61,244 nucleotides of DNA from Candidatus Rokuibacteriota bacterium (GTDB lineage: Bacteria > Methylomirabilota > Methylomirabilia > Rokubacteriales > CSP1-6). Below are positions 1-61,244 of this stretch, piece after piece. Position 1 is the first letter of the stretch; each line of letters opens with the position of its first letter. Location of the stretch: assembly GCA_003220315.1 (NCBI GenBank), contig QHSA01000160.1:1-61244 (forward strand), in the 5' to 3' direction. Under the pieces are notes generated by a model, which was given only the letters and a program-made list of their open reading frames with translations, was not told where the DNA came from and did not search any database. The position numbers were made by a program, and so were the translations under genes.

Positions 1-2
1 TC

Positions 3-335
3 TGGTACCCCTTGCGGCGCACGGGCGCGTTCGCACGCCTGAGCCCGAAGGAGCAGGGCGAGATCATCCGCGAGCACAGCGTGTTGGGTCGTGCGTACGG
101 TGATGCCGATCTCGCCCACGACATCCGCCTGGCGTGCCACGGGCTCGACGTGCACGACAACGACTTCGTCATCGGCCTGGTCGGCCGCGACCTCCATCCG
201 CTCTCCCACCTGGTCCAGGCGATGCGCAAGACTCTGCAGACCTCGCAGTACATCCAGACGCTCGGCCCGTTCTTCGTCGGCCACGCCCTCTGGCAGAGCC
301 CGCTCGGCGGACCCGGCGCCCGGGCCCAGCAGTAG
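3..335 (+). CDS. Chlorite dismutase/HemQ-family heme protein, C-terminal part (5' end outside window)
   Basis: The reading frame is open to the left edge (first codons read WYPLRRTGAF), so the start lies outside the window. The last 110 residues match the C-terminal half of the chlorite dismutase/HemQ family: the WYPL...LSPKEQ segment after the heme-ligand region, a helix with EHSVLGRAYGD, a strand with GLDVHDNDFVIGLVGRDL, and the family-typical ending QTSQYIQTLGPFFVGHAL. Members bind heme; HemQ-type proteins decarboxylate coproheme in heme synthesis, while true chlorite dismutases split chlorite. The part seen here cannot separate these. The proximal histidine and the distal residue are not both in view. 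The gene ends about 120 bp before the satD operator region and is not obviously co-transcribed with it. Confidence 0.8.
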   Translation, partial: WYPLRRTGAFARLSPKEQGEIIREHSVLGRAYGDADLAHDIRLACHGLDVHDNDFVIGLVGRDLHPLSHLVQAMRKTLQTSQYIQTLGPFFVGHALWQSPLGGPGARAQQ

Positions 336-454
336 AGGGAAGGAGAACCAGGGACTCGTGTTCGCGTTGGCATAGACTGCGCTTCGCCGGCCGCACGGCG
401 CCTCAGAAGCCCGCAGAAAACTTGCTTGACGGGCCTTTTGCCCGCGACGTATCT

Positions 455-503
455 TGCACCCTGATATGGGTGCACACGATCGATGCACCGCTAAACGGGT
501 GCA
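455..503. promoter_or_regulatory. Paired 20-bp palindromes upstream of satD (copies 1 and 2)
   Basis: Two copies of the dyad TGCACCC-N6-GGGTGCA lie just before the satD start. Copy 1 is 455-474 (perfect arms, spacer TGATAT). Copy 2 is 484-503 (TGCACCG, spacer CTAAAC, GGGTGCA). Their centres are 29 bp apart, and copy 2 ends 6 bp before the ATG. The same arrangement recurs before the next gene. They could be operators for the HTH-bearing SatD protein itself, or 7-bp RNA hairpins with 6-nt loops. The sequence alone does not decide which. Confidence 0.7.
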
Positions 504-509
504 GAGGGC

Positions 510-1223
510 ATGAAACGCGCACGTGCCCCAATCGCGGTTCTCACCGCGGATGTTGTCGGTTCGTCGCGCTACAGCTCGACCGATCGCCGGAAGCTCGACG
601 AAGTCATTCGTAAGGCGTTCGCCGAGGTCGAGCACCGATTTCCTGACGCCATCCACACCAGGCTGGCGTTCCGGATCACCGCCGGGGACGAGTTTCAGTG
701 TGTCATATCGGATACGCCGCGGGTGCTGGATATCCTCACGTACTTCCGTGCCGTGGTGGCCGCCAGCGGCTTGAGCCCGACGGTGCGCCTGCGGGCGTCT
801 GTGGGGATCGGGGATCTCACAACCCCGAGGCGCCAGAATCCCTACGAGGAAGACGGTCCCGCATTCGTCTATGCGCGGAACGGCCTCGAGGAGATCACGA
901 AGACCCGTAGCCCGCTCCGGGCCACGAAACTCATGACGGGGGTCCCGGAAGCCGACGCAGCGGCTGATGCCGTCCTCTGCCTGACGGATTTCATCCAGCA
1001 ATCGTGGACGGTCGCACAATGGGAAGCCATTCGATGGAGCCTGCTCGGACTGACTCGGGAGGCGATCGCGAGCAAGCTCAAGGTCGCCCATCAGAACGTG
1101 ACGAAGCGCCTTCTTGCCGCTGGCTGGCCTCACTTCGAGGTAGCGGCGGCTTTCCTCCACGAGCTGATCGAAAGGACCGCCCGCACCCCACGTAGGGTGC
1201 AGAAGGCCTCTGCACCCCGATGA
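510..1223 (+). CDS. SatD family protein (cyclase-like N-domain plus HTH)
   Basis: 237-aa protein of the SatD family, usually encoded next to a DUF3307 membrane protein, as here. Residues about 7-120 carry a pattern reminiscent of class III cyclase/GGDEF-type folds: VLTADVVGSSR near the start, ITAGDEFQCVI around residues 53-63, and VRLRASVGIGDL around 90-101. That resemblance is a structural inference, not evidence of cyclase activity. Residues about 165-225 form a sigma-region-4-like helix-turn-helix (LTREAIASKLKVAHQNVTKRL). The ATG follows a palindrome pair by 6 bp, and the 3' end of the gene holds the second pair, so an autoregulatory DNA-binding role is likely. The family's molecular function is poorly defined. 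Confidence 0.7.
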   Translation: MKRARAPIAVLTADVVGSSRYSSTDRRKLDEVIRKAFAEVEHRFPDAIHTRLAFRITAGDEFQCVISDTPRVLDILTYFRAVVAASGLSPTVRLRASVGIGDLTTPRRQNPYEEDGPAFVYARNGLEEITKTRSPLRATKLMTGVPEADAAADAVLCLTDFIQQSWTVAQWEAIRWSLLGLTREAIASKLKVAHQNVTKRLLAAGWPHFEVAAAFLHELIERTARTPRRVQKASAPR

Positions 1224-1230
1224 GGGTGTA
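1182..1230. promoter_or_regulatory. Paired 20-bp palindromes upstream of the DUF3307 gene (copies 3 and 4)
   Basis: Copy 3 is 1182-1201 (CGCACCC-CACGTA-GGGTGCA). Copy 4 is 1211-1230 (TGCACCC-CGATGA-GGGTGTA). Centres are 29 bp apart, exactly as in the pair before satD, and copy 4 ends 3 bp before the DUF3307 ATG. Copy 3 lies inside the satD coding sequence and copy 4 spans its stop codon, so the motif is kept despite overlapping code. Adjacent arms of copies 3 and 4 also form a third dyad (GGGTGCAGA / TCTGCACCC). Confidence 0.7.
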
Positions 1231-1233
1231 ACA

Positions 1234-1965
1234 ATGCTCCTCTTCTTTCAGCTCTATCTCGCGCATCTTGTCGCCGACTTCCTGCTGCAGCCCGACTGGG
1301 TCGCCAGGAGGAAGACGGAGGTTCGGCCTCTCTCCGCCCACGCTGCGACCCATCTCCTGTGCGCGGCCGCCGCCGTGAATCTCGGGCTCGACCGTCGCGT
1401 CGCTGGGGCGATCGTCGCCGTCGCCCTCATCCACACCCTGCTCGACTATGCGAAGGCCAGGCTCTCAGGTGACGGCTGGATCGCGTTCACGGCGGATCAG
1501 GCGGCGCACCTCATGGTCGTCGCTCTGGCCTCGATCTGGCTCACGGCCTCGTGGCCCCGGATGATCGACGTCGTCCGCTCCATCGTCACCAACCCGCTTG
1601 TCTATCTGTACGCCTGTGCCTATGTCGCCGTGGTGTTCGGAGGGGGGTATCTGGTGCAGAAGGTCACTCAATCCTTTCTCGCCACGATGCAGAGCAGCTT
1701 GGCTCAGTTGAAGCCCGGTCTCCCGAGCGCAGGAAAATACATCGGATGGGTGGAGCGCATTCTGATTCTGACGTTCATCGTCGGCGGCTACGAGACTGCC
1801 GTGGGATTCCTGCTCGCGGCAAAGGCGCTCGTGCGATACCCCGAGATCAAGGAAGACACCCGGGGGCACTTCGCCGAGTACTTCCTCGTCGGGACGTTGA
1901 CGAGCGTCGGCCTCGCTCTCATTGCCGGCATGGCGGTGAACAAGCTGAGAAGTTTTCTCGGGTGA
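1234..1965 (+). CDS. DUF3307 domain-containing membrane protein
   Basis: 243-aa integral membrane protein. The N-terminal half begins LLFFQLYLAHLVADFLLQ, the characteristic DUF3307 opening, with several hydrophobic helices up to about residue 110 and an interior HTLLDYAKA stretch. The C-terminal half adds further helices (YLYACAYVAVVFGGGYLV, ILILTFIVGGYETAVGFLL, FLVGTLTSVGLALIAGMAV). It starts 10 bp after satD and shares its palindrome-pair control region. SatD and DUF3307 genes co-occur in many bacteria, sometimes linked to stress, but no enzymatic role is established. No catalytic motif is visible. Confidence 0.75.
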   Translation: MLLFFQLYLAHLVADFLLQPDWVARRKTEVRPLSAHAATHLLCAAAAVNLGLDRRVAGAIVAVALIHTLLDYAKARLSGDGWIAFTADQAAHLMVVALASIWLTASWPRMIDVVRSIVTNPLVYLYACAYVAVVFGGGYLVQKVTQSFLATMQSSLAQLKPGLPSAGKYIGWVERILILTFIVGGYETAVGFLLAAKALVRYPEIKEDTRGHFAEYFLVGTLTSVGLALIAGMAVNKLRSFLG

Positions 1966-2004
1966 GGATGTGTCGGCCGTAAGATTCTAGTCGATGCCTG
2001 AGAC

Positions 2005-2739
2005 CTATCGTTCCGTCACCCCCGCGGGCTCCTCGAGCCACTCCAGGACGGCGGGAACCAGCGTCGCCAGGACCCGGCGGTTGAGCACGAGCCCCCAGTG
2101 GGAGGCGCCGTCGGCGACGAGATGCTTGGCGACGAGGGGGAGGTTCTGGTAACGCTCGCGTGGCCAGAACGTGTCCGCGGTCCCCGTAACGACCAGGAGC
2201 GGACAGGGAAGCGGTTCGACCACGATTCCGGCCGCGCGCTCGTCGCGCGCGAGCTGGGACTCCGAGCCGAGCGACGCGAGCGCGATTCGCCGCTCCTCCC
2301 GATCGAGGTCGGGCATCGTGGGCTGATATTCCAGATCGGACGACGTGATCCCGTACGCGTCGGGGCCGAACGTGCCGGTGCGCAGCGGGACGGCGCGATC
2401 GGTCGCGCGGGCCGGCGCGCTCGGCGCAAGTCCGACGCAGGCGACGGCCCCGCACACACCCGCGGCCATCATCGCCACGAGCCCTCCCATGGACCATCCG
2501 AGCAGCACGGGTGGCCGCGGAAGAGCCCGCGTCGCCGCGACGACGTCCTCGGCGTAATCCGCCATCCGCGTCGTGCCGAGGTCCGGCCCCGCACGCTCCC
2601 CGTGACCGCGAAGGTCGAGGGCGAGCGTGGGCCAGCCGCGCCGCTCGAGCGCCTCGCGCCAGAAGGTCCAGACGCGCGCGGAGTTCGCCGAGCCGTGAAC
2701 GAGGAGGAGAGGAGGACGGTCCCGCGAGGACGTCGTCAG
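2005..2739 (-). CDS. Alpha/beta hydrolase; start codon unresolved
   Basis: The reading frame encodes a compact alpha/beta hydrolase. It has an oxyanion-hole strand LLLVHGSANSARVW, a strand with LALDLRGHGE, the nucleophile elbow GWSMGG (serine), a late acid in VVTGTADTFWP and a catalytic histidine in DGASHWG near the C-terminus. Homology therefore extends upstream of the first ATG at 2565, which would remove the oxyanion loop. No ATG, GTG or TTG is found in frame between that ATG and the end of gltD. A CTG overlapping the gltD stop (2739-2737) is the nearest candidate and would give 244 aa by coupled translation. It lies downstream of gltBD on the same strand. The substrate cannot be inferred. 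Confidence 0.7.
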   Translation of the reverse strand: MTTSSRDRPPLLLVHGSANSARVWTFWREALERRGWPTLALDLRGHGERAGPDLGTTRMADYAEDVVAATRALPRPPVLLGWSMGGLVAMMAAGVCGAVACVGLAPSAPARATDRAVPLRTGTFGPDAYGITSSDLEYQPTMPDLDREERRIALASLGSESQLARDERAAGIVVEPLPCPLLVVTGTADTFWPRERYQNLPLVAKHLVADGASHWGLVLNRRVLATLVPAVLEWLEEPAGVTER

Positions 2740-4184
2740 GGAAGCGGTGCCGGGAGGTCCGACTTGCCCATCAGGTAGCGATCGACCCCGCGCGCGGCGG
2801 AGCGGCCCTCGGCAATCGCCCAGACGATCAGCGACTGGCCCCGCTGCATATCGCCGCAGGTGAAAACGCCGGGGACGCTCGTCATCCAGTGGGCGTCACG
2901 CCAGACATTGCCGCGCTCGGTGAGCTTCACGCCGAGCTCGGCGAGCATCCCCGGCCGCTCGGCGCCGAGGAAGCCCATCGCGAGCAGGACGAGGTCGCAG
3001 GGCAGCGTGAACTCGGTGCCGGGGACCGGCGTGAAATCCACGCGCCCGCCCTCGCGGACCATCCGGACCTCGACGGCTTGGAGGGCCTGCACGTGCCCGC
3101 GCTCGTTCCCCAGGAAGCGCTGGGTGGACACCGCATAGACGCGCTCGCCGCCCTCCTCGTGAGCCCCGGAGACACGAAAGACGTTGGGCCACTGCGGCCA
3201 CGGGTTGTCGGGGGCCCGCCGGTCGGGCGGCCGCGGGAGGAGCTCGAACTGGTGGACCGAGCGCGCGCCCTGGCGGTGGACGGTGCCGAGGCAGTCGGCT
3301 CCGGTATCGCCGCCGCCGATGATGACGACGCGCTTGCCTTCGGCGGTGATGAAGTCGGCGTCGAGGATCGCGTCGCCTTCGCACCGCTTGTTCTGGAGGG
3401 TCAGGTACTCCATCGCGAAGTGGATGCCCACGAGCTCGCGCCCCGGCACCGGGAGATCCCGCGGGTGGCAGGCACCGCCGGCCAGGACGAGCGCGTCGAA
3501 GACGTCCCGGAGCTCCGCGACGGGGACGTTGACGCCGACATTGGCGTTGGTCGCAAAGCTCACGCCCTCCTTCTCCATGAGCGTGAGGCGCCGGTCGAGG
3601 AAGCGCTTCTCCATCTTGAACTCGGGGATGCCGTAACGCAGGAGTCCCCCGATCCGGTCGGCCCGCTCGAAGACCGTCACGGCATGGCCGGCGCGGTTAC
3701 ACTGCTGCGCGCACGCGAGCCCGGCCGGCCCAGAGCCGACGACGGCGACCCGCTTGCCGGTGCGGAGCACCGGCGGCTCCCGGCCGACCCAGCCCTCCTC
3801 GAAGGCGTGTTCGATGATCGAGAGCTCGATCGCCTTGATCGTGACGGGGTCGTCGTTGATCTCGAGCACGCACGAGCCCTCGCACGGCGCGGGGCAGAGC
3901 CGGCCCGTCCACTCGGGGAAGTTGTTCGTCGCGTGCAGGCGGTCGATCGCCTCGCGCCAGTGGTCCTTGTACACGAGGTCGTTCCAGTCGGGAATGATGT
4001 TCCCGAGCGGGCAGCCCTGGTGGCAGAACGGGATGCCGCAGTCCATACACCGCGCCGCCTGCTTCTTGAGCTCGTCCTGGGGGAAGGGGAGATAGACCTC
4101 CTTCCAGTCGCGGACCCGCTCCTCGACCGGGCGCGTCGGCCACTTCTTGCGCTTGATCTCGAGAAAGCCGGTGACCTTACCCAC
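2736..4184 (-). CDS. gltD: Glutamate synthase small subunit
   Basis: 482-aa NADPH-dependent subunit that passes electrons to GltB for making glutamate from 2-oxoglutarate and glutamine. The N-terminus carries the cysteine-rich Fe-S region ([17 protein letters not shown], then [12 protein letters not shown]). It is followed by an FAD Rossmann motif ([14 protein letters not shown], about residue 150) and an NADPH Rossmann motif ([14 protein letters not shown], about 290). The length is normal for the family. Translation starts at a GTG that overlaps the 3' end of gltB by 8 bp, indicating a coupled gltB-gltD operon. An alpha/beta hydrolase reading frame overlaps its 3' end. Confidence 0.95.
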
Positions 4185-7100
4185 TCGTGGCCCCGACGAG
4201 CTCGGCGAACGTCGGCTCGCGCCCCTCGGCCCGCGCCCGCGCCTCGGCGAGGAGGATGCGCCGGTAGTCCTTCGGCATCACCTTGACGAACCGGGGCTCC
4301 TGCCCGATCCAGTCGTCGAGGATGCGCGTGGCGTAGGTCGAGCCCGTCGCGGCGATGTGGCGTCGGATCAGGTCGCGCACGAGCTCGATGTCCTCGGCTC
4401 GGTCGAGCGGCTCGAGGTCCACCATGCCGAGGTTCGAGCGCCGCTTGAAGTCGCCGTCCACGTCGAGCACGTACGCGATACCACCCGACATGCCCGCGGC
4501 GAAGTTCCGGCCGGTGCGCCCGAGCACGACGACGCGCCCGCCCGTCATGTACTCGCAGCCGTGGTCGCCGATGCCTTCCACGACCGCGTGGACGCCGCTG
4601 TTCCTCACGCAGAACCGTTCACCGGCGACTCCTCGGACGTACGCCTCGCCGCTGGTGGCCCCGTAGAGGGCGACGTTGCCGATGACGATGTTCTCCTCGG
4701 CCACGAACGTGGCGCGGCGAGACGGGAAGACGATCAGCCTGCCGCCCGACAGCCCCTTGCCCCAGTAGTCGTTGGCGTCGCCCTCGAGCGTGAAGGTGAT
4801 CCCCCGTGGCACGAAGGCGCCGAAGCTCTGACCGGCGGAGCCCGTGAAGTGGATCTGGATCGTGTCGTCGGGCAGCCCCGCGCCGCCCCAGCGCTTGGTG
4901 ATGTGGTAGCCGAGCATCGTGCCCACGGTGCGGTGGACGTTATGGATGGGCAGGGCGAGCGCCACCGGCTTCGCGTGCTCGACGGCCTCCCGGCAGGCCG
5001 GGATGATCGTCGTGGAGTCGAGGGACTTCTCCAGGGCGTGATCCTGAGGGACCACACGGTGCCGCGCGACCTCGGGCGGCATGTCCGGCTGGTAGAGGAT
5101 CGTCGCGAGGTCGAGACCCCGCGCCTTCCAGTGCTCGAGCGCCGGCTTGACGTTGAGCTTGTCGACCCGGCCGATCATCTCGTCCATGGTCCTGAAGCCG
5201 AGCCGCGCCATGGTCTCCCGCACCTCCTGGGCCACGAATCTGAAGAAGTTCACGACGTACTCGGGCTTGCCGCTGAATCGCTTCCTGAGCTCGGGGTCCT
5301 GGGTGGCGACGCCCACGGGGCAGGTGTTGAGGTGACAGACGCGCATCATGATGCAGCCCAGCACGACGAGCGGCGCCGTCGAGAAGCCGTACTCCTCGGC
5401 GCCGAGCAGCGCCGCGATGACGACGTCTCGCCCGGTCTTCAGCTGGCCGTCCACCTGGACCACGATCCGGTCGCGCAGCTTGTTCAACACGAGCACCTGC
5501 TGGGTCTCGGCCACGCCGAGCTCCCACGGGATGCCGCCGTGCTTGATCGAGGTGAGCGGCGACGCGCCCGTGCCACCGTCGTGGCCGGAGATCAACACGA
5601 CGTCGGAGAAGGCCTTGGCCACGCCGGCCGCCACGGTGCCGACACCGATCTCGGCCACGAGCTTCACGTGCACCCGCGCCTCGGGGTTGGCGTTCTTCAG
5701 ATCGTGAATCAGCTGCTTGATGTCCTCGATCGAGTAGATGTCGTGATGCGGAGGCGGCGAGATGAGCTGCACGCCCGGCGTCGCGAAGCGAACCTTCGCG
5801 ATCCACGGGTAGACCTTGGTGCCCGGGAGCTGGCCGCCCTCGCCGGGCTTGGCGCCCTGGGCCATCTTGATCTGCAGATCGGTCGCGTTGACGAGATACT
5901 CGCTGGTCACCCCGAACCGTCCGGAGGCGACCTGCTTGACGGCGCTCCGGCGCCAGTCCCCGTTGGGATCCCGCCGGTACCGGGCCGGATCCTCGCCGCC
6001 CTCACCGGTGTTGGACCTGCCGCCGATCCGGTTCATCGCGATCGCGAGCGTCTCGTGGGCCTCCTGGCTGATCGAGCCGTAGGACATGGCGCCGGTCGCG
6101 AAGCGCTTGAGGATCGACTCGACCGGCTCGACCTCCTCGATCGGGATCGGCGTCCGAGCCTCCACGAGCTCCATGAGCCCGCGCAGGGTCGCCAGCCGGC
6201 GGTTCTGGTCGTCGCAGAGCCGAGAGTACTCCTTGAAGAGCGTGTAGCTCCCCGAGCGGGTCGAGTGCTGGAGCCGCGCGATCATGTCGGGATTGACCAT
6301 GTGGTGCTCGCCGTCGCGCCGCCACTGGTACTCGCCTCCCCAGTCCAAGTCCCGCCCGCCGACGGGCCGCTCGGGGAAGGCGCGCGCGTGCCGGCGGCTG
6401 GCCTCCTCGGCGATGACGTCGATACCGATGCCCGACACCCGGGACGCGGTCCCGGTGAAGTAGCGATCCACGAGGTCCCGGCAGAGACCGACGGCCTCGA
6501 AGATCTGCGCGCCGCAGTAGCTCTGCAGCGTCGAGATCCCCATCTTGGCCATGACCTTCAGGATCCCCTTGTTGAGCGCCTTGATGTAGCTCTTGACGGC
6601 CTTCGTGTGGTCGATCCCGGTGAGGATCCCCTGGCGGATCATGTCGTCCAGGGTCTCGAAGGCCACCCACGGGTTCACGGCGCCCGCGCCGTACCCGATG
6701 AGCAGACACATGTGGTGGACCTCGCGCGCGTCACCCGTCTCCACGACGAGGCCGCAGCGCGTGCGCTCGCCGCGCCGCACCAGGTGATGGTGCACGGCGG
6801 CCGTGGCCAGGAGGCTCGGGACCGCCGCCCGCTCACGGCTCTGCCCCCGATCGGACAGGATGAGGATGTTGGCCCCGTCGGCGATCGCCTGGCTCGCCTG
6901 CCTCTGGAGGCTCTCGAGCGCGCGCTCGAGCCCGGCGGCGCCCTCGGTGACCGGCCAGAGCATCGGCAGCGTGAACGATTTGAAGCCGCGCGCGCCGACG
7001 TGAGTGAGCTTGGCGAGCTCGGCGTTCGAGAGCACCGGATCCTTGAGCACGATTTGCCGACAGGACGCCGGCTCCGGGTCGAGGAGGTTCGCCTCCGGCC

Positions 7101-8772
7101 CGACCGTGGACTCCATTGCGGTGACCAGCTCCTCGCGGATCTGGTCGAGCGGCGGGTTGGTGACCTGAGCGAAGAGCTGCTTGAAGTAGTCGTAGAGCGG
7201 CCGGGGTCGGTCCGACAGGACCGCCAGCGCGGTGTCGGTCCCCATCGAGCCCACCGGCTCCTCGGCGTTCTTGGCCATCGGCAAGAGGAGAATGCGGAGG
7301 TCCTCGTGGGTGTAGCCGAAGGCGATCTGACGCTGGAGCACCGTCTCGTGGTCCGGCGCGGGAGCCGGGTGCTCGGGCAGCTCGTCCAGACTCACCGAGT
7401 TCTCCCGCAGCCAGGTTCCATAGGGCAACTCCCCCGCGAGCTCTCCCTTGATCTCCTCGTCGTCGACGATCCGTCCCTTCCCGGTGTCCACGAGGAAGAT
7501 GCGCCCGGGGTGCAGCCGCTCCTTGACGAGGATGCTCTCCGGCGGCACGTCGAGGACGCCGACCTCGGAGGCCATGATGACCAGGTCGTCCTTGGTGACG
7601 TAGTAGCGCGACGGGCGGAGCCCGTTCCTGTCCAGCACGGCGCCGATCACGGTGCCGTCGGTGAAGGCGATCGACGCGGGGCCGTCCCACGGCTCCATCA
7701 GCGAGGCGTGGTACTCGTAGAACGCCCGCCGCTCGGGGCTCATCGCCTCGTGGTTCTGCCACGGCTCCGGAATCATCATGAGAATCGCGTGCGGCAGCGA
7801 CCGGCCGTTCATCACGAGGAACTCGAGGACGTTGTCGAACGTGGCCGAGTCCGACAGCCCCTCGCGGGTCACGGGCAGCACCTTCCTGAGGTCGTTGCCG
7901 AGGAGGTCCGAGCGGCAGAGCGCCTCGCGGGCGCGCATCCAGTTGATGTTGCCGCGGAGCGTGTTGATCTCGCCGTTGTGGGCGATGTAGCGGTAGGGGT
8001 GCGCGAGCGGCCAGGAGGGGAACGTGTTGGTGCTGAATCGCTGGTGCACGAGCGCGAGCGCCGACTCGACGTCCGGGTCGGCGAGGTCCGGGTACATCGT
8101 CACGATCTGGTCCGCGCTGAGCATTCCCTTGTAGATGAGCGTGTTCGAGCTGAGGCTCGGGATGTAGGCGAACTTGTTCTCGGGGATGTCGAGCGCCGCC
8201 ACGGCCTTCTCGAAGAGCTTGCGGATCACGTAGAGTTTGCGCTCGAAGCCGGCGTGGTCGCGGAGCCCCGCGCCGCGGCCGATGAACACCTGCGTGATGC
8301 ACGGCTCGACCGAGCGCGCCGTGGCGCCGAGCAGCCGGTCGTCGGTCGGAACGTCGCGCCAGCCACAGAGCCGCTGCCCCTCCTCCTCGACGATCGAGTG
8401 CAGCAGCGCCCGTACCTTGTCGCGCTGCTCGGGATCGCGCGGGAGGAACACGAGGCCGCAGCCGTATTCCTTGGGTTGGGGCAGGGGGATCCCGAGCCGG
8501 TCGCACTCCCGGCGAAGGAACTTGTCCGGGGTCTGGAGCAGGATGCCGGCGCCGTCGCCCGTATTCGGCTCGCACCCGCACGCGCCCCGGTGGAGCAGGT
8601 TGATGAGGACCCCGAGCGCCTGGCGGACGATCGTGTGCGACTTCTTGCCCTTGATGTTGACGACGAATCCGACGCCACAGGCGTCGTGCTCGTCACGCGG
8701 ATCGTACAAGCCCTGGGCGGGCGGCTGGCCGGGCACCGTTGCCGGAGGCGTGCGGCGCTCTACTCCCCTCAT
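4177..8772 (-). CDS. gltB: Glutamate synthase large subunit
   Basis: Roughly 1530-aa large subunit of glutamate synthase. The class II glutaminase domain starts at the cysteine in [10 protein letters not shown] (Cys32 with the start chosen here), which would be exposed by propeptide removal. It is followed by the central domain, the FMN-binding synthase domain, a 3Fe-4S cysteine set ([17 protein letters not shown]) and the C-terminal GXGXG beta-helix. The ATG at 8772 is preceded by AAAGGGG and gives the usual short propeptide. An in-frame ATG at 8829 would add 19 residues and is the alternative. It is transcribed divergently from a LysR-type regulator, a layout resembling GltC-gltAB. Confidence 0.95.
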
Positions 8773-8880
8773 CCTGCACCCCTTTGTGAACAGTTGCACG
8801 ATAGTACGCGTGCTCCCACTATTAGTCATCCCAAAAAGTTAGATGGTGGGTATCAGCTAGTCTTATAGTAAAATCCCCGC
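8773..8880. promoter_or_regulatory. Divergent gltB / lysR control region
   Basis: About 110 bp between the chosen gltB start and the GTG of the LysR gene. It is A/T-richer than its surroundings (the stretch 8820-8875 holds runs such as CCCAAAAAGTTAGAT and TCTTATAGTAAAAT), consistent with back-to-back promoters. A TATAGT lies close in front of the LysR GTG and could be a -10 element. I could not define a confident LysR-box. Confidence 0.45.
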
Positions 8881-9855
8881 GTGCATCTGGAGACGCTCCG
8901 CCTCTACTGCGACGTGGTCCGGCTCCGCTCGTTCTCGCGAGGGGCCGAGCAAAACTTCGTGTCGCAGTCGGCCGCGAGCCAGGCGGTCCAGCAGCTCGAG
9001 ACCGAGCTCGGGGTGGCGCTGATCGATCGGACCAAGCGGCCCTTCGTCGTCACGCCCGAGGGCGAGGCCTTCTACGCGGCGTCCCGCGCCATCCTCGAGT
9101 CGTGGGAGAAGGCCAAGGGGGAGGTGGCGGCCGTGAAGGCGCGCGTCGACGGCACGGTGCGGGTCGCCGCGATCTACTCCGTCGGGCTCCACGACGTGAG
9201 CCGGCACATGCAGCGCTTCATGTCCCTGTACCCGGAGGCGCGGGTGCAGCTCGAGTGCCTGCACCCCCACAAGGTCGTCGAGGCGGTCCTCGGCGGCGAG
9301 GCGGACGTCGGGATCATGTCCTACCCGCCGACGAATCGCGCCCTCTCGATCGTCCCGCTCCGGGCCGAGCCCATGGCGTTCGTGTGCCACCCGAACCACC
9401 GGCTGGCGCGCCATCGTCTCGTGCGGCCCACGGACCTCAACGGCGAGACGTTTGTCGCGTTCGACTCTGGGCTGACGATCCGCAAGGCGATCGACCGCGC
9501 GCTCCGTGCGCACAACGTCAAGGTCACCACGGTCATGGAGTTCGACAATATCGAGACGATCAAGCAGGCGATCACGATCGCGGCGGGAGTGTCGATCCTG
9601 CCCCGGCACACCGTCCAGAAGGAAGTCGGGATCCGGACGCTCAGCGTCGTCCCGCTCGCGATTCCCGACCTGGTCCGGCCCGTGGGGATCATCCACCGCC
9701 GGCAGAAGCCGCTGACGCCGACCGTGAGCCGATTCATCGAGCTCCTGCGCGAGGCGAACGAAGAGCCCGCGCGCGCTAGGGCGGGACTCGCCGCGCGAAG
9801 GGGAGTAGGATTGGAGCGAGGCTCGTTCGGGAAAGAGGGGGAGAGCCATGGGTGA
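8881..9855 (+). CDS. LysR family transcriptional regulator
   Basis: 324-aa LysR-type regulator. The N-terminal winged HTH covers residues about 1-60 (LETLRLYCDVVRLRSFSRGA, then SQSAASQAVQQLETELG). It is followed by the periplasmic-binding-protein-like effector domain (DVGIMSYPP, GVSILPRHTVQ). The start is a GTG; the coding region begins immediately beside the gltB promoter on the opposite strand, so control of gltBD is the most likely role. This is inferred from position; the effector is unknown. The last 30 residues are an Arg/Ala/Gly-rich tail. The 3' end overlaps the next gene by 8 bp. Confidence 0.9.
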   Translation: MHLETLRLYCDVVRLRSFSRGAEQNFVSQSAASQAVQQLETELGVALIDRTKRPFVVTPEGEAFYAASRAILESWEKAKGEVAAVKARVDGTVRVAAIYSVGLHDVSRHMQRFMSLYPEARVQLECLHPHKVVEAVLGGEADVGIMSYPPTNRALSIVPLRAEPMAFVCHPNHRLARHRLVRPTDLNGETFVAFDSGLTIRKAIDRALRAHNVKVTTVMEFDNIETIKQAITIAAGVSILPRHTVQKEVGIRTLSVVPLAIPDLVRPVGIIHRRQKPLTPTVSRFIELLREANEEPARARAGLAARRGVGLERGSFGKEGESHG

Positions 9856-10372
9856 GTTCGAGGACGAATACTCGGCAGCGCTCGAAGGCGAAGTCCGCGA
9901 GACCAGGGGGGCGCTCCTGAACGACACGATCAGCGTGCTCGGTCCGGCCGATCCGATCTGCCTGCCCGGGACCGCGACGGTCCACGAGGCGGTCGAAACG
10001 ATGCTCGCCCGCCGTCAGGCAGGGGTGCTGATCACGGACGCCGCGGGACGGCTGACGGGCATCTTCACGGAGCGCGACGTGCTCACGCGCGTGGTCGGCA
10101 AGGGCCTCGACGCGCGCCAAACGGTGCTCGACAAGGTGATGACCCGTAATCCCGAGGCGCTCACGGCGCGGGACCGCGTGGCCTACGCCGTCCACTCGAT
10201 GAGCGTCGCCGGGTACCGCACGGTGCCGCTCGTCGACGCCGAGCGGCGGCCGATCGGCGTGGTCACCGTGAACGACGTGATCCGCTGGCTGGCCAACCTG
10301 TTTCCGGAAGCCGTCCTGAACCTGCCGCCCGGCGACACGCTCAAGAGGCCCAGCGAGATCGACGCGGGGTAG
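9848..10372 (+). CDS. Tandem CBS-domain protein
   Basis: 174-aa protein with two CBS motifs forming a Bateman module. The first is about residues 30-95 (GVLITDAAGRLTGIFTERDVL); the second is about 97-160 (YRTVPLVDAERRPIGVVTVNDVIRWL). Such modules usually bind adenine nucleotides and regulate an attached or partner protein. No partner domain is fused here. It starts within the 3' end of the LysR gene, so the two are probably co-transcribed. A link to glutamate synthase or to korAB energy metabolism is possible but speculative. Confidence 0.85.
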   Translation: MGEFEDEYSAALEGEVRETRGALLNDTISVLGPADPICLPGTATVHEAVETMLARRQAGVLITDAAGRLTGIFTERDVLTRVVGKGLDARQTVLDKVMTRNPEALTARDRVAYAVHSMSVAGYRTVPLVDAERRPIGVVTVNDVIRWLANLFPEAVLNLPPGDTLKRPSEIDAG

Positions 10373-10420
10373 GGTACAAACCTTGCCCGTAGGGAGAGCG
10401 TCCGATAAAATCATGATGGT

Positions 10421-10457
10421 CTGCCCGACTTGGAGCGCACTGACCGCAGTCGGGCAG
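10421..10457 (+). other. Perfect 10-bp inverted repeat between the CBS gene and korA
   Basis: CTGCCCGACT (10421-10430) pairs perfectly with AGTCGGGCAG (10448-10457) around a 17-nt loop. It lies 48 bp after the CBS stop and about 80 bp before the korA start. There is no U-run after it, so it is not a classic intrinsic terminator. It could be a factor-assisted terminator, a leader hairpin of korAB or an operator dyad. Confidence 0.5.
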
Positions 10458-10534
10458 CCTCTGAAACGAAACCCGAGGCCCCGATGTCCGCGGTCTGCGC
10501 GTGCGCCTGAAACCGAGCGAGGAGACGAGCGTCG

Positions 10535-12396
10535 ATGAGTGAAACCGCGGCCCCCGCCAAGGGCAAGTCGCTGAAGGAGCTGGATCGTGCCGTCGTCCGC
10601 TTCGCCGGCGACTCCGGCGACGGCATGCAGCTGACCGGCGAGCAGTTCACGACCGAATCCGCGTGGGCCGGCAACGACATCGCGACCTTGCCAAACTTCC
10701 CCGCCGAGATCCGCGCCCCCGCGGGCACGTTGTTCGGCGTCTCCAGCTTCCAGCTCCAATTCGGGAGTCAGCGCGTCTACACGCCCGGCGACCGGCTCGA
10801 CTGCCTGGTGGCGATGAATCCGGCCGCGCTCAAGGTGCACCTGCGCGACCTCAAGCCCGGCGGGCTGCTCGTCGTCAACACCGCGGCCTTCGACAAGCGC
10901 AACCTCGACAAGGCGGGCTACGCCGCGAACCCCCTCGAGGAGTCGACGCTGGCCGAGCGCTACCGGCTCCACAAGGTGGACATGACGGCGCTGACCTACG
11001 AGGCGATCAAGGACCTGCCGCTCGGCGCGAAGGAGAAGGACCGAACCAAGAACTTCTTTGCGCTCGGCCTGGTCTCGTGGATCTACACCCGGCCGCTCGA
11101 GCCCACGCTCGAGTGGATCACGAAAAAGTTCGCGAAGAACGCGTCCATCGCCGAGGCCAACACGCGCGTGCTGAAGGCGGGCCACGCCTACGGCGAGACC
11201 GCCGAGATCTTCGCCGAGCACTACACGATCGAGCCGGCGGAGATGGCGCCGGGGCTCTACCGGGCGATGACCGGCAACCGGGCTCTCGCGTGGGGGATCC
11301 TGGCGGCCGCCCAGCGCTCGAAGATCCCCGTGGTGTACGGCGCCTACCCGATCACGCCGGCGAGCGACATTCTGCATGAGCTCGCGCTCCACAAACGGTT
11401 CCGCGTGCGCACGATCCAGGCCGAGGACGAGATCGCCGCGGTCACGGCGGCGATCGGCGCGGCCTTCGGGGGGGCCATCGGCGTCACCGGGTCGAGCGGC
11501 CCGGGCATCGCGCTCAAGGGCGAGGCGATCGGCCTCGCGGTCACGGCCGAGCTGCCGCTCGTGATCTTCGACATCCAGCGGGGCGGCCCGTCGACGGGAC
11601 TGCCCACGAAGACCGAGCAGGCGGATCTGATGCAGGCGCTGTACGGCCGCAACAGCGAGTCGCCCGTCGTCGTCCTGGCGCCCGCGACACCGGGGGACTG
11701 CTTCTACATCGCCTACGAGGCCGTGCGCGTCGCGACGAAGTACATGGTCCCGGTGATGGTGCTGAGCGACGGGTTCCTGGCGAACGGCTCGGAGCCGTGG
11801 CTCATCCCGGATCCCGAGACGCTGCCGCCGATCGAGATCGGCTTTCGGACGGAGAGCGCCGGGTTCTTCCCGTACCTGCGCGACCCCGCGACGCTCGCGC
11901 GTCCGTGGGTGCGCCCCGGGACGCCAGGGCTCGAGCACCGCATCGGCGGGATCGAAAAGCAGGACGTCACGGGCAACATCTCCTACGACCCCGAGAACCA
12001 CGACCACATGGTCCGGACGCGCGCGGAGAAGGTGCGGCGCGTGGCCCAGGAGATTCCCCCCACGACGATCAACGGCCCTGCGACCGGCGACCTCCTCGTC
12101 GTCGGCTGGGGCGGGACGTATGGCGCGATCACGGCGGCGGTCGAGCGCGCGCAGACGGAGGGCAGGACGGTCGCCTCGATCCACCTCCGCTACATGAACC
12201 CGCTGCCGCCCGACCTCGGCCAGATCCTGCGCGAGTACCGGAGGGTGCTCGTGCCGGAAATCAACAGCGGCCAGCTCGTCCGGGTGCTCCGCGCCGAATA
12301 CCTGGTGGACGCCGTCGGCTTCAACCGCATGCGCGGCCTGCCGCTCGCGAGCGAGGAGATCCTGGAAGCCATCAACCAGCTGGTGGGGAGCCCAAC

Positions 12397-12400
<4 letters not shown>
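10535..12400 (+). CDS. korA: 2-oxoacid (2-oxoglutarate):ferredoxin oxidoreductase, fused gamma-alpha subunit
   Basis: 621-aa subunit combining the gamma domain (residues about 15-200, FAGDSGDGMQLTGEQF) and the alpha/pyrimidine-binding domain (about 225-600, YGAYPITPASDILHEL). This is the domain order of two-subunit KorA-type enzymes, which oxidatively decarboxylate 2-oxoglutarate (or reduce succinyl-CoA) with ferredoxin. No Fe-S cysteine motif is present, as usual for this subunit. korB follows with a 4-bp ATGA overlap. The substrate is assigned from overall similarity to KorA; a pyruvate or broad 2-oxoacid specificity cannot be excluded. Confidence 0.9.
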
Positions 12401-13425
<1,025 letters not shown>

Positions 13426-13505
13426 GCGTCGCCTCCGACCGTGTGACCACACTTGCCGGCGTCCCTCGGGGAGCCGGCAAGGTCGTTTTCGGGTAAGGTG
13501 ATGCC

Positions 13506-14951
13506 ATGCCGCTAGGTCCCGGTCTCCTCGACGAGCTCCGGCGGATCCTCGGCCCGGACGGCCTCGTCGCCTCCGCGGAAGGGCGACTCGTCTACGAATG
13601 CGACATGCACACCTTCTACAAGGGCGCGCCCGACGTCGTCGCCCTGCCCGAGAGCACCGCCGAGGTCGTGGCGATCGTGCGCCTCTGTCGCGGCGAGCGC
13701 GTGCCCATCGTCCCGCGCGGCTCGGGCACGGGCCTGATCGGCGGCGCCATGGCGCCCCTCGGCGGGGTGATGATCGGACTGAACCGGATGACCCGGATCG
13801 TCGAGATCGACCTCGCGAACCGCGCGGCGACGGTCCAGCCGGGGCTGATCAACCTCTGGCTCACGCGCGCGGTGCAGGAGCGGGGATGGTTCTTCGCGCC
13901 CGATCCCTCGAGCCAGATGGTCTCGTCCATCGGCGGCAACGTGTCGACCAACGCCGGCGGGCCGCACTGTCTCAAGTACGGCATCACCGCCAACCACGTC
14001 CTGGGGCTCGAGCTGGTCACGGGCGCGGGCGAGGTCGTGCGGCTCGGCGGGAAGGTCGCCGACCGCGCGGGCTACGACCTGACGGGCGTCGCCGTCGGCT
14101 CGGAGGGGACGTTCGGCCTCGTGACGGCGGTGACGGTCCGGCTCCTCCACACGGCCGAGGCGGTCCAGACGATCCTCGCCTCCTTTGGGTCCATCGAGGA
14201 GGCGTCCGAGGCGGTCTCGGCGATCATCGCCGCGGGCATCATCCCGGCGGCCCTGGAGATGCTCGACGAGCTGATGATCCGGGCGATCAACGAGGGGACG
14301 GGTGCCGGATATCCGAAGGACGCGGGCGCGGTGCTCCTCATCGAGCTGGACGGCCCGCGCGCCGAGGTCCTGGCGCAGGCGGAGCGCGTGGCGACGATCT
14401 GCCGCGAGCGCGGCGCTCTCGACGTCAGAGTCGCGCGCGACGAGAGCGAGCGCGCGCTCCTGTGGAAAGGACGCAAGGAGGCGGCGGGCGCGGTGGGGCG
14501 CCTCGCGCCGACGTACCTGCTTCAGGATTGCGTGGTGCCGCGCTCCAGGCTCCCCGAGATCATGCGCGCGCTCCGCGCGATCGCCGAGCGCCACCGCGTG
14601 CAGATCGCCAACGTCTTTCACGCGGGCGACGGCAACCTCCACCCGCTCATCCTCTACGACGACCGGAACCCCGAGGAGCTCGAGCGCGCGAAGGCGGCGA
14701 ACGAGGCGCTGCTCCACGCCTGTATCGCGATGGGCGGCACGATCACGGGCGAGCACGGCGTGGGTCTCGACAAGGCCAAGAATCTCCCGCTCCAGTACGG
14801 CGAGGCCGATCTGAACTTCATGGCCCGGCTGCGCCGCATCTTCGACCCCGACCGGATCATGAATCCCGGTAAGCTGCTCCCCTCGCATCCGGCCTGCGGC
14901 GAGGGGTTCCGCCCGGCGCGGCCCCGTGTGCCGGAGGGCGCGTGGATCTAG
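13506..14951 (+). CDS. glcD: Glycolate/lactate oxidase FAD subunit (GlcD-like)
   Basis: 481-aa FAD-linked oxidase. It has an FAD_binding_4/PCMH domain (PRGSGTGLIGGAMAP near residue 75, SSIGGNVSTNAGGPHCLKYG near 140) and a C-terminal FAD-oxidase domain ending NVFHAGDGNLHPLILYDD ... GEHGVGLDKAK. This is the GlcD layout: oxidation of glycolate or D-2-hydroxyacids to the 2-oxoacid. It leads a same-strand run with glcE and glcF, which together make the membrane-associated enzyme. The last 20 residues are a low-complexity proline/arginine tail. D-lactate is an alternative substrate given the downstream lutABC genes. Confidence 0.9.
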   Translation: MPLGPGLLDELRRILGPDGLVASAEGRLVYECDMHTFYKGAPDVVALPESTAEVVAIVRLCRGERVPIVPRGSGTGLIGGAMAPLGGVMIGLNRMTRIVEIDLANRAATVQPGLINLWLTRAVQERGWFFAPDPSSQMVSSIGGNVSTNAGGPHCLKYGITANHVLGLELVTGAGEVVRLGGKVADRAGYDLTGVAVGSEGTFGLVTAVTVRLLHTAEAVQTILASFGSIEEASEAVSAIIAAGIIPAALEMLDELMIRAINEGTGAGYPKDAGAVLLIELDGPRAEVLAQAERVATICRERGALDVRVARDESERALLWKGRKEAAGAVGRLAPTYLLQDCVVPRSRLPEIMRALRAIAERHRVQIANVFHAGDGNLHPLILYDDRNPEELERAKAANEALLHACIAMGGTITGEHGVGLDKAKNLPLQYGEADLNFMARLRRIFDPDRIMNPGKLLPSHPACGEGFRPARPRVPEGAWI

Positions 14952-15011
14952 CGCCGGGCACGCTGCGGTCGCCCGTGCGGAGTCGCCGAAGCTCGTTGGA
15001 GGCGCACTAGC

Positions 15012-16322
15012 GTGAGCATCCTCGCACGCCCGATCCAGGGCGCGCTCGCGGCGATCGTGGGTCGCGAGGCCTTGGTGGACGACACGGCGGCCCGCGTGAG
15101 CGCCGCCGTCGACGGCCTCGTGCCGCGCTGGATCGTCCGGCCGCGGTCACTCGAGCACGTGAGCCGCGTGCTCGCCCTCGCCTGGGACGCGGAGCTGGCC
15201 GTCGTGCCCCGGGGCGGCGGCAACGCCCTCGCGCTCGGTCACCCGCCGTCTCGCCTGGACCTGGTCCTCGACCTCCGACGGCTCGATCGCGTCGTCGAGT
15301 ACAACCCCGACGACCTCACGGTCACCGTGGAGGCGGGGACCACGATGGGCGCGCTCGCGGCGCGCGTCGGGGCGCGACGGCAGCTCCTTCCGCTCGATCC
15401 GGCCGGGGTGGAGCGCCGGACGCTGGGCGGGCTCGCGGCGACCGACGCGAGCGGCCCGCTGCGAGCCCGCTATGGCACCATGCGCGACCTGCTGCTCGGA
15501 GTGCGTTTCGTCCAGGCGGACGGAGTGATGACCTGGGGAGGGGCCAAGGTCGTGAAGTCCGTCAGCGGCTACGACGTCCCCAAGCTCATGGTGGGCGCCC
15601 TCGGGACCCTCGGTGTCCTCGGCGAGCTGACCCTCCGGCTCCACCCCGAGCCCGAGTTCGAGGCGACCTGGCTCGCGGTCTTCACGGACGTGGCCGCGGC
15701 GCAGGCCTTCGTCGCGCGCCTCGTGGACTCGACGGTGCAGCCGAGCCGGGTCGAGTTCCTGAACCGCGCGGGCCTCGCCGCCTGCGGCGCCGGCGACGGG
15801 CCAGCGGCCGTGGCGGTCTCGATCGGCACGGCGGAGGAGGCGGTTCGTGCCCAGGGCGAGACGGTCGCGCGCTTCGCCCGGGAAGCGGGCGCGTGGCTCC
15901 GGCCGCTCGGCGCAAGCTTCTGGGCGGCGCATGCGGAGGCCACGGCGCTGGACGGGGCGATCGTGCTCTCCGTGGGAACCCTCGTGACCCTGGTCGGCGA
16001 GACGGCCGCCGAGACCGAGCGCGCCGTCGCGGCGGCCGGGGTCGCGGCGACGCTCACGGGCGCGGCCACGCTCGGAAGCCTCCGTGCCGCGTTCCCCGCG
16101 GTGGAGCCTCGAGCCGTCGGGACGCTCGTCGAGCGCCTGCGTGCGTTCCTCGCGCCCGTCGGCGGCGGCGTGATCATCCAGCGCGCGCCGGCGGCGGTGC
16201 GCGCCGCCGTCGATCCGTGGGGGCCGGTCGAGCCCGGCGCCCTCTCGCTGATGCGCGGGCTCAAGGACGAGTTCGACGCCAAGCGAGTGCTCAACCCCGG
16301 ACGCTTCGTCGGCGGACTCTGA
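15012..16322 (+). CDS. glcE: Glycolate oxidase FAD-binding subunit (GlcE-like)
   Basis: 436-aa protein with a degenerate FAD_binding_4 domain: VVPRGGGNALALGHPPSRLD near residue 60, LGGLAATDASGPLRARYGTMRDLLLG near 140. The C-terminus (LMRGLKDEFDAKRVLNPGRF) is typical of GlcE. It starts at a GTG 60 bp after glcD, and its stop overlaps the glcF start by one base. GlcE is thought to be a second flavin subunit of the GlcDEF complex. The order D-E-F is canonical. Confidence 0.88.
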   Translation: MSILARPIQGALAAIVGREALVDDTAARVSAAVDGLVPRWIVRPRSLEHVSRVLALAWDAELAVVPRGGGNALALGHPPSRLDLVLDLRRLDRVVEYNPDDLTVTVEAGTTMGALAARVGARRQLLPLDPAGVERRTLGGLAATDASGPLRARYGTMRDLLLGVRFVQADGVMTWGGAKVVKSVSGYDVPKLMVGALGTLGVLGELTLRLHPEPEFEATWLAVFTDVAAAQAFVARLVDSTVQPSRVEFLNRAGLAACGAGDGPAAVAVSIGTAEEAVRAQGETVARFAREAGAWLRPLGASFWAAHAEATALDGAIVLSVGTLVTLVGETAAETERAVAAAGVAATLTGAATLGSLRAAFPAVEPRAVGTLVERLRAFLAPVGGGVIIQRAPAAVRAAVDPWGPVEPGALSLMRGLKDEFDAKRVLNPGRFVGGL

Positions 16323-17575
16323 TGGCGTTGTCGGCGTTCGCCCCGCCCGACGCTCCCGACCTCGAGGAGATCCGGAAGTGCGTCCACTGCGGCATCTGCC
16401 TGCCCCAGTGTCCAACGTACCGGGTGCTGGGCGAGGAGATGGACTCGCCGCGCGGCCGGATCTATCTGATGCGGGCCGCGGCGGAGGGACGTCTCACCCT
16501 GACCGAGACCTTCACCCGCCACATCGACCTCTGTCTTGGCTGCCGGGCGTGCGAGACTGCGTGTCCCTCGGGCGTCCGCTTCGGCTCACTCCTCGAGGCG
16601 ACGCGCGCCCAGCTCCGACGCCACGGTCCGCCGCCGAGACGGCGCTTCCTGGACCGATTCATCTATGCGGTGTTCCCGGAGCCGGACCGCCTGGGCGCGG
16701 CGCTCGGGCTCTTGCGTCTCTATCGGCGGTCGGGGCTCCAGCGCCTCGTGCGGTCGACGGGGGCGCTGAGGTTCTTCCCGCGGCTCGCCGCGATGGAGGG
16801 ACTGCTCGGCGACGTGCCGCGCGCCGAGCCGCTCCCGGAGCTCTACCCCGCGCGCGGGCGGCGGCGCGGCCGCGTCGGGCTCCTGACCGGGTGCGTGCAG
16901 CGCCACCTGTTCCCCCACGTCAACCGCGACACGGCACGCCTGCTGGCGCTCGCGGGGTGGGAGGTCGTGGTCCCGCGCGGCCAGGGGTGCTGCGGCGCCC
17001 TCGAGCTCCACGCGGGACGGACCGACGACTTCCGTGCGCGCGCGCGACGGCTCGTGGCGACGTTCCCCGACGACGTCGACTGGGTCGTGACCAACGCGGC
17101 GGGGTGCGGGTCGGCGATGAAGGAATACGGCCACTGGGTGCGGGAGGCGAGCGGACTCGCGGTGCGGACGCGCGACGTGACGGAGATGCTCGCGGACGCC
17201 GAGCTGCCGCTCGGCAGGCTCGAGCTGACCGTGACCTATCACGACGCCTGCCACCTCGCCCACGGCCAGCGCGTGCGTCAGGAGCCGCGGCAGCTCCTCC
17301 GGCGGATCCCCGGCCTCAGGCTCGTGGAGCTCGCGGAGAGCGACCTCTGCTGCGGAAGCGCGGGGGTGTACAGCATCCTCGAGCCCGGGATCGCGCGCGA
17401 GCTCCTGGAGCTCAAGATCACGCGGATCGCGGAGACGGGGGCCACGGTCGTGGCGACGGGGAATCCCGGCTGTCTCATGCAGATCGCTCAGGGCGCTCGT
17501 GCGCGCGGCCTGGACGTCACGGTCGTCCATCCCGTAGAGTTGCTGGTCAGATCCATCGAAGGGGAGGCGATATGA
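16322..17575 (+). CDS. glcF: Glycolate oxidase iron-sulfur subunit (GlcF-like)
   Basis: 417-aa protein with two 4Fe-4S motifs near the N-terminus (CVHCGICLPQCPTYR and CLGCRACETACPSGV) and two CCG domains (GQGCCGALELHAG and DLCCGSAGVYSI), as in GlcF and other HdrB/D-type electron-transfer subunits. It passes electrons from GlcD/E flavins to the quinone pool. The ATG at 16322 shares a base with the glcE stop. An upstream in-frame extension exists but is only read-through across glcE. A cupin gene and lutABC follow on the same strand. Confidence 0.92.
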   Translation: MALSAFAPPDAPDLEEIRKCVHCGICLPQCPTYRVLGEEMDSPRGRIYLMRAAAEGRLTLTETFTRHIDLCLGCRACETACPSGVRFGSLLEATRAQLRRHGPPPRRRFLDRFIYAVFPEPDRLGAALGLLRLYRRSGLQRLVRSTGALRFFPRLAAMEGLLGDVPRAEPLPELYPARGRRRGRVGLLTGCVQRHLFPHVNRDTARLLALAGWEVVVPRGQGCCGALELHAGRTDDFRARARRLVATFPDDVDWVVTNAAGCGSAMKEYGHWVREASGLAVRTRDVTEMLADAELPLGRLELTVTYHDACHLAHGQRVRQEPRQLLRRIPGLRLVELAESDLCCGSAGVYSILEPGIARELLELKITRIAETGATVVATGNPGCLMQIAQGARARGLDVTVVHPVELLVRSIEGEAI

Positions 17576-17645
17576 GGAGCGGGGCCACGCCGCGCCTCGT
17601 CTCAGGCCACCCATCGAGTGTCGAGGGCTCGAGGCCCCCGGGACC

Positions 17646-18014
17646 ATGAAGATTCGCGTGAAGGACCACGTGAAGTTCCAGGCCGACAAGATGGCGAAGA
17701 TCGCGCTCGCCACGACGGCGCGCGCCCAGCTCGACCTCTACTGCGTCGCGCCGGGCCAGGCCCAGACGCCACACCGCCACGTGGATCAAGACAAGATCTA
17801 CTACGTGCTCGAGGGGCGCGGGCGCTTCCGCGTGGGCGCCGACGAGGAGACCGTCGAGGCGGGCGAGGCGGTGGTCGCCCGGGCGGGAGTCGAGCATGGC
17901 CTCGTCAACGACGGCCGGGTCCCTCTGGTCGCCCTCGTCGTCGTCACGCCCCCGCCAGCGCACCTGTCGCAGGCCACCCACGGTGGCGCCGGCCGCGCGG
18001 CACCCGAGACATGA
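17646..18014 (+). CDS. Small cupin-domain protein
   Basis: 122-aa single cupin. The metal-binding pattern is visible: HRHVDQDKIYYVLEGRGRF (motif 1, two His and a later Glu) and AGVEHGLVND (motif 2). The product is probably a small metal-dependent isomerase, a sensor or a storage-type protein. It sits between glcF and lutA and its stop overlaps the lutA ATG (ATGA), so it belongs to the same transcript. No family-specific function can be assigned. The last 25 residues are likely disordered. Confidence 0.8.
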   Translation: MKIRVKDHVKFQADKMAKIALATTARAQLDLYCVAPGQAQTPHRHVDQDKIYYVLEGRGRFRVGADEETVEAGEAVVARAGVEHGLVNDGRVPLVALVVVTPPPAHLSQATHGGAGRAAPET

Positions 18015-18742
18015 CGGTGATGCGCGCCTCGCTGATGATCACGTGCCTCGGCGACATGTTCTTCCCCGAGGTGGGCGTGAGCATCGTTCGGCTCCTCCGG
18101 CGCCTCGGCGTGACCGTCGAGTTCCCGCAGGGCCAAACGTGTTGTGGGCTGCCCCTCTTCAACTCCGGCTACCACGCCGAGGCGCGCCGTGTGGCGGCAC
18201 GCACCGTCGCGCTCTTTCGCGACGCCGATCACGTCGTCGTGCCCTCGGGCTCGTGCGCGTGGATGGTCAGGCACGAGTACCCGGGGCTCGTGGGGGAGCC
18301 GGAGCTCGCCAGGGACGCGCTCCGTCTCGCGGCGCGGGTCTACGAGCTCTCGCAGTTCCTCGTCCGTGTGCTGGGCCGGTCCGAGTTTCACTCGACCGTG
18401 CGCGGACGCGTCACCTACCACGACTCGTGCCACCTCCTCCGAGGACTCCACGAAGCCGAGAGCCCGCGTGAGGTCCTCCGTCACCTCGCGGGCGTCGAGT
18501 TCGTCGAGCTGCCGGGCGCCGACGAGTGCTGCGGCTTCGGCGGGTCGTTCGCCGTGCGCCTGCCGGAGGTGTCCTCCCAGATCCTCGAGAAGAAGCTCAG
18601 GCACGTCGAGGCGACCGGCGCCGCGTGCCTGGTCGCGTGCGACGCGGGGTGCTTGATGCAGATGGGGGGCGGTCTCCGGCGCCGGGGCTCGCGCGTGCGC
18701 GCCCTGCACCTCGCGGAGCTCCTCGACGGGGGCCGGGCGTGA
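18011..18742 (+). CDS. lutA: L-lactate utilisation Fe-S protein LutA
   Basis: 244-codon CCG-domain protein. It has CLGDMFFPEVGVSIVRLL at the N-terminus, GQTCCGLPLFNSGY near residue 45, YHDSCHLLRGLHE near 140, and ADECCGFGGSFAVRLP near 170. This is the LutA/LldE layout (two cysteine-rich domains). LutABC oxidises L-lactate to pyruvate without a flavin-type lactate dehydrogenase. The ATG at 18011 overlaps the cupin stop; a second ATG at 18020 is possible. Its stop overlaps the lutB GTG. Confidence 0.9.
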   Translation: MTVMRASLMITCLGDMFFPEVGVSIVRLLRRLGVTVEFPQGQTCCGLPLFNSGYHAEARRVAARTVALFRDADHVVVPSGSCAWMVRHEYPGLVGEPELARDALRLAARVYELSQFLVRVLGRSEFHSTVRGRVTYHDSCHLLRGLHEAESPREVLRHLAGVEFVELPGADECCGFGGSFAVRLPEVSSQILEKKLRHVEATGAACLVACDAGCLMQMGGGLRRRGSRVRALHLAELLDGGRA

Positions 18743-20157
18743 GCCAGGCCGACCTCTCGATCCCCTTCCGCCGGCGCGCCGGCCGCGCGATGGAAGACGC
18801 CTTCCTCCAGGAGGCGCTGACCATCGCGACGACGAAGTTCATCGGGCTCCGCCGCGAGGCGTTCGACGCCTTCCCCGAGGGTGAGGGCCTCCGTGACCGG
18901 GCGCGGGAGATCAAGGAAGCGACGCTGCAACACCTCGATCGCTACCTCGAGCAGCTGATCGGGAACGTCGAGCGCTTCGGGGGGCGGGTGCACTTCGCGA
19001 CGACGGCGGCGGAGGCGCGCGCCGTCATCCTCGAGATCGGCCGCCGGGCGGGCGCCCGGATGGCGGTGAAGTCGAAGTCCATGGCCACCGAGGAGATCCA
19101 TCTCAACGAGGCGCTCGAGGAGGCCGGGATCGTCCCGGTGGAGACGGATCTCGGCGAGTACATCATCCAGCTCGCCCACGAGCGGCCGTCGCACATCATC
19201 GCGCCCGCGATCCACAAGACGAAGGGCCAGATCGCCGACCTCTTCGGGAAGGAGCTCAAGCGCACGGTTCCCGCGGATCCCGAGGCGCTCACGCAGCTCG
19301 CGCGGGGCGAGCTGCGGGAGAAGTTCCTCCAGGCGGACCTCGGGATCACGGGGGCGAACTTCGCGGTCGCGGACACGGGCACCGTCGTCCTGGTCACCAA
19401 CGAGGGCAACGGCCGCATGGTGACCTCGCTTCCCCGTGTCCACGTCGCGGTGATGGGCGTCGAGAAGGTCGTGCCCTCGATGAGCGACCTCATGGTGTTC
19501 CTGGCGATCCTCGCGAAGAGCGCGACCGGCCAGAAGCTCTCCGTCTACACGACGCTCGTCCAGGGACCGCGGCGCGCGGGGGAGCTCGAGGGGCCGGAGG
19601 AGTTCCATCTGGTCCTCCTGGACAACGGCCGGGTCGATCAGCTCGCGGGGCCGCTCCGCGAGGCGCTCTACTGTCTGCGCTGCGGCGCGTGCCTCAACGT
19701 CTGCCCGGTCTACCGTCAGATCGGCGGCCACGCCTACGGCCACACGTACCCAGGGCCGATCGGAATATTGTTGACGGCGATGCTCAACGGCCCCGCCTCG
19801 GTGAAGGAGCTGGCGCACGCCTCCTCACTCTGCGGGGCGTGTGCCGACGCGTGCCCGGTGCGGATCGATATCCCGCGCATGCTCATCGAGCTCCGGCGCC
19901 AGGTGGACGAGAAGCGGATCGCGCCCTGGATCGAGCGGGTCGTGTTCGAGTCGTTCGGGTGGCTCCTGGCGCGCCCGCTCCTCTACGGGCTGGCGGGCCG
20001 CATCGCCCGCGTCCTGCAGCGTCCCTTCGTCCGTGACGGCGCGATCCGGAGCCTCCCGCTCTTCGGTGACTGGACGCGGACGCGCGATCTCCCCGCGGTG
20101 GCGAGCCGGACCTTCCGGGAGCGCTGGAACGAGCTGGAGAGGGAGACCCCGCGATGA
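18739..20157 (+). CDS. lutB: L-lactate utilisation Fe-S protein LutB
   Basis: 472-aa protein with an N-terminal LUD domain (IGNVERFGGRVHFATTAAEA; TGANFAVADTGTVVLVTNEG) and two C-terminal 4Fe-4S motifs (CLRCGACLNVCPVYR and CGACADACPVRIDIP). This is the LutB/LldF structure. Translation starts at GTG 18739 within the lutA stop and ends in an ATGA overlap with lutC. An open frame extends further upstream across lutA, but homology begins at this GTG. The tight coupling indicates a stoichiometric LutABC complex. Confidence 0.92.
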   Translation: MSQADLSIPFRRRAGRAMEDAFLQEALTIATTKFIGLRREAFDAFPEGEGLRDRAREIKEATLQHLDRYLEQLIGNVERFGGRVHFATTAAEARAVILEIGRRAGARMAVKSKSMATEEIHLNEALEEAGIVPVETDLGEYIIQLAHERPSHIIAPAIHKTKGQIADLFGKELKRTVPADPEALTQLARGELREKFLQADLGITGANFAVADTGTVVLVTNEGNGRMVTSLPRVHVAVMGVEKVVPSMSDLMVFLAILAKSATGQKLSVYTTLVQGPRRAGELEGPEEFHLVLLDNGRVDQLAGPLREALYCLRCGACLNVCPVYRQIGGHAYGHTYPGPIGILLTAMLNGPASVKELAHASSLCGACADACPVRIDIPRMLIELRRQVDEKRIAPWIERVVFESFGWLLARPLLYGLAGRIARVLQRPFVRDGAIRSLPLFGDWTRTRDLPAVASRTFRERWNELERETPR

Positions 20158-20897
20158 CCACGCGTGCGGAGTTCATGGCGCGGATCCGCGCCGAGCTCGG
20201 CAAGACGCGCGGCCTCCCTCCCGCGACGCCTGCCCGGCGGCCCGCGCGCCCGCGCGTGGAGGCGGAGGCCATCCGGGCTGAGCTCGCGGAGCGCTGGCCC
20301 GAGGCGCTCGAGCGCTTCCGCCACGAGCTCGAGAAGGTCGGCGGCGTCTTCTACCGCGTGGCGACCCTCGCGGAGGTGGTGCCGGTCGTCGCGGGAATCG
20401 CTCGCGAGCGCGCGGCGCGCCGGCTCGTGAGCTGGCACGCCGCCGAGCTCGGCGGCGATCTCGGGCCGGCACTCACCGCCCAGGGGCTCGAGCCGGTCGC
20501 GATGCCGCCGGGGGAGGTTGCGAGCGCGGCCGAGCGTCAGCGACTGCGCGAGCTCGTCGCGGCGGCCGAGCTCGGCCTGACGGGCGTGGATCTCGCGATC
20601 GCCGAGACGGGGACCCTCGTCCTCTCGAGCGGCGCCGGGCGCCCGCGCTCGACGTCGCTCTTGCCGCCCTACCACATCGCGCTCTTCGACCGGACGGCGC
20701 TCGTCGAGTCGCTCGCGCAGGCGGGCGTGTTCCTCGAGCTCTGGCACGCCGACGGTGCGCCGGGGCCCCGCGGAGCCGTCATCAGCTTCATCACCGGCCC
20801 GAGCCGAACGGCGGATATCGAGCTGACGCTCACGCGCGGCGTGCACGGGCCGAAGGAGGTGCACGCGATCTTCGTCGAGGCGCCGATCCGTGGCTGA
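20154..20897 (+). CDS. lutC: L-lactate utilisation protein LutC (LUD domain)
   Basis: 247-aa LUD-domain protein, the third component of lactate oxidation. It has VGGVFYRVATLAEVV in the N-terminal half and the LUD core LGLTGVDLAIAETGTLVLSSGAGRPRS... around residues 140-165, ending in ELTLTRGVHGPKEVH. The length and position after lutB are canonical. The ATG lies in the lutB stop (ATGA), and the 3' end overlaps the DUF2203 gene by 8 bp. Confidence 0.9.
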   Translation: MTTRAEFMARIRAELGKTRGLPPATPARRPARPRVEAEAIRAELAERWPEALERFRHELEKVGGVFYRVATLAEVVPVVAGIARERAARRLVSWHAAELGGDLGPALTAQGLEPVAMPPGEVASAAERQRLRELVAAAELGLTGVDLAIAETGTLVLSSGAGRPRSTSLLPPYHIALFDRTALVESLAQAGVFLELWHADGAPGPRGAVISFITGPSRTADIELTLTRGVHGPKEVHAIFVEAPIRG

Positions 20898-21291
20898 CCG
20901 CCACTTCACGCCGCGCGAGGTGGAGGCGCTGATCCCCGCGCTCACGCCGCTCATGCGCGAGGCGATGGCCGCTCATACGAAGGCCGCCGCGCTGCGCGAG
21001 CGGCTGCGGGCCGAGCAGGCGCGGATCGCGCTGGCCGGCGGTGGCGTCGTGGACCGGGCGCAGTGGCGCGCGGACTCCGGGCGGATCGAGCAGCTGACCG
21101 AACGGGTGCGCAAGACGCTCGAGAAGGTCGTGGAGCTCGGCGGCCGGCCGAAGGACCTCGGGCTCGGCCTGGTGGACTTCCCGCACCTGCGCGACGGTCG
21201 CGAGGTCAACCTCTGCTGGCAGTACGGTGAACGCGAGATCCGTCACTGGCACGGCCTCGACGAGGGGTACGCGGGGCGGAAGCCGCTCTGA
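20890..21291 (+). CDS. DUF2203 family protein
   Basis: 133-aa protein matching DUF2203. It has an amphipathic N-terminal helix (FTPREVEALIPALTPLM), a charged coiled-coil stretch, and the conserved C-terminal part DLGLGLVDFPHLRDGREVNLCWQYGEREIRHWHGLDEGY. Function is unknown. It starts at a GTG inside lutC and ends one base into the HAD gene, so it is translated with both. Members are common in Gram-positive bacteria and in several uncultured lineages. Confidence 0.8.
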   Translation: MADRHFTPREVEALIPALTPLMREAMAAHTKAAALRERLRAEQARIALAGGGVVDRAQWRADSGRIEQLTERVRKTLEKVVELGGRPKDLGLGLVDFPHLRDGREVNLCWQYGEREIRHWHGLDEGYAGRKPL

Positions 21292-22037
21292 TGACCTACA
21301 CCGCTGTCCTCTTCGACCTCTTCGACACGTTGGTCCGCTTCGATCGGGATCGCATGCCCGAGATCCAGGTGAACGGGCGGACGGTGCGCTCCACGGCGGG
21401 CCACCTCCACCAGGTCCTGAGATCGCACGCCCCCGAGATCTCCCTCGAGGCGTGCTACGAGGCGCTCGTCGAGAGCTGGCGCGAGGCCGAGCGGCTGCGC
21501 GCGATCGACTACCGTGAGGTCCCGGCCCCCGAGCGGTTCGACCACTTCTTCCGTCGCCTCGCGCTCGACCCGGCGAGGCTGCCACCCGGGCTCGGCCAGA
21601 CGCTGATCGATACCCACCGGTCCCAGCTCGGGAAGGCCGCCGAGTTTCCCCTCCATCACGGGCCGCTGCTCGAGCGCCTCGCGCGGCGGTACCGGTTGGC
21701 GGTCGTCTCGAACTTCGACTACACGCCGACCGCCGTGGACATCCTCGAGCGCGAGGGCGTCGCCCGCCGCTTCAGCGCGATCGTCGTCTCCGACGCCGTC
21801 GGCTGGCGGAAGCCCAAGCGCGAGATCTTCGACGAGGCGCTGCGCCGCCTGGACGTCGGGGTCGACGAGGCGCTCTTCGTCGGCGACCGCGCCGACATCG
21901 ACGTGCTCGGGGCCCAGCAGATCGGGATGGACGCCGCATGGATCAATCCGGAGGGCGCCCCGCTTCCGCCCGGGATCACGCCGCCCCGCTACGAGCTCCG
22001 AGACCTCGCGGACCTCGGCGCGATCCTCGGCGTGTGA
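21291..22037 (+). CDS. HAD-superfamily hydrolase
   Basis: 248-aa HAD hydrolase of the haloacid dehalogenase/phosphatase subgroup. Motif I is AVLFDLFDTLVRFD (nucleophile Asp and its partner), motif II is LAVVSNFDYTP, and motifs III/IV are WRKPKREIF and LFVGDRADIDVLGAQQIGM. A helical cap lies between motifs I and II. Start and stop are tightly packed with its neighbours. The physiological substrate cannot be predicted; phosphoglycolate would suit a glycolate operon, but this is only inference. Confidence 0.85.
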   Translation: MTYTAVLFDLFDTLVRFDRDRMPEIQVNGRTVRSTAGHLHQVLRSHAPEISLEACYEALVESWREAERLRAIDYREVPAPERFDHFFRRLALDPARLPPGLGQTLIDTHRSQLGKAAEFPLHHGPLLERLARRYRLAVVSNFDYTPTAVDILEREGVARRFSAIVVSDAVGWRKPKREIFDEALRRLDVGVDEALFVGDRADIDVLGAQQIGMDAAWINPEGAPLPPGITPPRYELRDLADLGAILGV

Positions 22038-22084
22038 CGAGCATCGCCCGGAACCGGGAGCGCATCTAAAGACGGAGGAGAGTT

Positions 22085-23023
22085 ATGGGGACGACGCGCA
22101 AGGTCATCGTCATCGGCTCCGGGCCGGCGGGCTATACGGCGGCCATCTACGCGGCCCGCGCGAACCTCGCGCCGCTCATGCTCACGGGGGTGCAGCCGGG
22201 CGGCCAGCTCATGCTCACGACGCTGGTCGAGAACTACCCGGGATTCGTGGAGGGGATCCAGGGACCCGAGCTGATGGAGACGATGAAGCGGCAGGCGGAG
22301 CACTTCGGGACCGAGATGATCGCCGAGGATGTCACCGCCGTCGACTTCTCCCGCCGGCCCTTCGTCGTGCAGGCCGGCGACGCCACCTGGGAGGGCCACA
22401 CGATCATCATCGCCACCGGCGCGACGGCGAAGCTCCTGGGGCTCCCCGCCGAGACGAAGCTCATGGGGCGCGGCATCTCGACGTGCGCCACGTGCGACGG
22501 CTTCTTCTTCAAGGACCAGAACATCATGGTGGTCGGTGGCGGCGACTCGGCCATGGAGGAGGCGCTCTACCTCTCGCGGCTCGGCAAGAAGGTCGACGTG
22601 GTCCACCGCCGCGACACGCTGCGCGCCTCCAAGATCATGCAGGAGCGGGCGTTCAAGAACCCGAAGATCGAGTTCGTCTGGGACAGCGCCGTGGACGACG
22701 TCATGGACGTCGAGAAGGGCAAGGTCACCGCGGTGCGCCTGAGGCACCTGAAAACCGGACAGCTCTCTGAGCATCAGGTGGACGGCGTCTTTATAGCGAT
22801 CGGCCACGAGCCGAACACCCAGATCTTCCGCGGCCAGATCGAGCTCCTGCCGAACGGTTACATCAAGGTGAAGCCCGGGACGACCGGGACGAGCGTGCCG
22901 GGCGTCTTCGCGGCGGGCGACGTCCAGGACCACGTCTACCGCCAGGCGGTGACGGCCGCGGGGACGGGCTGCATGGCTGCGCTCGAGGCCGAGCGGTACC
23001 TCGAAGCGACCCAGCCGCACTAG
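22085..23023 (+). CDS. trxB: Thioredoxin-disulfide reductase
   Basis: 312-aa low-molecular-weight thioredoxin reductase. It shows the FAD motif VIVIGSGPAGYTAAIYAAR at the N-terminus, the redox pair CATC (Cys134/Cys137), the NADPH motif VVGGGDSAMEEALYL, and the C-terminal FAD motif GVFAAGDVQD. It reduces thioredoxin with NADPH in the cytoplasm. The ATG is preceded by GGAGGAGAG, one of the clearest ribosome-binding sites in the left half. It stands 47 bp after the HAD gene and is convergent with nadX. Confidence 0.95.
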   Translation: MGTTRKVIVIGSGPAGYTAAIYAARANLAPLMLTGVQPGGQLMLTTLVENYPGFVEGIQGPELMETMKRQAEHFGTEMIAEDVTAVDFSRRPFVVQAGDATWEGHTIIIATGATAKLLGLPAETKLMGRGISTCATCDGFFFKDQNIMVVGGGDSAMEEALYLSRLGKKVDVVHRRDTLRASKIMQERAFKNPKIEFVWDSAVDDVMDVEKGKVTAVRLRHLKTGQLSEHQVDGVFIAIGHEPNTQIFRGQIELLPNGYIKVKPGTTGTSVPGVFAAGDVQDHVYRQAVTAAGTGCMAALEAERYLEATQPH

Positions 23024-23039
23024 GGACTGATACTGCAGC

Positions 23040-23849
23040 CTAGGTACCGACGCGCAGAGACGCAGTCAGCTCGCGGAGGAGCGCGATCGTCGACATGTAA
23101 GAGAGCTTGCCGGTCCGCGGGTTCTCCGACGGGACGTTCTCGACCTCGATCGCGAGGCGGCCGAACTCCCCCACGACCGTGATCCGGTGCCGGTTCATCG
23201 TGAGCCCGGGCACCGCGTAGAGCTTGATGCGCGTCTTCTCGGGCCCGATGCCAGCGAGCGAGAGCGCGGCGAGCACGTTCACGTTGGCCGGGAACGCCCG
23301 GCAGGCCTCCGTCGCCGGGCCCTCGAAGATGAGCGTCTCCTCGGTGATCCGGTCGAGGTCGATCCTCTGCGCCTCGATCCACGGCGCGCCGCTGAGCCCG
23401 CGCGGGGGCTTCCGCGTCTCCATCGTCACCGACGAGATCGTGCCCACCTGCGCGCCCTTGACGCCGTCGAGCCCGGCGATCGCCGCGGAGGGAACGAGGA
23501 TGCGACAGCGGTTGGCCTGGGCGAGCTTCACCCAGTCCTGACGGCCGAGCAGCCCCCCGCACGAGAGGACGACCAGGTCCCGGCCGGCCTTGAGGGTCTT
23601 GGGCGCGATCTCCTCGAGGTGCGCCTGGGTGGACGCCTCGACGACGAGGCCGGAGGCGTCGATCAGGTCGTCGAGCGAGAGGAACGGGGCGGGGGAGCGG
23701 AGCCCTTTGAGGAACCGCTCGGCCTTCTCCCGGTCGCGCGCCGTCGCCCCGGAGAGCCTGAGACCCGGAATGCCCTCGTCGAGAGCGCGGCAAACCGCAC
23801 GCCCGATCGCGCCGAGGCCGACGACACCGACGTTCATGGGTGAGGGCAT
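23040..23849 (-). CDS. nadX: Aspartate dehydrogenase
   Basis: 269-aa protein with an N-terminal NAD(P) Rossmann fold (VGVVGLGAIGRAVCRAL) and the aspartate-dehydrogenase C-terminal domain (VLSCGGLLGRQDW, FPANVNVLAALSLAGIGPEKT, HRITVVGEFG). NadX-type enzymes oxidise L-aspartate to iminoaspartate for NAD synthesis or work in aspartate catabolism. It is convergent with trxB and starts 6 bp from the divergent TIGR02757-type gene, so the two share a very short promoter region. The alternative name, homoserine-dehydrogenase-like, is less likely given the length. Confidence 0.88.
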   Translation of the reverse strand: MPSPMNVGVVGLGAIGRAVCRALDEGIPGLRLSGATARDREKAERFLKGLRSPAPFLSLDDLIDASGLVVEASTQAHLEEIAPKTLKAGRDLVVLSCGGLLGRQDWVKLAQANRCRILVPSAAIAGLDGVKGAQVGTISSVTMETRKPPRGLSGAPWIEAQRIDLDRITEETLIFEGPATEACRAFPANVNVLAALSLAGIGPEKTRIKLYAVPGLTMNRHRITVVGEFGRLAIEVENVPSENPRTGKLSYMSTIALLRELTASLRVGT

Positions 23850-23855
23850 GGTATC

Positions 23856-24749
23856 ATGCCCGCAGGCGGCGGAATGACGTCAGCGCGCACGCTCAGGGAG
23901 CCGCTCGAGCACTTCTATCGCGAGTTCGACTACACCGCGCGGGTCGAATTCGACGCCATCCGGTTTCCTCTCCGCTACCCCGATCCGCGCGATCGCGAGC
24001 TCGTCGGGCTCCTCGCCGCGTGTCTCGCGTACGGCCGCGTGGATCTCTTCGGGCGCCAGCTCGACGGAGTCCTCGCGGTGATGGGCCCGTCGCCCGCCGC
24101 GTTTGTCGTGGGCTTCGATCCGCGGCGTGACGCACGGGCGTTCGAGAGCTTCTGGTACCGCTTCAACCGGCCGCGGGACCTCGTCGCATTCTGCGTGGCG
24201 GCGCGCGACCAGCTCGGGCGCTACGGCACACTCGAAAAGTTGTTCCTCGCGGGAGATCCCGACCCCGCCGGGCCGATCGGGCCGGCGCTCGAGCGCTTCG
24301 CCCGGAGCTTCCTCGAGGCCGATCTGCGCGAGGTCTTTCCGCGTGGGCGCCGCTCGCGCGGGTACCGGCACCTGTTCCCGCTGCCCTCGGCGGGCGGCCC
24401 GTGCAAGCGCCTGCACCTGTTCCTGCGCTGGATGGTCCGCCGCGAGCCGCCCGACTTCGGCCTGTGGACGGCGGTCGCGCCGGCGCGGCTCTTGATCCCG
24501 GTGGACACCCACGTCGAGAACATCGCGCGGTCCATCGGCCTCACGCGGCGGAAGTCGCGCACCTGGCGCATGGCCGAGGAGATCACGCGCCGGCTCGCCG
24601 CGATCGACCCCGAGGACCCCGTGAAGTACGACTTCGCGCTCTGCCACAAGCGGATGTCGGGCGACTGCCGTGATCGTCGCGACGCGGTCGTCTGCGCGCC
24701 CTGCGGCTTCAAGCCCATCTGCCGCCACTGGAAAGGCCGGAGGGCGTGA
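23856..24749 (+). CDS. TIGR02757 (DUF2400) family protein with Fe-S-like cysteine set
   Basis: 297-aa protein matching the TIGR02757 family: FDYTARVEFDAIRFPLRYPDPRDRE at the start, LLAACLAYGRVDLF, and LHLFLRWMVRRE in the middle. The C-terminus carries a cysteine set C-x8-C-x2-C-x5-C (CRDRRDAVVCAPCGFKPIC), spaced almost like the 4Fe-4S loop of endonuclease III. A HVENIARSIGLTRRK stretch precedes it. A DNA glycosylase-like fold is therefore plausible, but this is inference. ATG 23856 is the first start; ATG 23874 is an alternative. rmuC follows with a 4-bp overlap, supporting a DNA-maintenance context. Confidence 0.8.
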   Translation: MPAGGGMTSARTLREPLEHFYREFDYTARVEFDAIRFPLRYPDPRDRELVGLLAACLAYGRVDLFGRQLDGVLAVMGPSPAAFVVGFDPRRDARAFESFWYRFNRPRDLVAFCVAARDQLGRYGTLEKLFLAGDPDPAGPIGPALERFARSFLEADLREVFPRGRRSRGYRHLFPLPSAGGPCKRLHLFLRWMVRREPPDFGLWTAVAPARLLIPVDTHVENIARSIGLTRRKSRTWRMAEEITRRLAAIDPEDPVKYDFALCHKRMSGDCRDRRDAVVCAPCGFKPICRHWKGRRA

Positions 24750-25861
24750 CCGAGGCCCTGGCCGCCGTCGCCGGGGCGCTTCTCGTCGCCCTCGTCTTCG
24801 TGGCGTGGATGCTGCTCCGCCAGATCGAGGGCGCGAGAAGCCAGGCGCACGAAGGACAGGAGTCCGTGAGGAAGGAGGTCGGCGACCTCGCGCGTCGCGT
24901 GAAGGACGAGGTGGGTGGCCTCCAGCAGCGCGTGGCGACCGAGCTCAAGGGCGTCAGCGCGGAAGTGAGCCGCCAGCTCCAGGAGGGCATGAGGCTGATC
25001 CAGTCGGCGCAGGCGACCATGGGCGACCGCCTCGACAGCGCCGCGAGGGTCGTGGGGGAGGTGCAGGGGAGCCTCGGGAAGCTCGGCGAGGCGACCCAGC
25101 GGGTCGTCGAGGTCGGCAAGGAGATCCAGGGCCTCGAGCAGATTCTCAAATCGCCGAAGGTCAGGGGTGGACTGGGCGAGACGCTGCTGGGCGAGCTCCT
25201 GGCGCAGATGCTCCCGCGCGAGCACTACGAGCTGCAGTGCTTGTTCAAGAGCGGCGAGAAGGTGGACGCCGCGATCCGCCTCGCCGGGCGGCTGGTGCCC
25301 GTGGATGCCAAGTTCCCGCTCGAGAACTTCCGCCGGATGCTCGCCGAGCCCGAGGAGGAGCGGCACCGGCTTCTGCGGAAGCAGTTCGCCCGGGACGTGA
25401 AGACACGGATCGACGAGATCGCGAAGAAGTACATCCTGCCGGACGAGGGCACCTTCGACTTCGCGCTCATGTACGTCCCGGCGGAGAACGTCTATTACGA
25501 GATCATCATCAAGGATGAGGCGGACGCGGACGACGAGGCCATCGCCACCTACGCGCTGTCCCGCCGCGTCGTGCCCGTGTCCCCGAACAGCTTTTACGCC
25601 TATCTTCAAGTGATCATCCTGGGCCTGAGCGGGCTCAGGATCGAGGCGCACGCGCGGGAGATCCAGAACGATCTCGCCCGGCTCTCCGGCGATCTGGACA
25701 AGGTGCGCGAGCCGATCCGGACGCTCGGCAAGCACCTCGGCAACGCGCAGAGTCAGTTCACCGACGCCGAGCGGGCGCTCGAACGATTCGGCGCCAAGCT
25801 CGAGGCGATCGAGCGGAAGGGGGAGCAGGCGGCGCTCCCCGAGGGAGGCGACGCGCCATGA
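24746..25861 (+). CDS. rmuC: DNA recombination protein RmuC
   Basis: 371-aa RmuC-family protein. An N-terminal membrane helix (AVAGALLVALVFVAWMLL) is followed by a long coiled coil (residues about 25-130) and the PD-(D/E)XK-like RmuC domain (GGLGETLLGELLAQMLPREHYE, LVPVDAKFPLENFRRML, FALMYVPAENVYYEII). RmuC limits DNA inversions and rearrangements in E. coli. It starts at a GTG overlapping the upstream gene and its stop overlaps the symporter ATG. Length is slightly short for the family but the core is complete. Confidence 0.9.
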   Translation: MTEALAAVAGALLVALVFVAWMLLRQIEGARSQAHEGQESVRKEVGDLARRVKDEVGGLQQRVATELKGVSAEVSRQLQEGMRLIQSAQATMGDRLDSAARVVGEVQGSLGKLGEATQRVVEVGKEIQGLEQILKSPKVRGGLGETLLGELLAQMLPREHYELQCLFKSGEKVDAAIRLAGRLVPVDAKFPLENFRRMLAEPEEERHRLLRKQFARDVKTRIDEIAKKYILPDEGTFDFALMYVPAENVYYEIIIKDEADADDEAIATYALSRRVVPVSPNSFYAYLQVIILGLSGLRIEAHAREIQNDLARLSGDLDKVREPIRTLGKHLGNAQSQFTDAERALERFGAKLEAIERKGEQAALPEGGDAP

Positions 25862-27600
25862 CCCTCACCGCGGTCGACTGGACGGTCATCGTGCTCTACT
25901 TCGTCCTGTCCGTCGCGATCGCGCTCCTCTACTCGCGGCGCGCCGGCGCCTCGGCCGACGAGTACTTCCTCTCGGGCCGCGCGGTCCCCTGGTGGCTCGC
26001 GGGGACCTCGATGGTCGCGACTACGTTCGCCGCCGACACGCCACTCGCCGTGACGGGGCTCACCGTCAAGTACGGGATCGCGGGGAACTGGCTCTGGTGG
26101 TGCATGGTGATGAGCGGCATGCTCACCGTCGTGTTCTACGCGCGCCTCTGGCGCCGCGCGGGGGTGATGACCGACGCGGAGTTCGCCGAGATCCGCTACT
26201 CGGGCCGACCCGCGGCGTTCCTGCGCGGCTTCCGGGCCTGTTACCTCGCGCTCGCGATCAACTCGATCATCATCGGCTGGGTCACCGCCGCCATGGCGAA
26301 GATCGTCGGAATGACCCTCGGCGTCGGGAAGTGGCAGGCGACGCTCGGCCTCTTCGTCCTCACCGCGCTCTACTCGACGCTCTCCGGGCTCTGGGGTGTC
26401 CTCGTCACCGACTTCTTCCAGTTCGTCCTGGCCATGCTGGGCTGCATCGCGCTCGCCGTCTTCGCCCTCGGCGCCGTGGGCGGGATGGCGGGGCTCCTCG
26501 ATGCGCTCCAGACGCGCTTCCCCGACGGCGCACCGCTCCGCGTGATCCCGGCGCTCGACTCGGCGTGGATGCCGGCGCTCACGTTCTTCGTCTACCTCGC
26601 GGTCAACTGGTGGGCCTCCTGGTACCCGGGCGCCGAGCCGGGGGGCGGCGGGTATGTCGCCCAGCGGATCCTCTCGACGAAGAACGAGCGCCACGCGCTC
26701 CTCGCGGCGCTCTGGTTCAACATCGCGCACTACGCGCTCCGGCCGTGGCCCTGGATCGTCGTCGCCCTCGTCTCGATGGTGCTCTATCCGGGGCTCGCCG
26801 ATCCCGAGTCGGGCTACGTGAAGGTCATGGTGGACCTGCTCCCGCCGTTCTGGCGCGGCTTCCTGATCGCCGCGTTCTTCGCCGCGTACATGTCCACGAT
26901 CTCGACGCAATTGAACTGGGGAGCGTCGTACCTCGTCAACGACGTCTATCGCCGCTTTTGGGCCGTGGGCCGGAGCGAGCGCCACTACGCCGCGGCGGGA
27001 CGCGTGGCGACACTCGTCATGATGGTGATCTCCGGCGTCGTCACGCTCAACATCAGCACCGTGGAGGGGGCGTGGAAGTTCCTCCTGGCGATCGGCGCCG
27101 GCACGGGGCTCGTCTACCTCTTGCGCTGGTATTGGTGGCGGGTGAACGCGTGGTCGGAGGTGAGCGCGATGGCGGCGGCGCTCGTCTTCTCGCTCGTCGC
27201 CCAGTGGGGCTTCGGCCTCTCCCCCGACGACCCGCGCGGCTTCGCGCAGCTGCTCCTCGTGACGACGGCGCTCACGACGATCGTCTGGCTGGCGGTCACG
27301 TACCTGACGCCCGCCGAGCGGCCCGACCACTTGCGCGCGTTCCACCGACGCGTCCGTGCGGGCGGGCCGGGCTGGCGCGCCGTCGCCCCCGACACCGCCG
27401 GCGAGACCGCGCTCGGCGCCGGGCTCGTCCAGTGGCTCCTCGGCTGTGCCGTCGTCTACCTCGCGCTCTTCGGGATCGGCGGCCTCGTGCTCGGGCAGCG
27501 CGGGAAGGGCGCGATGGCCGTCATCGCGTCGGCGATCCTCACGTGGTACCTCGTCAGTGCCACGCGCCCCGCGGTCCGGACGGAAACGAGCGTGGTATAG
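25858..27600 (+). CDS. Sodium:solute symporter (SSS family)
   Basis: 580-aa polytopic transporter with about 13 hydrophobic helices. SSS signatures are seen: YFLSGRAVPWWLAGTSMVAT after the first helix, DFFQFVLAMLGCIAL in helix 6, and AAFFAAYMSTISTQLNWGASY in the sodium-site helix. The extended stretch WWASWYPGAEPGGGGYVAQR fits a proline/pantothenate/glucose-type branch, but the substrate cannot be named. It begins in a 4-bp overlap with rmuC. The C-terminal part after residue 480 has further helices and ends in a charged tail. Confidence 0.88.
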   Translation: MTLTAVDWTVIVLYFVLSVAIALLYSRRAGASADEYFLSGRAVPWWLAGTSMVATTFAADTPLAVTGLTVKYGIAGNWLWWCMVMSGMLTVVFYARLWRRAGVMTDAEFAEIRYSGRPAAFLRGFRACYLALAINSIIIGWVTAAMAKIVGMTLGVGKWQATLGLFVLTALYSTLSGLWGVLVTDFFQFVLAMLGCIALAVFALGAVGGMAGLLDALQTRFPDGAPLRVIPALDSAWMPALTFFVYLAVNWWASWYPGAEPGGGGYVAQRILSTKNERHALLAALWFNIAHYALRPWPWIVVALVSMVLYPGLADPESGYVKVMVDLLPPFWRGFLIAAFFAAYMSTISTQLNWGASYLVNDVYRRFWAVGRSERHYAAAGRVATLVMMVISGVVTLNISTVEGAWKFLLAIGAGTGLVYLLRWYWWRVNAWSEVSAMAAALVFSLVAQWGFGLSPDDPRGFAQLLLVTTALTTIVWLAVTYLTPAERPDHLRAFHRRVRAGGPGWRAVAPDTAGETALGAGLVQWLLGCAVVYLALFGIGGLVLGQRGKGAMAVIASAILTWYLVSATRPAVRTETSVV

Positions 27601-27607
27601 TGAGCCG

Positions 27608-27910
27608 ATGACGCCCATCCCCATCCAGGTCTACGGCATCAATCTCCTGGTGAAGCTCATGTCCGAAGGGCCCGCGGACGTCCGCATCCACTGCCCCAAG
27701 GGGTCGCCGATTCGCTACGGAGAGGTCGTCGCCCGCGGGGACGGCTTCGACGAGGGCGCGAATGCCTTCCGGGAAATGCCCGATCTCAAGGCGGTCGTGG
27801 CCTTCGAGGAGTCGGCCGAAGAAGTCGAGGGCCACTACTTCTACATCGCGGGTGAAGAGTACCGCGTCATCCGGCTGGACTCGGTCATCCTCTCGTACCC
27901 GCACGAGTAG
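27608..27910 (+). CDS. Divergent GroES/Cpn10-like small protein
   Basis: 100-aa protein not annotatable by exact family recognition. Its layout follows GroES: an N-terminal strand (INLLVKLMSEG ~ LLVKRLEE), RYGEVVARGDG (like the GEVVAVGPG strand after the mobile loop), a middle AVVAFEES, and an end HYFYIAGEEYRVIRLDSVIL that parallels the VKIDGEEYLILREDDIL ending of Cpn10. The mobile-loop region is short and lacks the usual hydrophobic tripeptide. No groEL gene is next to it. It lies between a symporter and an M20 peptidase with gaps of 6-7 bp. It could be a GroES paralogue or just the same small beta-barrel fold. Confidence 0.6.
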   Translation: MTPIPIQVYGINLLVKLMSEGPADVRIHCPKGSPIRYGEVVARGDGFDEGANAFREMPDLKAVVAFEESAEEVEGHYFYIAGEEYRVIRLDSVILSYPHE

Positions 27911-27916
27911 CCCTCC

Positions 27917-29152
27917 GTGGCCCGGCGCCGCGCCGCGGCGATCGATGCCGCGCTCTCCTCGATCGATGACGCTGAGCTGATCGCCCTCACGCGCGACCTC
28001 GTGCGGATCCCGAGCGTGTTCCGGCCGGGGGATTCGACTGCGACCGAGGCCGAGGTGGCGCGCTACATCGAGCGCTGGCTCGGAAAGCAGGGGTTCAGCG
28101 TCGAGGTCCACGAGGTCGCGCCCGGACGGCCCAACGTGGTCGCCTGGCTCGGCGACCGCGACGGGGGCCCAAGCCTCCTGCTCGAGGGCCACACCGACGT
28201 CGTCACCGAGGGCGATCCGCGCGAGTGGACGCACCCGCCGTTCGGCGCCGAGCTGGTCGACGGTAGGATCTACGGGCGCGGGGCCGCCGACATGAAGAGC
28301 GGCCTCGCCGCCGCGATGATCGCCGGGGCGGCGATCAAGCGAAGCGGCGCGGAGCTCCACGGACGTCTCGTCGTCGGCGCGCTCGCCGACGAGGAGGGCG
28401 ACATGCTCGGGGCGCGCCACCTCTGCACGACGCCGCTCGGGCGCGAGCTTTCCGCGGCGATCATCTGCGAGCCGGAGCAGAACGAGGTTTGCCTCGAGCA
28501 GCGCGGTGTCGTCTGGGCGCGCGTCCTGGTCCGCGGGCGGATGGCCCACGGCGCGATGCCCGAGGCGGGGGCGAACCCGATCTCCGCCATCGGCGCGCTC
28601 CTCGCCGAGGTTCCGGCGCTCGAGAAGCGCCTCCGGCGCCTCTCGGAGAAGAGCCGGTACCTCAAGCCGCCGACCGTGACTCCGACGATCGTGCAATCTC
28701 CGGCGCAGGGGATCGGGCAGTCGAACGTGATCCCGTCGAGCGCTCGGTTGACGCTCGACGTGCGCCTGACGCCCGGGCCCGACGGGAGCGCCGTCGCCCG
28801 TGAGATCGACGCCGCCTGCCAGCGCGCGATGGCGCGCCGCCCCGGGGTGACGATCGAGTGGGCGCCCGTCAACGGCTTCAGACTCGCGACGCGGGTCGAG
28901 CGGGGCGAGCCGCTCGTGCGGGCGGTCGTGTCCGCCGTGCGCCGGGTCACGGGCCGGCCGGCACGCTTCAGCGGAGTGCCGGGCTCGACCGACGGCACCA
29001 TCCTCCGGACGACGCTCGGCATTCCGATCGTCACCCTTGGTCCCGGCAACCGGCTGATCCCCCACCAGGTCGACGAGCACGTCGAGGTGTCGGAACTCAC
29101 CGAGGCGGCGCGGATTTACACCGCCGCGGCTCTCAATTTCCTCCAACCGTGA
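27917..29152 (+). CDS. M20 family metallopeptidase (ArgE/DapE-like)
   Basis: 411-aa M20 hydrolase. Metal ligands are visible: LLLEGHTDVV (His and Asp), GRGAADMKSGLAA (bridging Asp), DEEGDMLGA (catalytic Glu-Glu pair region), EPEQNEVC, and a late His in RLIPHQVDEHVE. The dimerisation domain lies at about residues 195-310 (RMAHGAMPEAGANPISAI). Such enzymes hydrolyse N-acyl amino acids or small peptides. It starts at a GTG 6 bp after the GroES-like gene, and its stop overlaps the GTG of the Memo gene. Confidence 0.88.
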   Translation: MARRRAAAIDAALSSIDDAELIALTRDLVRIPSVFRPGDSTATEAEVARYIERWLGKQGFSVEVHEVAPGRPNVVAWLGDRDGGPSLLLEGHTDVVTEGDPREWTHPPFGAELVDGRIYGRGAADMKSGLAAAMIAGAAIKRSGAELHGRLVVGALADEEGDMLGARHLCTTPLGRELSAAIICEPEQNEVCLEQRGVVWARVLVRGRMAHGAMPEAGANPISAIGALLAEVPALEKRLRRLSEKSRYLKPPTVTPTIVQSPAQGIGQSNVIPSSARLTLDVRLTPGPDGSAVAREIDAACQRAMARRPGVTIEWAPVNGFRLATRVERGEPLVRAVVSAVRRVTGRPARFSGVPGSTDGTILRTTLGIPIVTLGPGNRLIPHQVDEHVEVSELTEAARIYTAAALNFLQP

Positions 29153-30384
29153 CCGATTTCGCTCCGCGTCTCCGTCCGCTCGAGGCCTTTCCCGTCCAGC
29201 ACGAGGGCCGCCGGGTCCTCGCCCTCCGCGATCCCGCCGGATACACCGACGCGATCGTGCTACTGCCGCGAGTCCTTCTTGAGATCGTGTCGCTCTTCGA
29301 CGGCGAGCACTCGATCGCCGACATTCAGGCTGCGATCATGCGGCAGCACGGGGAGCTCGTCTCGCGCGAGCGGATCACCGAGATCGCCGACGCCCTCGAC
29401 GAGCAGGGCTTCCTCGACAGTCCGCATTTCGCGGAGCGCCGGGCCGCGATCGATCACGCGTTCCTCGAGGCCCCGACGCGCCCGGCCGCCCACGGCGGCG
29501 GCGCCTATCCGCTGGATCCCTCCGAGATCCACGCGTTCTTCGACGGCTTCTTCGCGCCGCCCGAGGGTCCCGGACCCGTCGACGGCAGCGGGGCCGGCCG
29601 GCCCCGTGTCGCCGGGATCATCGCGCCGCACATCGACTTCCACCGCGGGCGGTCCGCCTACGCCTGGGCGTACCGCGACCTCGCCGAGCGGAGCGACGCC
29701 GACCTGTTCGTCATCTTCGGCACCAGCCATACCGGCATGGCGCATCCGTTCGCGTTGACGCTGAAGGCCTACGAAAGCCCCCTCGGGCAGGTTCCCGTCG
29801 ATCGCGAGTTCACGAACGCGCTCGCGAAGCGGGCGCGACAGGACTGCTTCGGCTCGGAGGGGGCCCACCGGAAAGAGCACTCCATCGAGTTCCAGGCGGT
29901 CTTCCTGCGCTACCTCTTCGCCGGCCGGCGAGAGATCGCGATCGTCCCGATCCTCGCGAGCTTCGCCCACGAGGCGCTCGTCGGCGGCCGACGGGTGGAC
30001 GATGACCCGAGGATCCCGCGTCTCCTCGAGGCGCTCGGCGAGACGATCGCGGCGAGCGGGCGCCGGGTGGCCCTGATCGCCGGCGCCGACCTCGCTCACG
30101 TCGGCCCGCGCTTCGGCGATCCCGAGCCGGTGTCGCCGGCCGAGCTGGCCAGGCTCGGCGGGGAGGACCGGGCGATGCTCGAGGCGGTCGAGGCGGGCGA
30201 CGCCGAGGCCTTCTTCGACCGGGTCGCCCGCGACGGCGACCGCCGCCGGATCTGCGGGCTCTCGCCGATCTACGCGCTGCTCCGCGCGCTCGGGGGCACC
30301 CGGGGCACGCTCCGGCGATACGCGCAGTGGCCGGATCCAGAGGGCGTCGTGACCTTCGCCAGCGTCGTCTTCGACGCGACGTGA
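29149..30384 (+). CDS. Memo-like protein (AmmeMemoRadiSam B) with PqqD-like N-terminal domain
   Basis: 411-aa protein. Residues about 130-411 are a MEMO1 domain: GIIAPHIDFHRGRSAYAWAY, FVIFGTSHTGM, EHSIEFQAVFLRYLF, LIAGADLAHVG. These carry the conserved His/Asp/Cys-type metal site (APHIDF, SHTG, EHS; the cysteine is in RRICGLSPIY). Residues about 35-90 (VLLPRVLLEIVSLFDGEHSIADIQAAIMRQH... EIADALDEQGFLDS) look like a PqqD/RRE-type winged helix. GTG 29149 overlaps the M20 stop. The AMMECR1 and radical-SAM partners of the three-gene Memo system are not in the window. Confidence 0.82.
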   Translation: MTDFAPRLRPLEAFPVQHEGRRVLALRDPAGYTDAIVLLPRVLLEIVSLFDGEHSIADIQAAIMRQHGELVSRERITEIADALDEQGFLDSPHFAERRAAIDHAFLEAPTRPAAHGGGAYPLDPSEIHAFFDGFFAPPEGPGPVDGSGAGRPRVAGIIAPHIDFHRGRSAYAWAYRDLAERSDADLFVIFGTSHTGMAHPFALTLKAYESPLGQVPVDREFTNALAKRARQDCFGSEGAHRKEHSIEFQAVFLRYLFAGRREIAIVPILASFAHEALVGGRRVDDDPRIPRLLEALGETIAASGRRVALIAGADLAHVGPRFGDPEPVSPAELARLGGEDRAMLEAVEAGDAEAFFDRVARDGDRRRICGLSPIYALLRALGGTRGTLRRYAQWPDPEGVVTFASVVFDAT

Positions 30385-30399
30385 ACGCCGGGTCGTGTG

Positions 30400-30846
30400 A
30401 TGGCGGTCCAGTGGGAATTACCCAAGCTCAGGGTCGACGTGAACGGCGACTGGTTCGATGACGACGTGGAAGTCACGCACCCGGGGATCCTCCTCAACCT
30501 GCGCGGGAACCTCCGGCGCGACGCGCAGGGCTACTTCATCCAGACGCGCGTCAGGATCCCTGTCGAGGTCGCGGACGTGCCCTTCGTCGTGATTCGCTTC
30601 GAGCGCGGCGCGGGCGGGTTCATCGCCTCGCTGAACGACGGGGCGCAGGAGCACGTGGAGCCGGCGACGCTCAGGATCGGGCCGGGCGACGTCCCGTACT
30701 GCGCCGTCAAGGGCGGGACGTTCGAGGCGCGCTTCAGCCGCGCCGCCGCGTTCCAGCTCCTCGGGATGGCGGACTACGACGAGCGGACGGGGCGCGGGGC
30801 GCTGCGCGACGGCGCCCGGAGCTACGAGCTCAGGAGGAGCGCGTGA
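30400..30846 (+). CDS. DUF1285-like protein
   Basis: About 149-aa soluble protein with the DUF1285 pattern: LRVDVNGDWFDDDVEVTHP at the start, LRRDAQGYFIQTRVRIPVEVADVPFVVIRFE, then GPGDVPYCAVKGGTFEARFSRAAAFQL. In characterised bacteria DUF1285 proteins are small beta-rich proteins of unknown role. ATG 30400 is used; a GTG lies one codon upstream. Its stop overlaps the GTG of the following broken gene, so both belonged to one transcript. A DUF1285 assignment is moderately firm. Confidence 0.7.
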   Translation: MAVQWELPKLRVDVNGDWFDDDVEVTHPGILLNLRGNLRRDAQGYFIQTRVRIPVEVADVPFVVIRFERGAGGFIASLNDGAQEHVEPATLRIGPGDVPYCAVKGGTFEARFSRAAAFQLLGMADYDERTGRGALRDGARSYELRRSA

Positions 30847-31261
30847 GGCGCACGGTCGGCGGGCTCGGCGCGGCGCTGCTCCTCGGGGCGGGCGGGGTCG
30901 CGTGGTGGCTGACGGCGGGCGCCCAGCCCGCCACCGTGGACGAGATCGGCGATCAGGTTCAGACGCTCCCGCGCGGCCGGCTGCCGGTGTTCGGCGTGAC
31001 GGAGGAGGTCGCACGGCTCCGTGCACTTGCGGCTGCGCGAGTTTGGGTCACACCTCGAACCGTGCCTGCTACATCAAGGCGGAGTCGGAGGGACGGATCA
31101 CCTTCACCAGTCACGCCGCGACGTGAACCCTCTGTATGGACATCACGCGTGACGTGATGCGCCAGCGGGCCGAGGGCAAGTCGCTCTCGGAGATCCGCGC
31201 CGGCATCGACGCGGCGTACCTCCGGTTCGGGCCGCCGACACCGACTCCGCGGCCGAAATGA
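30843..31261 (+). pseudogene. Disrupted PCYCGC-type thiol protein with in-frame UGA at a redox cysteine (candidate selenoprotein)
   Basis: Three pieces of one family member are present. (1) GTG 30843 opens a signal-anchor (LGAALLLGAGGVAWWL) and reads to PVFGVTEEVARL. (2) In another frame from 31019 it reads PCTCGCASLGHTSNRACYIKAE, ending SHAAT. (3) After a TGA at 31124-31126 the same frame continues TLCMDITRDVMRQRAEGKSL... to a TGA at 31259-31261. Family members have a cysteine where the UGA is (C-x-x-C before the DI stretch), so a UGA-selenocysteine giving UxxC fits. The switch between pieces 1 and 2 also loses about 15 residues that normally lie between them. It is thus either a genuine pseudogene or an assembly deletion; see the finding. 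Confidence 0.6.
31141..31159 (+). other. SECIS-like hairpin after the in-frame UGA
   Basis: CATCACG (31141-31147) and CGTGATG (31153-31159) form a perfect 7-bp stem with a 5-nt loop CGTGA. The loop starts 21 nt after the UGA at 31124-31126, with a G among its first two loop positions. Published descriptions of bacterial SECIS elements use about this spacing, stem and loop. It lies in coding sequence (DITRDVM), so chance or codon constraint can also produce it. Confidence 0.5.
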
Positions 31262-31309
31262 CACGCGCTCCGGCCCAACGGCGTCGCCGTCCGTAGTATC
31301 CTCGGGCGC

Positions 31310-32977
31310 ATGAACGTCGCGGCCGTGCTGATGGAGATCCTCCGAGCGGCCGGCGTCCGCTATCTCTTCGGCAACCCGGGGACGACGGAGCTGCCGTTCC
31401 TCGACGCGCTCCCGGACTCGGGGCTCGAGTACGTGCTGGGGCTCCAGGAAGCCACAGCGGTCGCCGCGGCCGACGGCTACGCCCAGGCCGCCGGGAGGGT
31501 CGGCGTCGTCAACGTCCACGTGGCGCCGGGCCTCGCCAACGGCCTCTCGATCCTCCACAACGCCGCGCGGGCGAAGACGCCGCTTGTCGTCACCGCGGGC
31601 CAACAAGATACCCGTTTCCTGATGGACGCGCCGATCCTCGCCGCCGATCTCGTCCGGATGGCGGAGCCCTTCACGAAGTGGTCCTACGAGCTGCGGCGCG
31701 CGGACGAGGCGCCCGCGGCACTCCGCCGCGCGCTCAAGGTCGCGCTGACGCCGCCGACGGGGCCGGTCTTCCTTGCGCTCCCGATGGACCTGCTCCGCGG
31801 CGTCGTCGAGGACGCGGGCGGGGGGCCGCCAGAGATCGCGACACGCTCACGCCCCGAGCCGGCCGCGGTCGCGCGCGCGGCCGAGCTGCTGGCACGAGCC
31901 CGCGCGCCGCTCGTGATCGCGGGGGACGGAGTCGCCCGCTCGGGCGCCCTCGCCCCCCTGGTGGCCCTCGCCGAGCTCCTCGGCGCGCGGGTCCACGGCG
32001 AGCCCGTGTACCGCCGCACCAACTTCCCGGGTGATCATCCACTCTGGCGGGGCGGGCTGTTCCCGTCGCCGGCCGCCGTGGGCAAGGCGCTCGGCGAGAG
32101 CGACAGCGTCCTGATCGTCGGCGCGAACGTCTTCACCTGGTTCCTCCACACCGAGGGGGCGCCGTTCCGGCGCGAGCTCAGCGTCGTGCAGGTGGACGAC
32201 GACCCGTGGGAGATCGGGCGGAGCTATCCGGTCTCGCTCGGCATCGTCGCCGATCCGCGCGAGACGCTCGTCGAGCTCACCAAGGCGCTCGCCACGACGC
32301 TGACGGACGCGGCGCGGACGGCGGCACGGGCGCGGGCGGAAACGATCGGCCGGGGGCGCGCGGAGATCGTCGCACGCATGCGCGCGGCGGCGGAGGCGGA
32401 GTCTCAACGGACGCCGATCGGGCAGGCGTATCTCATGCACGCGCTGGCGTCGCTCCTGCCGCGCGACGCCGTCGTCGTGGACGAGTCGGCGACGTCGCTG
32501 CCCTTCGTGCTGCGGTCCATGCCGTTTGCGACGCCGGCGTCGTTCTTTGGCTCGAAGACCGGCACGCTCGGCTGGGGTATGGGGGCGGCGATCGGCGTCC
32601 AGCTCGCCCTCCCGGGTCGGAAAGTCGTCGCGACGATTGGCGACGGCTCCGTGATGTATGCCCCTCAGGCGCTCTGGACCGCGGCCCGGTACCGGCTGCC
32701 GATCACCTACATCGTGCCGAACAACACCTCCTACGCCATCTTGAAGTCGGGGATGCTGAGCCTCGACCTTCCCTCGGCGAAGCGCGGGATCTTCCCCGGG
32801 ATGGACCTGATCGATCCCGAGATCGACTATGTGGGCCTGGCGAAGGCGCTCGGCGTGCGCGCCGAGCGCGTCGAGAAGCCGGGCGAGCTCCGCGAGGTGC
32901 TCGCCGAGTGCCTCGCGTCCGCGGGCCCGTCGCTCGTGGACGTCGCGATCGACCGCGGCTTCAAGGCGATGCTGTGA
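31310..32977 (+). CDS. ThDP-dependent decarboxylase, benzoylformate decarboxylase-like
   Basis: 555-aa ThDP enzyme. The N-terminus resembles MdlC closely: YLFGNPGTTELPFLDALPD, LGLQEATAVAAADGYAQA (catalytic Glu), NVHVAPGLANGLS (with a His aligned to the benzoylformate decarboxylase active-site His), TKWSYELRRADEAPAALRRAL. The C-terminal ThDP/Mg motif is TIGDGSVMYAPQALWTAARY with a later NN. It probably decarboxylates an aromatic or branched 2-oxoacid. GTG of the next ThDP gene overlaps its stop by 4 bp. It is 48 bp downstream of the broken thiol-protein gene. Confidence 0.85.
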   Translation: MNVAAVLMEILRAAGVRYLFGNPGTTELPFLDALPDSGLEYVLGLQEATAVAAADGYAQAAGRVGVVNVHVAPGLANGLSILHNAARAKTPLVVTAGQQDTRFLMDAPILAADLVRMAEPFTKWSYELRRADEAPAALRRALKVALTPPTGPVFLALPMDLLRGVVEDAGGGPPEIATRSRPEPAAVARAAELLARARAPLVIAGDGVARSGALAPLVALAELLGARVHGEPVYRRTNFPGDHPLWRGGLFPSPAAVGKALGESDSVLIVGANVFTWFLHTEGAPFRRELSVVQVDDDPWEIGRSYPVSLGIVADPRETLVELTKALATTLTDAARTAARARAETIGRGRAEIVARMRAAAEAESQRTPIGQAYLMHALASLLPRDAVVVDESATSLPFVLRSMPFATPASFFGSKTGTLGWGMGAAIGVQLALPGRKVVATIGDGSVMYAPQALWTAARYRLPITYIVPNNTSYAILKSGMLSLDLPSAKRGIFPGMDLIDPEIDYVGLAKALGVRAERVEKPGELREVLAECLASAGPSLVDVAIDRGFKAML

Positions 32978-34587
32978 TCAAGACGGGCGGCGAGTGGGTG
33001 GTCGAGGCGCTCCAGGCCGAAGGCGTCCGCCACGTCTTCGGCATCCCCGGCGTCCACAATCTGGCGATCTACGACGCGCTCCTGCGGCAGTCGGCGATCA
33101 CCCACGTCCTGGCGCGCCACGAGGCGGGCGCCGGGTTCATGGCGGACGGCTACGCGCGCGCGTCGGGCGAGGTCGGCGTGATCGTGGCGACGACGGGGCC
33201 CGGCGCGACGAACGCCCTCACCCCCCTCGTGGAGTCGTACGCGGGGTCGATGCCGGTCGTGCTCGTCATGTCGGACGTCGCCTCCGACCTCGTCGGCCGT
33301 GACGTGGGCGCGCTCCACGCCGTCCCCAATCAGATCGAGTGCTTTCGCCCGGTCACGCGCTGGGCCGAGGCGGTCACCGAGGCGGGCGCGATCGCGCGAA
33401 CACTGAGCGGCGGGTTCGATCTGCTGAGAACCGGCCGCCCCGGGCCGATCGCCGTCTCGATTCCGAACGACTTTCTCTTCGCGCGGGTCGAGGGAGAGCG
33501 GCCAGCGGGCGGGTACGGCCGGCGGCCCCCCTGCCACGTGGCCGACATCGCCGAGGCCGCACGGCTTCTCCGCGCGGCCAAGCGACCCCTGGTCCTCGCG
33601 GGCGGGGGAGTGATCGCCGCCGGCGCCGAAACCGAGCTTCGCGCACTCGCGCGCCGCCTGGATGCCCCCGTCCTGACGACGGTGATGGGACGAGGCGCCA
33701 TCAGCGAGCGCGACGCGCTCTGGCACGCCGTGCTGCCCAACCGCCGCGCCAGCGAGCCGGTGCTGAAGGCCGCCGACGTCGTGGTCGCGATCGGCTGTCG
33801 ATTCGCTCACCGGTCGACGCAGGGCCTCTTGCTGAACCTCGCGTTCGGTCCCGGGCAGACGCTGATCCACCTCGATCTCGATCCGACCGTGATCGGCGCG
33901 CTCTTCAAGCCGCAGCTCTCGATCGTGGGCGACGCGAAAGACGGGCTTGCGCGACTCCTCGCCGAGCTCGGGGCCGACAACGCCGGCGGTAGCTGGGATC
34001 ACGGTTGGCGCAGCGGGCTCAGCGCGGCGGCGAGCCCGCGGTACACCGTCGAGACCGCGCGGCTGATCGAGACGCTTCGCTCGGCGCTCCCGGACGACGC
34101 GATCGTGGTGAACGACCAGACGGGGATCAACTATTGGATGGAGTGGCGCTTCCCCGTGCTCGCCCCGCGGACCTTCCTCTATCCGGTCGGCTCGGCCACG
34201 CTCGGTTACGCGGTGCCGGCGGCGATCGGCGCCAAGATCGCCAGGCCCGAGCGTCCGGTGCTCGCCGTGGCGGGCGACGGGGGTTTCATGTACTCGGTGA
34301 ACGAGCTGGCGACGGCGGTGAAGTACCGGCTGCCGGTCGTCTTCCTCGTGATGAACGACGAGCGCTACGGCGCGATCAAGTGGCTCCAGGAGCGGATGTT
34401 CGAGGGGCGGTGGGGAGAGGCGGACCTCGCGAATCCCGACTTCCGCGCGCTCGCCCGAGCGTTCGGCGCCCGGGGCGAGCGTGTGACCGTGGACACGCTG
34501 CCGCGGGCGCTCGCGGAGGCGTTCGCCGCCGACCTCCCGACGGTGCTCGAGCTGCCGATGGCCGTCGAGCCGCCCTGGGAACTCTAG
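32974..34587 (+). CDS. ThDP-binding enzyme, acetolactate-synthase-like
   Basis: 537-aa ThDP enzyme of the acetolactate synthase/benzaldehyde lyase group. Signatures are HVFGIPGVHNLAIYDALL, LARHEAGAGFMADGYARASG (catalytic Glu), and VAGDGGFMYSVNELATAVKY with NDERYG in the ThDP/Mg site. It is not the canonical IlvB: it lacks the neighbouring ilvN regulatory subunit. It begins in a 4-bp overlap with the first ThDP gene, so two different ThDP enzymes are translated together. The substrate is unknown; paired ThDP enzymes may act on related 2-oxoacids. Confidence 0.82.
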   Translation: MIKTGGEWVVEALQAEGVRHVFGIPGVHNLAIYDALLRQSAITHVLARHEAGAGFMADGYARASGEVGVIVATTGPGATNALTPLVESYAGSMPVVLVMSDVASDLVGRDVGALHAVPNQIECFRPVTRWAEAVTEAGAIARTLSGGFDLLRTGRPGPIAVSIPNDFLFARVEGERPAGGYGRRPPCHVADIAEAARLLRAAKRPLVLAGGGVIAAGAETELRALARRLDAPVLTTVMGRGAISERDALWHAVLPNRRASEPVLKAADVVVAIGCRFAHRSTQGLLLNLAFGPGQTLIHLDLDPTVIGALFKPQLSIVGDAKDGLARLLAELGADNAGGSWDHGWRSGLSAAASPRYTVETARLIETLRSALPDDAIVVNDQTGINYWMEWRFPVLAPRTFLYPVGSATLGYAVPAAIGAKIARPERPVLAVAGDGGFMYSVNELATAVKYRLPVVFLVMNDERYGAIKWLQERMFEGRWGEADLANPDFRALARAFGARGERVTVDTLPRALAEAFAADLPTVLELPMAVEPPWEL

Positions 34588-34649
34588 CGAGCGACGCTCC
34601 GACGACGAGCCGTCGGCGCGGGCGTGGTCCCACCTTTGGAGAGGACACG

Positions 34650-35636
34650 ATGCGGGCAGCGATTACGGCGACGGGCCACTACGTGCCGCCAGAGACCTAT
34701 CCCAACGCGTACTTCGAGCGGCGACTGGAGACGACCGACGCGTGGATTCGCTCCCGCACCGGGATCGCCGAGCGCCGCTTCATGTCGGTGGGCGGCACGT
34801 CCGACCTGATCGTGCCCGCGGCTCGCCGCTGCCTCGACGTCCGTGGCATCTCACCGACGGCCGTCGACTGCATCATCGTCGCGACGATGACGCCGGACCG
34901 GCTGTGCCCGTCAACCGCCGCGGTGGTGCAGCGGAAGCTCGGAGCCGTCCACGCCTGGGGCTTCGATCTCGCCGGGGCCTGCTCGGGTTTCGTCTACGGC
35001 CTCGTCGTGGCCACGAAGCTCGTGGAGTCGGGCGCGGCACGCCGGGTGCTGCTGTCCGGGGCGGATCGGATGAGCAGTGTCGTCGATCCCCAGGATCGCG
35101 CAACGGCCGTGCTGTTCGGTGATGGCGCCGGGACGGTCCTGGTCGAACCCGTCGAGGACGAGTCGGTCGGGATTCTCGACCACGTCTGTCGCATGAACGG
35201 TGAGGGGGAAGCGGCGCTCTACATCCCGGCCGGAGGAAGCGTCGAGCCCGCGAGCGTCGATTCGGTCGCCAAGCGACGGCATTTCGTCGTGCAGGACGGC
35301 CCGGCCGTGTTCAAGGCTGCCGTCACGGGCATGGCCGAGGTGACCGAGGAAGTCCTGAAGCGCAACGACGTGACGGTCGCTGACCTCACCTGGCTCGTCC
35401 CGCATCAGGCCAACCGGCGCATCATCGAGGCGGTCGCCAAGCGCCTCGGTCTTGGTCTCGACCGCGTCATCCTCAACCTCGATCGCTACGGGAACACGGT
35501 CGGCGCGACCATCCCGATCGCTCTGTCGGAGTGGAACGAGCAAGGCCGCCTCGCGCCCGGCGACCGCCTCGTGTTGTCGGCCTTCGGGGCCGGGTTCACT
35601 GCCGGCAGCATCTACCTGCGGTGGGCGATCGCCTAG
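34650..35636 (+). CDS. fabH: 3-oxoacyl-ACP synthase III (FabH-like ketosynthase)
   Basis: 328-aa thiolase-fold enzyme with the FabH triad in order: Cys111 in LAGACSGFVYGL, His252 in LVPHQANRR and Asn282 in RYGNTVGATIP. The start MRAAITATGHYVPP and WIRSRTGIAERR are family features. FabH condenses acyl-CoA with malonyl-ACP to start fatty-acid synthesis; divergent members make specialised acyl chains. ATG 34650 follows TTTGGAGAGG. No other fab genes adjoin it here, so a specialised role with the two ThDP enzymes is possible. It is convergent with the PHP gene. Confidence 0.88.
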   Translation: MRAAITATGHYVPPETYPNAYFERRLETTDAWIRSRTGIAERRFMSVGGTSDLIVPAARRCLDVRGISPTAVDCIIVATMTPDRLCPSTAAVVQRKLGAVHAWGFDLAGACSGFVYGLVVATKLVESGAARRVLLSGADRMSSVVDPQDRATAVLFGDGAGTVLVEPVEDESVGILDHVCRMNGEGEAALYIPAGGSVEPASVDSVAKRRHFVVQDGPAVFKAAVTGMAEVTEEVLKRNDVTVADLTWLVPHQANRRIIEAVAKRLGLGLDRVILNLDRYGNTVGATIPIALSEWNEQGRLAPGDRLVLSAFGAGFTAGSIYLRWAIA

Positions 35637-35686
35637 CGAGCTTGCAAGCCGTCAGCTTGGATCGGCGCGTCTTCACCTGTCACTGG

Positions 35687-36415
35687 TCAGTGCAAGTGCA
35701 GCGCGTCGTGCACTCGCTCTGGCGGCGAGAGGCCCGGGCGGAGCGCCGCCTTTGCGCGGTGCCATCCATCGCGGAGGCCGATCTCGGCCGCGATCAACGT
35801 CATGGCCCTGAGCGTCAGGGGATGACTCACGATCTGCACCTGATGCTTGCGAATCGCCGATAGAACACAGGCCACGGTCGGCTCGCTCTGGACAAGGGAG
35901 TAGGTCGTTCCGAACTGCCGCGCGAGATGGCTGCCGGAGGTTCCCAGGAGCGGCAGGCCCACCTCCCGGGCGAGCGCGGCCGCCTTTCGGTTGAAGTCGA
36001 CCTTGGGGGTGTAAAAGTGGCTCCACTCGATGGCGTCGAAGACGTCGATCTCGTCGAGTAACCGTTTCCCGAGGGAGGACGGGGCGGGAAAGAACGGGTG
36101 CGGAGCAACGACCAGCCAGTCCGGTCCCTTGAATCGTCTGAGACGAGCGAAGGTTTGGATCGCGGAGACGTGAACGTCGAAGTTGTACAGGAGGACATGG
36201 CGCCCCTCGATCGTCGCCTCGGCGCCGGGGATCAGCACGATCCCACGCTCCCTCGCGTAGTCCGAAAGGCGCTCGTCGGAGGTGAGGGGGTCGTGGTCCG
36301 TGATGCTGAGGACCTGGTAGCCGTCGTGTGCCGCGCGAGCGATGAGCGTGCGCGCGTCGTACGCGATCCAGGGCTCCCCCTCGCGGGTGTGAAGGTGGAG
36401 GTCGGCTTTCAGCAG
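35687..36415 (-). CDS. PHP-domain phosphoesterase; non-canonical start
   Basis: PHP metal-dependent phosphoesterase. Residues near the N-terminus read KADLHLHTREGEP (HxH site), then SITDHDPLTS, the metal-site glutamate IPGAEATI, a VVAPHPFFPAP and a late GTSGSHLARQFG. Homology starts right after CTG CTG AAA (36415-36407); no ATG, GTG or TTG precedes the HxH in this frame, and the first GTG (36238) would delete the metal site. A CTG start at 36415 or 36412, just downstream of the PEP-CTERM gene stop, is the best guess. Co-transcription with that gene is therefore likely. The substrate is unknown. Confidence 0.72.
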   Translation of the reverse strand: MLKADLHLHTREGEPWIAYDARTLIARAAHDGYQVLSITDHDPLTSDERLSDYARERGIVLIPGAEATIEGRHVLLYNFDVHVSAIQTFARLRRFKGPDWLVVAPHPFFPAPSSLGKRLLDEIDVFDAIEWSHFYTPKVDFNRKAAALAREVGLPLLGTSGSHLARQFGTTYSLVQSEPTVACVLSAIRKHQVQIVSHPLTLRAMTLIAAEIGLRDGWHRAKAALRPGLSPPERVHDALHLH

Positions 36416-36425
36416 AGAGAGGAGC

Positions 36426-37112
36426 CTAGACGACGTCGTCTCGGATGGGGTGGACCAATCGCTTCCTGAGAAGCGCGGCCAGACCGACGAGACCTGAGCC
36501 CAAAAGGGCCAGAGTGCCCGGCTCGGGTACCACCGTGAGGGACTCGCTCAGCGGAGTCTGCACTCCACTGCCGGCGCCGGTCTCCACCCAGGCGACCAGA
36601 ACCGTTCCGGTGGGAAGGGAACCAGCTGACAGCCCGCTGATTCCGGCGGCGCCCCCTCCAGGGCTGTCGTACGCGCCGAGATTGAACTCGTATGCCGTAA
36701 ACGAACTCGCCGTCACTCCCGCTTGTGCGCTCGCGCTGGCAAGCGAGCTGAGTGTGTAGTCGCTGAAGAATGGCTCGTTGAGATTGCCAACGTCACCCAA
36801 TGCCCCACTCGTGAAGGCAATGCTCTCCAGGAACGTACCGCCCGTCACTGTGAAGCTTGCGGTCGCGTCGGGCCCCAGCACGCTCGGCACCAGCACTCCA
36901 AGAAATCCGGTCCCGCGCAGGCCACCGGTGTCCATGCTGATGATGTCGAACGTCGGAGTGGTGTTGCTGGTCGCCAGTGTGACCGACGCGCCGGTGCAGA
37001 CTGTCGAGCTCGTGCAAGCGATGTGTAGCGGATCCGCCGACGCCGGGATCGCCACCAGACCGAGCCCCATGATGATCCCGCCCCCGAGCAGTACAATTGC
37101 GATCCTGTTCAT
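36426..37112 (-). CDS. PEP-CTERM sorting domain-containing exported protein
   Basis: 228-aa exported protein. ATG 37112 gives a signal peptide (RIAIVLLGGGIIMGLGLVAIPASA) followed by a Ser/Thr/Gly-rich body without recognisable fold. The C-terminus is a textbook PEP-CTERM tripartite signal: VPEPGTLALLGSGLVGLAALL, then RKR, with a 9-residue tail. Such proteins are cut by exosortase, and an exosortase gene lies at 59.3-60.2 kb. A sigma-54-type promoter precedes it (37167-37182). The translated upstream extension to 37205 has no family support. Confidence 0.88.
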   Translation of the reverse strand: MNRIAIVLLGGGIIMGLGLVAIPASADPLHIACTSSTVCTGASVTLATSNTTPTFDIISMDTGGLRGTGFLGVLVPSVLGPDATASFTVTGGTFLESIAFTSGALGDVGNLNEPFFSDYTLSSLASASAQAGVTASSFTAYEFNLGAYDSPGGGAAGISGLSAGSLPTGTVLVAWVETGAGSGVQTPLSESLTVVPEPGTLALLGSGLVGLAALLRKRLVHPIRDDVV

Positions 37113-37166
37113 CTCCCGTCTCCCCCTCAGTGTGCGAGCTTGGCTGCTCTCTCCTGAGATGGGTAA

Positions 37167-37182
37167 CGCAGGACTCGTGCCA
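37167..37182 (-). promoter_or_regulatory. Sigma-54 (-24/-12) promoter of the PEP-CTERM gene
   Basis: Read on the minus strand: TGGCACG-AGTCC-TGCG, against the consensus TGGCACG-N4-TTGCW. The GG and GC dinucleotides are correctly 12 bp apart. Two mismatches occur in the -12 half. It lies 54 bp upstream of the ATG. The region between here and the activator gene (37183-37408) holds no gene; no clear activator site was found. Confidence 0.7.
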
Positions 37183-37408
37183 CAGGTCGCAGCGCCGTGG
37201 GTCATGAAGAAATCGGCGAAGTTGTGGCCTTCCAGAGCACGGAAGGCTGAGCGCGATTCCGGAAAGCGTGAAGACGGTTGCAGGAGACATGCAGAATCCT
37301 ACGTGAGGTGCGCATTCATTCGGCGAGGCCGGCGCGCGTCGCGGGGTCGGGATTACAGGGCGGAGGCGGGACGTCGAGCCGCCCCGCGCGGCTAGGGGAT
37401 CGGAACGC

Positions 37409-38452
<1,044 letters not shown>

Positions 38453-38630
38453 TGGCGCCTCCCCCGGGGAGATCCCGGCGTCTCCGCCCTTTCCGGAAAA
38501 GCTTGAAAACGCAGGCACCTTTCGTTCTGGTGAGGCGGCAGTATGCCATTCGCGCGATCCGCTGTCACTAGAAAATTTACGCGGCCCCGACAGTGATAGG
38601 ATCGCTCTTGGAGGCCATAGGAGGGGTCCA
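38453..38630. promoter_or_regulatory. Divergent region between activator and response regulator genes
   Basis: 178 bp separating the two starts. On the plus side the response regulator ATG is preceded by TAGGAGGGGTCCA, a strong ribosome-binding site, and by AAATTTACGC...GATAGGATC, which could be a sigma-70-type promoter. No TGGCAC-type sigma-54 element was seen, so the activator gene itself is probably not sigma-54 dependent. Confidence 0.45.
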
Positions 38631-39008
38631 ATGAAGCTCCTCTTGATCGAGGACGACAAGCTCGTTGCCAGGGTTCTCGCGGAGGCGTTCGAGGCTGACG
38701 GCCATGAGACCACCGTCATGCATTCCGGGGAAGAGGGCCTGGCCTATCTCACACGCGAGCGCCCGGACGCTGTCGTGCTCGACGTCCGGTTGCCAGCCTT
38801 GAATGGCGTCGCCGTCCTACGGAAGATCAGATCGACCGATCCTGAGCTACCGGTCATCATCATGACAGGTCTCGCGACGCTCGGCGAAATCGCCGAAGCT
38901 CGTCGTCTCGGAGTCACCGAGATCATCGAGAAGCCCGAGGTCCTGAAGCACTTCAGCGAGGCGCTCGCACGCGTCCAGAGTCGCGGTCGACGTCAGGACC
39001 CGACGTAG
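38631..39008 (+). CDS. Single-domain response regulator
   Basis: 125-aa CheY-like receiver domain only. Conserved residues are present: acidic pair D8/D9 (IEDDKLV), phospho-acceptor D51 ([13 protein letters not shown]), T79 (IIMTGL) and K101 (IIEKPEVL). No output domain follows, so it acts by protein contact. A standalone receiver divergent from a receiver-less sigma-54 activator suggests a split two-component regulator: its phosphorylation may control the activator. No histidine kinase gene is in the window. Its 3' end overlaps the next gene, on the opposite strand, by 16 bp. Confidence 0.9.
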
Positions 39009-39457
39009 AGCCTGTGACCGCCATCCTCGCGGGCTCGGATCATCGTGTCGACAGCTTGACGCAACATGTCATCGGCCCGGGTCGCGGTCTTCGGGTAGCA
39101 GGAGCCACCTGCACTCCAGGGGATGGGCCCAAGGAGCGCCGTCAGCCGGCTGAGGATCGGCGGTAGGTGAGTTGTTTCGGCGTCAACGAGGAGCATGGCC
39201 AGGGAGGCCGGCGCCCACGGTGTGACAACGTCGGTGGTGCGAATGTAGCGAGTAGCAATTTCGGCGAAGGAGGGTCGAGACGGTTCCCGTGTCTCGGGAG
39301 AGATACCGTCAAACGCGAGGCACACAATCGAAAAGCAATAGCGCAGTCGCTGAGCTTTCTGAACTTCGAGGTCGACGAGGAATCGAAACAGCAGGTCGTC
39401 GACCACTCTCGCGCCGACGTCGGAGGGGGGTGGCCCCAAACCACGCCATTCACTCAT
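38993..39457 (-). CDS. Degenerate GGDEF-like protein
   Basis: 154-aa protein. The C-terminus ([25 protein letters not shown]) is like the last helix of GGDEF domains (LL..AD..LYRAK..GRNR). The middle (RYCFSIVCLAFDG... TRYIRTTDVVTPWAPASLAMLLVDAE) follows the fold, but the GGDEF signature itself is replaced (WAPASLAMLL), so no diguanylate cyclase activity is expected. ATG 39457 is chosen (MSEWRGL); five residues longer is possible. It is convergent with the response regulator. It may be a c-di-GMP-related regulator or a pure protein-binding domain, which is noteworthy beside a c-di-GMP riboswitch. Confidence 0.6.
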   Translation of the reverse strand: MSEWRGLGPPPSDVGARVVDDLLFRFLVDLEVQKAQRLRYCFSIVCLAFDGISPETREPSRPSFAEIATRYIRTTDVVTPWAPASLAMLLVDAETTHLPPILSRLTALLGPIPWSAGGSCYPKTATRADDMLRQAVDTMIRAREDGGHRLYVGS

Positions 39458-39813
39458 GCTGAGGCCTTGCATGCTCGCAGGGGCACGGCTTCATGAGCAG
39501 CAACTGTTGCGCCACTCATGGGCAAACGGAAAAGGATTCCGGAATTTGGGGGCTTAGCACTGAGAGAGACGTCCATTCGTGCCTCCGAGCGATGAAAACC
39601 CTGAAAACCTTTGCTCAGACTGTGCACCGTCTGTGAGAACGTACTGACCTTCCACCAGCGTATCGCGGGCTTGGATGGCATGCGCCAGGAGCGCTGGAAG
39701 GGTGATTCTCAGGCGTGAGCCAGTTTGGCAGTTTTGGCAGTGATGTCTTTCCATATTTGACTGAGCACCCAAGCAAACGGCCCCAATGACCTGACTTTAA
39801 AGGATTTTTGTCT
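39458..39813. other. Gene-free region upstream of the first Fn3 gene
   Basis: About 350 bp without a convincing gene; short frames here lack homology and ribosome-binding sites. It contains a close direct repeat TTTGGCAG at 39724-39731 and 39733-39740. It also holds the stretch 39626-39645 (GTGCACCGTCTGTGAGAACG), which I note only as possible upstream activator sequence for the sigma-54 promoter at 39814. Confidence 0.4.
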
Positions 39814-39829
39814 TGGCACCCAGCGTGCA
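39814..39829 (+). promoter_or_regulatory. Sigma-54 (-24/-12) promoter of the first Fn3 gene
   Basis: TGGCACCCAGCGTGCA: TGGCAC at -24 and TGCA at -12 with the GG and GC dinucleotides 12 bp apart. It mismatches the consensus at three inner positions (G7, R8 and the first T of TTGC). The expected start point near 39840 puts the class I riboswitch below into the 5' leader. Confidence 0.65.
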
Positions 39830-39861
39830 CAAATCAATCGCTCAGGGAAGACCCCCTCTCG

Positions 39862-39938
39862 AGAAGGGCAAACCCGCCGCGAGGCGGCGACGCAAAACCA
39901 CGGGTCAGGCGACGAGCCTGACAGCCGGGTTGCCGAAG
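39862..39938 (+). promoter_or_regulatory. Cyclic-di-GMP riboswitch, GEMM-I class
   Basis: The sequence follows the GEMM-I consensus in order. It has AGGGCAAACC; a stem CCGCC-GCGA-GGCGG with a GNRA tetraloop; ACGCAAAACCACGGGTC; a second stem (CAGGC...GCCTG); and the closing ACAGCCGGGTTGCCGA. The position matching Vc2 G20, which contacts the ligand, is G, favouring c-di-GMP over cGAMP; this was judged by eye. A further hairpin (GGGGTG-CTCGA-CACCCC, 39941-39957) follows and could be the expression platform, since it lies 40 bp before the ATG and no U-run follows. It controls the secreted Fn3 protein. Confidence 0.85.
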
Positions 39939-39996
39939 GAGGGGTGCTCGACACCCCCGGGAACATTGGTGGTCTCCCCGAAAGGACGAGATCAAC

Positions 39997-41280
39997 ATGC
40001 TCTCGAAGGGTCGGGCCGCCGTCAATCGCATCGGACTCGGCCTCATCCTCGGCGGAGTCCTCCTGACAGCGACACCGGCTGGCGCCGGGATCCTCGACGC
40101 CTCCTGGACTGCCCCAACGACGAATTCCGACGGAAGCCCATTGACAGACCTGGCGTCCTACCGCCTCTATTACGGAACCTCCGCCACCCCTTGTCCGGGA
40201 GCCTCGTTCTCTCAGTTCGCATCCCCGACACCAAGTCCTCCCGCCAACCAGAGCGTGACCGCCAGGCTCACCGGACTCTCCGCGGGCACGCTCTACAACG
40301 TTTCGGTGACCGCGGTGGACGCGAGCGGAAGTGAGAGTGCCTGTGCGACCCCTTTGGCGAGTGCCGTCGCCCGAATAGATTTTGCCGCGAGCCCCACGGG
40401 CACCGTGAGCTTCGGGAGTGTGAGCGTCGGGAGCTTTGCGGATCGAGTCTTCACCGTATCAAACACGGGCGGTGGAACCGTGTCTGGAAACGTGTCGGCC
40501 TCCGCCCCCTTCCGCATCGTCTCCGGGAGTCCGTTTAGCCTCGCTGGGCTGGGGGCGACTCAGGCAGTGACCGTGCGCTTCACCCCGACCACATCGGCGA
40601 CAGCGACGACGAATGTCGGCTTCGTGGCGGACGGAGACACCCTTTCCCGGGTCCTGACCGGCACCGGGACGGATACGACGGCGCCCACGGTGACCATCAC
40701 GGCGCCGACCTCCGGCCCGACGTACATCACGAGCACCACCCCCCTGACGCTGGGGGGGACGGCGTCTGACAACGTCGGGGTAACCCAAGTGACGTGGACG
40801 AACAGTCAGGGGGCGAGCGGGACGGCGACCGGGACAACGAGCTGGACGGCGAGCGGGATCGCCCTCCTGGTCGGAACCAACGGGCTGACGGTCACGGCGC
40901 GGGACGCTGCCGGCAATACCAAAACGGTCAGCCTGACGGTCACGTTGTCGGGCACGGCGGCGTTCACCGATGACCCGGTCGTGGCCCAGAGCACGCCCGT
41001 CAAGGCGGTGCACCTCATAGAGGCCCGGGCGGCGATCGACAGCGTCCGCGCGGTACACGGGCTGCCGACCGTTGGCTGGACTGATCCCGCGCTCACGCAG
41101 GGGATCACTCCGGTCAAAGCGGTCCACTTGACTGAGCTCCGGACAGCGCTGAACCAAGCCTATCAGGCGGCGAGCCGGGCACTTCCCACGTACACGGATG
41201 CCACCGTCGTGACGAGGGTCACCGTCATCACGGCGGTTCAGCTGAACGAGCTCCGTACCGCTGTCCACGCGCTCCAGTAA
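39997..41280 (+). CDS. Secreted Fn3/ASH/Ig-like protein, paralogue 1
   Basis: 427-aa exported protein. A signal peptide (RIGLGLILGGVLLTATPAGAG) is followed by a fibronectin-III-like domain (about 27-125), a choice-of-anchor-D/ASH-like domain (about 126-225; TGTVSFGSVSVGSFADRVF), a bacterial Ig-like domain (about 228-315; TITAPTSGPTYITSTTP) and a C-terminal pair of short repeats (TPVKAVHLIEARAAID, TPVKAVHLTELRTALN, ITAVQLNELRTAVHAL). No sorting signal is present. It sits behind a sigma-54 promoter and a c-di-GMP riboswitch, so matrix or adhesin function is likely. It is tandem with a paralogue of identical length. Confidence 0.85.
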   Translation: MLSKGRAAVNRIGLGLILGGVLLTATPAGAGILDASWTAPTTNSDGSPLTDLASYRLYYGTSATPCPGASFSQFASPTPSPPANQSVTARLTGLSAGTLYNVSVTAVDASGSESACATPLASAVARIDFAASPTGTVSFGSVSVGSFADRVFTVSNTGGGTVSGNVSASAPFRIVSGSPFSLAGLGATQAVTVRFTPTTSATATTNVGFVADGDTLSRVLTGTGTDTTAPTVTITAPTSGPTYITSTTPLTLGGTASDNVGVTQVTWTNSQGASGTATGTTSWTASGIALLVGTNGLTVTARDAAGNTKTVSLTVTLSGTAAFTDDPVVAQSTPVKAVHLIEARAAIDSVRAVHGLPTVGWTDPALTQGITPVKAVHLTELRTALNQAYQAASRALPTYTDATVVTRVTVITAVQLNELRTAVHALQ

Positions 41281-41310
41281 GAACGGAGTAGGGGAGGGTC
41301 CGGCGCAGCC

Positions 41311-41339
41311 TGTGTCAATTTCAATGGGCGTGTGTCAAT
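41311..41339 (+). repeat. Direct repeat TGTGTCAAT x2 (candidate activator sites)
   Basis: TGTGTCAAT at 41311-41319 and again at 41331-41339, 20 bp apart, i.e. about two helical turns. It lies about 65-93 bp upstream of the sigma-54 promoter at 41404, a usual distance for enhancer-binding-protein sites. The assignment as activator site is inference. Confidence 0.45.
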
Positions 41340-41403
41340 GCCTTGATCATCCACGCTGATCGACGAGTACACCTAAGTACCTGAAGTGATATGAGATTTC
41401 GAC

Positions 41404-41419
41404 TGGCACATCGGTTGCT
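41404..41419 (+). promoter_or_regulatory. Sigma-54 (-24/-12) promoter of the second Fn3 gene
   Basis: TGGCACATCGGTTGCT matches TGGCAC-N5-TTGCW, with only the G7 and R8 positions differing from the full consensus. It lies about 40 bp upstream of the GTG chosen for the second paralogue. No riboswitch is present between promoter and gene, in contrast to the first paralogue. Confidence 0.75.
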
Positions 41420-41460
41420 GCAAATCTTTGCACAACCGTTCGAGCTTCCGTACCCGAGGG

Positions 41461-42744
41461 GTGCGCCTCCTGATTCGTCGGCCCCAGTGGCTTGTAGGCC
41501 TCGGTCTGGCGTTAGGTGGAGTCTCCCTCGTCGCAGCCCCAGGTGGAGCGGGTGTCCTCGACGCCTCCTGGACCGCGCCTACCGCGAATTCCGACGGAAG
41601 CCTTTTGACGGATCTGGCGTCCTATCGTGTCTACTCTGGGACGTCTAGCGTTCCCTGTCCGGGGTCCTCCTTTTTGCCGGTGCCGTCCTCGACGCCGAGC
41701 CCACCTCCCAACCAAACCGTCACCTTCAGGCTCACGGGGCTCTCCACGGGCAGTCTCTACAACGTTTCGGTCACCGCGGTGGACACGAGCGGCAATGAGA
41801 GCGCCTGTTCGGCCCCTGCGAGTGCCACCGCGCGAATCGGTTTTGCCGTGAGTCCGACCGGCACCGTGAATTTCGGGACGGTGAACTTGGGTGCCCTGGC
41901 GGACCAAGTTCTCACCGTGTCAAACACGAGCGGTGGAACCGTGTCTGGGACCGTGTCGAGCTCCGCCCCCTTCAGCGTCGTTTCCGGGAGTCCGTTCAGC
42001 CTCGTGGGCTTGGGGGCGACCCAGGCGGTGACGGTGCGCTTCACCCCGATCACATCGGCGACGGCTACGGCGAATCTCACCGCCAGCGCGGACGGAGACA
42101 CCGTCTCACGGATCCTGACCGGCACCGGCATCGTGCCGGATACGATCCCGCCGACCGTCGCGATCACCTCGCCGACCTCCGGCTCGACCTACAGCACGAG
42201 CAACCCCCTCCTGACTCTTGGGGGCACAGCGTCTGACAGCATCGGAGTGACCCAGGTGACGTGGAGGAATGGTCGTGGCGGCAGCGGGACGGCGTCTGGG
42301 ACGACGAGCTGGACGGCCAGCGGCATCGTGGTCCAGGTCGGGACGAATGAGCTCACGGTTACGGCGCGCGACGCCGCCGGCAACATCGCCACGACCGGTT
42401 TGACGGTCACGCTGGCGCCCTTTACGTTCACCGATGATCCGCTCACGGTTCAGAGCACGCCTATCCAGGCGGTGCATATCGTGGAGCTCCGCGCGGCGAT
42501 TGATATCGTCCGCATGGTCCGGGGGCTGGCGACCTTTGACTGGACTGATCCCGCGCTCACAGCGAGGACCACTCCGGTCAGCGTGATGCACCTGGTCGAG
42601 CTCCGGACCGCCCTCAACGAGGCCTATCAGGCGGCGGGTCGGACTCTCCCCACATACACTGATCTCACCCTCGTGGCTGGCGTCACCGTCATCAAGGCTC
42701 TCCACCTGAACGAGCTCCGTACCGCCGTCCGCGCCCTCGAGTGA
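41461..42744 (+). CDS. Secreted Fn3/ASH/Ig-like protein, paralogue 2
   Basis: 427-aa protein with the same domains as its upstream neighbour: signal peptide (WLVGLGLALGGVSLVAAPGGAG), Fn3-like domain, choice-of-anchor-D/ASH-like domain (TGTVNFGTVNLGALADQVL), Ig-like domain (AITSPTSGSTYSTSN) and C-terminal repeats (TPIQAVHIVELRAAID, TPVSVMHLVELRTALN, TVIKALHLNELRTAVRAL). The GTG at 41461 is chosen because it gives the same length and start alignment as paralogue 1; a TTG at 41428 would be longer but too close to the sigma-54 promoter. Clear tandem duplicate with moderate divergence. Confidence 0.83.
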   Translation: MRLLIRRPQWLVGLGLALGGVSLVAAPGGAGVLDASWTAPTANSDGSLLTDLASYRVYSGTSSVPCPGSSFLPVPSSTPSPPPNQTVTFRLTGLSTGSLYNVSVTAVDTSGNESACSAPASATARIGFAVSPTGTVNFGTVNLGALADQVLTVSNTSGGTVSGTVSSSAPFSVVSGSPFSLVGLGATQAVTVRFTPITSATATANLTASADGDTVSRILTGTGIVPDTIPPTVAITSPTSGSTYSTSNPLLTLGGTASDSIGVTQVTWRNGRGGSGTASGTTSWTASGIVVQVGTNELTVTARDAAGNIATTGLTVTLAPFTFTDDPLTVQSTPIQAVHIVELRAAIDIVRMVRGLATFDWTDPALTARTTPVSVMHLVELRTALNEAYQAAGRTLPTYTDLTLVAGVTVIKALHLNELRTAVRALE

Positions 42745-42769
42745 AGAGCCGTAGAAGTGCTGTGGCTGG

Positions 42770-44851
42770 CTACTTCAGTTGGGCCAGGGCTTCTTGGGCC
42801 TCCGCTTTGCCGACAAAGGTCGTTCGAGCCGCAGCCGCTACGGCCAGGCTCTTTTTCGCAGCCTCCTTGTCCCCAGCTTTCAGCGAGGCCATCCCGACGT
42901 GGTACTGGACCTCCGGGCTCTCAGGAAGCTTCGCGGCGCTCTCCTTCAGGAGCGTGAGTGCCCGCTGGTAGACACCTCGGTGGTACAGGATCCATCCCAA
43001 GGTATCTGAGACATGTGGATCGTCGGGAGCCACTTCCTTGGCCGTCTGGGCCAACTGGAGGGCCCTTTGTTTGTCACCGCCATGCGCAGCGAGGAGGTAG
43101 GCGAGGTTGTTGGCGGCGGGGGCGAAGCGTGGATGGACGGCCAAGACCTTCTCGTACGCCGCCCGAGCGTTTGAGAGGTCGCCCCTTCTTTCGAAGATCA
43201 CCGCGGAAAGCATGAGCGCTGGCAGGCTTCGTGGATTCACCCGTATGGCACTCTCGAGTTTGGCGAGCGCCTGCTCGTCGTCGCCCCTTCGAATGTATAG
43301 CTCCCCCAGTTTGAGATAGGGGCCGACGAGGCGAGGCTGGAGTTCGAGCGCCTCTAGATAGGCTGCCTCGGCGCCTGTCAGGTCGCCCCGCACCCGGTGA
43401 GTCTCGCCAAGAAGAAGCCGGAGCTCGCCAGAGCTCGGCACGCGCGTGATCTGCCTCTGGACCCGCTCGAGCGCCACGTCAGGCTTCTCTTCAGCCAGCG
43501 CAACCGACACGAGTCGCGCCAGCGGTTCAGCGTAGGCTGGCGCCAGGGCGAGTGACGCCTCGAACTCCCTCTGCGCCTCGGTGCGCTTCCCCTGCGCCAG
43601 CAGACCTATCCCCACGAGATATGGCCCTCGCGGGTCCTTCGGGGCAAGTTCCACAATCTTTCGGTACGCCTCCGTCGCTTTCGCAGATTCGCGTCTGGAC
43701 AAGTACGCCGCTCCGAGGAGGAGATAGGCGCGGACCTCGCTGGGGCGGTTGGCAATCGTCTTCTGGAGGGCCTCGATCGCCGGTGCGACGGCCCCCGTTC
43801 GGATGTCGAGCTCTGCCCCCAAGAGGCCAGCTTCCGTCAGGTTCGGGTCGGTGTTCGTTGCCTCGTAGAGCTCCGCTCTCGCCTGCTGCGTGTTCCCGTC
43901 TCGAAGATGGGCTGACGCGAGGTGATAGTGCGCTGCCGCCAGCCGGGGTTCCAGCTTGAGGACCTGCTGAAAGTCCTGGATCGCCGGGGCGGTCTCGCCC
44001 TTGGCGAGGTTCATCCTCCCTCGGAGGAGGAGGCCGTTCAGGTTGGCGGGGTTCTTCTTGAGGATCACGTGAAGGGCCTTGGCAGACTCGTCATACTGGC
44101 CCTCGGCGAGGGAGACCTCGGCGACCCGGTGCCACGCCGGAAGAAACTCGGGAGCCTTCTGAGTGATTTCTCCCAAGAGCTGCTTCCCTTCGGCAGACCT
44201 ACCCGTCTGAAGATAAAAATTGGCGAGGATGAGTTGAGCGAGATGAGCCTCGACCGACTTCGGCTCGTTCGTGACCGCTTCCCTGAAGGCGCTCTCGGCC
44301 GCCACGAGATCCTGCTGGCGGAGGTAGAGGCTCCCGAGTGCGAGATGGAGCTTTGTTCGGTCCGTGACGTCGCGTCGCGCCTCTTCCAGGCGCCGGATCG
44401 CTGCCGTGATCTCCTGCGGGGTGCGCGCGACCCCCCCCAAAACGGCCAAGGCCTCGACGTTTCTTGGGTCCTGTTCGAGGATGAGCGCCGCTTCACGCTG
44501 GGCCTCTGCTGGCCGGCCTCCCAAGAGGTAGATCGCTGCCAGCTTCTGTCGCACCTCGACGTTCGTGGGGTCGAGCCCGTGAGACTTCTCTAGATAGTCG
44601 AACGCCGATCCCGCCTCTCCGAGCTGGTAATGAGCCAGCCCCAGCTGGCGAATGACCCGGACGTTGGCGGGCTCAACGCGGAGGACGTTGCGGTATTCGA
44701 TGATGGCTTCCCGGTATTGTCCCCGCGCAAAGTACTTGTCGCCGCGGTCGAGATGACGGGCCTTCTGAGCCTCCGGCGACCGCGCGCACCCGGCCACCGC
44801 GACCAGGACGGCCAAGACACACACGACCCAGCCGCGGGATGTTCGAGACAT
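42770..44851 (-). CDS. TPR-repeat lipoprotein (PEP-CTERM system PrsT-like)
   Basis: 693-aa protein: a lipoprotein signal (VCVLAVLVAVAGC, lipobox AVAGC) followed by at least 15 TPR units across the rest of the chain (for example DRGDKYFARGQYREAIIEYR, AHYQLGEAGSAFDYLEKS). Domain order and length fit the PrsT-type TPR lipoprotein of exosortase systems. ATG 44851 has GGAGATTGGA upstream. It follows the MetA-like gene by 19 bp and so probably shares its sigma-54 promoter. It likely works in outer-membrane-side assembly or polymer secretion; that is inference from system context. Confidence 0.82.
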   Translation of the reverse strand: MSRTSRGWVVCVLAVLVAVAGCARSPEAQKARHLDRGDKYFARGQYREAIIEYRNVLRVEPANVRVIRQLGLAHYQLGEAGSAFDYLEKSHGLDPTNVEVRQKLAAIYLLGGRPAEAQREAALILEQDPRNVEALAVLGGVARTPQEITAAIRRLEEARRDVTDRTKLHLALGSLYLRQQDLVAAESAFREAVTNEPKSVEAHLAQLILANFYLQTGRSAEGKQLLGEITQKAPEFLPAWHRVAEVSLAEGQYDESAKALHVILKKNPANLNGLLLRGRMNLAKGETAPAIQDFQQVLKLEPRLAAAHYHLASAHLRDGNTQQARAELYEATNTDPNLTEAGLLGAELDIRTGAVAPAIEALQKTIANRPSEVRAYLLLGAAYLSRRESAKATEAYRKIVELAPKDPRGPYLVGIGLLAQGKRTEAQREFEASLALAPAYAEPLARLVSVALAEEKPDVALERVQRQITRVPSSGELRLLLGETHRVRGDLTGAEAAYLEALELQPRLVGPYLKLGELYIRRGDDEQALAKLESAIRVNPRSLPALMLSAVIFERRGDLSNARAAYEKVLAVHPRFAPAANNLAYLLAAHGGDKQRALQLAQTAKEVAPDDPHVSDTLGWILYHRGVYQRALTLLKESAAKLPESPEVQYHVGMASLKAGDKEAAKKSLAVAAAARTTFVGKAEAQEALAQLK

Positions 44852-44870
44852 TCCAATCTCCATACGCCGG

Positions 44871-45920
44871 TCAGGAGGCTCGGCGAGCCGCTGCTGCACT
44901 CTGCCTCGCCTTCAGCCGTTGGTCCTTTTGCGCGCACATGTACAAGAGCCAATTCCGATACACGCGGACCGCTGCCGAACGCCACGGACTCGTCACTCGT
45001 TCCCCCGCCAGGGCAGTCGGGAACTGCGCGAGCAGCTCCTCACGCCGATCCAACAGCGCTCGCTCTCGCACGGCGGTCAATGCGTCGACGGTCTCTTCGT
45101 CGAAGTAGCCCTGCGGCATCGGCGGGTAGGTTTCTCGCTCGCACCTGAGGAAGCGCCCGATATCTCGGCGATATTCGAGCAACAATGTATTCGCTTCGTA
45201 TTCCGGGTGGCCCTGGAAAAAGACGAACAAGCTCTTTGTCTGCTTCACGAACGCGTCGACGCCCGCATGCTCCGACCGCGTGAGCACCCGATAGCCGCTC
45301 GAGGTCAGGGCGTCCTCCGGTAGGTCGTTCCACCTGGAATGAGGCATCGGCAGTCGAGCCGGCGCGGCGGCCATCAACGGGTGATCCGAGACCCGCGCGT
45401 ACTCGAAGACGCCGAAGCGCTTGTCGCTGAGCTTACGTCGGTCGATGCCATCCATGTGGAGCAGGGCGGCGTGCGCGGCTAAGCAGGACCAGACGGTCGA
45501 ATGGGTGTTGTGCTCGGCCCACTCCAGGACCCGTATCAGGCTCTCCCAGTATGGCTCGTCCTTCAGGTTCGGCGCCTTCGGCTCTGTTCCGGTCACGATG
45601 AGGCCGTCGAGATGGCTGTCCCACAGATCGTCGACGCCGGAATAGGCGCCCCTCACATGGCGTCGGCCCGCATCCGTTCGCGGCACATCCGGCAACGTAT
45701 AGAACGTCAGGCGGACCACCATGCCGTCGGCCGCCGCATCGAGGAGGGTGAGAAACTGCCGTTCGGTCGCCTTCAATGCCGCGTCGGGCATGTTGTTGAT
45801 GAGGCCGATATCGATGCAGTTCGCGTCGGATTCACGGAACTCGACCGGCGGGTTCCCGCGCAGGCATTCCGCTCCCGCCACCGTCATCAGGCCGAAAGAT
45901 GGCTGACGGTCTTCGGTCAT
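44871..45920 (-). CDS. Homoserine O-acyltransferase family protein (MetA/HTS-like)
   Basis: 349-aa protein of the MetA (homoserine trans-succinylase) fold. It has CIDIGLINNMPDAALKATERQF near the start, the nucleophile Cys146 in STVWSCLAAHAALLHMDGI, SRWNDLPEDAL, and FFQGHPEYEANTLLLEY (catalytic His/Glu). It would acylate homoserine or a related amino acid. Unusually, it is expressed from a sigma-54 promoter and precedes a TPR lipoprotein gene. The start ATG 45920 and the first codons lie inside a duplicated promoter cassette shared with another gene. A metY gene lies upstream on the same strand, so a methionine-branch role remains possible. Confidence 0.78.
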   Translation of the reverse strand: MTEDRQPSFGLMTVAGAECLRGNPPVEFRESDANCIDIGLINNMPDAALKATERQFLTLLDAAADGMVVRLTFYTLPDVPRTDAGRRHVRGAYSGVDDLWDSHLDGLIVTGTEPKAPNLKDEPYWESLIRVLEWAEHNTHSTVWSCLAAHAALLHMDGIDRRKLSDKRFGVFEYARVSDHPLMAAAPARLPMPHSRWNDLPEDALTSSGYRVLTRSEHAGVDAFVKQTKSLFVFFQGHPEYEANTLLLEYRRDIGRFLRCERETYPPMPQGYFDEETVDALTAVRERALLDRREELLAQFPTALAGERVTSPWRSAAVRVYRNWLLYMCAQKDQRLKARQSAAAARRAS

Positions 45921-45990
45921 AGGCCTGCTCCTTGGGAGCTGGAGCCTCCCGCCCAACACGCTACGCATAAACACCACCGGGGAGAAGTGA

Positions 45991-46006
45991 CGCACATCTC
46001 GTGCCG
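45991..46006 (-). promoter_or_regulatory. Sigma-54 (-24/-12) promoter of the MetA-like gene
   Basis: On the minus strand: CGGCACGAGATGTGCG, with GG/GC spaced 12 bp as required. It differs from consensus at the leading T, the first T of TTGC and the last W. The same core occurs in copy 2 of the cassette, with a T at the end. Confidence 0.7.
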
Positions 46007-46069
46007 AGCTCCGAAATGACGGGAAGTTCGAGGCCTAGACGCTCTTGGGTGCGATCAGGACTGCGGGAG

Positions 46070-46098
46070 TGTGAAAAGTTCTGTCAGAACAGTGTGAA
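46070..46098 (-). promoter_or_regulatory. Conserved upstream dyad of cassette copy 1 (candidate activator site)
   Basis: TGTGAAAAGT-N9-ACAGTGTGAA, 29 bp, conserved at both ends in the two cassettes while the middle differs. In this copy the middle adds a palindrome (GTTCTG-T-CAGAAC). It begins 64 bp upstream of the promoter in both copies. Recognition by the local sigma-54 activator is inferred. Confidence 0.55.
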
Positions 46099-46107
46099 GC
46101 CGGTTTC

Positions 46108-47388
46108 CTAATCTGATTCCATCGCCTCGAGCGCCTGATCGAGGTCACCGATGATGTCCTCGACGTGTTCGATGCCGACGTTGAGCCGAATCATCTCGGG
46201 CCTCACCCCGGCCTGGCGTTGTTGGTCCACCGACATCTGCCGATGGGTCGTCGAGGCCGGATGGCAGGCCAGCGATTTGGCGTCGCCCATATTGACGAGC
46301 CGCTTGATCAGCTTGAGCGCGTCGTAGAACTTCTTGCTGGCCTCGAAGCCGCCCTTGATCCCGAAGGTCAGCAGCGAGCAGGCCCGCCCGCCGAGATATT
46401 TCTGCGCGAGCGCGTGATAGGGGCTGTCCGGGAAGCCCGGATAGTTGACCCACTCGACGCGGCGATCACGACGTAGAAATTCGGCGACGCGTCGGCCGTT
46501 CTCCACGTGGCGCTCGACCCGCAGCGCCACTGTCTCGATGCCCTGCAGCAGTAGGAACGCGCTCAGCGGCGACAACACCGCGCCGGTCGTCCGCAGGTAG
46601 ACGCTGCGGCAACGCGCGATGAACGCGGCCGCCTTGAAATGGTCGACGTAGACCAGCTCGTGATACGAGGGGTCCGGCCGGCTGAACATCGGAAACTTGT
46701 CCGCGCGCTCCCGCCAGGGGAACGTGCCGCTGTCGACGATGATACCGCCCAGCGTCGTGCCGTGCCCGCCCATGAACTTCGTCAGCGAATGCACCACGAT
46801 GTCGGCGCCGTATTCGATGGGCCGCAGCAAGATGGGGGTCGCGACCGTATTGTCGACGATCAGCGGGACGCCGTGGCGATGGGCCACGCGCGCCAGCCCC
46901 TCGAGGTCGCAAATGTTGCCGGCCGGGTTCCCGACACTCTCACAGAAGACCGCCCGCGTCTGGTCATCGATCAGCTTCTCGATGGCGTCGGGCTGATCCG
47001 ACTCGGCAAAGCGGACCGTGACGCCCTGACGGGGCAGCAGGTGCGCGAACAGGGTGTGCGTGGTGCCGTACAGCTGCGGCACCGAGACGAGGTTGCTGCC
47101 GAGCTCGGTCAGGTTGAGCACCGCATACGTGAGCGCCGCTTGCCCGCTGCTCACGCAGAGCGCTTCCAGCCCGCCCTCGAGGGCGGCCACGCGCCGCTCC
47201 AGCACCGCGTTGGTCGGGTTGCCGATCCGCGTGTAGCGAAACCCCTCGACCTCGAGATTGAACAGGGCCGCCCCATGGTCGGCGCTGTCGAAGGCATACG
47301 CGACGGTCTGATAGATCGGGACGGCCACGGCCTTCGTCGTCGGGTCGACGTCGTAGCCGCTGTGAATGGCCATCGTCTCGCGTCTCAT
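46108..47388 (-). CDS. metY: O-acetyl/O-succinylhomoserine sulfhydrylase
   Basis: 426-aa Cys/Met-metabolism PLP enzyme. It has SGYDVDPTTKAVAVPIYQTVAYAF at the start, RYTRIGNPTNAVLERRVAALEGG, the PLP lysine Lys204 in VVHSLTKFMGGHGT, and GDAKSLACHPASTTH at the C-terminus. This ending is typical of MetY-type sulfhydrylases, which make homocysteine from acylhomoserine and sulfide. ATG 47388 (MRRETMAIHSG) is chosen; upstream codons have no homology. It follows the PLP decarboxylase gene by 14 bp. With the MetA-like gene next to it, a direct-sulfhydrylation route is possible. Confidence 0.9.
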   Translation of the reverse strand: MRRETMAIHSGYDVDPTTKAVAVPIYQTVAYAFDSADHGAALFNLEVEGFRYTRIGNPTNAVLERRVAALEGGLEALCVSSGQAALTYAVLNLTELGSNLVSVPQLYGTTHTLFAHLLPRQGVTVRFAESDQPDAIEKLIDDQTRAVFCESVGNPAGNICDLEGLARVAHRHGVPLIVDNTVATPILLRPIEYGADIVVHSLTKFMGGHGTTLGGIIVDSGTFPWRERADKFPMFSRPDPSYHELVYVDHFKAAAFIARCRSVYLRTTGAVLSPLSAFLLLQGIETVALRVERHVENGRRVAEFLRRDRRVEWVNYPGFPDSPYHALAQKYLGGRACSLLTFGIKGGFEASKKFYDALKLIKRLVNMGDAKSLACHPASTTHRQMSVDQQRQAGVRPEMIRLNVGIEHVEDIIGDLDQALEAMESD

Positions 47389-47402
47389 GTGTGGTTTCCC
47401 CC

Positions 47403-48761
47403 CTACGTGAGCCGGCCCATCTCGCGCACCACCCACTCGATGTCCGACTCGGTCGTCCGGAAACTGGTGATGCACGCCCGCACGACCGGGGCGCCCGCGC
47501 CGAGCCGGACCTGCGACATCCACGCGATCTGGCGCTCATAGAGGGCCGCCACGAACGTGGCGGGGTCGAGGCCCTCCCGGGTGAAGCACACCACCGGCAG
47601 CGGCGTCGTGTTGACGACCCGCCACCCTGCGCGCCGGAGCGCCGCTCGCAGCACGTCGCCCATCCGCGCCTGGTGCTCGATCATCTCCACGTACCCCGCT
47701 TCGCCCCGCTCCGCGAGCGCCAGGAAGAGCTTGAGGCCGATAAACCGCCGGGACCACTGTACGGACGTCGTGTACGGATCCACCACCGGCCCGACCGTCT
47801 TCCCCGGCATGTACGAGGTCTCCGCGCGGAAGGCCGCGCCGACGGCCTCGGGATGCCGGCAGAAGAACATCCCCGCGGCCATCGGCACCGAAAACCATTT
47901 GTGCGCGTCGCACGTGATCGAATCCGCGGCCTCGATCCCCGCCAGATGGCCCCGCAGGCGCGGCGAGAGGATGGCGGCCCCGCCCCACGCCGCATCGACG
48001 TGCAACCACAGCCCCTCCGCCCGGCAGAACCGCGCCAGCTCCGGCAAGGGATCGATCACCCCGGCGCCCGTGGTCCCCACCGTCCCGACCACCATGAAGG
48101 GCGCCAACCCCTCGTGACGATCCTCGGCGACTCGTCGGGCGAGATCACCAAGATCCATCTGCAGCTGGCCGTCCGTCCCGACCGTGCGGACCGCCCGGCG
48201 CCCGAGCCCCGCCATGTGCGCGACCTTGTTGAACGAGTGATGGGCCTCCCCCGTCAGGTAGATCGTCGGCGCAGCCCCGAGCCGCCCCAGCCCGTGTTCG
48301 CCGTACTCCGGGAAGGCCCGGGTCAACGCCACGATGACCGCCGAGAGATTCGCCTCCGCCCCGCCGCTCGTGAAGCTCGCGCTCGCCCCGGCGGGCAGGC
48401 CGAACTTCCCCCCGAGCCACGCCAGGGTGTGGCGTTCGATCTCGTTCGCCGCGGGCGAGGTCCGCCAGGTCGCGAGCTGCGGGTTGTACATCGCGACCAG
48501 CGTGTCCCCGATGATCGACGCCAGTGTCACGCTCGGGTTGAACAAGCCGAAGTAGCGCGGATGGGTGACCTGCACCTGCCACGTGCGTAACATCCCTTCG
48601 ACATCGGCGGCGACCTCGTCGAGCGCCAGCGGCGTCGTGAAGTCATAGCGCGAGGCGAGATAGCCCCGAATCTCCTGCGGCGTCACCGTCGGGACGATCG
48701 GCCCGCTCGCGATGGCGGATTCGAGTTTGGCCACAGCACTCCGGAGCTCATCGAACATCAT
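47403..48761 (-). CDS. PLP-dependent group II decarboxylase (aromatic-amino-acid-type)
   Basis: 452-aa enzyme of the AADC/glutamate decarboxylase-like group II family. The PLP lysine is Lys288 in CDAHKWFSVPMAAGMFF, with FTSGGAEANLSAVIVALTRA and WLHVDAAWGGAAILSP earlier in the chain, and MFDELRSAVAKLESAIA at the start. Such enzymes decarboxylate aromatic amino acids or related amines. ATG 48761 is first in frame. The gene diverges from the FATP-type ligase with a 72-bp gap and is followed by metY. The substrate is not predictable. Confidence 0.85.
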   Translation of the reverse strand: MMFDELRSAVAKLESAIASGPIVPTVTPQEIRGYLASRYDFTTPLALDEVAADVEGMLRTWQVQVTHPRYFGLFNPSVTLASIIGDTLVAMYNPQLATWRTSPAANEIERHTLAWLGGKFGLPAGASASFTSGGAEANLSAVIVALTRAFPEYGEHGLGRLGAAPTIYLTGEAHHSFNKVAHMAGLGRRAVRTVGTDGQLQMDLGDLARRVAEDRHEGLAPFMVVGTVGTTGAGVIDPLPELARFCRAEGLWLHVDAAWGGAAILSPRLRGHLAGIEAADSITCDAHKWFSVPMAAGMFFCRHPEAVGAAFRAETSYMPGKTVGPVVDPYTTSVQWSRRFIGLKLFLALAERGEAGYVEMIEHQARMGDVLRAALRRAGWRVVNTTPLPVVCFTREGLDPATFVAALYERQIAWMSQVRLGAGAPVVRACITSFRTTESDIEWVVREMGRLT

Positions 48762-48833
48762 GTCCCGGTCCCTTCACACCGCACATCGGAAATGCGGGGT
48801 CGATCGTTGAGATAATGGTATAAAACATCAGCG

Positions 48834-50612
48834 ATGAGCGATCGTTCCGCCGCCCAGGCGTGGTTGCGCGCGCTCGAGCTCACGGCGCGGATCCCCAAGC
48901 ATCCTCATCGCATCTTATCGACAGTGATCGAGGAACTCGCCGAAAAATTCGGCGAGGCGCCCGCCCTTCTCTCCGACCGTGAGTGCCTGACCTATCGCGC
49001 GCTCGCGGAGCGGTCGAACCGATATGCGCGCTGGGCGCTCGAGCAGGGTCTCGCCAAGGGCGACGCCGTCTGTCTCTTCATGCCGAACCGGCCCGAGTAC
49101 ATGGCAATCTGGCTCGGCATCACCCGCGTCGGCGGTATCGTCTCGCTCCTCAATACCAATCTCGCCGGTCCCTCGCTCGCGCACTGCATCAATACCGTCG
49201 GGCCCACGCACGTCATCGCGGCTGCGGAGCTCGTCGATCCGTTGACCACCGCGCTGTCGGACCTTGCGGGTGCCCCGTCGATCTGGGCCCACGGCGCCGG
49301 CCGCCACGAATTCCCGCGGATCGATCGCGACGTCGAACGACACGCGGGCGAGGCGCTGCGCGAGGCCGAGCGCCGGCCACTGACCATCGAGGATCGGGCG
49401 CTCTACATTTATACCTCGGGCACAACCGGGCTGCCCAAGGCCGCCAACGTCAGCCATGCCCGGCTGATGCAATGGAGCCACTGGTTCGCCGGCATGATGG
49501 ACATCCAGTCGAGCGACCGGATGTACAACTGCCTGCCGATGTATCACAGCGTCGGCGGCGTGCTCGCCACCGGCGCGGTGCTGGTCGGTGGCGGCTCGGT
49601 GGTGATCCGCGAAAAGTTTTCCGCACGCCAAGCCTGGAACGATGTCATCCGCTGGGACTGCACCCTGTTCCAGTATATCGGCGAGCTGTGTCGCTACCTG
49701 CTGCACAGCGAGCGCCAGCCGCACGAGACGGAGCACCGGATCAGGATGTGCTGTGGCAACGGGCTGCGGCCCGACGTGTGGGACGAGTTCAAGCGGCGCT
49801 TCCGCATTCCACAGATTCTGGAGTTCTACGCCGCGACCGAGGGTAACGTCTCGATGTTCAACATCGAAGGCAAACCCGGCGCCATCGGCCGCATTCCACC
49901 GTTTCTCGCGCATCGATTTCCGGCCGCGCTCGTGAAATTCGACGTCGAAAGAGGGGAGCCGGTCCGCACCGAGCAGGGCCTGTGCATCCGCTGCGGTCCC
50001 ACCGAGATCGGAGAAGCGATCGGCAAGATTCTCAACAACCCCTCGAGCGTCGGCAGCCGGTTCGAGGGCTACACCAGCCCGGAGGCGTCCGAGCGGAAGA
50101 TCCTTCGTAACGTGTTCGAACCGGGAGACGCTTGGTTTCGCACCGGCGACCTGATGCGAAAGGACGAGCATGGCTATTTCTATTTCGTCGACCGTATCGG
50201 CGACACCTTTCGCTGGAAGGGTGAGAATGTCGCGACCTCCGAGGTGTCAGAGGCGATCTGCGCGTTTCCCGGCGTCACGGCGGCCAACGTCTACGGCGTG
50301 GCCATCCCGGGCACCGACGGCCGGGCGGGTATGGCCGCGCTCGTCACCGACGGTGAGCTCGATCTCGCAGCACTCCGGATCCACTTGATCGACCGCCTGC
50401 CCGGCTACGCGCGTCCGTTGTTCCTGCGCATCCGGAGCGAGATGGAGGTGACCACCACCTTCAAGCACACGAAGGATGCCTTTGTGCGTCAAGGCTACGA
50501 TCCGACCGCCACCACCGACGTCATCTATGCTGACGACCGCGAACGCGACTCATTCGTCCGACTCGACAAGGCCCTCTACGACCGCATCCAAAGCGGTCAG
50601 ATCCGTTTCTGA
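48834..50612 (+). CDS. Long-chain/FATP-type acyl-CoA synthetase
   Basis: 592-aa AMP-forming ligase of the very-long-chain acyl-CoA synthetase (FATP/FadD-like) type. It shows VCLFMPNRPEYMAIWLGITRVGG, the AMP motif LYIYTSGTTGLPKAANVSH, YHSVGGVLATGAVLVGGG, a YAATEGNVSMFN motif and the C-terminal FVDRIGDTFRWKGENVAT. These put it in the FATP rather than the canonical FadD group. It activates a fatty acid (or bile-acid-like substrate) to acyl-CoA. The 72-bp gap upstream has an A/T-rich stretch (GATAATGGTATAAAA), a plausible divergent promoter. It is convergent with the SDR gene. Confidence 0.85.
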   Translation: MSDRSAAQAWLRALELTARIPKHPHRILSTVIEELAEKFGEAPALLSDRECLTYRALAERSNRYARWALEQGLAKGDAVCLFMPNRPEYMAIWLGITRVGGIVSLLNTNLAGPSLAHCINTVGPTHVIAAAELVDPLTTALSDLAGAPSIWAHGAGRHEFPRIDRDVERHAGEALREAERRPLTIEDRALYIYTSGTTGLPKAANVSHARLMQWSHWFAGMMDIQSSDRMYNCLPMYHSVGGVLATGAVLVGGGSVVIREKFSARQAWNDVIRWDCTLFQYIGELCRYLLHSERQPHETEHRIRMCCGNGLRPDVWDEFKRRFRIPQILEFYAATEGNVSMFNIEGKPGAIGRIPPFLAHRFPAALVKFDVERGEPVRTEQGLCIRCGPTEIGEAIGKILNNPSSVGSRFEGYTSPEASERKILRNVFEPGDAWFRTGDLMRKDEHGYFYFVDRIGDTFRWKGENVATSEVSEAICAFPGVTAANVYGVAIPGTDGRAGMAALVTDGELDLAALRIHLIDRLPGYARPLFLRIRSEMEVTTTFKHTKDAFVRQGYDPTATTDVIYADDRERDSFVRLDKALYDRIQSGQIRF

Positions 50613-50636
50613 TCGGCATCCGACGGTCCGGCGGCC

Positions 50637-51371
50637 TCAGGCGGTGCTGCCGGCGTCGACCGTCAGGACGGTCCCTGTGATGCTTTTCGCCTTCTCGCCG
50701 AGGAGGAACTCGACGGCGCTGGCCACGTCGTCGATGTCGGGAAGACGCCGAAGCGCACTGCGACGCGCGATCTGCTCCCGTTGCTCGCCGTCGAGCCCCT
50801 GAGTCATCTCGGTGTCCATAAAGCCGGGCGCGACCGAATTCACGTTGACGCCCATGCGCCCGACCTCTCGCGCAAGCGATCGAGTGAAGCCGATCATCGA
50901 CGCCTTGGTCGCACCGTACACCGAAAGTCCACTGTATCCCGTGAACCCGATGATCGATGACACATTCACGACGCGCCCGCCGCCATCGGCCATCATATGG
51001 CGAACGACATATTTGGTCAGGATGATCGGCGAGAGCGTGTTCACGCGAATCAGGCGCTCGATCTGAGAGTTGTGCATGATCGCCAGCGCGCCGTCGAAAC
51101 CCAGGGCCGCATTGTTGACCAAGCCGTAGATCGGCCCAAAGTCGTTGCGCAGCCTTTTGACCAACGCGGGCAGGTCTTGAATGTCGCCGAGATCGAAGGG
51201 GATGAAGTGGAGCGACCCCGGACGGGACTGTTCCACCTGCTCCATCGTGGCCGCGAGCTGGTCGCTCATCTTGCGTGCCACGGCGACCGCGCGGTACCCC
51301 TCGGCCGTGAGCCTACGGACGATGCCCAGGCCCAGTCCTCGGCTTCCACCCGTCACGATGACGTTATGCAT
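50637..51371 (-). CDS. Short-chain dehydrogenase (FabG-like)
   Basis: 244-aa SDR. The NAD(P) motif is VTGGSRGLGLGIVRRL, followed by GLVNNAALGFDG, a serine in VVNVSSIIGFTGYSGLSVYGATKASM with the YxxxK pair, and NSVAPGFMDTEMTQGL. This matches 3-oxoacyl-ACP reductases. ATG 51371 is chosen since it opens the NAD motif directly and overlaps the upstream ligase gene by 8 bp, indicating coupling. With the ACP and ligase upstream it probably reduces an ACP-bound 3-ketoacyl group. Confidence 0.85.
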   Translation of the reverse strand: MHNVIVTGGSRGLGLGIVRRLTAEGYRAVAVARKMSDQLAATMEQVEQSRPGSLHFIPFDLGDIQDLPALVKRLRNDFGPIYGLVNNAALGFDGALAIMHNSQIERLIRVNTLSPIILTKYVVRHMMADGGGRVVNVSSIIGFTGYSGLSVYGATKASMIGFTRSLAREVGRMGVNVNSVAPGFMDTEMTQGLDGEQREQIARRSALRRLPDIDDVASAVEFLLGEKAKSITGTVLTVDAGSTA

Positions 51372-52764
51372 GATGGCGAGCGAGTTTCCCTGCCGCGGCA
51401 ACCTCGAGCGCGGGGACGAAGCGGATCGTCGCAGGAATCTTGTGGGCCGCGAGGCCCGCGTGACAGATTTGCAGGATCTCGCGCTTGAAGTCCTCGATCT
51501 GACTGCCCGCGCCGCTCGGAGTGGGGTCTCTCTTCAGAACCACATCGGCGGCGACGAGCGAGCCCGTAATGGGACTTCTCCTTGACCGAACGTAGGACAT
51601 GCGGACCGCCGGATGGCGGTTGATCACCGCCTCAACCTCCTCGGGGTAGACCTTCAGCCCGCCGACATTGATGACTCCGCTCCTGCGACCGAGGAAGTAG
51701 TAGCGGTCCTCGCGTCGTTCCACGATGTCGCCGGTGTCGACGAAGCCCTCATGGTCCATGAGCGCCGTGCCGTCCTCGTCGACATAGCGGAGGGCGGTGC
51801 GGGCGGAACGAATCCGCAGCGACCCGTCTTCGATTTTCATCTCCACCTCGCCGCGCGCGCCGATCAGTCTCGCCGGAAAGCCCTCGAGACCGTCGGTGAC
51901 TTCGAATCCAACGCCAGCTTCCGTCGACGCGTACGCGTGGCCGATATCGGCCTGCGGGTAGAATGCCTTGAGCGCATTGAGGATCGCCTGGTCCGCGATC
52001 TCCCCCGACAACCGGACATAGCGTGGTGCGATCGCGCGGGCGGACGGGCTCATCAGCGCCCGGCGCCAATGCGACGGGGTCCCGGAGATGTGCGTCGCCG
52101 CCTGCGCGCCGAGCCGCAAGAGATACTCCCCCGGTGGTTCGCCGGCGCTGGACAGGACGAATGACCCACGACCGAGGAGGGCACGTAGGAAGATCTGGAG
52201 GCCGCCGTACCGACGGATGTCATAAAAGGTACCCCAGACGACATCGGTGCCCTGATGCTGACTGCTCTTGATCGGCGCCGTCAGGCCCGCCAGGGTATGA
52301 ACGAGCAGCTTCGGCGCGCCGGTGGTGCCGGATGTGAGGAGCACCCAGTCGGTCGCGTGGCGATCGCGCTGCACGCCGTCCGCCGGCGTCACGGGCACAC
52401 GGCAGATCACGCGTACGGGAACGTCACGAGCGTGCAGATCGTGGTCGGACACGATCGCGTCCACGCCGGCCCTCGCGATCACCGAAGGAAGGTGGTCGGA
52501 TGACAAGTCAGGCGGGCAAATGACGACCCGACGCGCCACCCCGTCCAGCTCGACGAGCGCCAATCCCGCCGCGAGCTGATCCTGGGTTGCGATGAGAACC
52601 GACCGACCCGAGAGCTCCGGGAGACGACCGCCGAGAGTCGTGCCGCGCAGGAGATCGCTCAGGGAAACGCCGGCGCCGACGCCCCACAGACAGCGGCCCA
52701 CGCAGTCCGAAGCGTTACCGAGCTTGTCTCGAATCGACGTCGCGTGATTGGGCAGCATTCTCAT
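51364..52764 (-). CDS. AMP-dependent acyl ligase (ACP-linked)
   Basis: About 466-aa AMP-binding enzyme, short for the superfamily. It has DWVLLTSGTTGAPKLLVHTLAGL as the AMP loop, GHAYASTEAGVGFEV, GFVDTGDIVERREDRYYFLGRRSGVINVGGLKVYPEEVE, and a normal C-terminal flap. The N-terminal third is reduced (SLSDLLRGTTLGGRLPEL). It overlaps the ACP gene by about 50 bp, so it most likely loads the ACP. The start is ambiguous: ATG 52764 or 52758, since all upstream codons lie in the ACP gene. Confidence 0.8.
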   Translation of the reverse strand: MRMLPNHATSIRDKLGNASDCVGRCLWGVGAGVSLSDLLRGTTLGGRLPELSGRSVLIATQDQLAAGLALVELDGVARRVVICPPDLSSDHLPSVIARAGVDAIVSDHDLHARDVPVRVICRVPVTPADGVQRDRHATDWVLLTSGTTGAPKLLVHTLAGLTAPIKSSQHQGTDVVWGTFYDIRRYGGLQIFLRALLGRGSFVLSSAGEPPGEYLLRLGAQAATHISGTPSHWRRALMSPSARAIAPRYVRLSGEIADQAILNALKAFYPQADIGHAYASTEAGVGFEVTDGLEGFPARLIGARGEVEMKIEDGSLRIRSARTALRYVDEDGTALMDHEGFVDTGDIVERREDRYYFLGRRSGVINVGGLKVYPEEVEAVINRHPAVRMSYVRSRRSPITGSLVAADVVLKRDPTPSGAGSQIEDFKREILQICHAGLAAHKIPATIRFVPALEVAAAGKLARHHA

Positions 52765-52990
52765 AGAACCTGATGAAGTCGCCAAGCGTCACCGGATAGA
52801 ACGCGTCGTCCGATTCGGTGAACGGATCGAGTCCCAGTGTCTCCTCGAGGCGGGCCACGAGAATCGCGATCGCGAGAGAGTCGAGCCCCAAATCCAGTAA
52901 GACCAGGTCGTCCGTCAGAGGGGGAAGATTCTTCTTTTCGTTCTCGGCAATCTGCTGGAGCTGCGAAATGACGGTGATCTTGATTGACAT
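52715..52990 (-). CDS. Acyl carrier protein
   Basis: 91-aa ACP with the phosphopantetheine site Ser38 in LLDLGLDSLAIAIL and the acidic helices around it. It is divergent from the housekeeping ACP in having a long N-terminal helix (ITVISQLQQIAENEKKNLPP). It is the first gene of the ACP-ligase-SDR transcript and overlaps the ligase. It probably carries the acyl group activated by the ligase and reduced by the SDR. Confidence 0.85.
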   Translation of the reverse strand: MSIKITVISQLQQIAENEKKNLPPLTDDLVLLDLGLDSLAIAILVARLEETLGLDPFTESDDAFYPVTLGDFIRFYENAAQSRDVDSRQAR

Positions 52991-53010
52991 GCGCTCCTCA
53001 CATATTTGGA

Positions 53011-54285
53011 TTAGCGTGGCAAGCTCTCGTCAAGCTTGGGGCCCGGGGCCCTTCCTCTCGCGTGAGTCCAGTTCGCCGTTCCCGCAAGGTTCCTGGCGTG
53101 AGCAAGAATCTTCGTGGTGAAGGCGTGAGCGCGGATGGGGACATCGAGTACACCGGGCCACGGATCGTCTGCGGCGGACAGCGCGAACTCCAGCGGGCCA
53201 CGGAAGGAGCGTACATAGTCAGCGACACGCAGGCGGCCCCGCACGAGTTCTTGGAACGCCGCCGGGACGTCTGCGAGCATTCGCACCCAGCGAACTCCGG
53301 CACGCCCACGGATCTCCGGCACGCGGTTTCCCAGCATCATGCGCCAGAGCAAATAGGGATAGTCGACTCCGGCACGGCAACACAACGACGACCACGTCCA
53401 GATCCGAGCATTGAAGTCGAGGAGTTTGTATCTGCGGTCACGACGATCATACTTGAACTCCAGTTCGACGAGCCCCGTGTAATGGATCGCGGCCAGCAGA
53501 CGGTGGGCCGGTGCCTCGATTTCCGGTACCTCGACGGTCTCGACGAAGCTGCTCCCGCGGCCGAAGTCTATCGGGTACTGGCGCGTCCGCCTGGCGGTGA
53601 GGGAGGCAATCGGCCTCCCCTCCGAGCACAACGCGGTGAAAGAGAACTGCGCTTCTCCTCCACCGGGGATCATGTCCTGCACCAGGATCAGCTCCGGCGG
53701 GACCAGGGCCCGGGCCTCTCGGTAGCGCGCAAGGAGACGATCCCGGTTTTCCGCGGGCCAGGCCTTGTCGGCAGTGAACTGGTTGGAATCCGCCTTGACG
53801 GCCGGCTTCAAGATCACCGGGAACCGACCGTCGACGGCCTCCAGGTCCGCTTCGCTGGCGGGACACAGCGTCCACGGGTGGTCGATCGATTCTTGCGCTG
53901 CGAGCTGGTAGGTGAGGCGCTTGTCGTATGCCCAGCGCAGCACGTCCCAGTCGGGAGTCGTGACACGGAATCTCGTGGCCAGCTCGCGCCGGAATCTCGA
54001 CAGCAACGCTGCGGACCGGTCCACGGTCGGAAACAACGCCCATCCATCGAGGTGGTGGTCTCGCGCCTGGCGGAGCAGGTATCCGACCTGCTCTTCCGGG
54101 CTTCCCGTGATCCAGGGAAGGGTCCGTCGCGTGTACCGGGAGAGCGTTGCAAGCCGATCGCCGCGGGCCGCTGTCACCCAGACCGGGACGCCGTGGCGCC
54201 CAAGGCTCCTCGCGATGGACAACCCACGGATACTGCCGCCAATGACGAGTGCTCCGAGGCGGTTCGCCCCACCGGCTATCTTCAT
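53011..54285 (-). CDS. ATP-grasp ligase (carboxylate-amine ligase-like)
   Basis: 424-aa ATP-grasp protein. The N-terminus (LGALVIGGSIRGLSIARSLG) resembles a small Rossmann domain, followed by ATP-grasp features: RFPVILKPAVKADSNQF, ILVQDMIPGGGEAQFSF, FVETVEVPE and LVELEFKYDRRDRRYKLLDFNARIWTWSSL (Mg-binding Glu/Asn). Members form amide or peptide-like bonds using ATP. It lies 20 bp upstream of the ACP gene on the same strand and so may build a modified amino acid or lipid for the ACP pathway. The substrate is unknown. Confidence 0.82.
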   Translation of the reverse strand: MKIAGGANRLGALVIGGSIRGLSIARSLGRHGVPVWVTAARGDRLATLSRYTRRTLPWITGSPEEQVGYLLRQARDHHLDGWALFPTVDRSAALLSRFRRELATRFRVTTPDWDVLRWAYDKRLTYQLAAQESIDHPWTLCPASEADLEAVDGRFPVILKPAVKADSNQFTADKAWPAENRDRLLARYREARALVPPELILVQDMIPGGGEAQFSFTALCSEGRPIASLTARRTRQYPIDFGRGSSFVETVEVPEIEAPAHRLLAAIHYTGLVELEFKYDRRDRRYKLLDFNARIWTWSSLCCRAGVDYPYLLWRMMLGNRVPEIRGRAGVRWVRMLADVPAAFQELVRGRLRVADYVRSFRGPLEFALSAADDPWPGVLDVPIRAHAFTTKILAHARNLAGTANWTHARGRAPGPKLDESLPR

Positions 54286-54408
54286 GGCGATCGGCGGGTT
54301 CTGTTTTTAGCGACTCGCTTCAAGAATTCTCCACCTTTCTGGCAGGTCACGGTGTTAGATAATATCAGCCGTGCGTGGGACTGCGCGGCGAAGCTCGCAG
54401 GAGTTTGT

Positions 54409-54852
54409 ATGGCGGCCCCGTTAGCGTCCAGGATGCGTGAGGCGTTGCGTAACGTCGTGGTGGCGATCCGTCGCCACTACCTGATTCGCGTCTGGAAAAT
54501 GGACATCGGCGAAGGAACCGTGATCTCTCTGAGTGCCAAGCTCGATAAGACCAATCCGCAGGGAATCCACATCGGGAAGTACACGGTTGTCACGTTTGGT
54601 GCCGCGATCCTGACGCACGATTATGTCAACAATCGAGATGGCGACGTGCGCATCGGCGACAATTGTTTCGTCGGCGCACATTCCATCATCTTGCCCGGAG
54701 TGACGATCGGGGACAGTTGCATCGTTGCGGCGGCGAGCGTCGTCGCACGTGATGTGCCTGCGGGATCACTCGTCACTGGTAACCCGGCGCGCGTCGTCGA
54801 AGCCAATGTGAAGACCACCCACTACGGTGTTCGCAGTTCGCGAGCGACGTGA
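54409..54852 (+). CDS. Hexapeptide-repeat acetyltransferase (LbH)
   Basis: 147-aa left-handed beta-helix acyltransferase. Hexapeptide repeats run from about residue 40 (IGEGTVISLSAKL, IHIGKYTVVTFG, RIGDNCFVGAHSIILPGVTIGDSCIVAAASVVARDVPAGS), ending with the family tail VTGNPARVV. It is a likely sugar or amino-acid O/N-acetyltransferase. ATG 54409 has AGGAG in front of it and is preceded by a TAGATAAT-type -10 region. It is divergent from the ATP-grasp gene and overlaps the membrane acyltransferase at its 3' end on the other strand. Confidence 0.85.
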   Translation: MAAPLASRMREALRNVVVAIRRHYLIRVWKMDIGEGTVISLSAKLDKTNPQGIHIGKYTVVTFGAAILTHDYVNNRDGDVRIGDNCFVGAHSIILPGVTIGDSCIVAAASVVARDVPAGSLVTGNPARVVEANVKTTHYGVRSSRAT

Positions 54853-55913
54853 CGACCGAGAAGGTTTCGTCCGAGTCCCGGCGTCGACTCGAAGAATCGC
54901 TTCAGGCTCAGGAATGGCCTCTCCAGGAGATTCCAGGATAGCGCCGCCATCGCGTAGCCTGCGAGGAGCATGATCGGCAGGGCCAGCAGGGGATGCCCGT
55001 CCGCGTGAAACGTTTGCGCCGCATCGAACGGGATCTTGTGGAGCAAATAGAGGCCATAACTGATCGTCCCCGTGGACACCAGGAAGCGGTTCGTCAACGC
55101 CAGCCGGAGCCAGACGTGCGTAGAAGACAGCGACAGATACACTAATGAGGCCGAGGCCACCGCGGTCAGAGAGAAAACGATCCATCTTGCATCCAGGGCC
55201 TGGGTGACAAATGCGAGCGGCGCCGCGATCATCAGGAAACCCCAGGCTCGTTTGACAGACTTGGGCGAGCCGAAATTCTCCGAGCGGACGATAAGCGCGA
55301 GGAGCGCTCCCATCATCAGGCTGTCGGCACGACAGAATATGTTTGAGTAGATATTCACGTGGTGCGATGACAAATAAAGGCGCAACGCCGGAGCGAGGCA
55401 AATCGCGGCGATCGCGATGCGCCGTACCTGAGCGGCAGAGCGGTATCGCACGACCAAGGGCCACACCAGGTAAAACTGTTCCTCGATGGCCAGCGACCAC
55501 GTGGCGCCAAGCGGGCCCGTGGCCATGGTCGGCGTCGGAATCAGGAAGTTCTGGAGGAACAACGGAAAGGCCCACCAAGGCGACGACCTTTCAAAGACGG
55601 TGTGGGCTTCCGACGGGCGCAGGAAGGGAACGACCACGAACATCAAGAAGAGCAGGGAATAATAGAGCGGCCAGATCCTGAGACAGCGCCTCATGTAGAA
55701 GTTCTTGAAATAGTCGTCCGACTGCTTTGTGTCGACAAGAATCCCAGTGATCAGGAACCCGGACAGAACGAAGAACAGATCAACTCCCATCCACCCGTTG
55801 CCGAACAGGTACTGTAAGTGGAGCGAGGGGTATTTATCGCTGACGTGAACCATGATCACGAGCAGGATGGCCACGCCGCGAATGCCGTCGAGTTGAGGGA
55901 TCCTTGGTTGCAT
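54822..55913 (-). CDS. Membrane acyltransferase 3 family protein (OafA/YrhL-like)
   Basis: 363-aa polytopic protein with about 10 hydrophobic helices. It starts with the family hallmark QLDGIRGVAILLVIMVHV and has RRCLRIWPLYYSLLFLMF (R/H catalytic region) and ATWSLAIEEQFYLVWPL. This places it with acyltransferase 3 enzymes that O-acylate polysaccharides or lipids. It overlaps the hexapeptide acetyltransferase by 31 bp, convergent. Two acyltransferases in a surface-polymer locus fit polymer decoration. Confidence 0.88.
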   Translation of the reverse strand: MQPRIPQLDGIRGVAILLVIMVHVSDKYPSLHLQYLFGNGWMGVDLFFVLSGFLITGILVDTKQSDDYFKNFYMRRCLRIWPLYYSLLFLMFVVVPFLRPSEAHTVFERSSPWWAFPLFLQNFLIPTPTMATGPLGATWSLAIEEQFYLVWPLVVRYRSAAQVRRIAIAAICLAPALRLYLSSHHVNIYSNIFCRADSLMMGALLALIVRSENFGSPKSVKRAWGFLMIAAPLAFVTQALDARWIVFSLTAVASASLVYLSLSSTHVWLRLALTNRFLVSTGTISYGLYLLHKIPFDAAQTFHADGHPLLALPIMLLAGYAMAALSWNLLERPFLSLKRFFESTPGLGRNLLGRHVARELRTP

Positions 55914-55972
55914 TGTTCTGTGTGAGGCGGAAGAGAAGGAGCTGGTCGAGGCGCTTGCCGGCGTCCTGTGGC

Positions 55973-56659
55973 TTACGGCGCGAGAGCTGGACCCGCGGCG
56001 CGCAAATGAAGGATGGTCTGGATCAGGCTCCGAAGGAGCCCAACCCCCTCGAGGAGCTCCGTCGGAGGTGGAAGAGGATCGTGGGAGAGCCTCATCTCGG
56101 CTTCCAGCGCCCGGAAGAGCTCTTGCGTGTGGACGACATCGACGACGCCGTGCACGTCCGTATACTCTTGCTCCGCCGACCCCTGTCGCTTGGCGAGCCC
56201 CTCTAGATAGGGCATGAAGCGCGTGATCCAGCCCTCGAAAAAGGCCATCATCAAGACGATCTTCACCCCGGAGAGTCGTCCCACGAACAGGCGGACATTC
56301 TCCAGATTCCGATAGACCGCCAGCGCGTCCGAGTCGGTCGGAACGGCGTGCGCTGCGATCGCGAACTTCCGGAGCATCCCCGGATGGTTGTCGCGCACTT
56401 CTTCGCGGAGATTCTCCTGGATGATCGAGTGGGCTTGCTGTGACACGACGGAGAGATAGGCGGCGGTCATCCAGTAAATAAAATTCCCTTCCAGCACCGC
56501 GGTGTAGCGAGCGATGATCCCGCGCTGTTCGTCGGGGGAAAGCTGTTCAGCGTTTGGGCACGACGCTATGAGGTCATGGATTGCTCGGTCTATGTGTTCT
56601 TGGAGCGGCGCCGTGTGCGACCGCTCGGGAGTCATAAGACCGAAAGATTCTGAGGTCAT
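55973..56659 (-). CDS. Heme-oxygenase-fold putative diiron protein
   Basis: 228-aa all-helical protein. It has YTAVLEGNFIYWMTAAYLSV near residue 55, with a Glu, and ENLREEVRDNHPGMLRKFAIA near 85, with the E..H pattern used as metal ligands in heme-oxygenase-like diiron oxidases (HDO) and the related DUF3865/iron-containing redox group. A third ligand set (HTQELFRALEAEM) is near the C-terminus. Fold and metal use are inferred from pattern only. ATG 56659 begins MTSESFGLM, the same start as the MetA-like protein, because both lie in the shared promoter cassette. The reaction is unknown. Confidence 0.65.
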   Translation of the reverse strand: MTSESFGLMTPERSHTAPLQEHIDRAIHDLIASCPNAEQLSPDEQRGIIARYTAVLEGNFIYWMTAAYLSVVSQQAHSIIQENLREEVRDNHPGMLRKFAIAAHAVPTDSDALAVYRNLENVRLFVGRLSGVKIVLMMAFFEGWITRFMPYLEGLAKRQGSAEQEYTDVHGVVDVVHTQELFRALEAEMRLSHDPLPPPTELLEGVGLLRSLIQTILHLRAAGPALAP

Positions 56660-56729
56660 CGCTCGCTCCTTGGGAGGTGGTGTACTCCCGCCAGACACGT
56701 ACCGCACAGAACACGCCGGGGACTGACAG

Positions 56730-56745
56730 AGCACATCTCGTGCCG
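56730..56745 (-). promoter_or_regulatory. Sigma-54 (-24/-12) promoter of the diiron-type gene
   Basis: On the minus strand: CGGCACGAGATGTGCT, identical to the copy 1 promoter except for the final base, which here matches the W of the consensus. It lies about 70 bp upstream of the ATG at 56659. Confidence 0.72.
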
Positions 56746-56808
56746 ATTTCCGGACTGCCGCGAAATTCGAGGCCTAGCGCATCCGGGATGCGATTGGAAT
56801 TGCAGGAA

Positions 56809-56837
56809 TGTGAAAAGTCTTGGTAACACAGTGTGAA
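56809..56837 (-). promoter_or_regulatory. Conserved upstream dyad of cassette copy 2 (candidate activator site)
   Basis: TGTGAAAAGT-N9-ACAGTGTGAA, 29 bp, the same outer blocks and spacing to the promoter (64 bp) as copy 1. The inner nine bases differ, suggesting that the ends are what is selected. Confidence 0.55.
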
Positions 56838-56878
56838 CCGGGATTCCGTATGGACCGATCGCCGCTCCTCTGGCGTGG

Positions 56879-57919
56879 CTACCCGGCGTGCCGATAAAAC
56901 ATGTTCCCGGCGGCGATCAAGACATTATCGGGCAACCGGCCGCAGAGCTGCTTCGCAATGGCCATCGTCCAGCCCGTGCCGGCGCTCGGGGCCGGCGAGA
57001 CAGAGCATCGCAAGTAGTTCAGCACGGAGCGCGTGGCGCCCCACCGGTCCTTGAACGTCGCCAGACCCGGCGTCTGCAAGTCCGATCGACCCAGGTCAAA
57101 TTCGTGGAGTCCGCTGCGCTTGGCCTCCTGGATGGCGTGCCAAAGCAAGAAATGCATGCCGCCAAGGCTGTTGAATCTCGCATCGGAGGAACCGTACTTG
57201 TACACCAGAGAATGCTTGAAACTCAGCGTGAGGATGCTCGCGACGGGGCGACCCTCCTTGGAGGCGACACGGATCGTGAGGCTGTCACCCGCGGAGTCGA
57301 TCAAGTGACGAAACCACTTGAGCGGTTGGGGAGGCAATTGCCTCCGGCGACACGTCAATAACAGCAACTGGTAGAACTTGCGCAGGAGCGCCTCCGATCT
57401 TCCGCCTTCATAGGTCAAGACCTCTCGCTCGGCACGTCGAATCTTCCGTTGGGTGCAGTTCTTATGAAGGCCGCGGAAGAGCACCTCGAGCGACGGACGA
57501 AGATCCATCCGGTGAAAATAGAACGCGCGGCTTTTGTGAAAGGCGGGCGACTGTCCCGGCGAGCTGCGCAAGGGTCTGAGCTCGATGTATTTCCAGTTCT
57601 CCCTCCGCAGATCTCGCTCCAGGAAGCCGAGAACGTATTGCAGCTCCTCCTCGGTATCGGTCAACGGCTCGCTATGGTCGGAAAGAGGCAACGATACCAA
57701 TCGGCGCCCGGTGAGCCAGCTGTCGACGCGGCAGAACACCAGGCCATTGGACAGCTCGGCTCTCGGAGGAGCAGTCGTGTACGCGATTGGTTCATACCCA
57801 TACGTTTGGCGCAGGGGAGCCAGCCAAGCCCGGGTGTGGAATATGCTGGCGCTGGGGTGCCGCTCCACGAACTCGGGCCAACGAGGATCCCGCAAGGGAT
57901 CAAGGGTGTAGATGGCCAC
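56879..57919 (-). CDS. FemAB/GNAT-type acyltransferase, exosortase-system-type
   Basis: 346-aa FemAB-like protein. It has SIFHTRAWLAPLRQTYGYEPIAY near the start and RASKEG-like central regions. It ends LVYKYGSSDARFNSLGGMHFLLWHAIQEAK and FDLGRSDLQTPGLATFKDRWGA, the typical second GNAT-half motifs. Such proteins occur with exosortase loci (FemAB-family XrtA-associated). It starts at a GTG sharing one base with the stop of the deacetylase gene. It probably transfers an aminoacyl or acyl group to a surface polymer; that is inference. Confidence 0.8.
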   Translation of the reverse strand: MAIYTLDPLRDPRWPEFVERHPSASIFHTRAWLAPLRQTYGYEPIAYTTAPPRAELSNGLVFCRVDSWLTGRRLVSLPLSDHSEPLTDTEEELQYVLGFLERDLRRENWKYIELRPLRSSPGQSPAFHKSRAFYFHRMDLRPSLEVLFRGLHKNCTQRKIRRAEREVLTYEGGRSEALLRKFYQLLLLTCRRRQLPPQPLKWFRHLIDSAGDSLTIRVASKEGRPVASILTLSFKHSLVYKYGSSDARFNSLGGMHFLLWHAIQEAKRSGLHEFDLGRSDLQTPGLATFKDRWGATRSVLNYLRCSVSPAPSAGTGWTMAIAKQLCGRLPDNVLIAAGNMFYRHAG

Positions 57920-59319
57920 TATCGGCGCCGCCCGGACGCAAGGCTGGCTGGCCTCCGCGCCTTCAGCGTGTCCTGCCCCTCAATGGTGAACTCGAGCTTG
58001 CCGTCAACGAGAGTCGCAAAAGCCAATCGGGCGCGCTCCTTGCCTTGGCCCTCGATGCGCCACCCGTTGCCCTCGGGTACGACACTCATCTGCCTTCGTT
58101 CCCGCCACCACCGATCGACGTCCCTCGGCAGCGCGATCCAGAGTATGCCGTCCGCCCGCAGCTGGGCGAGATGGGCCAGCAACGCCTGGTACGTGTTTCT
58201 GGCTCGCTTCTGGATCACGTAGTCGGGATGGACGATGAAACTGGCGAGACCATGGTTCTCGGTAATGAGGGCGATCTGCCGCTTCCAGAGATCGATCGAA
58301 TAGTCGTTCAAGATATGGAAGAGCGTGTAGTCTTGCGTCGCGGTCAGCGGCAGCTCGAGGACACGGCCGATGAAGAAAGGCAGGACGGTACAGCAGCCGC
58401 CCCGCTGGGGATCGAGATGGGCCACAGAGGGAAGGGACATATCGTACGCGAAGTCCAGCGCCCCAAACCACTCTGGATTCCGGTACAGGGAACCCGCGCG
58501 GAACCCCCTCGCCGCGAACTCCTTTCCGTAAGCGTTGATCCTTTCGACCCGCCGTAAAAACACTTCGCGGTTGGAGAAGAGATGGCCGTCGTGATTCAGA
58601 TCGTGGATGTTGATTTCAAACCCGCGATCGCGAAGGCTGCTGAGAAAGCTTGCCGGAACCGCGTAACGCCGCTCGGGCACGATCTGGAACGATGATTTTA
58701 TCCCGACCGAGTCGTCCAGATCCATGAGGCGCGAACAGAAGTTCCTTCCGGGCAGGGTCTCCACGTCGTGAGTGAGGATGGCGCAGCTTGGCGCGCCCTC
58801 GGGCCAGAACCAGATGAAAGGAATTCGGTCGACTGCGTGGGCCTTCAGCGTCAGAGCCAATAGCGTTTCGAGTAGGTTGTCGACGGTTCGATCAATCGGC
58901 CAGTGCGGAAACGACAGCTTCTCCCAACCTCGGAGATACAGTCGGTGGAGATGCTTCCGGACGGCGACCGGCAGGGCCGGCCGCACGAAGCGATAGGCAG
59001 TCGAAAGCGCCCCTTCGAGGGAGGTCGTCTTGCGATCGCCGTGCGGGTCCGAGAGATACCGCTCACGGCGCAGGTTCTCGGTGACTTCGACGGGATCGAA
59101 AGGCAATAGGAGTGATGGCCCGTCGATCGCAACGTCTGCCAGCGCGTCATACAGGTTAGGACCAACCTCCGGGGCAGGGAAGCCGGGCGAGATCGAGCCG
59201 TAACACACGGCGTTCTCTCCGAAGCGAAAAAACCCAGGGTTCGAGGAGGGCTCTCCGATGAGAGTGAAGTTCGCAAAACTCTCGGGGCACCGATAGTAAT
59301 CGATGAAGGTCCGGTTCAC
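57919..59319 (-). CDS. Polysaccharide-deacetylase-like protein
   Basis: 466-aa protein. The NodB-like core is in its second half: APSCAILTHDVETLPG (metal Asp), SSFQIVPERRY, EINIHDLNHDGHLFSNREVFLRRVERIN (HxxxH-type metal ligands), FRAGSLYRNPEWF and FIVHPDYVIQ. The first 200 residues are a less conserved N-terminal domain. The GTG at 59319 overlaps the exosortase stop. An upstream open frame to 59841 crosses the exosortase gene and is ignored. It likely trims acyl groups from a polysaccharide exported with the PEP-CTERM system. Confidence 0.82.
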   Translation of the reverse strand: MNRTFIDYYRCPESFANFTLIGEPSSNPGFFRFGENAVCYGSISPGFPAPEVGPNLYDALADVAIDGPSLLLPFDPVEVTENLRRERYLSDPHGDRKTTSLEGALSTAYRFVRPALPVAVRKHLHRLYLRGWEKLSFPHWPIDRTVDNLLETLLALTLKAHAVDRIPFIWFWPEGAPSCAILTHDVETLPGRNFCSRLMDLDDSVGIKSSFQIVPERRYAVPASFLSSLRDRGFEINIHDLNHDGHLFSNREVFLRRVERINAYGKEFAARGFRAGSLYRNPEWFGALDFAYDMSLPSVAHLDPQRGGCCTVLPFFIGRVLELPLTATQDYTLFHILNDYSIDLWKRQIALITENHGLASFIVHPDYVIQKRARNTYQALLAHLAQLRADGILWIALPRDVDRWWRERRQMSVVPEGNGWRIEGQGKERARLAFATLVDGKLEFTIEGQDTLKARRPASLASGRRR

Positions 59320-60245
59320 GGCCGTGACATCCTCGTGTGGCCTTCCGGCTTCTGCAGCAACCACAGCAGAGATGCCAGGAGCACCAGAGCCAGGAGGAAA
59401 AAGACGACCCCACCCTGGTGATGGAGACGGCCGGTGAGAAAGCCTGGATCGACATACATCGAGAGGAGAGACAATGTCACGATCCGAATTCCGTTCTTGA
59501 CGATGAGCAACGGAAGAGTGGCCAGAATCAGGACCGTCTTCGCCCAGACGGATCTGAGGCAGAGGTGTGCGGCCAGCAGGCTCGTGATCAGCAGCGCCAG
59601 GCTCGAGCGAATCCCGCTGCACTCTTCGGCGATCTCGATGGTGAAGCCGGGCAACGAAAACGTGAACCCGCTCCGAAAGACGGGCACACCGACGAGGTCG
59701 AACGTCGCGTGGGAGACTTCCGCCGACCCCGTCTGGAGCCAGACGATCGCGTGGTTCAGGACGAAGTCCGGTATGGGAACCATGAGAAAGAGGAAGAGCA
59801 GAGGAAAGAGACCCATTCGGAGAGCGCGGAAGCCGTAGCACAGAACGAAGCCGCCGACCCAGAGAATCACCAGGGCAGACATCGCGATGGAGAGCTGGTC
59901 ATTCTCGCTTGCCGAGGCGGAGTGCCGTTGTCCCAACGAGTAGAAGAGCGCGCCGGCAGCGAGCAGCCCCAGTCCCGCGCGCCATTGCGTCTCGGCATGG
60001 GAGAGGATCCGCTTTCGTTCCAGAAAGAAGAGAAATGCGCTGACCAGGGGTACGAGGATGATGTGGGAATAGTGCGCCTGCTGGAAGGAGAAGCGAATCA
60101 GCCTGCTCAGAGGCGCCCAAAAGACTGGCAAAGTTAAACCGATAAGGATAGCGAACCGAGCGCCACTCACAGCCCTTCCTAGCGAGATCTCTTTGAGCTT
60201 CACGCGGTACACGGATTTCAAAAGCATTCCCTGTGAGTCACTCAT
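59316..60245 (-). CDS. Exosortase (transpeptidase of PEP-CTERM proteins)
   Basis: 309-aa integral membrane exosortase with about 8 helices. Catalytic residues: Cys209 in AEECSGIRSSL, Arg254 in VKNGIRIVTLS, and histidines in GRLHHQGGVVFF (275/276). Single-domain form without a fused EpsI. ATG 60245 is chosen; ATG 60227 is possible, while the longer frame to 60305 has no support. It heads the exosortase - deacetylase - FemAB operon. The only PEP-CTERM substrate seen in this window is at 36.4-37.1 kb. The upstream 60246-60729 is shared with the beta-helix gene. Confidence 0.92.
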   Translation of the reverse strand: MSDSQGMLLKSVYRVKLKEISLGRAVSGARFAILIGLTLPVFWAPLSRLIRFSFQQAHYSHIILVPLVSAFLFFLERKRILSHAETQWRAGLGLLAAGALFYSLGQRHSASASENDQLSIAMSALVILWVGGFVLCYGFRALRMGLFPLLFLFLMVPIPDFVLNHAIVWLQTGSAEVSHATFDLVGVPVFRSGFTFSLPGFTIEIAEECSGIRSSLALLITSLLAAHLCLRSVWAKTVLILATLPLLIVKNGIRIVTLSLLSMYVDPGFLTGRLHHQGGVVFFLLALVLLASLLWLLQKPEGHTRMSRP

Positions 60246-60729
60246 GCTCTCCGATGGCGGGCGAGCGCTGCGCCAACTCAGGTCGCCAAAGCCAGGCAGG
60301 TGCACTCCCTGCCGACTTCCGTTTGGCCTCGCTCAAGCCGCCACAATCTGCCGAACGCCTGAGAGACGAGGGCGCGTTCGGTCGTTGGTCGTTGGCGCTC
60401 GTTCCCACTCATCTGATGTAGTCGGAACGAACAATGAAGCTGATAAGGCTGGGGCTTCTCTGGAATCGTCAACTTGGCGCGACCACAAGTCGGTCGAGAA
60501 GGCGGACAGATTCGCCGTCGGCTGCCATCAGTCGGAGGGGGTAATCACGCGTGGGCCTCCCAATCGGTGTCAAATGGACACTGACCCGTCAGGAATGCGA
60601 CTTCGGCGAAAAACCTTTCAGTGAACTCATGTGGCGTAAGCGACCAATACAGTTTATCTCTTTGACTCAGTGTCGACCTCGATCTCATGGCATCATGGTT
60701 GCACTATTTACGCTCTCAAACGGAGCCAG
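60246..60729. promoter_or_regulatory. Divergent region between exosortase and beta-helix genes
   Basis: 480 bp without a convincing gene; the short frames here have no homology or ribosome-binding site. It holds a perfect dyad GTGTC-AAATG-GACAC (60567-60581), about 105-120 bp upstream of the sigma-54 promoter at 60688 and so a candidate activator site. No clear promoter facing the exosortase gene was found. Confidence 0.5.
60688..60703 (+). promoter_or_regulatory. Sigma-54 (-24/-12) promoter of the beta-helix gene
   Basis: TGGCATCATGGTTGCA: TTGCA matches the -12 consensus exactly and TGGCA the -24 half; C6 and G7 differ. GG/GC spacing is 12 bp. Expected start about 60715, 15 bp before the ATG. 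Confidence 0.68.
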
Positions 60730-61244
60730 ATGCAAATGATTCGGACTCAAGCGGTAATCTCGCTGGTCTTCGCTCTCCTGCTCATCGCCACTCCCTTGGT
60801 TGCCCATGCGCAGCTCCTCTGGTCCGGCATTCTCGACCCTTCTCGAGCCATCGATTGGTCGAGGACGAACCCGGGCGTTGAGGGCGGAATTCCGAACCGG
60901 ACGTTCATCTGCGCGACACTCAATCCGGGCACCACGTCAGCCCAGATCAACAATGCCATTGCCTCGTGCTCCGGCAACGCGGCGGCGCTCGCTGCGGGCG
61001 GTGGAGTCGTTTTCCTTAATGCCGGCACGTACACCCTAGCGGCGGGCGTCGACTTCAGTGGGCACAGTAATGTCACACTGCGGGGCGCCGGACCTGATCA
61101 GACCATTCTCATCTTCACGGGAGCTGCCTCGTGTTCGGGGCTGGGCGCGGATGTCTGCGTCTGGGATGGGGTCGGGAGCAACCCGGGAGGCAATCTCCCG
61201 AACACCGCCACCTGCACCGCTGGCTGTATTCCGGGTAGCACTGT
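60730..61244 (+). CDS. Secreted right-handed beta-helix protein (3' end outside window)
   Basis: The frame from ATG 60730 stays open to the right edge (171 codons). It has a signal peptide (SLVFALLLIATPLVAHA, cut after AHA) and then a pectate-lyase-like start: NRTFICATLNPGTTSAQINNAIASC, GGGVVFLNAGTYTLAAGVDF, NVTLRGAGPDQTILIF. These are the first turns of a parallel beta-helix (pectin lyase-like fold). Many such proteins are matrix enzymes or adhesins. A second ATG two codons downstream (60736) is possible. GGAG at 60722-60725 serves both. It is divergent from the exosortase. Confidence 0.8.
   Translation, partial: MQMIRTQAVISLVFALLLIATPLVAHAQLLWSGILDPSRAIDWSRTNPGVEGGIPNRTFICATLNPGTTSAQINNAIASCSGNAAALAAGGGVVFLNAGTYTLAAGVDFSGHSNVTLRGAGPDQTILIFTGAASCSGLGADVCVWDGVGSNPGGNLPNTATCTAGCIPGST

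Follow-up and report, generated by a model that had tools for sequence, protein, structure and literature searches.

Gene architecture and the in-frame UGA codon

The analysed DNA, a stretch of 61,244 nucleotides (the window), belongs to an assembly of Candidatus Rokubacteria (Methylomirabilota; 4.26 Mb, 98% complete, 301 contigs). It contains a gene of the PF13798 (PCYCGC) family with one TGA inside its frame, preceded by a small open reading frame and followed closely by an RNA hairpin (Table 1). The Pfam PCYCGC model matched the window at 31013-31255 across the TGA (E 7.5e-18). The matching stretch scored 74.2 bits and an intact sister copy 96.1 bits, with a curated cut-off of 25 bits. The TGA is located between SHAAT and TLCMDITRDVM, in line with the frame of PCTCGC...CYIK...SHAAT. 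It stands at the first cysteine of the CxxC of this family, as an earlier note on this DNA had proposed, and aligns with cysteine in homologues, which is the arrangement expected of a bacterial selenoprotein gene. The same note expected 45 further codons; the frame downstream is indeed open, and the count is 44.

Table 1. Features of the selenoprotein locus in the window
Feature	Position	Strand	Basis
In-frame UGA, very probably read as selenocysteine; first position of UxxC	31124-31126	+	
PF13798 (PCYCGC) domain, TAPCTCGC...SHAAT-U-TLCMDI...PRPK; ends with TGA 31259-31261	31016..31261	+	
N-terminal gene part with GTG start and one hydrophobic, membrane-anchor-like stretch; other frame than the rest	30843..31018	+	ORF 30843-31157; alignment to the starts of intact sister genes
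Frame-shift junction; 43 bases of both sister species missing	31018..31019	+	Alignment with L016 and L020
Bacterial SECIS hairpin; stem 31141-31147 / 31153-31159, loop 31148-31152 (CGUGA)	31141..31159	+	
Uncharacterised ORF of 149 aa; its stop and the selenoprotein start codon share GTGA	30397..30846	+	

The upstream ORF gave no Pfam match. It is kept in sister species together with the overlap, which reads ATGA in one of them, and is therefore probably translationally coupled to the selenoprotein gene. A search of the whole window turned up no other convincing UGA-interrupted gene. The TGA at 30382 was considered as a recoded codon and rejected; it is the ordinary stop of a MEMO gene, with the next ORF in the same frame.

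The window copy is a frame-shifted copy of a PF13798/CYCXC selenoprotein gene, disrupted by a small deletion or an assembly error. In the alignment with two sister species it is shorter at about 31018/31019, where the earlier note had placed a loss of 45-50 bases; the gap is real, and the number is 43. The gap joins two frames. The alignment thus bears out the suspicion that the N-terminal part lies outside the PF13798 frame, and the window copy does not form a single open frame apart from the UGA. Being out of frame, the gene cannot give an intact protein as assembled, and it may be a pseudogene. The warning that the gene might be a pseudogene or mis-assembled was well placed, as the copies of the sister species are intact. 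In a fourth genome of the genus (G002) the contig ends within the upstream gene; the absence of the selenoprotein gene there follows from the contig end and is no evidence of loss.

Conservation of the UGA codon in relatives

PF13798 was found in 46 of 60 genomes of the window's order, with TGA in every match. Across the phylum, 70 of 95 genomes held 81 PF13798 stretches, all of them with TGA. The site could be read by position in 78 of these stretches, the remaining three being too short or too divergent for the pattern; TGA occupied exactly this codon in 78 of 78 copies, and cysteine in none. By the residues encoded over the hairpin, the phylum copies form three groups: DITRDVM, to which the window belongs, DEALDAS, and DITLDAY. 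The DEALDAS group (L047, L050-L063, L099-L101) forms a second PF13798 selenoprotein subfamily in the phylum.

Outside the phylum both states of the codon occur. TGA is present in Chloroflexi, a deltaproteobacterium, an Acidimicrobiia, and a Bacillota bin, and TGC or TGT in Acidobacteria, Paenibacillus, Cohnella, Hydrogenibacillus, and others. One locus (L168) was missed by the pattern and stays outside the counts; its translation also shows the TGA. The alternation between UGA and cysteine codons that the earlier note wished to see in relatives is found at exactly this codon.

The SECIS hairpin

The window hairpin consists of CATCACG, the loop CGTGA, and CGTGATG, forming seven perfect pairs. 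It begins at the 15th base past the UGA, the distance from the UGA to the loop is 21 bases, and a G occupies the second loop position. Bacterial SECIS elements are described with a UGA-to-loop distance of 16-37 nt, a stem of 4-16 bp, a loop of 3-9 nt, and a G at loop position 1 or 2 (PMC13188914). The window hairpin (7 bp, 5-nt loop, 21 nt) lies within all these ranges, as the earlier note had recognised from the stem, the spacing and the early G. No Rfam family matched it.

The full stem distinguishes the TGA copies from the cysteine copies. All seven pairs form in 79 of 84 TGA copies, the other five having six, and in none of 19 cysteine copies. Within the DITRDVM group the full stem is present in 40 of 41 distinct copies, whereas in 2000 draws of codons from the usage of the same genes it formed in 8.8 copies on average and in 19 at most. 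The synonymous choices over the hairpin are also nearly fixed. Codons 7, 8, 10, and 11 (UGA = 1) were identical in 95-100% of comparisons with the same amino acid, compared with about 40-90% outside the hairpin. The arginine codon in the loop of the DITRDVM group is CGT in 32 copies, CGG in nine, and CGC in none, although CGC is the commonest arginine codon of the same genes (157 of 326; CGT 19).

Covariation, which had been suggested as a check, was evident. Across several phyla, 41 distinct selenocysteine copies showed pairing in 98.6% of cells, compensatory double changes at four of the seven pairs, and loss of pairing when the hairpin partner was slid by 1-3 bases. None of 500 shuffles reached the covariation score of these copies; the shuffles leave relatedness in, and the slid controls, the cysteine control, and the synonymous fixation are independent of them. 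At the hairpin positions of the 19 cysteine homologues, 65% of cells pair, with no clear excess over shuffles.

The hairpins of the DEALDAS and DITLDAY groups differ in sequence, lie at nearly the same place, and have loops beginning with TGGA. All 16 distinct DEALDAS copies have a perfect stem; the hairpin sequence is invariant (GAGGCGC TGGAN GCGTCTC) and includes the rare serine codon TCT in each of them. In two Chloroflexi selenocysteine copies (L161:4178-4219 and L172:4178-4219) the loop reads CTTGA; it lacks the early G and is closed by a swapped C-G pair.

Selenocysteine machinery

The window's genome encodes the selenocysteine machinery whose presence the earlier note had made a point to check: selA and selB on one contig, selC (tRNA-Sec, 69.8 bits with a gathering score of 47, anticodon TCA), and selD (L072, G000:C231:16606-17541). 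This selD carries an in-frame TGA, so the selenophosphate synthetase of this genome probably contains selenocysteine too. In the window's order, selA is present in 54 of 59 genomes.

Relation to known families

The family is already catalogued. NCBIfam holds the model NF041379 for the CYCXC (seleno)protein OS_HP4, which was the sole NCBIfam match and was matched at E<=0.001 by 15 of 15 diverse phylum members. OS_HP4 was reportedly described first in a 2007 paper. PF13798 proteins with UxxC are listed among bacterial selenoproteins as 'CYCXC family protein (hypothetical protein OS_HP4)' (PMC13188914, Table 1), and that source names the Olavius algarvensis Delta 1 symbiont as the origin of OS_HP4. 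The same review also reports 63 predicted selenoprotein genes in one Methylomirabilota genome (PMC13188914). Given these entries, the window gene adds a member to a known family; neither the family nor the kind of system is new.

The window's subfamily shares with OS_HP4/NF041379 the Pfam family and the position of selenocysteine in UxxC. It differs in having a longer stretch before SHAAT, a hairpin in DITRDVM, and scores of 40-62 bits (window 40.2, sister L016 62.4), which are below the equivalog cut-off of 90 bits although the family is known. The DITLDAY group scores above this cut-off (116-121 bits in four full copies). The Bacillota PCYCGC proteins with cysteine (for example Paenibacillus L150 and L156) resemble the window's family in PF13798, PCxCGC, and CxxC, but have cysteine for selenocysteine and no conserved hairpin. 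The lipoprotein AOT13_14730 is a Bacillota PCYCGC protein of this cysteine type (PF13798; PMC13068155).

Interpretation of the UGA codon and the frame shift

The selenocysteine machinery, the TGA throughout the phylum, its alternation with TGC or TGT, the hairpin covariation, and the synonymous fixation together indicate that the UGA very probably codes for selenocysteine in a gene of the PF13798/CYCXC family. Where relatives have an intact gene, SelB and tRNA-Sec would decode the UGA as selenocysteine by means of the hairpin just downstream. We also considered the TGA as an ordinary stop, with the downstream codons left over from the decay of a longer ancestor. The frame shift of the window copy, possibly a pseudogene, would fit such decay. 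However, the protein downstream is conserved, with differences biased to third positions, and random decay would not hold one stop at one cysteine codon; the uniform TGA of the 78 phylum copies, the synonymous fixation, and the covariation refute this explanation, which we regard as highly improbable. Still less credible is a genome-wide reassignment of TGA, for example to tryptophan or glycine. Nothing beyond the in-frame TGA speaks for it, and it is refuted by the use of TGA as a normal stop, which terminates the gene itself and adjoining ORFs of the window; in addition, the selenocysteine machinery is present and the site aligns with cysteine of relatives. For the frame shift, we give slightly less than an even chance to an assembly error, with an intact gene in the real genome. 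The intact sister species and the number of contigs are consistent with such an error, as are the remaining codons of the window gene: most of their differences from the sisters are at third positions, which is also how the sisters, as intact genes, differ from each other. However, a recent true deletion would leave the same picture, and the third-position pattern implies that a deletion, if real, would be recent.

Possible function

The intact protein has an N-terminal hydrophobic anchor, PCxCGC, a nearly invariant histidine, another cysteine, and U/CxxC. It would be small and membrane-anchored, with an extracytoplasmic domain. The AlphaFold model is confident (pLDDT 95.5) and mostly helical, with selenocysteine at the start of a helix. 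Searches by sequence among solved structures found none, the best match (E 0.07) being judged chance. The top Foldseek match was CcmH at a non-significant E of 0.84, and two CcmH structures were among the first three. CcmH (PF03918; PDB 2hl7, 2kw0) also combines a helical domain with a redox CxxC, but has neither the PCxCGC half nor selenocysteine, and the likeness is not significant as homology. An hhalign comparison superposes the UxxC on the CxxC of CcmH (P 1.9e-4, probability 48%; second alignment 7.5%); this comparison was made only once the outcome of the fold search had been seen, and is therefore a lead, not a result. One of 35 members matched PF03918, at E 0.037 and short of the cut-off. 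The evidence for a likeness of the UxxC half to CcmH is weak.

Selenocysteine in selenoproteins is usually selected for redox chemistry. The Sec-Cys site may act in selenenylsulfide/thiol oxidoreduction at the cell envelope, and as the most likely function we give about an even chance to a membrane-anchored envelope selenol/thiol oxidoreductase, whose role would be linked to metal handling or cytochrome-oxidase assembly. Homologues in various lineages lie near genes for DsbD-type reductases, SCO1, a multicopper oxidase, CtaG, cation efflux, a metal P-type ATPase, and Nramp. The window gene and several other Rokubacteria genes are instead next to MEMO, the uncharacterised ORF, and TPP enzymes; that most Rokubacteria neighbours are MEMO and TPP enzymes and not redox genes counts against a redox function. 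A protein for binding or delivering metal (copper), with selenocysteine and cysteine as ligands and no redox activity, would agree with the PCxCGC, the histidine, the further cysteine, the UxxC, and the metal-related neighbours in relatives. The DsbD-type neighbours and the usual redox use of selenocysteine argue against it, and we consider it unlikely, while the site of an oxidoreductase may possibly also bind metal (copper). More speculative still, and in our view rather improbable, is that the exclusively selenocysteine-containing Methylomirabilota branch of PF13798 is a distinct subfamily whose UxxC half is a remote CcmH relative serving envelope copper/cytochrome-oxidase assembly.

The comparison supports selenocysteine in a family that has had only the status of a hypothetical selenoprotein. 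It also provides a clear example of a bacterial SECIS that covariation and the fixation of synonymous codons can demonstrate, with cysteine homologues as control. Annotation that ends at the UGA misses these genes, in a phylum that always has selenocysteine at this site, with no cysteine form among its copies.
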